In this document: piece by piece, positions 1-35,484 of the stretch | Layout of the letters: the number at the start of each line of letters is the position of its first letter | Numbering within the stretch: the stretch's first letter is position 1 | Source: a virus | Virus record (IMG/VR): IMGVR_UViG_3300008116_000135 | Coordinates: 1-35,484 of that record | DNA: 35,484 bases | Strand: one strand, 5' to 3' | Position numbers and translations under genes: made by a program | The notes under the pieces: generated by a model | Databases searched by the model: none | Told to the model about the DNA's origin: nothing | What the model saw: the letters and a program-made list of their open reading frames with translations, nothing else

Positions 1-70
1 TAAGGCAGCGGTCTTGAAAACCGCCGTGGGGGCAACTCTACCGTGAGTTCGAATCTCACCTCTTCCGCCA
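1..70 (+). tRNA. tRNA-Ser (anticodon UGA), 5' truncated by window edge
   Basis: Only the 3' part of the gene is present, from the D-loop onward. The anticodon stem GCGGT/ACCGC closes the loop CTTGAAA, so the anticodon is TGA (serine, reading UCA and wobble codons). A long variable arm (GTGGGG paired to CTCTAC around GCAA) is typical of class II serine tRNAs. The T arm is GTGAG-TTCGAAT-CTCAC. The 3' acceptor strand CTCTTCC is followed by G and an encoded CCA at 68-70. The gene lies 15 nt upstream of gp33 in the same direction. Phage tRNAs of this kind usually supplement host codon supply. Confidence 0.93.
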
Positions 71-85
71 CAAGATGAGGCAACA

Positions 86-313
86 ATGATAATAAATCTA
101 CCTTCAAACACATTTATGGAAGAAATTGAACATTTATGTGTTTCCAAGAAAATAGAGTATATAGAGGCTGTTGTTATTTGGTGTGAGAATAATAATTTTG
201 AAGTTGAGTTCGCTGCTGACTTGATCAAAAAGAATCCTTTGATAAAATCAAAAATTCAAATTGAAGCAGAAAATTTAAATTTCTTAAAGCGACCGGCGAG
301 GTTGCCATTATGA
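86..313 (+). CDS. 33: gp33-like late-promoter transcription co-activator
   Basis: A 75-residue protein. In T4, gp33 bridges the sliding clamp gp45 and the host RNA polymerase beta flap to activate late promoters. The short marine-type gp33 has the same look: an N-terminal helix with an EYIEAVV-W-CE pattern (about residues 24-33), then an AADLIKKNP segment, then a C-terminal IEAEN-L-LK-ARLP tail that I associate with the flap-binding end. T4 gp33 is longer (about 112 aa). The order 33-59-32 matches T4 and supports the call. The start ATG at 86 has GAGG at 77-80 with a 5-nt spacer. The stop is 12 nt before gp59. TATAAATA-type boxes elsewhere in the window are the expected targets of its activity. 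Confidence 0.75.
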   Translation: MIINLPSNTFMEEIEHLCVSKKIEYIEAVVIWCENNNFEVEFAADLIKKNPLIKSKIQIEAENLNFLKRPARLPL

Positions 314-325
314 TGTGAGGTTGAT

Positions 326-904
326 ATGACAGCTTTTGATGTGTTTAGAGAATATATAGCTCTTAAAACACATTTCACTACAAGATATTATGATTATTTT
401 AAATTCAATGGTCAACTTAGGTCAACAAAAACAAAAAATTATGAAAACAGAAAAGATAAAGTTTTCTTTTTAAAACTAGCAAAACATAAAGATGCAAAAA
501 ACTTTCTCATAGCAAATTTTATAGAAAATGATCATTTTTGGATCGGTGATCTAGTATATAACGAGCAAGCAGAAACTAACTATAAAAAATGGTCTAAAAG
601 AGTTCAATCTTTAAGTTATAATTTTAAAAATGAATTGTCTCTTTTAAAAAATGATTTTGATGAAAATTTCATAGTAGAAAATAACGATCATCCATACATT
701 TTAAAACTCTTTTTAAGAGGGGAAATCTCATTAGAGACTGTGGTCATCTTAACTGATTTAGCTAGATGTTTTTCTTATTGGGATAAGAAAATGAAAGGTG
801 AGCCTGTATGGGAAAATATTTCTATGAAAATTAAAAAATACAAACCATTTATAAATTATGATAAAGAGAAAATGAAAGAAATAGTTATTGACAAATACAC
901 GTAA
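326..904 (+). CDS. 59: gp59-like loader of the replicative helicase
   Basis: A 192-residue protein matching the family of T4 gp59 (217 aa), which binds forked DNA and gp32 and loads the gp41 helicase during replication and recombination-dependent initiation. Visible family features are the N-terminal helical segment with YKxxKTHF-type spacing, the RKDKVFF-KLA motif (about residues 43-53), the FLIANFIEN-WIGDL block (about residues 61-76), and the C-terminal region with an LKLFLRGEISLETVV-type segment and a W-N-S-KIKKYK motif. It sits between gp33 and gp32, its functional partner, as in T4. The start is ATG at 326 with GAGG at 317-320. A late-type promoter for gp32 begins 11 nt after the stop. 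Confidence 0.88.
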   Translation: MTAFDVFREYIALKTHFTTRYYDYFKFNGQLRSTKTKNYENRKDKVFFLKLAKHKDAKNFLIANFIENDHFWIGDLVYNEQAETNYKKWSKRVQSLSYNFKNELSLLKNDFDENFIVENNDHPYILKLFLRGEISLETVVILTDLARCFSYWDKKMKGEPVWENISMKIKKYKPFINYDKEKMKEIVIDKYT

Positions 905-914
905 TAGTGTATAC

Positions 915-922
915 TATAAATA
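915..922 (+). promoter_or_regulatory. Late-type promoter box (TATAAATA) upstream of gp32
   Basis: TATAAATA is the T4 late-promoter -10 consensus. It lies in the only sizeable gap on this arm, 72 nt before the gp32 start codon. If the T4 geometry holds, transcription would begin near 928. In AT-rich DNA this octamer occurs by chance several times in 35 kb, so the intergenic position is the main support. Confidence 0.6.
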
Positions 923-983
923 CTAAACATTATGTTTAGGTGGACAAGAACAATACAAATAATACAATCAATATAAACAATAC
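923..983 (+). promoter_or_regulatory. gp32 mRNA leader: 7-bp hairpin plus G-free unstructured stretch, candidate autoregulatory operator
   Basis: CTAAACA (923-929), loop TTA and TGTTTAG (933-939) form a perfect hairpin. Bases 949-983 then contain no G at all and carry repeated AATAC/CAAT units, ending directly at the GGAG ribosome site (984-987). T4 gp32 represses its own translation by nucleating on a 5' structure and spreading over an unstructured A/U-rich leader covering the ribosome site, and this leader has the same general design. Caveat: a transcript starting near 928 would lack the 5' half of the hairpin, so only readthrough transcripts from gp59 would carry it. Confidence 0.45.
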
Positions 984-994
984 GGAGAAATAAT

Positions 995-1927
995 ATGGCT
1001 TTAGATTTCAGTGAACTAAAAAAGAATAGAACTTCATCAAAAGAGAAGATTCAGAACTTTGCCAAGATGAATACTGGTGGTGAAGGTTCAAAGGATGATC
1101 GTTTTTGGCAACCAACAGTCGATAAGGCTGGTAACGGTTATGCTGTGATTAGGTTTCTTCCAGAACCATCTGGAGAAGATTTACCATTTGTTCGTCTATG
1201 GATGCATTCATTCAAGGGACCAACCGGTTCGTGGTATATTGAGAATTCACTTACCACACTAAAACAGAATGATCCAGTAGCAGAATATAATACTCAACTA
1301 TGGAATACGGGTCTTGAAGCCGATAAGGAACGTGCTCGTAAGCAGAAGCGTAAGTTGGTTTATATCTCTAACATTTATGTTGTTACAGATTCTGGTAATC
1401 CAGCAAATGAAGGTAAAGTATTTCTATTTAAGTATGGAAAGAAAATCTTCGACAAGATTAATGAGGCAATGAATCCTCCATTTGATGATGAAGGTAGAAG
1501 CCCCGATAATCCAAATTACAATCCAACAAATGCATTTGTTCCTTTTGATCTTTGGGAAGGTGCAAATCTAAAACTTAAGATTCGTCAGGTAGAAGGTTAT
1601 CGTAATTACGATAAGTCAGAATTTACAACACCAACACCTCTTTTCGAAGATAATGCTAAACTTGAAAGTGTTTGGAAGTCAGAATATCCATTGAATGACT
1701 TTTTAGCACCAAGTAATTTCAAGTCATATGATGAATTGAAGTCTAATCTTAATCGTGTTCTAGGTATTGATGGGTTTATCAATACAGGAAAGACAACGAC
1801 AAGTCATATTAATTTTGAGGAAGAGTCTCCACCAAAGATTGCTTCTAAGGAATTTGCAAAGTTTTCAGAACCTGAAGACGAAGATGAAGATGATGGTCTT
1901 GAGTTTTTCAAGAAACTCGTGAAGTAA
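995..1927 (+). CDS. 32: gp32-like single-stranded DNA-binding protein
   Basis: A 310-residue protein of the T4 gp32 family, which coats ssDNA cooperatively in replication, recombination and repair and organises gp59, gp41 and the polymerase. It has an N-terminal basic patch KKNRTSS (residues 9-15) resembling the LAST cooperativity motif. The OB-fold core spans roughly residues 35-235, with LWMHSF (68-73), WYIEN (80-84), the basic RKQKRKL block (115-121), EGKVFLFKYGKKI (139-151), WEGANLKLK (187-195) and NYDKSEF (204-210). The acidic tail EPEDEDEDDGLEFF (292-305) is the usual protein-interaction tail. There is no cysteine anywhere, so the zinc site of T4 gp32 (one His, three Cys) is absent, although H71 is kept. 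The ribosome site is GGAG at 984-987. A terminator follows at once. Confidence 0.95.
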   Translation: MALDFSELKKNRTSSKEKIQNFAKMNTGGEGSKDDRFWQPTVDKAGNGYAVIRFLPEPSGEDLPFVRLWMHSFKGPTGSWYIENSLTTLKQNDPVAEYNTQLWNTGLEADKERARKQKRKLVYISNIYVVTDSGNPANEGKVFLFKYGKKIFDKINEAMNPPFDDEGRSPDNPNYNPTNAFVPFDLWEGANLKLKIRQVEGYRNYDKSEFTTPTPLFEDNAKLESVWKSEYPLNDFLAPSNFKSYDELKSNLNRVLGIDGFINTGKTTTSHINFEEESPPKIASKEFAKFSEPEDEDEDDGLEFFKKLVK

Positions 1928-1953
1928 AAGAGGGGGCGATTGCCCCCTTTTTT
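1928..1953 (+). terminator. Intrinsic terminator after gp32, shared with the convergent gene
   Basis: GGGGGC (1932-1937), loop GATT and GCCCCC (1942-1947) form a GC-only stem, extendable by A-T pairs, and are followed by six T (1948-1953). This is a textbook rho-independent terminator for gp32. The T tract overlaps the stop codon (1952-1954, minus strand) of the convergent gene. On the minus strand the same stem is followed by CTCTTTTAC, so it may also terminate leftward transcription, less efficiently. Confidence 0.92.
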
Positions 1954-4861
1954 ATGTTAAAAATGCACCGGCACTTCTATGGCCAGAAGCAGAAGCATAT
2001 GCTTTTGAATGTTCTGTTACTGGTCTCATAAATCCTGTTGAGCCAAAATAGTGTTCTTCGTCTGTTGGTGTGGCTATGAAGCCAGTACTTTTTTGACTAT
2101 AATTTGGTGCAATATTTGTTCTTTTTGCTGGTTGTGATAATTGAGCTAGTTTATGATTTTCTACATGTGGTTGGATTGAAGCTCTTTGGTTCATTATGTC
2201 ATTTTGAGACATGTTGTTTAATTGTGCGCCAGGAACGCCCATCATATTACCTAGATTACCAACTTTCATATCTGCTGACATACTTGCTAATGCACTACCT
2301 ATCATAGGAGCCATCATTTTACCCATACCGCCTGGTATCATACCTCCTAACATATTTCCCGCCATCGAAGCCATGCCCATATTTGATGATGCACCACCAG
2401 ATGATGCATTATACATTTTAGGACCAATGTTTGGTTGTGGTGATAATGAAGGTTCTGCTGGTGCTTGTTGTCTTTGACCTGCTCCTCCTGTATTTGGTCC
2501 TAACCCTGGTGTTGCACTACTTGGTGAACCTTGTGGTTGTTGACCTGGTTGCTGTTTTGATGTTGGAACATTTCCACCACCAGCCCTTCTTATAGATAAT
2601 AATTCACTTCCTGGAGAGTTTATATTTCTTGATGAAACAGAAACTTGCCCTCCACTGTTTCTATCTGATTGATTACCACCAATAATAGTTATACTATCTC
2701 CAGATATTGATTTGACAAACCCCACATGCCCCTGACCATTTCTATTAAATACTGCAATATCTCCAGGCTGGACTTGTTTTAGATCACCCTGATTGCTTGC
2801 TCTATCCCAAACTGTACCACCATAACCTAAGAAACTTCGTGCAGCATCTGAGCCTGTTCCTTTCATTCCAGAACTTCCTAATACACCATTCACAAATGCA
2901 GCACACCATGGAGTTTTTTTAATGTTTATCGGATGATGATATCTTCCAATAAACTGTTGTAATTCTTCTTGTGCATTAGCTTCACTTTTTCCTAAAAACT
3001 TTTGTGCTACTTCAAGAGTACTACCACCCGTAGATGTTGCATTTTCATTTTTATTGGTAGATGATATATTTTCATTTTTGTTAGTAGGTGTTATAGTTTC
3101 AGTTTTAATAGAGACAGGAGTTATACCAGTGCCAGTACCAGTTCCAAAACTTGCTGGTGTTAAAGAAGGAGCCGATGACACAGGACTCAAATTATTTTTA
3201 ACAGCGTCACTTGTGTTTTCTACAGGTTTTGTTTTTTCAACTTTAATATTGGATGATGACTGTGAAGTTGTAGTAGAATTAAAATCTTTGTCTTTGCCAC
3301 CTTGTAATGCTTGTTGAGCAATTTTTAATTGTTCTGGATGTTTTTTGAATCCTTCCCATGCGCCTAAACCTTGTTTGTGTGCAATCCAAGAAGCCATTTT
3401 TTTCTGATTAACTTCATTGAATAAATCAGAACCTTTTAGACCAAGAGCCGCCATAGCTGCTTTTTGTGTTGTATTGACTATTTGAAATGCGCCTTTGGCA
3501 GAAGAATTTAATCCTTGCGCTTTTTTTACTTGCTCTCCCCATGCAAGAGCTTCATCCATTGTCATTTGAGATAATGGTTTTGGTGATTTCATATATCCTA
3601 ATGATGTATCATATGGATTACCGTGTTTTGCTGTTCCTTCAGCGTCTATAATTGCTTTATAAAACTCATTTGATTCGACTTTACCCCCGCCGGAAGACCC
3701 CGTTTCTGCGCTGCCAGTGAATTTTCTAGCATTTTGATTGTCTGCTGCTATACTAGTAGCATCCATTGGAGCAGTAAACCCTGTATAAGCTCCTTTTGTT
3801 TCTGGTGTTCCACCAAATGCAGGAGCAGATATATTGGGGTCAAATGTAGCACCTTGTGGTCCAGCACTTGTTGATCCGCCACTGGTACTGTCAGTATTAG
3901 CAGTTTTATTTTCTATAAAATCTATTCTATTACCTTCAAAAACAATATGAGGAGATTTAAATCTAATAGTATCGCTTGATTTAGATTCGAACAACATAGA
4001 ACCAAGACTTACAATACTCACATTTCTTGAAGAATCAATTTTATAATCACCGGCATTTATAAGAACATTATTTCTTTGTTTTTGTTTTTCTTGTTCTGTT
4101 AATACTTTTTCAGACTGTGTTGTTTGTTGTGTTTGGCCATTCCAAAAACTATGTTCTCTACCCCACTTGGCCATCCCTGGATAATTTTCAGCAGTATAAC
4201 CTAACCCCTTTCTTATAGGACTTAGTATTTTATTAATAGCATCTCCAAAAATATAACCAGCGATAGAACCAATAGCGGTGCCCGCAATAATAGGTGCCGC
4301 TATTGGGGCTACTCTTGCTCCTATACTTCCGACACCAGTTGCCATTCTTCCTAGAAGACCACCTGATCTTCCTAAAAGACCCTTTCCTAAACTTAATTTA
4401 TCAAATAAACTACTCTTTTCAACATTCTGAACACCTTCAGTTTGTTGAGGTTGAGATATTGTTTCTATTGCATTATTTTGTTTATTTTCATTCACCATAT
4501 ACATCAAACGATTTACATCGTGAAGAATATATTTTTGAGATAATTGAATATTGTCTAATTTATAATCAATTGATTTAAAAACATAATTTGCTTGATATTT
4601 TTGAGCATCTTTTTTAGCGTCATTTACAGCTTTTTCTGTTGATGCTATATTTTCGTTTTGTTGATTTATGTCTTTCTTTATATCACTTAATTCATCTTTT
4701 TTTTCCTCTGGTGGGCGACTTTCAACTCTTTTTCTTAAAGCGGAACCGAAATTTCCTAGACTACCATATAGTTCGTCTTTGGCTACGTCCTTTGCAGCGC
4801 CGCCAACCATTTTTGTACCAGACCAAAGTTTAGAACCTATATTTGCAAGTAATCCAGCCAA
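1952..4861 (-). CDS. Large virion protein with two cell-wall hydrolase domains (muramidase/transglycosylase-like and CHAP/NlpC-like)
   Basis: A 969-residue protein, last gene of the leftward baseplate operon. Visible regions in order: N-terminal AGLLANIGSKLW segment; charged coiled-coil-like region (about 50-145); Gly/Ala-rich hydrophobic segment (about 160-208) that could contact a membrane; a short beta-rich piece (265-320); Ser/Gly linkers; a lysozyme/transglycosylase-like domain (about 397-520) with IIDAEGT (candidate catalytic E408) and KGAFQIVN (456-463); a second linker; a cysteine-peptidase/amidase-like domain (about 615-758) with PWCAAFVN (C653), GHVGFV (H712) and GGNQS (N730); then a Gln/Pro-rich and Met/Gly-rich C-terminus. 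The gp5-type proteins of this phage lack a lysozyme domain, so this protein probably does the local peptidoglycan cutting during infection. It is not an ordinary endolysin, since it is far too long and sits among tail genes. AAGGA lies upstream of the ATG. Exact family of each domain is inferred from motifs. Confidence 0.8.
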   Translation of the reverse strand: MAGLLANIGSKLWSGTKMVGGAAKDVAKDELYGSLGNFGSALRKRVESRPPEEKKDELSDIKKDINQQNENIASTEKAVNDAKKDAQKYQANYVFKSIDYKLDNIQLSQKYILHDVNRLMYMVNENKQNNAIETISQPQQTEGVQNVEKSSLFDKLSLGKGLLGRSGGLLGRMATGVGSIGARVAPIAAPIIAGTAIGSIAGYIFGDAINKILSPIRKGLGYTAENYPGMAKWGREHSFWNGQTQQTTQSEKVLTEQEKQKQRNNVLINAGDYKIDSSRNVSIVSLGSMLFESKSSDTIRFKSPHIVFEGNRIDFIENKTANTDSTSGGSTSAGPQGATFDPNISAPAFGGTPETKGAYTGFTAPMDATSIAADNQNARKFTGSAETGSSGGGKVESNEFYKAIIDAEGTAKHGNPYDTSLGYMKSPKPLSQMTMDEALAWGEQVKKAQGLNSSAKGAFQIVNTTQKAAMAALGLKGSDLFNEVNQKKMASWIAHKQGLGAWEGFKKHPEQLKIAQQALQGGKDKDFNSTTTSQSSSNIKVEKTKPVENTSDAVKNNLSPVSSAPSLTPASFGTGTGTGITPVSIKTETITPTNKNENISSTNKNENATSTGGSTLEVAQKFLGKSEANAQEELQQFIGRYHHPINIKKTPWCAAFVNGVLGSSGMKGTGSDAARSFLGYGGTVWDRASNQGDLKQVQPGDIAVFNRNGQGHVGFVKSISGDSITIIGGNQSDRNSGGQVSVSSRNINSPGSELLSIRRAGGGNVPTSKQQPGQQPQGSPSSATPGLGPNTGGAGQRQQAPAEPSLSPQPNIGPKMYNASSGGASSNMGMASMAGNMLGGMIPGGMGKMMAPMIGSALASMSADMKVGNLGNMMGVPGAQLNNMSQNDIMNQRASIQPHVENHKLAQLSQPAKRTNIAPNYSQKSTGFIATPTDEEHYFGSTGFMRPVTEHSKAYASASGHRSAGAFLT

Positions 4862-4866
4862 TTTAG

Positions 4867-5052
4867 TTATCCTTTAAATTTGTTTTGTTCTTCTTCTAAT
4901 TTCTTTAGGTGATCTTGTAATAATTCAACATATATATCTCTTTCATAAGGTATAAGGTTTTCTATTTCACTAATAGAATATTTGTGATGTTGGGCCATTG
5001 CAAAAATAGTCTTATAATAATTTTCAAGACTATTATGACTTAGCCCAGAGAA
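4867..5052 (-). CDS. C-terminal extension of gp26 in the -1 frame (probable frameshift product)
   Basis: The -1 frame is open from the slippery run to TAA at 4869-4867 and encodes 61 residues, starting FSGLSHNSLENYY and ending in a charged helix KKLEEEQNKFKG. It includes QHHKYS and PYERDIY, which resemble, from memory, the C-terminal part of full-length gp26 homologues in marine T4-like phages. There is an in-frame ATG at 4998, but no ribosome site before it, and the 18 residues upstream of it look coding, so independent initiation is the weaker explanation. The stop lies 5 nt before the ATG of the 969-aa gene. Joined to gp26 at the slippery site it would give a 295-aa protein. A missing T in the 8-T run (sequencing error or mutation) would look the same. 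Confidence 0.7.
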   Translation of the reverse strand, partial: FSGLSHNSLENYYKTIFAMAQHHKYSISEIENLIPYERDIYVELLQDHLKKLEEEQNKFKG

Positions 5053-5058
5053 AAAAAA
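5005..5058 (-). promoter_or_regulatory. Candidate -1 programmed frameshift signal: T-TTT-TTT heptamer plus downstream stem
   Basis: On the minus strand the gp26 frame reads GAT TTT TTT TCT, so bases 5058-5052 form T TTT TTT in the exact register of a canonical X-XXY-YYZ -1 slippery heptamer. The zero-frame stop (5042-5040) follows three codons later. The -1 frame is closed upstream by TGA at 5061-5059, so the two frames overlap only around this heptamer. A perfect 9-bp inverted repeat, AATAGTCTT and AAGACTATT with a 12-nt loop (5034-5005), lies 17 nt downstream. The stem is AU-rich and the spacer is longer than usual, which weakens it as a stimulator. Confidence 0.55.
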
Positions 5059-5753
5059 TCATTTAATGCATTTAATACAATTTTCCTTTCATTCCCAAAA
5101 TCATTTTTGTATTTAATTACATATTCTACTTTTGGTAAATTTGATGTGAATTCTCTAAATTTGTTAAAAGTATTAACATCTAAATTTTCAATAAATTCTA
5201 TTAATTCTTCTTTGTTAAAATCTCTTGCATAATAAACTTTATCGCCATCAAAGACAGTTTCGATACAATTGATAATTAAATGTTCAAAAAGTTCTGTCTC
5301 TGATTTATTTAAAAAGAAAGTGTCAGTGTATAATGTTGTGTCTGGATACTTTAAAGTAACACCTGTTTCATCATTGATGACTATTTTTTTATCAATATTT
5401 TCAGGGAATATAACTTTTACTTCATCCAAATTTATATCAAACTGATATATTTTTTCATCTTCGTTGTCTTTATATGCGACACGAGTGATGTTATTAATTG
5501 AAATCGCTCTTAGTCTGATGAATAAAAATTCTAAATCAAATATACATAATTTGTTAATATCAAAATCATCATCCATTATACAATTATTTACGACTTGTTT
5601 TATAGCATTTAAAATATCACCTTGATCACCGCTTTCACGTGCAATCAAAAGAATCTTTTCTTCTTTGACCAACATAGGTCTTACTTTAATTTTCTTTTTA
5701 GATGATGGTATAGTAACGTCAAAAACTGGTGTAGTGATCTTTGGTAAAGCCAT
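5040..5753 (-). CDS. 26: gp26-like baseplate hub assembly protein (T4_baseplate family), zero-frame product
   Basis: A 237-residue protein that I assign to the gp26 family. It begins ALPKITTPVFDVTIPSSKKKIKVRPMLV-type, a beta-rich start with a KVRP motif, then KEEKILLIARES (about 31-42), NNCIMDDDFDINKL and IFDLEFLFIRLRAISI (about 68-84), the most typical block. T4 gp26 (208 aa) is needed for assembly of the central baseplate hub. The reading frame ends in DFFSLG right after an 8-T run, and a further 61 codons lie in the -1 frame. The start ATG has GGAG about 7 nt upstream. It lies between the tail-tube-fold gene and the 969-aa hydrolase gene. Confidence 0.8.
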   Translation of the reverse strand: MALPKITTPVFDVTIPSSKKKIKVRPMLVKEEKILLIARESGDQGDILNAIKQVVNNCIMDDDFDINKLCIFDLEFLFIRLRAISINNITRVAYKDNEDEKIYQFDINLDEVKVIFPENIDKKIVINDETGVTLKYPDTTLYTDTFFLNKSETELFEHLIINCIETVFDGDKVYYARDFNKEELIEFIENLDVNTFNKFREFTSNLPKVEYVIKYKNDFGNERKIVLNALNDFFSLG

Positions 5754-5772
5754 AATTTATCTCCAAAATATT

Positions 5773-6327
5773 TTAAACTGGCGCATATGTCCAGAATGTT
5801 ATTGTTACAGGTATTTTAATTATTTGATTTGTTGCACCCCAATCAAATCTCATATCACCGACAAAGATTGGGTATGCTTCTTTTAATTCTACAGCATTAG
5901 ATTTTTCACCTTTATTATCAAACGTTGTTATAACAACGCCACCTCTATATTGGTCTTTATATCCAACTTCAAAAGCTCCTGCCACTGGTGAATCACCAGC
6001 GCCAGAATTAAAAACTAAATCATTCCATCGTTTAAAGAACCCCCATGCAGCACCTTTTTCATCTCCTAATACTGTCATATTAACATCTGTGTATATTGAA
6101 TTGTATGGTTTCTTTTCGTATGGACCATATCCATATCTATGTACTTGATGTGTGGCTGTTGTTATACCAGGAAATACTACACTTTCACATCTATATGTTA
6201 ATGTTCTTTCGTAACCATTAGCATTAAGACTTGTTGGTGGTGTTATAGTTACTTCGAACTTACTAGCTCTTTGAAATTCACCTTTACGAAAAGTTTCGGA
6301 TTTAAATGTGTTTATATTAAATGACAT
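5773..6327 (-). CDS. Tail-tube-fold protein (gp19/gp54 type)
   Basis: A 184-residue protein with the layout of the T4 gp19 tail-tube family: KGEFQRASKFEVTI at the N-terminus, a CESVVFPGI segment (about 48-56; T4 gp19 has CKATALPAGI), a central beta region with VNMTVLGDE and a W-FFKRWNDLV helix, and a C-terminal EAYPIFVGDMRFDWG block followed by ITFWTY, which aligns with the end of gp19. T4 has two such proteins, gp19 (tube) and gp54 (tube initiator on the baseplate). Because it is grouped with gp4, gp26 and hub genes and not with a sheath gene, the gp54-type role is my preference, but gp19 itself cannot be excluded. The ATG directly follows the upstream stop (TAA-ATG), so translation is probably coupled. 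Confidence 0.7.
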   Translation of the reverse strand: MSFNINTFKSETFRKGEFQRASKFEVTITPPTSLNANGYERTLTYRCESVVFPGITTATHQVHRYGYGPYEKKPYNSIYTDVNMTVLGDEKGAAWGFFKRWNDLVFNSGAGDSPVAGAFEVGYKDQYRGGVVITTFDNKGEKSNAVELKEAYPIFVGDMRFDWGATNQIIKIPVTITFWTYAPV

Positions 6328-6924
6328 TTATCGGGCTTTCTTTAATGAATCTCTCCAAACTTCTTGTGCTGATTTCTTTTCAAATCTCTGAGTTGGTAAC
6401 ATTAGAGCCATATCCCATTCTTTTGGATTTATATTTAAAAAGTCTGATCTAACATGGCTAAATAAATAACTCTTTACACAAGGTACAGCATAAGACATTT
6501 GTTTAATTGTTTCGAAATTTAATTTTAGTATTTTTGTTTTGTTTGTATATTTATCGTCACTAATGTTCTCATATAATTTATTCATTAATACTGCTCTATA
6601 TGTTGGTGGTAAATAGTGTAAATTCAGACCATAAAAACGATCTCCTTTGAAATCGAACGGAAATACTAGTGGAAAGGTATCGTAATATGGGAGTTTTTCT
6701 TTTGTTTTTGGATCATAATAAAATGAATACATTTTACCTATAGAATTCACAGAAAGAGACTGGATTTTAGAAAACGGTTTTGCCGTCTCAAACATTTTCT
6801 CTGTGTCTACGGATTTAACTCTTGATGCTGTCGATCTAAACCATTCTCTGGCGTCAGCCACATTTTGAGGATTGATGCCAGCAGTTTTAGCATCTTTTAC
6901 AAGTTTTTGAAAAATATACGCCAT
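6328..6924 (-). CDS. Conserved T4-like virion protein, possibly gp2-like (DNA-end protector)
   Basis: A 198-residue protein. It has a charged helical N-terminus (to about 55) and then a block with FYYDPKTKEKLPYYDTFPLV and FPFDFKGDRFYGLNLHYLPP (about 67-107), followed by a helical Lys-rich segment and a C-terminal NPKEWDMALMLPTQRF motif. I recognise this pattern from conserved structural genes of T4-like phages. The position next to gp4 suggests gp2, which in T4 caps the DNA ends in the head, but I am not sure of that name. No enzymatic motif is visible. Its ATG immediately follows the gp4 stop, and the next gene starts immediately after its own stop. Confidence 0.5.
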   Translation of the reverse strand: MAYIFQKLVKDAKTAGINPQNVADAREWFRSTASRVKSVDTEKMFETAKPFSKIQSLSVNSIGKMYSFYYDPKTKEKLPYYDTFPLVFPFDFKGDRFYGLNLHYLPPTYRAVLMNKLYENISDDKYTNKTKILKLNFETIKQMSYAVPCVKSYLFSHVRSDFLNINPKEWDMALMLPTQRFEKKSAQEVWRDSLKKAR

Positions 6925-7365
6925 TTAAAATTTTATTCCTAATTCTTTTTCTGTTATAATCTGGAACTTCCATTTACGATCTTCACAGAAATTTTCAGCA
7001 GCTTTCCATTTACTACTATTTATGCCCCATGTCTGGACTTCGTTGATGTATCTTTTTGATATTTTTGATTGTTTTTTTGGTTCTTGTGTTTGAGCAAATG
7101 GCTTTATTTCTACTATGACCGTCTCTATGACGCCATTTCTATCTTTTCTTTTTATATAAAAATCAGGAAAATATCTGTGGATTTTGCCGTCAATAGGCGA
7201 TTTATATGGTATGAAGAATTCTTCTGACCCCCATTCCAGTATATCTGGATGAGAATCTAACCAGTTCATAAATACTAATTCCCATCGAGAACGATAAATA
7301 ATATTATTAATGTCACCTCTGTACTTTCGAGGGTTGTGTGGTTTAAAAAAACCTTTGTACGCCAT
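6925..7365 (-). CDS. 4: gp4-like head completion protein (nuclease fold)
   Basis: A 146-residue protein close in length to T4 gp4 (about 150 aa), which completes filled heads so that tails can join. It keeps the family start FKPHNPRKYRGD (residues 7-18) and IIYRSRWE. A PD-(D/E)XK-type nuclease core is visible: E29 in RSRWE, D68 in YFPDFYI, and E86-x-K88 in VEIKP. The C-terminal block NSSKWKAAENFCEDR with a following EKELGI also fits the family. First gene of the leftward operon; its ATG is 29 bp from a late-type box at 7394-7401 on its own strand. Ribosome site is weak (AGG). Confidence 0.92.
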   Translation of the reverse strand: MAYKGFFKPHNPRKYRGDINNIIYRSRWELVFMNWLDSHPDILEWGSEEFFIPYKSPIDGKIHRYFPDFYIKRKDRNGVIETVIVEIKPFAQTQEPKKQSKISKRYINEVQTWGINSSKWKAAENFCEDRKWKFQIITEKELGIKF

Positions 7366-7375
7366 AGATTTTGCC

Positions 7376-7383
7376 TATAAATA
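7376..7383 (+). promoter_or_regulatory. Late-type promoter box (TATAAATA) for the rightward baseplate operon
   Basis: An exact match to the T4 late -10 consensus in the 49-bp divergent gap, 32 nt before the TTG start of the gp48-like gene. The expected start site is near 7389. No terminator is seen until well into the fibre region, so this promoter could serve a very long transcript. Confidence 0.65.
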
Positions 7384-7393
7384 ATAATAGGAA

Positions 7394-7401
7394 TATTTAT
7401 C
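7394..7401 (-). promoter_or_regulatory. Late-type promoter box (GATAAATA) for the leftward gp4-gp26-hydrolase operon
   Basis: On the minus strand the octamer reads GATAAATA, one mismatch from the late consensus at the first position. It lies 29 bp upstream of the gp4 start codon. The expected start site is near 7388, almost the same base pair as that of the opposite promoter. Confidence 0.5.
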
Positions 7402-7406
7402 AAGGA
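7402..7406 (+). promoter_or_regulatory. Ribosome binding site fixing the TTG start of gp48
   Basis: AAGGA ends 8 nt before TTG at 7415, the only initiation codon well placed before the ASTTNINN-type N-terminus. No ATG or GTG in this frame has a comparable site. Confidence 0.6.
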
Positions 7407-7414
7407 TTTATAAA

Positions 7415-8299
7415 TTGGCTTCTACTACAAATATTAATAACAATAATGGTTTAGGTGGTGCTATAACACCGGCTACTACCTCTGCTACCACGCCATCATC
7501 TACATCAGTTACTACAAATTTGGCTGATCAAGTACAAGCTAATAGAGCAGCAACAACAAGTTACCCTATTATTAATTTAGCCCCATCTCAGAAATATTAT
7601 ACAAAAATAAGTGTGAACAAATACGGAAGACAAAGTTTTCTTCAGGCAGTAAAAAGTAACACTACGGCTGGATATCAGTTACCAATGCCATTGCAAATAG
7701 TAGATACTAACACTGTAAAGTGGGAAGAAGAAGCATTAGGTGTAGTTGGTGGTACAGCTATGAATGCTATGGGAGGGGCACAAAATATTGATTTGGAAAA
7801 CATAAAATCTGCGACTGAAAAATTTAGTTTAAGCAGTGTTCTTTCTAGTGTGAAAGGTGCAGCAATTAGTGAAGGTATTTCGAAAGGTGGTCAAGTTGGT
7901 GGCGCTATATCTGCGATGGCTGGTATAGCACCAAACGAATTTTTGACTATGTTATTTAAAGGTCCAACATATAAAAGATTTGAATTAAGATTTTTAATAT
8001 CTCCTAATAGCAGTGGTGATGCACGAGATGTTAGAAAAGCTGTTGTAGAATTTAAGAATGCCATGGCACCATCGTTATCTAACGGAAAATATACTTTTGA
8101 TTATCCAGACATTTTTAATGTCTCTTTTTCTAACGAGAATACTCTTTATGCTTTCAAGCCATCTGTACTAAGTAATTTTTCAGTCAATTATAATCCACCA
8201 GGGCTTCCAGCTTTCCATAACGATGGCCAACCTGAATCTTATTTATTAAGCATGAATTTTATTGAAATTGAATTCTGGTTGAAAGGTGATTTTATTTAA
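7415..8299 (+). CDS. 48: gp48-like baseplate tail-tube cap/initiator
   Basis: A 294-residue protein resembling the T4 gp48 family, which sits on the hub and, with gp54, starts tail-tube polymerisation. After a low-complexity Asn/Thr-rich start it has the LPMP-LQIVDT-NTVKWEEEALG pattern (about 88-110), a Gly/Ser-rich linker, then the conserved C-terminal half: PNEFLTMLFKGPTYKRFELRF (about 173-193), a helix DARDVRKAVVEFKNAM, a DYPDIFNVSF segment, and FKPSVLSNFSVNY followed by PESYLLSMNFIEIEFW. That run of motifs is the one shared across gp48 homologues. TTG start. First gene of the rightward operon, 13 nt before gp53. Confidence 0.78.
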   Translation: MASTTNINNNNGLGGAITPATTSATTPSSTSVTTNLADQVQANRAATTSYPIINLAPSQKYYTKISVNKYGRQSFLQAVKSNTTAGYQLPMPLQIVDTNTVKWEEEALGVVGGTAMNAMGGAQNIDLENIKSATEKFSLSSVLSSVKGAAISEGISKGGQVGGAISAMAGIAPNEFLTMLFKGPTYKRFELRFLISPNSSGDARDVRKAVVEFKNAMAPSLSNGKYTFDYPDIFNVSFSNENTLYAFKPSVLSNFSVNYNPPGLPAFHNDGQPESYLLSMNFIEIEFWLKGDFI

Positions 8300-8312
8300 G
8301 TAAGGAATACAA

Positions 8313-9182
8313 ATGGAAACGTATTTTAGTAAATTTCCAACAATTGTATATAACAACTATAATTGTAAAGATATAACAAGAAGCGTAAAAATTGTAGATC
8401 AATATTTACGTATTCCTAATTCATATTATAATTATGAATTAGATAATGAAACAAGAGCAGATACGTTATCTTATTTTGTCTATAATGATTCTTTTTATGA
8501 TTGGTTGATTTATTTGACAAATGGTATAGTTGATCCGTATTATTCTTGGTATATGGATCAATCCGATTTTAATAATTATATTAATAAAAAATATGGAAGT
8601 ATGGAATCTGCTATAAAACAGACGAAGTTTTACAGAAATGCGTGGTATAATGATGATAGAGAAATTACACCTAGTTATTTTAACAATACATTAGCAAAAG
8701 ATGACAGAAAGTATTTTACTCCTAATTTTGGACCTAATGGTAGAATTGTTTCCTATAAAAGAAATGAGACTGATTGGGTTGTTAATACAAATAGAATGAT
8801 GTTCTGGGAGATAAATTATGCTTCTGGAAATTCATTTACTGTTGGTGAAATTTTAGATTTTAAATATGGCGGTGATATTGTTGGTGGTGCAGAAGTTGCT
8901 TTCTCTAATTCTTCTGCGATAATTTTCCAACACATAAGCGGTGTTGTTAATAGTTCTGTTGGAACTATTGGTGAAACATCTAATTCACAGGCTTCATTGA
9001 TATCTAAATTTAAAAATGATGTGGTCAATATTACTGATGATGAATTTGTATATTGGGAAAGAGTTTCTGCTTATGATTGGGAAATAGAACAGAATTCAAG
9101 TAAGCAATATGTTAAATTAATGTATCCAGAATATGCGTTACCAATTGCTGAAAAATTAATTGACAAGTTACAGGAGGAATAA
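8313..9182 (+). CDS. 53: gp53-like baseplate wedge protein with extra beta domain
   Basis: A 289-residue protein; T4 gp53 is 196 aa and joins neighbouring wedges around the hub. The N-terminal two thirds matches: FPTIVYNNYNCKDITRS (about 8-24), YYNYELDNETRADTLSY with YNDSFYDWLIYLTNGIVDPYYSW (about 57-80), then a Tyr-rich region. An insertion of about 70 residues (about 170-235) contains a VGEIL-F-GG-A-AFSNS-type small beta module not present in T4. The C-terminus (MYPEYALPIAEKLIDKL) returns to the family pattern. The stop overlaps the next start as TAATG. Confidence 0.85.
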   Translation: METYFSKFPTIVYNNYNCKDITRSVKIVDQYLRIPNSYYNYELDNETRADTLSYFVYNDSFYDWLIYLTNGIVDPYYSWYMDQSDFNNYINKKYGSMESAIKQTKFYRNAWYNDDREITPSYFNNTLAKDDRKYFTPNFGPNGRIVSYKRNETDWVVNTNRMMFWEINYASGNSFTVGEILDFKYGGDIVGGAEVAFSNSSAIIFQHISGVVNSSVGTIGETSNSQASLISKFKNDVVNITDDEFVYWERVSAYDWEIEQNSSKQYVKLMYPEYALPIAEKLIDKLQEE

Positions 9183-10420
9183 TGACTGCACAGACACCAG
9201 GTTCTGTTAGAATAAGAAGTGCAACTTTAAAGGGTGAAGATATCTCTGGTAATATCAGAGATTTTAAAGTGTGGTCTAGTATTTTCAAACCATATCGTGT
9301 GGCAGAAGTAGTTCTTTTTGATTCGCAGAATTTAATTAATAGAATGAAAATTCAGGGTAATGAGGATTTTGAAATTTCATTTGATACTGGTGGTAATAAT
9401 AGTGGTCAGCCATATAGAGCTAAATTAAAAGTTACAACATCAGGTAACATAACAGACTTTCCTACAGTAAAAGCCCAAGGTTATAGATTACGTTTAGCTG
9501 ATGAAATGTATTTTAAAAATCAGACAACAAAAGTTAGTCAGGCATTTTCTGATGTAACTGGAACTGATATGATACAAAAAATATTTGATCAACATTTAAA
9601 ACCACAAAATGGCGGTCAACTTAAAATTATTAAACCATCTAAAGGTAAAATTGGTACAAAATATCAGAAGTTCATTCGTGCAAATGAATACCCTTTGGCT
9701 TCGATATCGTCTATTTTAAAAATACTTTATGCAAATGAATCAGGCAATTACGTATTTTTCCAAGATGATAATGGTGATTATAATTGTGGTCCATTGGCAG
9801 AGATTATTAAAAATGCAGAGATGACTGAAAAATTTACACGTGATCCTACTATAGGATCAGATTCCTCTGCATTTGAAAAGGTAGGAAAAAATATATTCGG
9901 TCTTTATATTCCAGAAAAGCATTCGCCAGCTATGGATTATAAAAACACCAAAAATGTTATTCCTGATAGCGTTCATAAATTTGGTGAAAAGTATGACCCA
10001 GGTAAAAAGAAAAATATTCAAACTGATAGTGTTATAGGTCGTCCTATGAATGAGGAGAATGACACATATCAATCTGAATATCATAGAAATTTGATTAACA
10101 CAGCATGGGATGGAAAACTTTATAAAAATCATCCACATTATCAGACGATGGGTCAAAGATATCTTTATTCAAGTATTCTTGAAAATGGTCCTTCTTATTC
10201 GATGTCTGTATTTGGAGACTATGGTATAAATGTTACTGTTGGTAAAGCTGTTGAAGCGGACATTCCAGAACCATCTGGTGATCAGAATAGAAGTTCACAA
10301 AATCAATTAAAAGGCAAGGCGATTGTGGCCAATTCTTTAAAACATATAAAGCCTTATGATACAAGCCCACAATTTGAATGTACATTTGATTGTTTCAGAG
10401 GAGGCGTGGAAAAAACATGA
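9182..10420 (+). CDS. 27: gp27-like baseplate hub protein
   Basis: A 412-residue protein with the architecture of gp27/Mu gp44-type hub proteins (T4 gp27 is 391 aa), which form the trimeric ring joining the spike to the tail tube. Visible: an N-terminal barrel with IRDFKVWSSIFKPYRVAEVVLFDSQNL broken by turns (about 24-50), a second barrel with GYRLRLADEMYF (about 100-111), the helical ATGTDMIQKIFDQH-type motif (about 126-138), and a C-terminal barrel with VTVGKAVEADIPEP and a KGKAIVANSLKHI-F-C-F-CFRGG ending (about 350-408). It is followed directly by the gp5-type OB protein, its physical partner in T4. Strong AGGAGG lies 4 nt before the start; ends ATGA-overlapped with the next gene. Confidence 0.8.
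   Translation: MTAQTPGSVRIRSATLKGEDISGNIRDFKVWSSIFKPYRVAEVVLFDSQNLINRMKIQGNEDFEISFDTGGNNSGQPYRAKLKVTTSGNITDFPTVKAQGYRLRLADEMYFKNQTTKVSQAFSDVTGTDMIQKIFDQHLKPQNGGQLKIIKPSKGKIGTKYQKFIRANEYPLASISSILKILYANESGNYVFFQDDNGDYNCGPLAEIIKNAEMTEKFTRDPTIGSDSSAFEKVGKNIFGLYIPEKHSPAMDYKNTKNVIPDSVHKFGEKYDPGKKKNIQTDSVIGRPMNEENDTYQSEYHRNLINTAWDGKLYKNHPHYQTMGQRYLYSSILENGPSYSMSVFGDYGINVTVGKAVEADIPEPSGDQNRSSQNQLKGKAIVANSLKHIKPYDTSPQFECTFDCFRGGVEKT
10398..10404 (+). promoter_or_regulatory. Ribosome binding site for the OB-fold hub gene
   Basis: GAGGAGG lies inside the 3' end of the gp27-like gene, 12 nt before ATG 10417. It falls downstream of the alternative in-frame TTG at 10390, so it decides for the ATG. Confidence 0.6.
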
Positions 10421-11745
10421 GTGGTGGAAGTGGCGTTAATTTTTTCTTTGCAGAAGTTGTAAAGGTAAAAGGTAAGCACGAAGAACATGATTATAATGGT
10501 GATGTTCAAATACGTGTAGAAATAGATCAAGATGATAAAGAAAGGTTAAAGAAAGAAGACCTTAGATGGGCCAGAAGTATATTCCCCGTAACTCTTCCTC
10601 AACATAGAGGATTGGGGTTTGGTGGGTGTGCTATGATTCCAGGCACAAGAGTTTTTGGATTTTATGCTGATGCTGATAGACAGATTCCATTTATTATGGG
10701 AACGATGAGTACTGCTGGCGAATATGGTTCTTTAGATAAAAAGAAATCTTCTCAACCACCAGCGGTCTTAAATAAAAAACAAGCAGAAGACCAGAATCTT
10801 AAAAATGGAAAAGAATTAAAGAGAGATAAATTAATTTTAGAAGGTGCTGTTGCATTTGATGAAGAAGACGAAAAGAAAAATAAAGACAGATTAAAAACCA
10901 AAGATAAAACACCAGAGGAATATGGTAAAACTGATGCTGGTGAAAAACCAGCGAAGAGTCCTGATAAACCACATCTTGGGTCCAAAAAAGAACCAGATGG
11001 AAACGTTCCTGATATTATGAAATATTTAATTTCATCAAATATAAATCCACAAAATATTGGAGGGTTTGCTAGTACATTTCCTGCACTTCAAAGTTTAAAA
11101 AAGAAAAAAGAAGGAACTGTAGTTGAGTTATTAGGTCAGAAAGCGTTTTCTATGATGAAAATGATGAGTGCGGTTTCTACTTCCAGTTCCAGTAATATGA
11201 TGCAAAGTATGCAACAGATGTCTCAGGCAGCTAGTAATTTGAAAAAGTCTGTTTGTGGCGACACTCAAAAAGCTATGGAAATAATGCAGAATAATTTTTA
11301 TGGTGCTATTGATTTAAATGCGTATCAACAAACATTACTAAATATATCGATGAACATGGTACAGCAATCAGATTCTAATCTTGAAAGTTTGAATACTACA
11401 TTTGCTAAGTTGGATAATGGTGAATCATTAACAGGCACAGAGATTTCAGATATAGCTTTTGCTATCAATAACTTTTCTAATTTCTCTAATCCACAGATAA
11501 CTTTGGAACAATTAATGTTGATTTCTATGTTGGTATCTCAAATAGAAAAAATCTTACAGACCGGTGAAGAAGACCCATGTTCTCTTTCTTCGACAAACAC
11601 AAAAAGTCAATTAGAATCGATAGCAAGACAATTAGGAAGTATTTTAGGAATAGGCGAACAATTACTTGAATATGTTGATTCGCCTGATGATATGATTATT
11701 AGAGTCGAACAGGTTGTAAATTCGAAATTAGGAATTGAGGCATAA
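10417..11745 (+). CDS. 5: gp5-type OB-fold hub protein lacking lysozyme and spike
   Basis: A 442-residue protein. Residues about 8-98 match the N-terminal OB domain of T4 gp5: FFAEVVKVKG, GDVQIRVEI, RWARSIFPVTLP, GFGGCAMIPGTRVFGFYAD and PFIMGTM. In gp5 this domain docks on gp27 and is followed by lysozyme and a beta-helix. Here it is followed by a Lys/Glu-rich linker (about 105-200) and an alpha-helical, Met/Ser/Gln-rich region (about 230-442) with no lysozyme motif. The spike is encoded by the next gene, 4 nt downstream. The helical half may trimerise or hold the separate spike; that is inference. Confidence 0.82.
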   Translation: MSGGSGVNFFFAEVVKVKGKHEEHDYNGDVQIRVEIDQDDKERLKKEDLRWARSIFPVTLPQHRGLGFGGCAMIPGTRVFGFYADADRQIPFIMGTMSTAGEYGSLDKKKSSQPPAVLNKKQAEDQNLKNGKELKRDKLILEGAVAFDEEDEKKNKDRLKTKDKTPEEYGKTDAGEKPAKSPDKPHLGSKKEPDGNVPDIMKYLISSNINPQNIGGFASTFPALQSLKKKKEGTVVELLGQKAFSMMKMMSAVSTSSSSNMMQSMQQMSQAASNLKKSVCGDTQKAMEIMQNNFYGAIDLNAYQQTLLNISMNMVQQSDSNLESLNTTFAKLDNGESLTGTEISDIAFAINNFSNFSNPQITLEQLMLISMLVSQIEKILQTGEEDPCSLSSTNTKSQLESIARQLGSILGIGEQLLEYVDSPDDMIIRVEQVVNSKLGIEA

Positions 11746-11749
11746 TATA

Positions 11750-12517
11750 ATGGCAAAAGATATAAAAAGACCTAAGACAAGAAAACCACCAGAAATTAAA
11801 GCAGAAGACACATCAGGCTATCCAACTACACATGTTTATCAAGACGCTTCTTTCAGAAAAGAAATAGATCATGAAAAGAAAACATATGTAGAAAGTCATG
11901 TCACAGGCGCATATAAGAAAATTGATGGTTCTGGAAATGTTACAAAGTTTTCTCCTGTTAATGAGCACACATATAACAAAGGAACATCAACTATTACGAT
12001 TGATGGCTTTGAAGATTATATGGTCAAAGGCAAGAAGATGGTCATTAAGGGTGGTAATCTTTTAGAATTCGGTGGTGATTTAGATTTTAAAATACTAGGA
12101 AGTCTTCATTTTATTGTTGCCAAGAACTTTAAAATTACAGCAGAAAATATGACTATGAGTGCAGAGAAGGATATTTATCACCATGCGAATGAAGGTAATA
12201 TAAAACAGATTTCAGGTAAAGATACTATTCACACAGTAGGTGCAAATTATACTCAAACTGTTGCAGAAAATTCTACAAAAGAAATTAAAAAGGATGATTC
12301 AACAACTGTGAAGGGTGATCAGACAGCAAAAATTGATGGTAAGCAATCTACTACGGTACAAAGAGATGTTACACAGGATTTCAAAAGTAATCTAAGTGTA
12401 CAAGTTACACAAAATTCATCAGAACAAGTTGGTTCAAAAACCACAAATGCTGATCAGTCTATTAGTAAGAATGCACCAAGCGTTACTATTAATGGTCAGT
12501 CTATTAAAATTGGATAA
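11750..12517 (+). CDS. gp5C-type beta-helical spike protein, separate gene
   Basis: A 255-residue protein. Residues 1-75 are charged; from about 85 to the end the chain shows short beta repeats, with an 8-residue period clearest in the C-terminal third (TVAENSTK, EIKKDDST, TVKGDQTA, KIDGKQST, TVQRDVTQ). This is the pattern of the triple-stranded beta-helix that forms the membrane-puncturing needle of T4 gp5 (gp5C). The end, PSVTINGQSIKIG, would be the tip-proximal part. ATG at 11750 follows GAGG (11737-11740); an upstream in-frame start at 11735 overlaps the previous gene and has no ribosome site. T6SS VgrG and P2 gpV spikes have similar repeats, so the general role is firm even if the exact orthology is not. 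Confidence 0.8.
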   Translation: MAKDIKRPKTRKPPEIKAEDTSGYPTTHVYQDASFRKEIDHEKKTYVESHVTGAYKKIDGSGNVTKFSPVNEHTYNKGTSTITIDGFEDYMVKGKKMVIKGGNLLEFGGDLDFKILGSLHFIVAKNFKITAENMTMSAEKDIYHHANEGNIKQISGKDTIHTVGANYTQTVAENSTKEIKKDDSTTVKGDQTAKIDGKQSTTVQRDVTQDFKSNLSVQVTQNSSEQVGSKTTNADQSISKNAPSVTINGQSIKIG

Positions 12518-12525
12518 AAAGAATA

Positions 12526-12957
12526 ATGGCAAGATCGGATAAAATATCACCAGTAAGAAAACAAGAGTTTTATAGTGATTTTTTAATTAATTTTGATAAG
12601 AATCCTATTACTGGTGTATTAGCCAAAGTAACAAATGAGGATTCTATTAAACAGTCACTTAAAAATCTAGTTCTAACAAATAGAACAGAAAGATTTTACG
12701 ATCCTCTTATAGGGTCTAAAATTCAATCTCTATTATTCGAACCGTTGGATTTATTTACTGCGGATATATTAAAAGATGAAATAACAAATACTGTAAAAAA
12801 CTATGAACCAAGAGTCACAATTCATTATATTGAAGTAACACCGGCAGATTTATTTAAAGCCACAAGTGAAAATGGTTATAATATTAGCATAGTTTTTTCC
12901 ACTATAAATATTCCACAAGAGACAAGATTAGATTTCTTTTTAAGCAGAGTTAGATAA
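12526..12957 (+). CDS. 25: gp25-like baseplate wedge protein
   Basis: A 143-residue protein; T4 gp25 is 132 aa and forms the sheath-initiating core of the wedge, with homologues (TssE) in type VI secretion. It carries the diagnostic EPR motif at 94-96 (NYEPRV). Other family features are DFLINFDKNPITG (about 19-30), the IKQSLKNLVLTNRTERFYDP segment split by a turn (about 41-60) and G-KIQSLLFEPLD. Stop is immediately followed by the gp6 ATG (TAA-ATG), so the wedge pair is probably coupled. Confidence 0.95.
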   Translation: MARSDKISPVRKQEFYSDFLINFDKNPITGVLAKVTNEDSIKQSLKNLVLTNRTERFYDPLIGSKIQSLLFEPLDLFTADILKDEITNTVKNYEPRVTIHYIEVTPADLFKATSENGYNISIVFSTINIPQETRLDFFLSRVR

Positions 12958-14757
12958 ATGGCAAATAATTCAATCAACTTAGTTGATCTAGATTTTAATA
13001 GTTTAAAAACAAGTTTAATTTCCTATCTAAAAAATCAGGAACAGTTTAAAGATTATGATTTTGAAGGGTCTAATCTTAATGTTTTAATCGATCTCCTTTC
13101 ATACAATTCTTTTAAGAATACATTCTTTTTAAATATGATTGCAGCGGAAGCATTTCTTGATTCTGCACAAATGGAAAATAGTATCATATCTCACGCAAAA
13201 GAATTGAATTATACACCAAGATCGAGAAGATCAGCAAAAGCAACTATACAAGCTACATTTCAAGCGACGGGTACAAACCAGCCATATACGATACCAAAAG
13301 GTTCGTCATTTACATCAATCGTAAAGAATGATTTATATACATTCACTACAGCCGAAACTATCAGTGTTTCATCTGCAAACACTACCTTTACATTTACTAC
13401 GGATGTTTATGAAGGTTCGTATTTTCAAGATTCATATCTTTACAATGATCAAATAGAATTTCCAAAATTTAGAATAACAAATAAAGATGTTGACACATCA
13501 AGTTTGACTGTGGTAGTATATGAAGACAATTCTGAAATAGGTGTTAATTACAAATTGGCTTCTACTCTTTTAGATTTAAAAGAGACATCTAAAGTATTCT
13601 TTCTTCAATCATCTCAGAATGGGTATTATGAAATAGTATTTGGTGATGGTGTTCTTGGACAGAAACCAAAAAATAATTCTATAATATTATTAGATTACAG
13701 AGTTTCAAAAGGTAAACTACCGAATGGTGCAAGGTCTTTTACTTTTAATTTCGATCCAACGTTTACACCAAATGATTATGAAGGCGAATCTGATGTTACA
13801 GTATTAACAATAGCACAAAATGGTGAAGAAAGAGAAAGTATCGAGTCAGTTAGATTTTATGCTCCAAGACATTTTCAGGTTCAGGAAAGAGCCGTTACAA
13901 CTTCAGATTATGAAATACTATTAAAAACAGAATTTCCAGAAATTAATAATATTTCAGTTTACGGAGGAGAAGATTTAACGCCTCCTCAATATGGTAAAGT
14001 GTTCGTTGCTGTTGATATTTTTGATGTTCAAGGTTTACCAGATTCAAAGAAGAATGAATTTTATAATTTCTTAAAAAGAAGATCACCATTATCAATCGAT
14101 CCTGTTTTCGTAGAACCTGATTATCTTTACTATAAGATAAATTGTCATGTTAGATATAATTTGAATTCTACTCTTCTATCAAAAGAGAGAATTAAAACAC
14201 TTGTCACGAATACAATTATTGATTACAATAATATAAATCTTGACGATTTCAATGTTACACTAAGATATAGCAAATTGATTTCTGCTATTGATAATAGTGA
14301 TTCAAGTATTGTTAGTAATTCAACTGATATTCAAGTATATAAGAAAGTTCCTGTTTTACTTGGGACTGCACAAAACATTGTTATAAATTTCAATTTACGA
14401 TTAAGAAATGATGTACCAGAATTAGCATCAAAACATCCTGCATCTGACGTACACACAATTAAATCTTCTGTATTCACATATAATGGTGAAAAGGTTATTC
14501 TAGAAGATAATGGTGAGGGTACAGTGGTCATTTCCAAATTTGATAATTTGTTTAATATCAGATTGTTTAATATAGGAACAATTGATTACGATAAAGGCAT
14601 AATTAGATTAAACAACTTCATAATTGATAATTATGAAGGTTTAGATTTTAAAATATATGCTTATACTGCGGATAAAGACATAAGTTCTACAACAAATACT
14701 GTTTTGACTTTAGAACCATCTGAATTAAATATAACAACAGAAACAGTTAGAGTTTAA
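12958..14757 (+). CDS. 6: gp6-like baseplate wedge protein
   Basis: A 599-residue protein, T4 gp6 being 660 aa; gp6 dimers form the continuous ring that opens on contraction. The N-terminal block is typical: DFNSLKTSLISYLKNQ (about 12-27), DYDFEGSNLNVLIDLLSYN (about 33-51), then AEAFLDSAQ and ELNYTPRSRRSAKA (about 82-95). A central baseplate-J-like part carries FGDGVLGQKP (about 228-237), a hallmark loop, and RAVTTSDYEILLKTEFPEI (about 313-331), also J-like. gp25 and gp7 flank it as in T4. Confidence 0.95.
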   Translation: MANNSINLVDLDFNSLKTSLISYLKNQEQFKDYDFEGSNLNVLIDLLSYNSFKNTFFLNMIAAEAFLDSAQMENSIISHAKELNYTPRSRRSAKATIQATFQATGTNQPYTIPKGSSFTSIVKNDLYTFTTAETISVSSANTTFTFTTDVYEGSYFQDSYLYNDQIEFPKFRITNKDVDTSSLTVVVYEDNSEIGVNYKLASTLLDLKETSKVFFLQSSQNGYYEIVFGDGVLGQKPKNNSIILLDYRVSKGKLPNGARSFTFNFDPTFTPNDYEGESDVTVLTIAQNGEERESIESVRFYAPRHFQVQERAVTTSDYEILLKTEFPEINNISVYGGEDLTPPQYGKVFVAVDIFDVQGLPDSKKNEFYNFLKRRSPLSIDPVFVEPDYLYYKINCHVRYNLNSTLLSKERIKTLVTNTIIDYNNINLDDFNVTLRYSKLISAIDNSDSSIVSNSTDIQVYKKVPVLLGTAQNIVINFNLRLRNDVPELASKHPASDVHTIKSSVFTYNGEKVILEDNGEGTVVISKFDNLFNIRLFNIGTIDYDKGIIRLNNFIIDNYEGLDFKIYAYTADKDISSTTNTVLTLEPSELNITTETVRV

Positions 14758-14764
14758 AAAATAA

Positions 14765-17608
14765 ATGGAAAATATTGAAAAAACCATTTCTAATTTTGTC
14801 GAATCTCAATTCCCCGCATATTACAGGGAGAATGGACCTTTATTAGTTGCATTTGTTACTGAATATTATAAATGGTTAGAGTCAGAAGGTCAAGCAATAT
14901 ACCATACCAGAAGACTTCTTGATTACAAAGATATCGATAATACTGTTGATCAGTTTTTGATTTATTTTAAAAATAAATATTTGTCAGATATTCAGTTTGA
15001 TACTGTATCAGATATCAGACAGCTTGTCAAACATACACTCGATCTTTACCGTTCAAAAGGAACAGAACGCTCAATTGATTTATTGTTTAGAGTTGTTTTT
15101 GGTGTTGGGGCGGAAGTCTATTATCCATCTGTAGATATTTTTAAACCATCTGACGGTAAATGGAAAAAACCAAGATATTTAGAAGTCGCATTAAGTGAAG
15201 AGAATATTCTTTTTGCTGAAAAAGAAATCAAAGGTCTAACTTCTGGTGCTATTGCATTCGTAGAAAAGGTTGTCAGAAAAACAGTTGCTGATAGATTAAT
15301 TGACATTTTATACATTTCAGCGATTAAAGGTGAATTTTCTACAGAAGAAACATTAGTTTTATCAGATGGTTCAAATACCAATTTAAGAGCCAAAATGATT
15401 GGTTCATTAAGTGATATAATACTAGATTTGAATGGTGTTGGTACAAACTATAATATTGGTTCTATTGTAGAATTATCATCTCAAAAAGGTCGTCAAGGAA
15501 AAGGTAGAGTTACTGGTGTAACAGATATCGCTGGTGTTGTTAATTTTAAGTTAGAAAATGGTGGATATGGCTACGATGGTAATGCAGAAGTAATCGTTTC
15601 TGAAAAAGTCATATCGTTAAGTAATGTACAAATTAATGCAAATAATATAACAAATAATTATTTTAAATATTTTGAATCTCTAGTACAACCATATGCCAAT
15701 ATAACATATACTGATTTGTCTGGAAATACCTATTTTCCTGAAGGAACATTAGTATATACGTATCACCCAAATAATGCTGTTAAAGGTTCAGGAATTGTAT
15801 TATCTCAAACTAACACTAGCATAACTGCTGGTCAAGTTAGAGTTTCTATATATTCTGGGAATCTTCAAGACGCTAAAATTTATTCTACTTCTAACACGAT
15901 AAGCGCCAATCAAGCATCTTATACTAATAAAACAGCAATAGCAAATATAATGGGGATTTCTTCAAATCTCACTATAGCTGTTACTAATTGTGTTAATAGA
16001 TTTATAAGAACAGAAGAAGTCTATCAATTAAATGCTAATAATGATGCTGAAATAGCTAACGGCACTGTAGTAACATATTTAAATGATGTTGGTTCTAATG
16101 GTTCAGTTCTTTTATCTAATGTTCATGGTATATTTAAGAACAACCTTTTAATTAGAAATAGAGCAAATACAAAAACAGGAAATGCACAAAGAATAGATTT
16201 AAATATCGGTGTTTATGATATAAGTAATGCTTTTATTATAACTAATGGTAATTATGTATATTCATCAAATACACTATCTAATGCCACAATTAAAGCTTTA
16301 GGTCAAGGCACTGGTGCTACATTTGCTGTATCAAACGATGTTATATACACAGAAGAAATTTTAGATTTAAATACAGATTATTTAAGAGATTATTTAACAG
16401 TTGATTTAAATGCTGCTCAATATAATTTTCCTAATGAACCAACAGCAAACGGTGATCCATCAGATGCTACGACTATAGGAGAAGCATTAACTATAGTTGA
16501 TTTGTATATTGGTAAAATAAGAGCGTTAACTTCTATTAATAGGGGTAGTGATTATAATATACCCCCATTTGTCCTTGTTTATCAACCAGAAATTTATAAT
16601 TTAAGAATAAAAGATAATATTCTTAATATTTCAAGTTTGACAGGAAACTTTACACCTGGTGAGTTAGTAACTCAAGAGTCTACAGGTGCAAGAGGTATTA
16701 TTAAACCTTATTCAAATAGTTCTGTATTATATCTTGAAAGATTGAATATATATGACGTTGATTATTTAATACCAGAGACTACAGCAGTTACAGTAAATAC
16801 AGATGCTAATAATACAACACTTATAAAACTTTCGTCAGGAAATACATCCCAATTAAGAACTGGGTATTATGTAACATATTCAGATAACACAAGTGTTATA
16901 TCATTAGGCGTTAATGCTGAAATTATAACTATTGTCAATTCTTCATCTTTTATTGTTAATTATGATATTACGGTCGCTAATGGCACATCTAATATTGTTA
17001 TTACAAGACCTGTAACATCTAATAATTTTGAAATGACTGTTGATGCTAATTCACAAATAAAAGGGTTTGATTCTGGATTTATCGCAAACGTTGATCTTGT
17101 TTCAGAAGATGCTAATTCTCAATATCTTGGATTGAACGCTGTAGTATTCGCAAATACTGTTACAGCAAATGGTTCAATAACTTCCATGGAAATATTCGAT
17201 TCTGGGTTTGGGTATTTTGATGGCGAGGAATTAACATTTGAAAACGATTTCGGTATTTCATCCGGTTTCGCTGTGGTAGAAAAAAGTGGGAAAGGTCAGG
17301 GATTCTATCAAAGAAAAGGTGGATTATTGAGTGATACCAAGAAGTTATTCGATGGTTATTATTATCAAGAATATTCATATGATGTACAGTCTTCATTAAC
17401 GTTAGATAAATACTCTGACATGTTGAAAAAAATAATTCATGTTGCAGGGACTAAATATTTTGGTTCGTTTATATATAATACTAAAGCAAACTCATATACT
17501 AATGCTACATCATTTTCTATTAGTTATTCTTCTCCTGAATTATTTACAACGGAGTCTGGTAACTGGTTAATAACCGAAAATAGCAACACTATCCTAACAG
17601 AAAGTTAA
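14765..17608 (+). CDS. 7: gp7-like baseplate wedge protein
   Basis: A 947-residue protein; T4 gp7 is 1032 aa and is the wedge arm that carries gp8 and gp10. The N-terminal region is the form found in marine T4-like phages: FVESQFPAYYRENGPLLVAF split around residue 22, YYKWLESEG, RRLLDYKDIDNTVDQFL (about 49-65), TLDLYRSKGTERSIDLLFR (about 102-120) and IFKPSDGKWKKPRYLEV (about 125-141). The middle is a chain of small beta modules of the GxGY and GE-V-GA types (for example NGGYGYDG and FDSGFGYFDGE). The C-terminus has YYQEYSYDV and a helix ending in HVAGTKYFG, also seen in family members. The gene lies between gp6 and gp8. Confidence 0.85.
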   Translation: MENIEKTISNFVESQFPAYYRENGPLLVAFVTEYYKWLESEGQAIYHTRRLLDYKDIDNTVDQFLIYFKNKYLSDIQFDTVSDIRQLVKHTLDLYRSKGTERSIDLLFRVVFGVGAEVYYPSVDIFKPSDGKWKKPRYLEVALSEENILFAEKEIKGLTSGAIAFVEKVVRKTVADRLIDILYISAIKGEFSTEETLVLSDGSNTNLRAKMIGSLSDIILDLNGVGTNYNIGSIVELSSQKGRQGKGRVTGVTDIAGVVNFKLENGGYGYDGNAEVIVSEKVISLSNVQINANNITNNYFKYFESLVQPYANITYTDLSGNTYFPEGTLVYTYHPNNAVKGSGIVLSQTNTSITAGQVRVSIYSGNLQDAKIYSTSNTISANQASYTNKTAIANIMGISSNLTIAVTNCVNRFIRTEEVYQLNANNDAEIANGTVVTYLNDVGSNGSVLLSNVHGIFKNNLLIRNRANTKTGNAQRIDLNIGVYDISNAFIITNGNYVYSSNTLSNATIKALGQGTGATFAVSNDVIYTEEILDLNTDYLRDYLTVDLNAAQYNFPNEPTANGDPSDATTIGEALTIVDLYIGKIRALTSINRGSDYNIPPFVLVYQPEIYNLRIKDNILNISSLTGNFTPGELVTQESTGARGIIKPYSNSSVLYLERLNIYDVDYLIPETTAVTVNTDANNTTLIKLSSGNTSQLRTGYYVTYSDNTSVISLGVNAEIITIVNSSSFIVNYDITVANGTSNIVITRPVTSNNFEMTVDANSQIKGFDSGFIANVDLVSEDANSQYLGLNAVVFANTVTANGSITSMEIFDSGFGYFDGEELTFENDFGISSGFAVVEKSGKGQGFYQRKGGLLSDTKKLFDGYYYQEYSYDVQSSLTLDKYSDMLKKIIHVAGTKYFGSFIYNTKANSYTNATSFSISYSSPELFTTESGNWLITENSNTILTES

Positions 17609-17609
17609 A

Positions 17610-19649
17610 ATGAATAATAAACTATTAACTGATACACATAAATTAGAGATTGCAAAAACTTTTATGGAATCTTTAAAATTTCATGATAGCGATAGATATT
17701 ATGTGTATGTTGGTGAGCATGTTCCATCAACAAATACACAAATTGCATCAGCTAATAATAATGAAAGAAGTGTATATATCGATCAATATAGAAATATGAT
17801 TATGGGTAAAAAGGTCGGGCAAAATGATGCCGCCTTAATGATTAGAAATATACCATACATTTCTAACACTGTATATGACATGTATGATGATATTGATAGT
17901 GATTTAAATGAAAAAGACTATTATGTTATAGTTGATGAGGGGTCTAATTTTCACGTATATAAATGTTTAGATAATAATGGTGGTAGACCTTCATTGATCG
18001 AACCTGAATATGGCCATATTGTTGGTTCTAATACAGCTTTATATCAAACTTCTGACGGTTATCGTTGGAAATATATGTATACTGTTGATAGTTCGACAAA
18101 ACAAAAATTTGCTACTTCTGAATATTTTCCTGTTATTGAAAGCACTAATGTTCAGAGTTATGCTGTAGGTGGTGCTATTGATATTATCAAAATAGAAGAT
18201 GGTGGTAAAGGATATGACAATTATGTCACTGGTACATTCTCAGCGGAAAATATAAAATATTCTGGTTCTGCAACATTATATGAAATTTCAAATACTAGCG
18301 CAAGTACTTTGAATGGGTTTTATGACGGATGTTTACTTTATATTTCTAGTGGTTCAGGTGCTGGCGCATATAGAACAATTACTCAATATTATATTGAGTC
18401 TGGTAAAAAAATTATAGGTCTTGACTCAGAATTTGATATTAATAATGCACCAGCAATTGGTTCAACATATCAAATTTACCCAGAGGTCAAAATATATGGT
18501 GATGGAACACAGTCAGTAAATGCTGTTGCGAGAGCATTAGTCAATTCACAATCAAGTAATTCAATTTATAGAATTGACATCCTAGAACGTGGTGCTGATT
18601 ATAAATATTTCACAGCAAATGTCGTTGCGAATTCTGTTGTATTGGTTGATAAAGAAGCTCAGTTAAGACCTATATATTCTCCTATTGGAGGTCATGGTTC
18701 AAATCAAGCAAAAGAATTAGGTGCTACAAGAACATGTATATCTGTCAAATATGCAAATAATGAATCCAATACATTTTTAACAACAAACGATTTTAGACAA
18801 ATTGGTCTTTTAAAGAATCCTTTGTTTGCAAATGTTGTTATCGTTTATGATACGGTTATTGGTTCTTATATTACTGGTGAAAAAATTTATAAAATTGATC
18901 CAGTGCAGTTAGCAACTAATGCTACAGTTACCACCGATTCAGATAGCATAACATATTCTGGGGGCGCTTTTACGTCACAAATGGCCGCTGGAGATTTACT
19001 TTATTTAAAATCTTCTGATAATTTAGGTCATCAGATTGCAACTGTAGTTACCGTATCAAATGATACACATATTAAGATTACTACAAATGCTTTTTTTAGT
19101 TGTACAGAAACATTCGTTTACAGTGCAAACGTTTCAACCAACGGTTTTGTATATGATATCGAAGCTTCAAATATTGCAATAACTAATGTTGGTGGTGATA
19201 TTGGCACTGGAGATATTTTAGTTGGTGTTGATTCTGGTGCATGGATGAATGTGAGTAATATAGTAAGAAATAATAAACAAAAGACGTTTAATACTTTTAT
19301 TCAGTTGAATAAATATGATGCAACATTAAGTACGCTATCGTTTGAACAAGACGAATTAGTTTATCAATCGAACCAATATACCGGTGAAATATTAGCAAAT
19401 GCATCGTTACATTCTGTAATAACTGTTAGTGGACCATCTATAGAAATGTATTGTTCGAATCAAGTAGGAAGAGTTACAAATACCTATACTATCATAGGTA
19501 ATACGTCAGGCGCAACAGCGACTATAAATAATGTATATAGTCCAGAACTTGTATTTGGTAGTGGTAAAATTTTATATTTTGAAAATATTGAACCGGTTGC
19601 TAGAACTACTGATCAGTCTGAAACTTTTAAATTAATTTTTGAATTCTAA
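17610..19649 (+). CDS. 8: gp8-like baseplate wedge protein, enlarged
   Basis: A 679-residue protein, twice the length of T4 gp8 (334 aa). The N-terminal part matches: SDRYYVYVGEHVPS (about 27-40), a DVYD/MYDDID region, YYVIVDEGSNFHVYKCLDN (about 105-123), and SDGYRWKYMYTVD (about 149-161). The extreme C-terminus ILYFENIEPVARTTDQSETF followed by LIFEF matches the T4 end (MIYMENRPPI...INILFTF). Between about 190 and 640 there are inserted beta modules, including EDGGKGYDNY and a GDLLYL/SNDTHI-type module. The core therefore supports gp8 and the extra length is accounted for by modules. Confidence 0.87.
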   Translation: MNNKLLTDTHKLEIAKTFMESLKFHDSDRYYVYVGEHVPSTNTQIASANNNERSVYIDQYRNMIMGKKVGQNDAALMIRNIPYISNTVYDMYDDIDSDLNEKDYYVIVDEGSNFHVYKCLDNNGGRPSLIEPEYGHIVGSNTALYQTSDGYRWKYMYTVDSSTKQKFATSEYFPVIESTNVQSYAVGGAIDIIKIEDGGKGYDNYVTGTFSAENIKYSGSATLYEISNTSASTLNGFYDGCLLYISSGSGAGAYRTITQYYIESGKKIIGLDSEFDINNAPAIGSTYQIYPEVKIYGDGTQSVNAVARALVNSQSSNSIYRIDILERGADYKYFTANVVANSVVLVDKEAQLRPIYSPIGGHGSNQAKELGATRTCISVKYANNESNTFLTTNDFRQIGLLKNPLFANVVIVYDTVIGSYITGEKIYKIDPVQLATNATVTTDSDSITYSGGAFTSQMAAGDLLYLKSSDNLGHQIATVVTVSNDTHIKITTNAFFSCTETFVYSANVSTNGFVYDIEASNIAITNVGGDIGTGDILVGVDSGAWMNVSNIVRNNKQKTFNTFIQLNKYDATLSTLSFEQDELVYQSNQYTGEILANASLHSVITVSGPSIEMYCSNQVGRVTNTYTIIGNTSGATATINNVYSPELVFGSGKILYFENIEPVARTTDQSETFKLIFEF

Positions 19650-19659
19650 AGGGAAATAA

Positions 19660-22600
19660 ATGCCTATTACAACCAATCTTAATATTTCTCCATATTTTGA
19701 TGATTATAATCCTACAAAGGATTATTATAAGATTCTTTTCAAGCCTGGAACATCTGTCCAGACAAGAGAATTAAATCAACTTCAGACAATATTCCAGACA
19801 CAGATCGAAAGATTTGGTGATAATATTTTAAAAAAGGGCACTATTGTCGATGGTTGTAATTTCTCTTTCAATAATTCACAAGCATATGTTAAACTAGTAG
19901 ATAATGAATTAAACGGTCTTACCTCTATTCCAGCGTTATATGTTGGTAACTTTGTTAAAAATAGTTCAAATTTAACGGCATTTATTGTTAACTTTTTTGA
20001 CGGATTTGAATCAACATCTCCAGACTTAAAGACCATTTATGTTAACTATATCAATTCTGGAAATGATGGACAATCAACAGCATTTACACCCGGTGAAACT
20101 CTTACAATTTATAATCCAAAAAATTCAATTTATAAAGTTAATATTGTAAATGGCGGTTCTGAATTTTCGAATAATGACACTTTGGTTTTTACTAGTCAAA
20201 TTGCTGTTTCTATTACATCAGGGTCATTTTCTACAGGTGATAGTATTTACGATTCCGCCGTTGGTGGTTTGGCAAATCTTGAAATTGTCGCTGTAGATAC
20301 AACTACATTAGCTGCTGATAATTTAGTATTATTAAAAATAAAACCAAGAACAGAAGATTTGGTTAATGAAACATCTAATTCTTCAATGTGGACTATGCCT
20401 TTATATACTACTGTTGAAAATGGTGCTGGTGCTACAGGTACTGTTTCTGGTGTTTATGGTGAACAGGCACAAGGTAAAATTATTACAAATGCGTCTGGTG
20501 TGATAACTGATATCTCTATTCAGAATAGAGGTGAAAATTATGTTTATGCTCCATATGTTTCAGTTAGATCAATTAATAACGTAAATGGTGTATCTGATTT
20601 AGAATTAGTAGGTCAGAATTTCGTTGCACAGATTAAAGCGTCTTCTGAAACTGGTGCTGTCGGAAAAGGTTATACATTCTCTGTTTCTGATGGTGTCATA
20701 TATCAAAGAGGATATTTTGAAAGAGTTAATTTCCAGACAGTCATCGTAGAAAAATATAATACTGAACCAAATAATTTAGTAGTAGGTTTTAAAACTGAAG
20801 AAGAAATTATCGATTCCAATTTTGATACATCATTATTAGATAATGCACTTGGTTCTGAAAACGAAACAGCACCGGGTGCTGATCGTTTAAGATTAACCCC
20901 AGAACTTATTGTTCTTAATAAAGATGATGCTGCTTCAAATACAGAATTTTTTAGTATTGTAGAGTTTAACGATGGCAACCCATATAAACAAAATCAATTA
21001 ACTGTTTATAATAAAATTGGTGATGAAATTGCACGTTCTGGTTATGACCAGAGTGGCAACTTCGTTTTGGATGCCTTTCAGGTAACAACCGACAGTACTT
21101 CCAATTCTCAGAATGAAGGTATTTATTATACCGCTGTTGTCGATCCAGGCCAAGCATACATTTCTGGTTATAAAGTACAGACGCTTAATAATTATAGAAT
21201 TGATATTGTAAAAGGGCTTGACACAAAGACTTCAACAAGTCCAATATCATTAAATTATGGTAGCTATGTAAAAATTAAAGAGGTTGGAGGTAATTTTCTA
21301 TTCAATGTAGGAGCAACTGTTGATCTTTATAATCTACCAAAAAATTTCATATCAAATACTTCATTAATTGCTACAGGAAATACATCTCCTTTAGGTACCA
21401 AGATCGGTACTGCAAGAATGCGTTCTCTAATTTTAGATAGTGATATTCCTGGCACAGCTAATTCAGAATATAGACTATACGTATTTGATATTAAAATGAC
21501 ACCCGGACAGAATTTTGATTTTGTTAAAAGTGTTTATTATAATGGAGATTTCAAAGGAATAGCAGACGTTGTTCTTGAAAGTGATGGTAAAGCAAGACTA
21601 AGAGGAACATTAGAAGACGGATTAATTTTTCCTGCCGGTGTTGAGTCATTAAAAAATTCAAATAATGCTAATTACACATATAGAACAATTGATCAAAATT
21701 CTGCTACTGGTAATAATGGCATTTTAACAAAATCAATTTCCTCTATTCAAAACGAATATTTTGAATCAGCAGGTAATCTATCTATTTCTGAATTAAGAGA
21801 TTTATATGTAGTTCCTCTAGCTAATAATTTAGTACAAGCTAACAATCTAGATGGTACTGTAAGTTTCAGTACAACATCTTTAAATGTTACAGGATCATCT
21901 ACTAAATTCGATTCTGCTTTTAATGAAGGCGATTATTTGATCGCAAATAATGGTGTTTCTGAAGAAATAAAACAAATTGTAAAGATTTTCAGCAACACTC
22001 TAATGCAAGTAGATTCTGTGTTTGCTACTACAAATGCTTCTGCTAATTATACAAGAGTGTTCCCAAAGAATGTTCCTGTTCCTTTTGGTTATAGAGATGG
22101 TTTAAGAGCTAATGTTGATGTTAACAGAAAAGTACTTTCTGTCACATTTGCTCACAGTAATGATCAAGTTATAACTTTAAGAGGCACTAATTCTGTTAAT
22201 ACTGCGATTGCTTATAATGTTCGTCGTGAAAATGTATCGTCTGTTACAAAAACAGCCAACAGAAAACGTTTTGTTAAAATTAGAGTTGCTAACAACGTTG
22301 GTGGTCTTAAAGGACCTTGGTGTCTAGGTGTTCCAGATATTTTTAGATTAAGAAATGTTTTCGTTTCTCAATCAAGCACTGTTAATACATCAAGTCCAAA
22401 TATATTAGATAGATGTTATATAGACCATAATCAAAATCCAAATTATTTGGGATTAGGATATCTTTATGTTAAAGATAATACAAAATTCACTTTAACAAGT
22501 AATGATCATTTACTTGTGGAATTCGACTATTTCACAAGAGATGGCGATGGGTATTTTGATACAGTTTCTTATCTTAGAACTTCTGACGCTAATACGATTG

Positions 22601-24756
22601 CTCAAATAGATTCACTACCATTAAGTAATCTAACAACATCTGCTTGTTCATTAGAAATTCCAGAAGTTTACACATATAATAATCAGTATTATGATCTATT
22701 AAACCAATTAGATTTTAGACCAGAAGTTGCAAACACAGTTGCACCATCCTTAACTGCGACATCTGCACCAGTAAATCCTTCTGCAAATGAAATATTCAAT
22801 GTTACAAATGACAAGAAGTTCCCATATCCAGATAAAGATTGTGTAATTACAATCGAACAATATTTGGGTAGAGTGGATGATATCTATATTGGTGAAAAGG
22901 GTAATATCTATTCTCTACAGGGTATTCCTTCTGTAGACCCAAAGAAGAGATATAATTCAAATCATCCAAAAGATAGTTTAAAACTTCAGGTATTTACTGT
23001 ACCACCATATCCAACTGTGACTCAAACAGTTTCGGATACTATTGCACAAATTCTAAACACTAACATTTATAATGAGAAAAAATTAAACTTAAGACTTAGA
23101 ACTCATACTGTCATGCCAATGATGACAACAACTAGTCAACAGTTGTCTCAACCAATGGTTTATACCATGGAAGACATTGGCAATCTTGAAAGAAGAATTA
23201 AAGATTTGGAATATTATGTTTCACTATCTATTCTTGAAACTAATATTACCAATAAAATAATTCCTAGTTCTGTTGATCCAGCACTAAATAGATTTAAATT
23301 TGGTTTCTTTGCTGACGACTTTTCTACTGAAATTTATTCAGATGTTGCAAATCCACAATTTGCTTCTTCTTTTGAAGTAGAAGGCGATGTTGATTTCGGG
23401 TTTTTTGGTAGTCCATTAAGTGACACTCTTGCTTCACAAGATACTCAAAATCCAATATCAACAACTCTTGGTGGTCCAAGTGCTTTACCACAAAGAAAAA
23501 CTAATAGAGTTGTTCCGCCAAAATTTGTATGGTCACTAAATCATATTGTTGATAATTTAACATATGCTGATGAAGTTATTATTGAACAGTTATTAGCTAC
23601 AGAAAATAATGTTTGTGTACCCAACGTACAAATTACAACAAACACAACAGTAATTTCAACTAATGCATATTTCTATTCACAACAAAAGAGTCCTTTCAAT
23701 TTCTTTGAAAAGAAAGTAGATACAATTACTTTTGGTAACGTAGCAGGTGTTGCTACACTTTATTTCTACAACTATGCTGCTGTAGATAAATATACTGTAT
23801 ACCAAGGGACTTCTTCTACACCGATTGCAGGGACAGCGGCATCATTTAATCAAGTTACTGCTCTTACTGCTGCTGATATCGCATTCTTATCAACTAATCA
23901 AAATGCGGCTGGTTGGTATAATGCGTTCCAAAAAGCACAATTAACAAGAACATTTTCTAGAGGTATTTTATCACCAATGACAGATTATGTGAGATTTGCT
24001 GGTAAAATACAGTGGAATCACAATCCTGCATTAGGAAATCAATATACAATTGTTACTGATAAAGGATTTGGTTCTGTTATTTGGAAATATCTCCTTCAGT
24101 ATCCAGCGTCACAATCTGTCACAACTACAACAACTGTTGATGTTGCTAATTGTTCGATAACACCTCCAACACCAGTATATAATGGTACTTTAGCAGTTAG
24201 AGGCATTCTAACATGGTCATGTTCAAATCAATTTAGAATTAATTCTGCTACATACACTGCATATATTGTAGACTGTACAGGTCTAAAACCAAATACTATA
24301 CATAAATTCTATCTAGATGGTCAAGAAACAAACACTACACAACTACCAGTGTTCACTATTCAAAGACCATGGGGTGTAGAAGCTACTAATAAAAATAATT
24401 CCAGATATGGTGCGGATATGGCATTCGACTATGGGTTAAATGATGCTGGTGGAAACGCTTTCAAATTATTTGGTTTTACTATGAGTGGCCCATTAAAAAC
24501 CGATGCACAAGGAAAATTGTCTTTCCAAGTCTATACGCCTGTTAAAGATTTAGATTGGGTTGTCGGGGCTTTGGGAGTAACTGGTGGTATATATAATAAC
24601 TCCCCTGGAAGATTGGGAAGTCTATTTAAACCAACAGGAGGTAGTTCTGGGTACTCTACATTAGAAGTAAAAGATACCAATTCGAGTGCAAAATTGGTTG
24701 TCGCTAATAGAGCACCTAATAAGATTCTACCATTTAGCTTCTTTGGTATACCATAA
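19660..24756 (+). CDS. DUF4815-type giant baseplate/fibre-attachment protein
   Basis: A 1698-residue protein. Its N-terminus (NISPYFDDYNPTKDYYKILF, then KPGTSVQTRELNQLQTI and QIERFGDNILKKGTIVDG) is the start typical of DUF4815 proteins found in marine T4-like phages, where they replace T4 gp10/gp9-type parts. Further visible pieces are a FSVSDGVIYQRGYF segment (about 340-353), VVDPGQAYISGYK (about 492-504), a GTVSFSTTSLNVTGSSTKF module (about 733-751), a long helical section with ERRIKDLEYY (about 1181), and a C-terminal GLKPNTIHKFYLDG motif (about 1544-1557). The predicted role is to connect the wedges to fibres; no enzyme motif is seen. The ribosome site is AAGGGA. Confidence 0.72.
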   Translation: MPITTNLNISPYFDDYNPTKDYYKILFKPGTSVQTRELNQLQTIFQTQIERFGDNILKKGTIVDGCNFSFNNSQAYVKLVDNELNGLTSIPALYVGNFVKNSSNLTAFIVNFFDGFESTSPDLKTIYVNYINSGNDGQSTAFTPGETLTIYNPKNSIYKVNIVNGGSEFSNNDTLVFTSQIAVSITSGSFSTGDSIYDSAVGGLANLEIVAVDTTTLAADNLVLLKIKPRTEDLVNETSNSSMWTMPLYTTVENGAGATGTVSGVYGEQAQGKIITNASGVITDISIQNRGENYVYAPYVSVRSINNVNGVSDLELVGQNFVAQIKASSETGAVGKGYTFSVSDGVIYQRGYFERVNFQTVIVEKYNTEPNNLVVGFKTEEEIIDSNFDTSLLDNALGSENETAPGADRLRLTPELIVLNKDDAASNTEFFSIVEFNDGNPYKQNQLTVYNKIGDEIARSGYDQSGNFVLDAFQVTTDSTSNSQNEGIYYTAVVDPGQAYISGYKVQTLNNYRIDIVKGLDTKTSTSPISLNYGSYVKIKEVGGNFLFNVGATVDLYNLPKNFISNTSLIATGNTSPLGTKIGTARMRSLILDSDIPGTANSEYRLYVFDIKMTPGQNFDFVKSVYYNGDFKGIADVVLESDGKARLRGTLEDGLIFPAGVESLKNSNNANYTYRTIDQNSATGNNGILTKSISSIQNEYFESAGNLSISELRDLYVVPLANNLVQANNLDGTVSFSTTSLNVTGSSTKFDSAFNEGDYLIANNGVSEEIKQIVKIFSNTLMQVDSVFATTNASANYTRVFPKNVPVPFGYRDGLRANVDVNRKVLSVTFAHSNDQVITLRGTNSVNTAIAYNVRRENVSSVTKTANRKRFVKIRVANNVGGLKGPWCLGVPDIFRLRNVFVSQSSTVNTSSPNILDRCYIDHNQNPNYLGLGYLYVKDNTKFTLTSNDHLLVEFDYFTRDGDGYFDTVSYLRTSDANTIAQIDSLPLSNLTTSACSLEIPEVYTYNNQYYDLLNQLDFRPEVANTVAPSLTATSAPVNPSANEIFNVTNDKKFPYPDKDCVITIEQYLGRVDDIYIGEKGNIYSLQGIPSVDPKKRYNSNHPKDSLKLQVFTVPPYPTVTQTVSDTIAQILNTNIYNEKKLNLRLRTHTVMPMMTTTSQQLSQPMVYTMEDIGNLERRIKDLEYYVSLSILETNITNKIIPSSVDPALNRFKFGFFADDFSTEIYSDVANPQFASSFEVEGDVDFGFFGSPLSDTLASQDTQNPISTTLGGPSALPQRKTNRVVPPKFVWSLNHIVDNLTYADEVIIEQLLATENNVCVPNVQITTNTTVISTNAYFYSQQKSPFNFFEKKVDTITFGNVAGVATLYFYNYAAVDKYTVYQGTSSTPIAGTAASFNQVTALTAADIAFLSTNQNAAGWYNAFQKAQLTRTFSRGILSPMTDYVRFAGKIQWNHNPALGNQYTIVTDKGFGSVIWKYLLQYPASQSVTTTTTVDVANCSITPPTPVYNGTLAVRGILTWSCSNQFRINSATYTAYIVDCTGLKPNTIHKFYLDGQETNTTQLPVFTIQRPWGVEATNKNNSRYGADMAFDYGLNDAGGNAFKLFGFTMSGPLKTDAQGKLSFQVYTPVKDLDWVVGALGVTGGIYNNSPGRLGSLFKPTGGSSGYSTLEVKDTNSSAKLVVANRAPNKILPFSFFGIP

Positions 24757-24759
24757 ATA
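24752..24759 (+). promoter_or_regulatory. Possible late promoter box (CATAAATA)
   Basis: One mismatch from TATAAATA, overlapping the stop codon of the giant protein and 30 nt before the next start codon, in one of the few gaps of the operon (33 nt). It could give extra transcription of the distal structural genes. Chance occurrence is quite possible at this AT content. Confidence 0.35.
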
Positions 24760-24789
24760 ATATTATATTTGTAATAAAAAGAGAAAAGA

Positions 24790-27700
24790 ATGACAACATC
24801 ACCTGTTACATCTAAAACATTTAAATTAGCACAGACGTTTTTTCTTGACCCTTCTGTAGTAAAAAATGCTACAGAAGTTGGCATTACAAAAATTGATTTG
24901 TTCATAAAGGCCAAGCCACCAGAACAAAACAATAAATCTGGTATCATGTCTCCAGGTATTGAATTATCAATAGTTCCTGTTATTAATGGTGTTCCAGCTA
25001 TTGATATGATGGGCGCTGTAAGACCAACAGAACCAACTGAACACGGTGCTAAATTCGCATTTTATTCAACCGGTGCAGTCGCCAGAAAAGAATGGGGGGA
25101 GATACAGGCTTCTAACAATGCAACTATTGCCACATCATTCACATTTCAACAGCCATATTTTTGTAAAACCAATTTAGAATATGCTATTCTTGTAAACTGT
25201 GATGGTAACGAAGATTTTATTTTCTGGAATTCTAAAAAAGGCGATAAACTTGTAGGCACTCAAACACCATCTCCTGGTGTGAGTGGAAAGAATATTGGTA
25301 ATTATTTTGAATTTATTAGCCCTATTCAAACTATGGCTAACACCACAGGTACTACTAATACAGTATCTACTAATACAGCTACTATTAATAATCCTTCTAA
25401 TCAAGTTACAAATATTAATCAAACTCAAGATCAAAAATATCTTCAGAGTAATTGGAAATCAGTTCCAGATTTAGATTTAAAATTTAGATTATATGTAGCA
25501 AGATATTTTTATGGTCAAGAACCTGTTGCGACTAATACATCAATTATAAACAACCCAACTATTAGTTCATCATATTTGTATAACCCTAATAGTTTCGTTA
25601 TTGAATCAAATGGTGGAATTGTTACATTAGTTGCCCCTGTCGAAAACAACGAATATATTTTATTTGATAGAAGACTTTCATCTACAACAGGAATGATTTA
25701 TGGTGATGTCGCCTATCAACAAGGTCCTTATTATCCAGGTAACAGAATTGTTTCAGGTGTATTAACGCCATTAACTGTTTCTGTAGTTGGAAGACCATCT
25801 AATGCGGATGCGAATTCGTTATTGTTGGACACATATACTACAGTTGTTGCTAATGGCAGTTATTTAATGGCAAACGGTTCAACGTTTAATGCTATTGGTG
25901 GTTTTAATAATTTATATACTACAAACCAAAATGATTTCGAAGCAATTGTTGTTGTCAGTGGAAATCAGATAAATGTCAGACGTGTTACTGACATTATATC
26001 CAACAATACTATTAAAGTTGCAGCAGCATTCAATATAACAAATAATGCTGCTTATTTCTTCAAAGCACCTATTGGTTTTATTAAGAGTGTCGAAAAAGCC
26101 GCTATAAATGGCAAAGACGATGACTTATTAACATTATATTCATCTAATGCAAATGGAACAATTAGATTTGTTAATAACTGTATTGAAAGTATAACTGTTA
26201 CTACTGCTGGTAGTGGTTATAGTAATTCCGATTATATTACTATTAGTGGCTATGAGGATATTAATTACTCTGTAAAGGGTGGTTATCCAGCTACTGCAAA
26301 TATTGTAACAAATGGGTCTGGTGCAATCACAGCAGTTTATGTTTCGAATCAAGGTTGTGGATTTGTCAATACTTCTTGGTTGACAGGAGCAAATGTTGTA
26401 ATTAGTAATTCAAGCAATCTTCCTTCAACGGGAACGTCTGCTGCATTTACATATAATATTGGTTCTACAATAAAAACACAATTCACACAAGGTAATGCTT
26501 ATTTCTCAAATGTCACAGTTACTAATATCGAGGCAATGAGAATTAAACCAGAAATTACAGTTAATAATCCTTTAGGAACTTCTTTTGCTGTTAGACACAG
26601 AAGTCTTTTCTATAGAGAAAAAGATGCCAATACGTATTCTGGGTTTGCTTATTATACCGGCACATCTGCTCAATCAGCAGCAACAGATACAATCTTAAAA
26701 ATATTCAAAGGCCATTCTATTGGTGGTTTTGATGAAAGCCCTGTTATTCCATCTAGGTCAAATCAGTTTGTTATGAGATACCAGGCAAATGGTGGTATAC
26801 CAGCAGCTAATGTTATTGGTGAAGTATTTTCTAATGCTGTATGTTTTCTTTTTGATACTAGTTCAAACAGTGAATATCAGGCAACATTCTTTGATCCAGA
26901 TATTACTAGATCACATTATGCGAAATATATTATCAACAATGATTATACTGGCGAAGAAACAAATTCTGGAAACGCATATGCCAAGCATGTTTGTACAAAG
27001 GTTTCCTTTGCCAAAGATAGACTAGCAGAAGATTTGTTAGTTTATTTAACAGCTTATAGACCAATCGGTACAGATATTAAAGTTTATGCAAAATTACACA
27101 ATTCAAAAGACACTGAACCATTCGATGATCATCAGTGGACTCTATTAGAATGTATTGATGGTGGTAGTGTTTATTCAAGTAGAGATAATTCAGCAGACTT
27201 TATCGAATTGACTTATAATATACCACAGTATCCTAATACATCTATTACATTTAATGGGTCTGTATCAGTATCACAGGGTAATGATATCGTTTCTGCAAAT
27301 GGTATTAATTTAGCAAATAGCACAACATATTTCCAATTTAATGGTAATAGTGCTGTTGATAATGCGAATGATTTTATTAGTATATCAAATCACACATTTA
27401 AAGATGGTGATACAGTAACATATTATTCATTGGCTGGAAATACAGCTATTTCTGGTCTAGCTAATGATACCATGTATTATATTGTTCAATCAAATTCTAC
27501 AGGTATTAAATTGGCATCTTCTTATGAAGGAGCAAATATAGATATTACTGCAACTGCTTCTTCCGCTGATGCTGGACATTATGTTTACAAAACAGCAGTT
27601 GTTGCTGACGATATGGTTAAAATTTATTCACGTATCTTCAATAATACATATGTAATTTGTATTGTTAATAATGTGATTAATAATTCAGCATTTAAGATTA

Positions 27701-28188
27701 AAAGAGGATTTGGTGATCTTTCTGCTAATCTGGTTGGTACTGTTACTGTAAATACAACATCAACAAATGTTGTTGGAACAGGTACCACATTTACATCTGA
27801 TTATTCTAATGGTGACTACATTGCTGTTTGGGTTAATACATCATTCTATGATGTAAGAAAAGTAAATGTTGTAGGTAATAATACGAGCATGAATACAGAT
27901 GCTGTATTTTCCTCTGCAAATACCACTGGTGCGTTCTATAGCTATCTAACACCAGACGCATTCAGTAATACTAGTGTCACTGGTGATGGCTTAAAACTTG
28001 ATTTAATCACTTTCAAGTATCAGGGTTTCAATAATCAATTAAATGAGAACGTTGTTCGATACTATAATTCAAGCATGGTTGAATTTGACGGTTATGATAG
28101 TTTCCAGATAAAACTTGTAATGATTTCAAACAATGAGTATGTAGTTCCAAAGATCGATGATGTTAGAGCAATTGGAGTTTCTGCATAA
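24790..28188 (+). CDS. Large virion structural protein, companion of the DUF4815 protein
   Basis: A 1132-residue protein that I cannot name in T4 terms. It starts with FKLAQTFFLDPSV and GITKIDLFIKAKP, then PGIELSIVPVINGVPAID (about 57-74). In other phages this type of segment (QTF-D...SIDLYF...VNG-P) is, to my memory, the C-terminal part of DUF4815 proteins, so the two genes may represent a split of one polypeptide. Downstream are beta modules (ITVTTAGSGYSNSDYITISG, NQGCGFVN), a FAVRHRSLFYREKDANTYSG region, a KHVCTKVSFAKDRLAEDL block (about 737-754) and a GTVTVNTTSTNVVGTGTTF module (about 979-997). Probably a baseplate-rim or fibre-base protein. Its stop overlaps the next start as TAATG. Confidence 0.6.
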   Translation: MTTSPVTSKTFKLAQTFFLDPSVVKNATEVGITKIDLFIKAKPPEQNNKSGIMSPGIELSIVPVINGVPAIDMMGAVRPTEPTEHGAKFAFYSTGAVARKEWGEIQASNNATIATSFTFQQPYFCKTNLEYAILVNCDGNEDFIFWNSKKGDKLVGTQTPSPGVSGKNIGNYFEFISPIQTMANTTGTTNTVSTNTATINNPSNQVTNINQTQDQKYLQSNWKSVPDLDLKFRLYVARYFYGQEPVATNTSIINNPTISSSYLYNPNSFVIESNGGIVTLVAPVENNEYILFDRRLSSTTGMIYGDVAYQQGPYYPGNRIVSGVLTPLTVSVVGRPSNADANSLLLDTYTTVVANGSYLMANGSTFNAIGGFNNLYTTNQNDFEAIVVVSGNQINVRRVTDIISNNTIKVAAAFNITNNAAYFFKAPIGFIKSVEKAAINGKDDDLLTLYSSNANGTIRFVNNCIESITVTTAGSGYSNSDYITISGYEDINYSVKGGYPATANIVTNGSGAITAVYVSNQGCGFVNTSWLTGANVVISNSSNLPSTGTSAAFTYNIGSTIKTQFTQGNAYFSNVTVTNIEAMRIKPEITVNNPLGTSFAVRHRSLFYREKDANTYSGFAYYTGTSAQSAATDTILKIFKGHSIGGFDESPVIPSRSNQFVMRYQANGGIPAANVIGEVFSNAVCFLFDTSSNSEYQATFFDPDITRSHYAKYIINNDYTGEETNSGNAYAKHVCTKVSFAKDRLAEDLLVYLTAYRPIGTDIKVYAKLHNSKDTEPFDDHQWTLLECIDGGSVYSSRDNSADFIELTYNIPQYPNTSITFNGSVSVSQGNDIVSANGINLANSTTYFQFNGNSAVDNANDFISISNHTFKDGDTVTYYSLAGNTAISGLANDTMYYIVQSNSTGIKLASSYEGANIDITATASSADAGHYVYKTAVVADDMVKIYSRIFNNTYVICIVNNVINNSAFKIKRGFGDLSANLVGTVTVNTTSTNVVGTGTTFTSDYSNGDYIAVWVNTSFYDVRKVNVVGNNTSMNTDAVFSSANTTGAFYSYLTPDAFSNTSVTGDGLKLDLITFKYQGFNNQLNENVVRYYNSSMVEFDGYDSFQIKLVMISNNEYVVPKIDDVRAIGVSA

Positions 28189-28406
28189 TGAATAATTTAA
28201 TTAAAACAAATATTCCAGGTTATTATAAAGACTCTGAGACAAATGCCGTTATAAATACTAGTAACGAATATGACACTATGAAAGCACAAAGAAAGAAATC
28301 TCAAGAGTTTGAGAACATGAAACACAAAATTAATAAAGTTGAAAATGACATTAATGATATTAAAAGTATGTTACTCCAAATCATAGACGGTAAGAAGAAT
28401 GGCTAA
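28188..28406 (+). CDS. Small coiled-coil protein, conserved hypothetical in structural operon
   Basis: A 72-residue protein. The first 28 residues (IPGYYKDSETNAVINT) resemble a short motif seen in small proteins of cyanophage structural clusters; the rest (about 30-66) is a heptad-like charged helix, KVENDINDIKSMLLQI. It overlaps the previous gene by one base (TAATG) and the next by 8 nt, so it is translated with them. A scaffold or oligomerisation role in fibre or baseplate assembly is conceivable; no function can be assigned. Confidence 0.6.
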   Translation: MNNLIKTNIPGYYKDSETNAVINTSNEYDTMKAQRKKSQEFENMKHKINKVENDINDIKSMLLQIIDGKKNG

Positions 28407-29079
28407 ACAGTATCCAGTAGTTGATATCTCTACAGACAATTTTAATACGTGGATTACACGAACAAATGATTTGGTTGTTTTTGCCAATGTTGAAGTTGTT
28501 AGCGTTAATTCATTTTCTAATGCTACACAGGTAGGTGCCAAAACTACCGGTGATGGTCATGTCAATGGTCATTTTTCTGCCAACATTTTAGCAACAAATT
28601 CTTTAAAAGGTGGGAATACTTTAAGTGCTGCCAATCTAACGGTGTATTCTAATACCATATTTAATGAAGTTTATATAATCGTGGGTAACTCTACTCAAAA
28701 TATTGTTACTAATTCTACTTCTATGACTGTCAATAATACAGTCAATCAAACTTCTTTTATTTCAAATACTACTGGCACAACTGTTCATATTGTCGATAAT
28801 TTTGCTATCAACACATACAGAGGCGGTCAATATACAATAACTATAAAAGATACATCAACAAGTGCTAATGCATATCAAGTAAGTCAATTATTAGTCCTTC
28901 AGTCTGGGGCTACTGACAATGCATTTGTTACAGAATATGGTATTATAACGTCGAACGCTTCCGTTGGTCAATTAGGTGTGTTTTCTGCTAATGCAAATTC
29001 CACTCATGTAAAATTAAACTTTACACCAACGGTAGCAAATAGTACTTTAAAAGGTTCAAGAACTCTAATAGCGGTCTAA
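28399..29079 (+). CDS. Structural protein with fibre-like Asn/Thr-rich repeats
   Basis: A 226-residue protein. An N-terminal segment (VDISTDNFNTWITRTNDLV, residues about 8-26) resembles starts of marine phage virion proteins. The middle (about 35-120) is Asn/Thr/Ser-rich and fibre-like. The C-terminal 90 residues (YRGGQYTITIKDTS, QVSQLLVLQSGATDNAFVTE and TLKGSRTLIAV) form a beta domain that I recognise from many marine phage structural proteins. The start overlaps the end of the coiled-coil gene. Probably a small fibre or decoration subunit of the baseplate. Confidence 0.6.
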   Translation: MAKQYPVVDISTDNFNTWITRTNDLVVFANVEVVSVNSFSNATQVGAKTTGDGHVNGHFSANILATNSLKGGNTLSAANLTVYSNTIFNEVYIIVGNSTQNIVTNSTSMTVNNTVNQTSFISNTTGTTVHIVDNFAINTYRGGQYTITIKDTSTSANAYQVSQLLVLQSGATDNAFVTEYGIITSNASVGQLGVFSANANSTHVKLNFTPTVANSTLKGSRTLIAV

Positions 29080-29080
29080 A

Positions 29081-29404
29081 ATGGCATCAAAAGCAAATTT
29101 AGTTATAGATCAAGGTTCTACATATAGTGTGGATGTTGCCTTAAGAGATGAAAACGGTGATGATCTAGTAACGTCAGGATACACATCAAGAGCACAAATG
29201 AGGAAGCATTACACTTCCTCAAATTCTGTTTCATTTACTACTGCTATTTCAAATGGTAATTTGACTTTATCTTTGTCTGCCAATCAAACTTCAAATATCG
29301 TTTCTGGTAGATATGTATATGATGCTGAAATAATTGATAGTTCTGGAGTTGTAACAAGAATAGTAGAAGGCATTGTAACTGTCACACCAGAGGTTACTAG
29401 ATGA
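29081..29404 (+). CDS. Small conserved virion protein (beta-sandwich-like)
   Basis: A 107-residue, all-beta looking protein: ANLVIDQGSTYSVDVALRDE (residues 5-24), SGYTSRAQMRKHYTSSNSV, GRYVYDAEIIDSSG and a final EGIVTVTPEVTR. This exact sequence style is common in structural operons of marine T4-like and T7-like phages, where it is usually left as a hypothetical structural protein. It is translated in a tight chain: 1 nt after the upstream stop, and its own stop overlaps the next start (ATGA). Confidence 0.65.
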   Translation: MASKANLVIDQGSTYSVDVALRDENGDDLVTSGYTSRAQMRKHYTSSNSVSFTTAISNGNLTLSLSANQTSNIVSGRYVYDAEIIDSSGVVTRIVEGIVTVTPEVTR

Positions 29405-29664
29405 CTATAACCGCCACGATCAAGAGAAGGTCTCCAAAGGTCGGCGTAAAATTAAATAGTAATACTGGTTCTATTCAAACCACCACACCTGTTACTATTC
29501 AGACTAATGTTGCTAAAAATAGAATTGATACTCTTGCAGATGTCAACGCCTCAAATGAGGCAAATGGGGCAACTTTAGTCTATAACGCTACTAATGATAC
29601 ATATGTTGTGCAGCAATTAAATTTTTCTGATTTAGCTGGTGATTTAGATGGTGGAACTTTTTAA
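29401..29664 (+). CDS. Small structural protein ending in LDGGTF
   Basis: An 87-residue protein. It begins with a basic segment (TATIKRRSPKVGVKLN) and contains RIDTLADVNASNEANGATLV followed by YNATNDTYVVQQ (about 41-72), a pattern seen in small marine phage virion proteins preceding fibre genes. Its last six residues, LDGGTF, are identical to those of the next gene, the 805-aa fibre. It starts inside the previous stop (ATGA). A promoter-like box and an AT-only hairpin follow it. Confidence 0.6.
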   Translation: MTITATIKRRSPKVGVKLNSNTGSIQTTTPVTIQTNVAKNRIDTLADVNASNEANGATLVYNATNDTYVVQQLNFSDLAGDLDGGTF

Positions 29665-29688
29665 TTTTATAAATAATTAAAATTTTTT
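29659..29688 (+). terminator. AT-only inverted repeat with T-run, overlapping a promoter box
   Basis: TTTTAATT (29659-29666) and AATTAAAA (29675-29682) are complementary and flank an 8-nt loop; six T follow (29683-29688). The shape is that of an intrinsic terminator but the stem has no GC pair, so it would be weak at best. Confidence 0.25.
29668..29675 (+). promoter_or_regulatory. Late-type promoter box (TATAAATA) for the fibre cassette
   Basis: Exact late consensus in the 38-nt gap before the 805-aa fibre gene, 27 nt upstream of its ATG, with GAGG about 10 nt before the ATG. Expected start site is near 29681. It would allow the fibre genes to be transcribed apart from the baseplate operon. 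Confidence 0.6.
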
Positions 29689-29702
29689 AAGAGGAAATTT
29701 AA

Positions 29703-32120
29703 ATGGCCAATAATAAGATTCAGATTAAACGATCTGCAACTAATTCTACTGTACCTTCTCTTTCTAATGGTGAACTTGCATTTACTGGTAATGGCGATAT
29801 TCTTTATATTGGCCATCCAGATGGCACCACTGGTAATATAAGAATTGGTGGTAAACAATTCCCTGGTACACTTACTGCGAATCAGGCATTGGTGGCCAAC
29901 TCTACTTCTGGCATTGATAAACTTATCACAGCAAATTTAACCTTAAGTTCATTTTCAGTAAGTACAATTAATGCTGTTGCAAACCTTACTCATCTTGGTG
30001 CGGCATCTAATAGTGAATTGACTACAACATGGGCAATTAAAAATTTCGTAGACCTTAAAGTCGCACAAGCATCCAATCCTCAAGGAACAAACGGTCAATT
30101 CCAATATAATGATTCCGGTGTACTAGCTGGTACACCTAATATGACGTTTGATAAAACTGCCAACACTATTACGATTGGCAACTCTACAGTAAATGTTCAG
30201 CTTGGTTATACTGGTTCTGTCAATGCATTAGCACATTTCCATGGTAATCAAAATGCTTATGTTCAAGTTATTTTAAATAATATTAATGCTGGTAATGCTG
30301 CATCTTCTGATTATGTTGCAGAAAACGATTTAGGTACAGAGACAACTAATTTCGTTGATTTAGGCATCAATAGCTCCACATATGCTGATCCTAATTTCTC
30401 TGCTATGGGTGCTGGTGATGCATATCTTTATACAGCAAATAATGATCTTGTAATTGGTACAGCAGATTCTAGTGGTGGTGAATTAAGATTCATTACAGGT
30501 GGTACTACTACTTCTCAAGTTAGAGCAACTGTCACAGTTGGTGGTAATGTTGGTATCGGTAATACCACACCTAATGCAAGATTGCAAGTTACTGGCACAG
30601 CAAACATTTCTGGTCTAACTACTGTTTCTGCCAATCTTGTTCTTGGTGCTGGTTTAACAGCAAATGGTTCTGGTGGTTCTGCTGGTCATGTTCTTAAGTC
30701 TGGTGGGTCAGGTAATGTTTATTGGGATGCAACAACAGCAACTGTTGCTGGTTCTGACACACAAGTTCAATATAATGACGGCGGCGCTCTTGCTGGTGCA
30801 GTAGGATTCACATATAGCAAAACAACAAATAATGTTGCTATTGCTAATACATTACATATTCCTGTAAACAATGCATTTGGTAATGTCACGACAGGTGGTT
30901 CATTAGCTAACTCGACAACTTTTGCTATTGGTAATTCATCTGTCAATTCTATTCATACTTCTTCGCTTTTAAGAATTACAAATGCAACAGAAACTATGAA
31001 TGTCACTGCTCTTGGTGTAGCAGTTGGTATTTCTGTTGTTAATACGACACAAATTGCTGTTGGTTCAAATAACTTCATAAACGCAACAGCAATGGATATC
31101 GGTAATACAGTAGTAACCAGCACATTACTTACACTAGGTGGTCAGATTAATGCCAATGGTGGTGTTGGTTCTGCTGGTCAAGCACTAATTTCTGCTGGTG
31201 CTGCTAATACTTATTGGGCAACAATAGGTAATGGTACAGTTACATCTGTTGCATCTGGAAATGGTATCACTGGTGGCACAATTACTTCATCTGGAACACT
31301 CTATGTCACAGAAGGTGTTGGCCTTGCAGTTAACACAACTGGTGTTCATGTTAAGGCAAACAGTGGTATTATTGCCAACTCAACAGGAACATTCGTTGCT
31401 GCGAATACAACAGGTGGTCTACTTGCTAATTCAACATTACAAGTCAAGATTGGTACAGGTCTAGTATTTGATGGTTCTGGTAATGTTGCAGTTAACGCTG
31501 CCTCACTTTCATTTACAGACTTAACTGTTTCTGGAAACTTGACTGTTCTTGGTGATCTTGTTTCACTTAATGTTGCTACTCTTGCAGTCGAAGACCCATT
31601 AATTGTTCTAGCAAAAGATCAAAGCAATACAACAACTTATACAGATGCTGTTGATATTGGTTTCTTTGGCTCTTATGGTAACACATTAACAAAGAACTGG
31701 TCAGGTCTATTCCGTGACCAAAGCGATTCTGGAATCTATAAATTATTCAGTGGTAATATTCCAGAACCAACTACAACTGTTGATACAACAAATGTTAACT
31801 TCTCTTATGCTACACTTCAGACATATTTAAGAACTGGTGGCGCTGGCGCAACAGGACTTATTTCAAACGCCACTCATATTGCTATTACTGCTAACTCAAC
31901 ACTTAATGTTGCAATTGCTGCAAACACATTAACACTAACCACACCACTTGCAACTACATCAGGTGGAACAGGATTAAATAGTTTTGCAGTTGGTGATTTG
32001 CTTGTTGGTAATAGTAGCAATGCACTAACACGTCTTGCTTCTGGTGCAGACGGTTATGTTCTTCAGATTAATGGAACAGGTGTTGTGGCATGGAATACAC
32101 TAGACGGTGGAACGTTCTAA
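29703..32120 (+). CDS. Tail fibre protein, 805 aa
   Basis: A long Gly/Thr/Ser/Asn-rich fibre. The N-terminus (NNKIQIKRSATNSTVPSL, SNGELAFT, ILYIGHPDG) is the usual virion-attachment type start, shared with the gene at 32390. It then has repeats such as GTNGQFQYNDSGVLAG and GSDTQVQYNDGGALAG, a GNVGIGNTTPNARLQVTG repeat (about residue 281), a triple-helix-like GTVTSVASGNGITGGT module (about 510), a LTVSGNLTVLGDLVSL segment (about 611-626), VEDPLIVLAKDQ and DIGFFGSYGN, and a conserved tail ending in GYVLQINGTGVVAWNTLDGGTF-type sequence. Role: receptor contact or fibre shaft. Homotrimer formation is expected from the family. Confidence 0.85.
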   Translation: MANNKIQIKRSATNSTVPSLSNGELAFTGNGDILYIGHPDGTTGNIRIGGKQFPGTLTANQALVANSTSGIDKLITANLTLSSFSVSTINAVANLTHLGAASNSELTTTWAIKNFVDLKVAQASNPQGTNGQFQYNDSGVLAGTPNMTFDKTANTITIGNSTVNVQLGYTGSVNALAHFHGNQNAYVQVILNNINAGNAASSDYVAENDLGTETTNFVDLGINSSTYADPNFSAMGAGDAYLYTANNDLVIGTADSSGGELRFITGGTTTSQVRATVTVGGNVGIGNTTPNARLQVTGTANISGLTTVSANLVLGAGLTANGSGGSAGHVLKSGGSGNVYWDATTATVAGSDTQVQYNDGGALAGAVGFTYSKTTNNVAIANTLHIPVNNAFGNVTTGGSLANSTTFAIGNSSVNSIHTSSLLRITNATETMNVTALGVAVGISVVNTTQIAVGSNNFINATAMDIGNTVVTSTLLTLGGQINANGGVGSAGQALISAGAANTYWATIGNGTVTSVASGNGITGGTITSSGTLYVTEGVGLAVNTTGVHVKANSGIIANSTGTFVAANTTGGLLANSTLQVKIGTGLVFDGSGNVAVNAASLSFTDLTVSGNLTVLGDLVSLNVATLAVEDPLIVLAKDQSNTTTYTDAVDIGFFGSYGNTLTKNWSGLFRDQSDSGIYKLFSGNIPEPTTTVDTTNVNFSYATLQTYLRTGGAGATGLISNATHIAITANSTLNVAIAANTLTLTTPLATTSGGTGLNSFAVGDLLVGNSSNALTRLASGADGYVLQINGTGVVAWNTLDGGTF

Positions 32121-32138
32121 TAAACTGAAAGGTATATC

Positions 32139-32348
32139 ATGGATACTGAATTTGTAAATCTTTATATCACAAGAATCGTAAAAGAAGTTGAGGAGCTTAC
32201 CAAAAGTAGGCTCCTCAATGAGGCTAGATACGCTTATCTAGAAAAAGTAAACGAAGAATTGTTAAAGAAAATAGAATCATTAGAATCTCAATTAGATAAA
32301 CAAAATAAAAGAAAGACAAAAGAAGTAAATACTTCTGATACTTTTTAA
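32139..32348 (+). CDS. Small coiled-coil protein between fibre genes
   Basis: A 69-residue, strongly helical and charged protein (ITRIVKEVEELTKSRLLNEA, then VNEELLKKIESLESQLDK). The heptad spacing suggests a coiled coil. AAAGG lies before the ATG. Its position between two fibre genes suits a fibre assembly helper or joint, but there is no family I can name. Confidence 0.6.
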   Translation: MDTEFVNLYITRIVKEVEELTKSRLLNEARYAYLEKVNEELLKKIESLESQLDKQNKRKTKEVNTSDTF

Positions 32349-32389
32349 CCCTTCGGTATATACCGTTTGATTATTTTTGAGGGAGCCAT

Positions 32390-33634
32390 ATGGCCAACAA
32401 TAAAATTTATGTCAAGAGAACTTCTACCTCTGGCAATATTCCGACTACAGCACAAATAGCAAATGGTGAATTGGCCGTCAACATGACTGACGGCATTTTA
32501 TATTCTACAAATGGTTCTGTTGTATTTGCTATTGGTGCAAATCTAGTTAATCAACGTATAACCGGTGGTGCAAATGCTATTATATTATCGAATGCAACAC
32601 AAAATTGGTTTTGGTGGAATACTGTTGGTGTAGCAATACCAAGTGTTACTACGAGAAGTGCCGGTACAAAATTAGCTCTTTATCCGTCATTATCAGGCAC
32701 ACAGGTTGATTATGCTATTGGTATTGAATCAAATCATATGTGGTTTAGTACTGATAACGTTACTACTGGTTGTAAATGGTATGCTAATACCACTAACTAT
32801 ATGACATCTAACGTTGCCGGTTTATATCATACTGGTGTTGTTAATGGTTCATCACACACTGTTGGTTCATCCTTCATAGCTAATGCTACTGGTGTATATC
32901 ATACTGGAACTATTAATGCTGCTAGTCATACAGTAGGGACATCGTTTACTGCTAATTCGACATTAACGAATACTGTATCATTGGTTGTATCAACTAACAC
33001 TGCTACTATCGGTACAGGAACTTATTTTGTTTCTAATGGTAATGTTGGTATAGGTACTGCATCACCAGCATATAAATTAGATGTTGTAGGTATAGTAAAC
33101 ACAACTGATCAGTTTAGATCAATAGGAACGGGTGGCGACTTTAGATTTAATGGTGGATTTGGCGGAACAGTAGCAGCACTAGGTACTGTTGATAATAAAC
33201 CATTCATGATGTTTACCAATAACACAGAACGTGTGCGAGTTGATGCTTCTGGTAATGTTGGTATTGGCACTGCATCACCAGGTTATAAACTAGAAGTTAA
33301 TGGTGCATTTGCTGCCACAACCAAGTCATTCGTTATCGACCATCCATCAAAGAAGGGTATGAAACTACGCCATGGATCATTGGAAGGTCCAGAAAATGGT
33401 GTATATGTTCGTGGAAGAACAAATACAAATATAATAGAACTACCTGATTATTGGGTAAAATTAATTGATAAAGATTCTATTACGGTTTCATTGACAGCAA
33501 TAGGTAAAACAGTTTGTCCTTCTGTTGGTAAAATAACAAATAAAAAGATAAATCTTATTGGTAATGATATTGATTGTTTCTTTCATGTATTTGCTGAACG
33601 TAAAGATGTTGAGAAACTTGTAGTGGAGTATTGA
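32390..33634 (+). CDS. Tail fibre protein, 414 aa, with KSFVIDHP C-terminal domain
   Basis: The N-terminus (NNKIYVKRTSTSGNIPT, then ANGELAVNMTDGILY) is the same attachment module as in the 805-aa fibre. A 24-residue tandem repeat (GLYHTG...SSHTVG) is at about 144-191, and two GNVGIGTASP repeats follow (about 217 and 288). The C-terminal 110 residues form a distinct domain: TKSFVIDHPSKKGMKLRHGS, LEGPENGVYVRGR, ELPDYWVKLIDKDSITVSLT and HVFAERKDVEKLVVEY. I know this domain from marine phage fibres; it may be a folding/trimerisation end or receptor-facing tip. GAGGGAG precedes the ATG. Confidence 0.83.
   Translation: MANNKIYVKRTSTSGNIPTTAQIANGELAVNMTDGILYSTNGSVVFAIGANLVNQRITGGANAIILSNATQNWFWWNTVGVAIPSVTTRSAGTKLALYPSLSGTQVDYAIGIESNHMWFSTDNVTTGCKWYANTTNYMTSNVAGLYHTGVVNGSSHTVGSSFIANATGVYHTGTINAASHTVGTSFTANSTLTNTVSLVVSTNTATIGTGTYFVSNGNVGIGTASPAYKLDVVGIVNTTDQFRSIGTGGDFRFNGGFGGTVAALGTVDNKPFMMFTNNTERVRVDASGNVGIGTASPGYKLEVNGAFAATTKSFVIDHPSKKGMKLRHGSLEGPENGVYVRGRTNTNIIELPDYWVKLIDKDSITVSLTAIGKTVCPSVGKITNKKINLIGNDIDCFFHVFAERKDVEKLVVEY
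32819..32962 (+). repeat. Two tandem 72-bp repeats (24 aa each) in the 414-aa fibre
   Basis: Units 32819-32890 and 32891-32962 encode GLYHTGVVNGSSHTVG... and GVYHTGTINAASHTVG..., in phase and without gap. They differ at many third positions, so the duplication is not recent. Confidence 0.8.
33038..33303 (+). repeat. Pair of 53-bp GNVGIGTASP repeats
   Basis: Copies at 33038-33090 and 33251-33303 share most bases and encode GNVGIGTASPxYKLxV. A diverged third copy lies in the 805-aa fibre at 30544-30596. This is a common fibre-shaft repeat of marine phages, and could support recombination between the two fibre genes. Confidence 0.75.
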
Positions 33635-33635
33635 T

Positions 33636-34268
33636 ATGGTGGTAGGCTATAATCCACGAATGGTAACTAATGGATTAGACATTTCCCTTGATGTTAATAA
33701 CATCAAATCATACTCTGGTACTGGTTCAACTTGGTATAATCTAATAAATGGTACCGACACCGAAACAACTAATAATACATGGGGTAATGGTGCTACATCG
33801 TTTAGTATATTTTGTTTTATAAATGTTTTGGGAAATGATACTTCTTACGCATATCATCCTATAAACAAATGGAATAGTGGAACTACTGATGCCAGTTTTG
33901 TTCTTTATCATTTCCAAAATTCAGGAGGAAATGGTTTACAAAATAGGTTCAATTGGTATGCAAATAGAGGTGGTGTGTGGGGAGGTATAAGTGATCTTAC
34001 ACCAGCAGTATCATTAGGACATCATTTTTTCGGACTACAATACAATTCTACGACAGGTGGAATAATGTGGCTAGATGGTTCACCGTATGGTTCAAGACAA
34101 GGCAGTGGTGCTGTTGGTTCTGGTTCTGGATATGTAACTGTAAGTGGCGGTCCTGATGCACAAGCAGGTATTCATCATGTTAAATGTGCATATTTCTATA
34201 ATAGGGAATTGTCTGATTCTGAAATGAGACAAAACTTCAATGCACTAAGAGGAAGGTTCGGTATCTAA
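33636..34268 (+). CDS. LamG/concanavalin-like adhesin protein
   Basis: A 210-residue protein. It opens with NPRMVTNGLDISLDVNNIKS and YSGTGSTWYNL, the usual start of phage LamG-like (concanavalin A fold) modules, then GATSFSIFCFINV, a Trp/Gly-rich middle, and the usual ending HHVKCAYFYNRELSDSEMRQ. These domains generally bind glycans or act as exposed surface modules on fibres and capsids. Compared with typical members, the segment between the start and the SFSIFCF strand is shortened. GTGGAG precedes the ATG. A second, related gene follows at 34435. Confidence 0.72.
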   Translation: MVVGYNPRMVTNGLDISLDVNNIKSYSGTGSTWYNLINGTDTETTNNTWGNGATSFSIFCFINVLGNDTSYAYHPINKWNSGTTDASFVLYHFQNSGGNGLQNRFNWYANRGGVWGGISDLTPAVSLGHHFFGLQYNSTTGGIMWLDGSPYGSRQGSGAVGSGSGYVTVSGGPDAQAGIHHVKCAYFYNRELSDSEMRQNFNALRGRFGI

Positions 34269-34435
34269 TGGATTACTTGACACCTGAACAACAAGAAGAA
34301 AGATGTGTCATATGTAAACAGTGTGAAAAGTTTTCTTTTAGAGAAAATAGTGTAACTTATTGCATAGAATCAAATCTGGATATCAATCTTACTATAGCAA
34401 ACAGTGACATTGAATGTCCGTTGGAGAAATTTTAA
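34268..34435 (+). CDS. 55-aa cysteine-rich protein between LamG genes
   Basis: ATG 34268 overlaps the previous stop (TAATG) and TAA ends at 34435, where the next ATG overlaps (TAATG). The product starts MDYLTPEQQEERCVICKQC and ends ECPLEKF. The C-x2-C-x2-C cluster (C13, C16, C19), a later C34 and C50 in ECPLEKF resemble small zinc-knuckle proteins of phages (from memory the DUF6171 type, which usually end CPLGKW-like). One or more of the usual cysteines seem to be missing, so metal binding may be altered. Such proteins often sit next to fibre genes; function unknown. Overlap on both sides strongly supports that it is translated. Confidence 0.75.
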   Translation: MDYLTPEQQEERCVICKQCEKFSFRENSVTYCIESNLDINLTIANSDIECPLEKF

Positions 34436-34929
34436 TGGGACTTGCACACTCTCCTAGAATATCAACTAACGGTTTAGTATTTGCATTTGATGCTGATAAT
34501 ACCAAATCCTACAAAGGCCCTGCAATTCAGAATATGGCATCTACTATAGTTGCTCAAACATACTCTGGAACAGGTATAGTATTTACACCTAGCACCGAAT
34601 CAGTTTTTATACCTGGTATTGGACAAGTAACATCCCCTAAACTAACAGGATATAATAATTACAGTAGTGTTTCTTCTGATTGTTGTCCACAAATTTATTA
34701 TTATGTGATAGGAAATGATTACGTTAACGTAAGTCCTTCTACAACATATACATATGCAATAGTTTATAAAACTACTTCAGGGTATACACATCCAAACTTT
34801 ATGTATCGTTACGAATACAATAGCACCACATATGTTACAGAAGCAGGAGTCCATAACGACTCAAACAGAATACATCTAGGAGATGGTTGGTATTGGGCTT
34901 GGGGAACGTTTACAACAAGTGCAACATAA
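34435..34929 (+). CDS. N-terminal part of a second LamG-type adhesin, ended by a frameshift
   Basis: From ATG 34435 this frame encodes 164 residues: GLAHSPRISTNGLVFAFDADNT-type start, like the gene at 33636, then a carbohydrate-binding-like beta region (SPSTTYTYAIVYKTTS, YRYEYNSTTYVTEAG, DGWYWAWGTFTTSAT) and a stop at 34927-34929. The next 555 nt are open in the +1 frame and encode a LamG domain, so the natural protein is probably one long chain. ATG 34435 overlaps the stop of the Cys-rich gene; an upstream in-frame GTG at 34414 lies inside that gene and is less likely. Confidence 0.7.
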   Translation: MGLAHSPRISTNGLVFAFDADNTKSYKGPAIQNMASTIVAQTYSGTGIVFTPSTESVFIPGIGQVTSPKLTGYNNYSSVSSDCCPQIYYYVIGNDYVNVSPSTTYTYAIVYKTTSGYTHPNFMYRYEYNSTTYVTEAGVHNDSNRIHLGDGWYWAWGTFTTSAT

Positions 34930-35484
34930 CACATCTAAATCCGTTACTGATACTTTCATAGATATGACAAACAATACCACATGTTCGGCAGCTTTACCAG
35001 CATATAATTCTAATGGTTCATTTAGTTTTGATGGAACTAATAACTATATTAGATATAATAACTCAACATCATTAGATACTCAAACACCAACAGTAGAAGT
35101 GTGGGTTAAGACTAATGCATTATCTCAGAATGGATTTTGGTTCGAAAAAGGAGCAGTTAATACTCAATATTCTCTGTTCCAAGAAGGAGGTGTAATTCAG
35201 TGGAGGCAATATTTTTCTTCTGGACAAGGTTTAACAAACCTTTCAACCACTACTGCAACATATTTAAATACATCTAATTGGTTTCAAATAGTGGGAACAT
35301 TCGTTTCTGGTTCTAGAAAACTTTATATTAATGGTGTTCAAGTCAATTCAGATACACAAGCAGGAACTATCAGTACAAATTCAAGTGGTATAACTATTGG
35401 AGAATATGGAGGCGGGGGGTATCGTTATAATGGAAATATCGCTATAGTTAGAATATATAACCGTGCATTATCAGCAACAGAAGT
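34930..35484 (+). pseudogene. LamG-domain continuation in the +1 frame (frameshifted adhesin, runs off window)
   Basis: The frame with codons starting at 34931 has no stop to the window end. It reads THNT-like SKSVTDTFIDMTNN, then YNSNGSFSFDGTNNYIRYN, TPTVEVWVKT, GFWFEKG, FVSGSRKLYINGVQV, and NGNIAIVRIYNRALSATE at the edge. This is a complete run of LamG_3-type motifs. There is no ribosome site before its first ATG (34964), so it is probably the second half of the gene at 34435, separated by a one-base change near 34905-34930. Either a real inactivating indel, phase-variation-like event or a sequencing error. Confidence 0.7.

Follow-up and report, generated by a model that had tools for sequence, protein, structure and literature searches.

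A probable programmed −1 frameshift linking gp26 to gp51 in an uncultivated T4-like virus and its relatives, with conserved RNA structure 3′ of the slip site

Vladimirov, Gautam and Davidson are said to have found that several groups of T4-like phages keep frameshifting and that the T4 group uses genes 26 and 51. In the passages of PMC10885494 and PMC12846349 that deal with these proteins, gp26 and gp51 of T4-like phages are the tail assembly chaperones TAC-N and TAC-NC, with credit to Vladimirov, Gautam & Davidson (2022, Virology 566:9–15). The passage in PMC10885494 has the short and the long form encoded as two genes in some T4-like phages, and that in PMC12846349 credits the poly-T slip signals of T4-like TAC genes to the same study. 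A 2016 review described G-T frameshifting as widespread “except T4” (PMC5009743). The locus described here resembles phage P2, where −1 slippage at TTTTTTG, a poly-T heptamer closing the gene for the short tail chaperone, yields E and E+E′; no downstream hairpin is present in P2 or its Burkholderia relatives, 3′ structures being rare at phage tail slip sites (PMC3091744), whereas such structure is strongly conserved here. It also resembles lambda with its short chaperone gpG and −1-extended gpGT; in lambda these are encoded between the genes for the tail tube and the tape measure (PMC5009743). Lambda has another type of tail, the phage described here being contractile-tailed. The slip heptamer of lambda gpG/gpGT also differs from T_TTT_TTT. 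A further likeness is to the TAC genes of the myophages of Pakpunavirus and Vandenendeviridae, which have a conserved −1 programmed ribosomal frameshift (PRF) at a poly-T (GTTTTT) motif (PMC12846349), although phage family and motif differ from those found here.

The window, i.e., the whole stretch of DNA that was analyzed, is the 35,484 bp record IMGVR_UViG_3300008116_000135 of an uncultivated T4-like virus, with tail, baseplate and ssDNA-binding genes. The features of the locus were as follows.

5773..6327, minus strand: tail tube-like protein, directly upstream of gp26 (phrog_45, E 1.6e-28; PF23849)
5040..5753, minus strand: gp26 ORF, 237 aa, predicted short tail assembly chaperone, TAC-N (PF12322, E 6.6e-51; phrog_150, E 1.1e-54)
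5059..5061, minus strand: TGA blocking the −1 frame immediately 5′ of the heptamer (from the sequence; −1 peptide “*FFF...”)
5052..5058, minus strand: slippery heptamer T_TTT_TTT (X XXY YYZ) in the gp26 frame (from the sequence)
5040..5042, minus strand: zero-frame stop TAA, the fourth codon past the heptamer, with three sense codons between (from the sequence)
4867..5052, minus strand: −1 extension of 61 codons plus TAA, gp51/TAC-C domain (phrog_634, E 2.8e-25)
4996..4998, minus strand: ATG, the earliest start-type codon in the −1 frame, within the conserved gp51 domain
1952..4861, minus strand: 969-aa ORF with a CHAP peptidase domain, directly downstream of the gp51 frame (PF05257, E 2.7e-10)

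On the minus strand gp26 ends in ...AAT GAT TTT TTT TCT CTG GGC TAA, with the heptamer inside a run of eight T (5058–5051). The −1 frame stays open to the TAA at 4869–4867, 61 codons beyond the heptamer, and the predicted products are 237 aa (gp26) and 234 + 61 = 295 aa (fusion). Heptamer position, frame, stop, upstream TGA and both product lengths had been given in the first-pass annotation, and all were confirmed from the sequence. Judged from sequence comparison, the locus is very probably a real and deeply conserved programmed −1 frameshift.

The −1 frame, which the first-pass annotation had treated as an extension, corresponds to a protein already known, gp51. Its residues 6–60 matched phrog_634, “baseplate hub assembly catalyst” (gp51), in a profile search (E 2.8e-25), and the frame also matched the last 50 positions of phrog_150, the profile for gp26 (E 1.2e-5). 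The gp51 frame was found by tblastn in 568 phage records. In Aeh1 (L004), Aeromonas phage 65 (L096) and S-H9-1 (L100), gp51 is unannotated yet present as a −1 ORF after the slip site; Aeh1 has been listed as being without gp51 (PMC3037559).

The 969-aa ORF stands in a gene order like that of P-SSM2 and Cr30, and Cr30 has a tape measure annotated for a gene close downstream. By position, a tape measure or hub protein fits this ORF; the profile search returned no tape-measure match for it and the CHAP domain instead. The ORF has a TTG start, a charged N-terminal region, a hydrophobic segment and the CHAP peptidase domain, and may join a tape-measure or hub protein to a cell-wall hydrolase. Elsewhere in the window, a gp4-like head closure protein (6925–7365, minus strand) matched the TnsA endonuclease N-terminal domain strongly (PF08722, 1.4e-23), and a truncated tRNA with its 5′ end cut lies at the contig edge (1–67, plus strand; Rfam RF00005, 30.9 bits), where ARAGORN made no call.

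When gp26 homologues were compared, as the first-pass annotation had proposed, the relatives were found to keep the slippery site. An in-phase T_TTT_TTN at the gp26 end and an uninterrupted gp51 in the −1 frame occurred together at 137 of 137 related junctions (57 from viral contigs and isolates and 80 from further contigs, a few loci being near-duplicates), the two Vibrio phages K364 and 1.255.O falling outside this count. The arrangement was present at every related gp26 end examined, save those of the T4 group and these two phages, which goes well beyond what chance would produce. Isolates with the heptamer infect Prochlorococcus, Synechococcus, Caulobacter, Rhizobium, Aeromonas, Vibrio and Stenotrophomonas, and include P-SSM2, Cr30, Rhizobium phage RHph_Y68, Aeh1, a KVP40-like vibriophage, DLP6 and cyanophages. 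Variation within the heptamer was confined to base Z (T, C, G or A) in 57/57 and 80/80 junctions. The codon preceding it stood for D, N, S, T, A or F and always had T as its third base, compared with a T-ending share of only 35–75% for such codons elsewhere in the same genes; an invariant T across six amino acids points to a constraint on the RNA and not on the protein. Between the heptamer and the gp26 stop there were 0–3 sense codons in nearly all relatives (up to 9 in L143 and L175), and the run comprised 7 T or more in most, some with TTTTTTC having only 6.

An internal Shine-Dalgarno-like stimulator lying about 10 nt upstream of the heptamer was also considered. It is strong in a subset of phages (P-SSM2, Cr30), and is not claimed because it is absent in the window and overlaps a codon-conserved E/R-G-L motif.

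The T4 group is arranged differently. T4 gp26 (208 aa) is paralogous to T4 gp51 (249 aa), each of them covering PF12322 (8.8e-64 and 3.9e-52, respectively), with the phrog_634 extension on gp51 only, and T4 gp51 spans the whole fusion in one chain. The heptamer was absent from gp26 of T4, Krischvirus, Aeromonas phage 31, Proteus phage phiP4-3, an Acinetobacter phage and Gelderlandvirus. Since the two proteins are paralogous, only gp51 has the extension and the heptamer is missing, T4-type phages have both forms, each from a gene of its own. In the window, by contrast, the heptamer is present in gp26, and there is one gp26-like place in the partial 35-kb record, the part of the genome outside of which could hold a second. 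In the tree, frameshift-type gp26s grouped together (99/99), as did the long gp51s (100/98), while the placement of T4-group gp26 was unsupported. The chaperones described for T4-like phages are the same proteins as those of the window, and both patterns, frameshift and two genes, were seen here. The T4-group gp26 and gp51 (T4, i.e., L086, as well as L091 and L092) have paired cysteine motifs, e.g., CTCG and CPECG, in the middle of the protein and near its end, which are missing from gp26 of the window; a zinc site gained or lost is possible.

The strongest rival holds that gp51 is synthesized as a small protein in its own right, either from its own start or through termination-reinitiation where gp26 stops, with the poly-T incidental. 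Many relatives do have gp51 annotated as a small gene of its own in database records, and in Cr30, RHph_Y68, phi-ST2, K364 and 1.255.O an ATG that shares bases with the stop of gp26 (TGATG/TAATG) would allow its separate synthesis. In K364 and 1.255.O (L094 and L095), the overlap is TAATG and gp26 ends in CTT TTT without the full heptamer, gp51 still being in the −1 frame; these two phages may have switched to reinitiation or else to a weaker slippage by a single tRNA. Nevertheless, no ATG, GTG or TTG stands ahead of the conserved gp51 domain in the window and in about 24 of the 57 relatives, and Aeh1, Aeromonas phage 65 and others likewise have no start codon before it. Because the first start of the −1 frame in the window lies inside that domain, a complete gp51 domain could not be made there by ordinary initiation, and separate initiation at the ATG at 4998 would yield a truncated gp51. 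The heptamer is moreover kept at the RNA level in all 137 junctions, and T4 gp51 is a full gp26-like protein with the gp51 domain in one chain. Separate synthesis is therefore unlikely, and frameshifting is the preferred reading of the locus.

The RNA 3′ of the heptamer was predicted to fold in the window as two nested stems.

5041..5047, minus strand: 5′ arm of the outer stem (TGGGCTA), after a 4-nt spacer from the heptamer (predicted fold)
5025..5034, minus strand: 5′ arm of the inner stem, 9 bp and one further pair (sequence and predicted fold)
5005..5014, minus strand: 3′ arm of the inner stem (sequence and predicted fold)
4991..4997, minus strand: 3′ arm of the outer stem (TGGCCCA; predicted fold)

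The perfect 9-bp stem of the first-pass annotation (5034–5026/5013–5005) is real, but is only the inner part of a larger fold that includes the outer stem and a tenth inner pair (5025/5014). The minimum free energy of the fold was −19.9 kcal/mol, and among 500 synonymous recodings that kept the peptide, 11 were as stable. Over 57 loci, the RNA 3′ of the heptamer averaged −13.96 kcal/mol against −6.06 kcal/mol in synonymous recodings (t −11.8), and 76 other loci gave −13.55 against −6.59 kcal/mol (t −10.5), the loci being related to each other, so that these t values overstate independence and are not probabilities. Stretches of gp26 and gp51 not overlapping the structure differed from their recodings by at most 1.4. 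With dinucleotide shuffles, a null judged less fitting than synonymous codons, the mean z was a modest −1.1.

In the main register (27 loci), a 9-bp stem starts 7 nt after the heptamer. In these loci, 93.4% of cells were paired compared with 18–38% when the stem was slid, a figure that leans towards this register since the loci were picked for it, and there were 20 double-change cells against 7.7 in shuffles. Over all 42 colinear sequences the stem was 81% paired, compared with 16–62% when slid. At columns 20/65, exchange of a G-C for an A-U pair replaces Ser by Asn in one arm and Ala by Val in the opposite arm. RNAalifold gave a consensus at −17.7 kcal/mol for the 27 main-register sequences and none for all 42 gapless sequences, probably because registers differ among lineages: the register is shifted in L008, L009, L016 and the window, whose outer stem differs in register from the main family stem, and a local hairpin is found in P-SSM2, S-RSM4, L142 and L151. 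No Rfam family was found at the slip site and hairpin. The structure thus stands a few nt after the heptamer and is backed by compensatory changes, as expected of −1 PRF of the stimulator type. With moderate confidence, we favor the view that a dedicated, covarying 3′ RNA structure (the 9-bp stem ∼7 nt past the heptamer, with shifts or local hairpins elsewhere) controls the frameshift between gp26 and gp51 in T4-like phages and constrains residues of gp51 (Ser going with Ala or Thr, and Asn with Val), in which it would differ from P2-type tail-chaperone slip sites, and that it was not previously described.

Three further rivals have a lower probability. RNA polymerase slippage on the T run, by which mRNAs with an extra base would encode the fusion, would suit the 8 T of the window and the 7 T or more of most relatives, but the TTTTTTC relatives keep the system with no more than 6 T, what is preserved is the phase seen by the ribosome (X XXY YYZ) rather than run length alone, and the conserved 3′ RNA structure lies at a spacing typical of ribosomes; it is very unlikely. 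Still less probable is an intrinsic transcription terminator with no role in frameshifting: TTTTT does follow the inner stem in the window, but a scan with a loop limit of 8 nt gave no terminator-like site, the hairpin lies within the span of the conserved outer stem, which is held at a set position with respect to the heptamer, and termination there would cut off gp51. One T missing from the 8-T run through a sequencing or assembly error or a lone mutation, an alternative of the first-pass annotation for which a homopolymer of this length might speak, is effectively excluded, as the layout recurs with an identical frame relation at 137 junctions in independent phages and contigs, including TTTTTTC versions and finished isolate genomes.

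A chaperone pair like gpG/gpGT, made by −1 slippage, was proposed in the first-pass annotation and is the best reading of the locus, given the 137 junctions, the gp51 homology and the 3′ RNA structure. In all likelihood, gp26 is the TAC-N, and the gp26-gp51 fusion made by −1 slippage the TAC-NC, of a T4-like myophage. The fold of gp26 is consistent with this. The AlphaFold2 model (pLDDT 87.5) resembled the HK97 tail assembly chaperone 2ob9_A in its N-terminal domain (Foldseek probability 0.84, E 0.79), and against 2ob9 the model gave a VIA Z of 7.9 with 84 residues aligned at an rmsd of 3.9, which is supportive and not decisive. That domain also matched a protein of a PICI-like element, and solved structures searched by sequence returned no phage relative.

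We infer that slippage occurs, the rate that it would have and the roles of both products as follows. While gp26 would serve as the short chaperone, a minority of ribosomes on GAT TTT TTT, delayed by the 3′ hairpin, would slip back by one base and read on in the −1 frame into gp51, giving a 295-aa TAC-NC beside the 237-aa gp26. The slip frequency would set the ratio of TAC-N to TAC-NC, and, on the model of lambda gpG/gpGT, the short protein and the gp26-gp51 fusion would act jointly in tail assembly, both loading the tail tube on the tape measure or hub. The function of gp26, called poorly understood in the first-pass annotation, is better understood than that, the TAC-N/TAC-NC role having already been proposed.

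The gp26/gp51 frameshift system is therefore already known and the window adds an uncultivated member to it, while the conserved 3′ structure may be new. For the T4-like phages, the results mean that one gene with two products is entered in many database records as a “gp26” plus a “missing” or truncated “gp51”, which explains cyanophage gp51 looking ∼200 aa too short and Aeh1 seemingly having none (PMC3037559). The T4 relatives found here are no exception to frameshifted tail chaperones, the two genes of T4 carrying the same two forms, and the conserved hairpin provides a natural series of stems for gauging how RNA structure sets the chaperone ratio.
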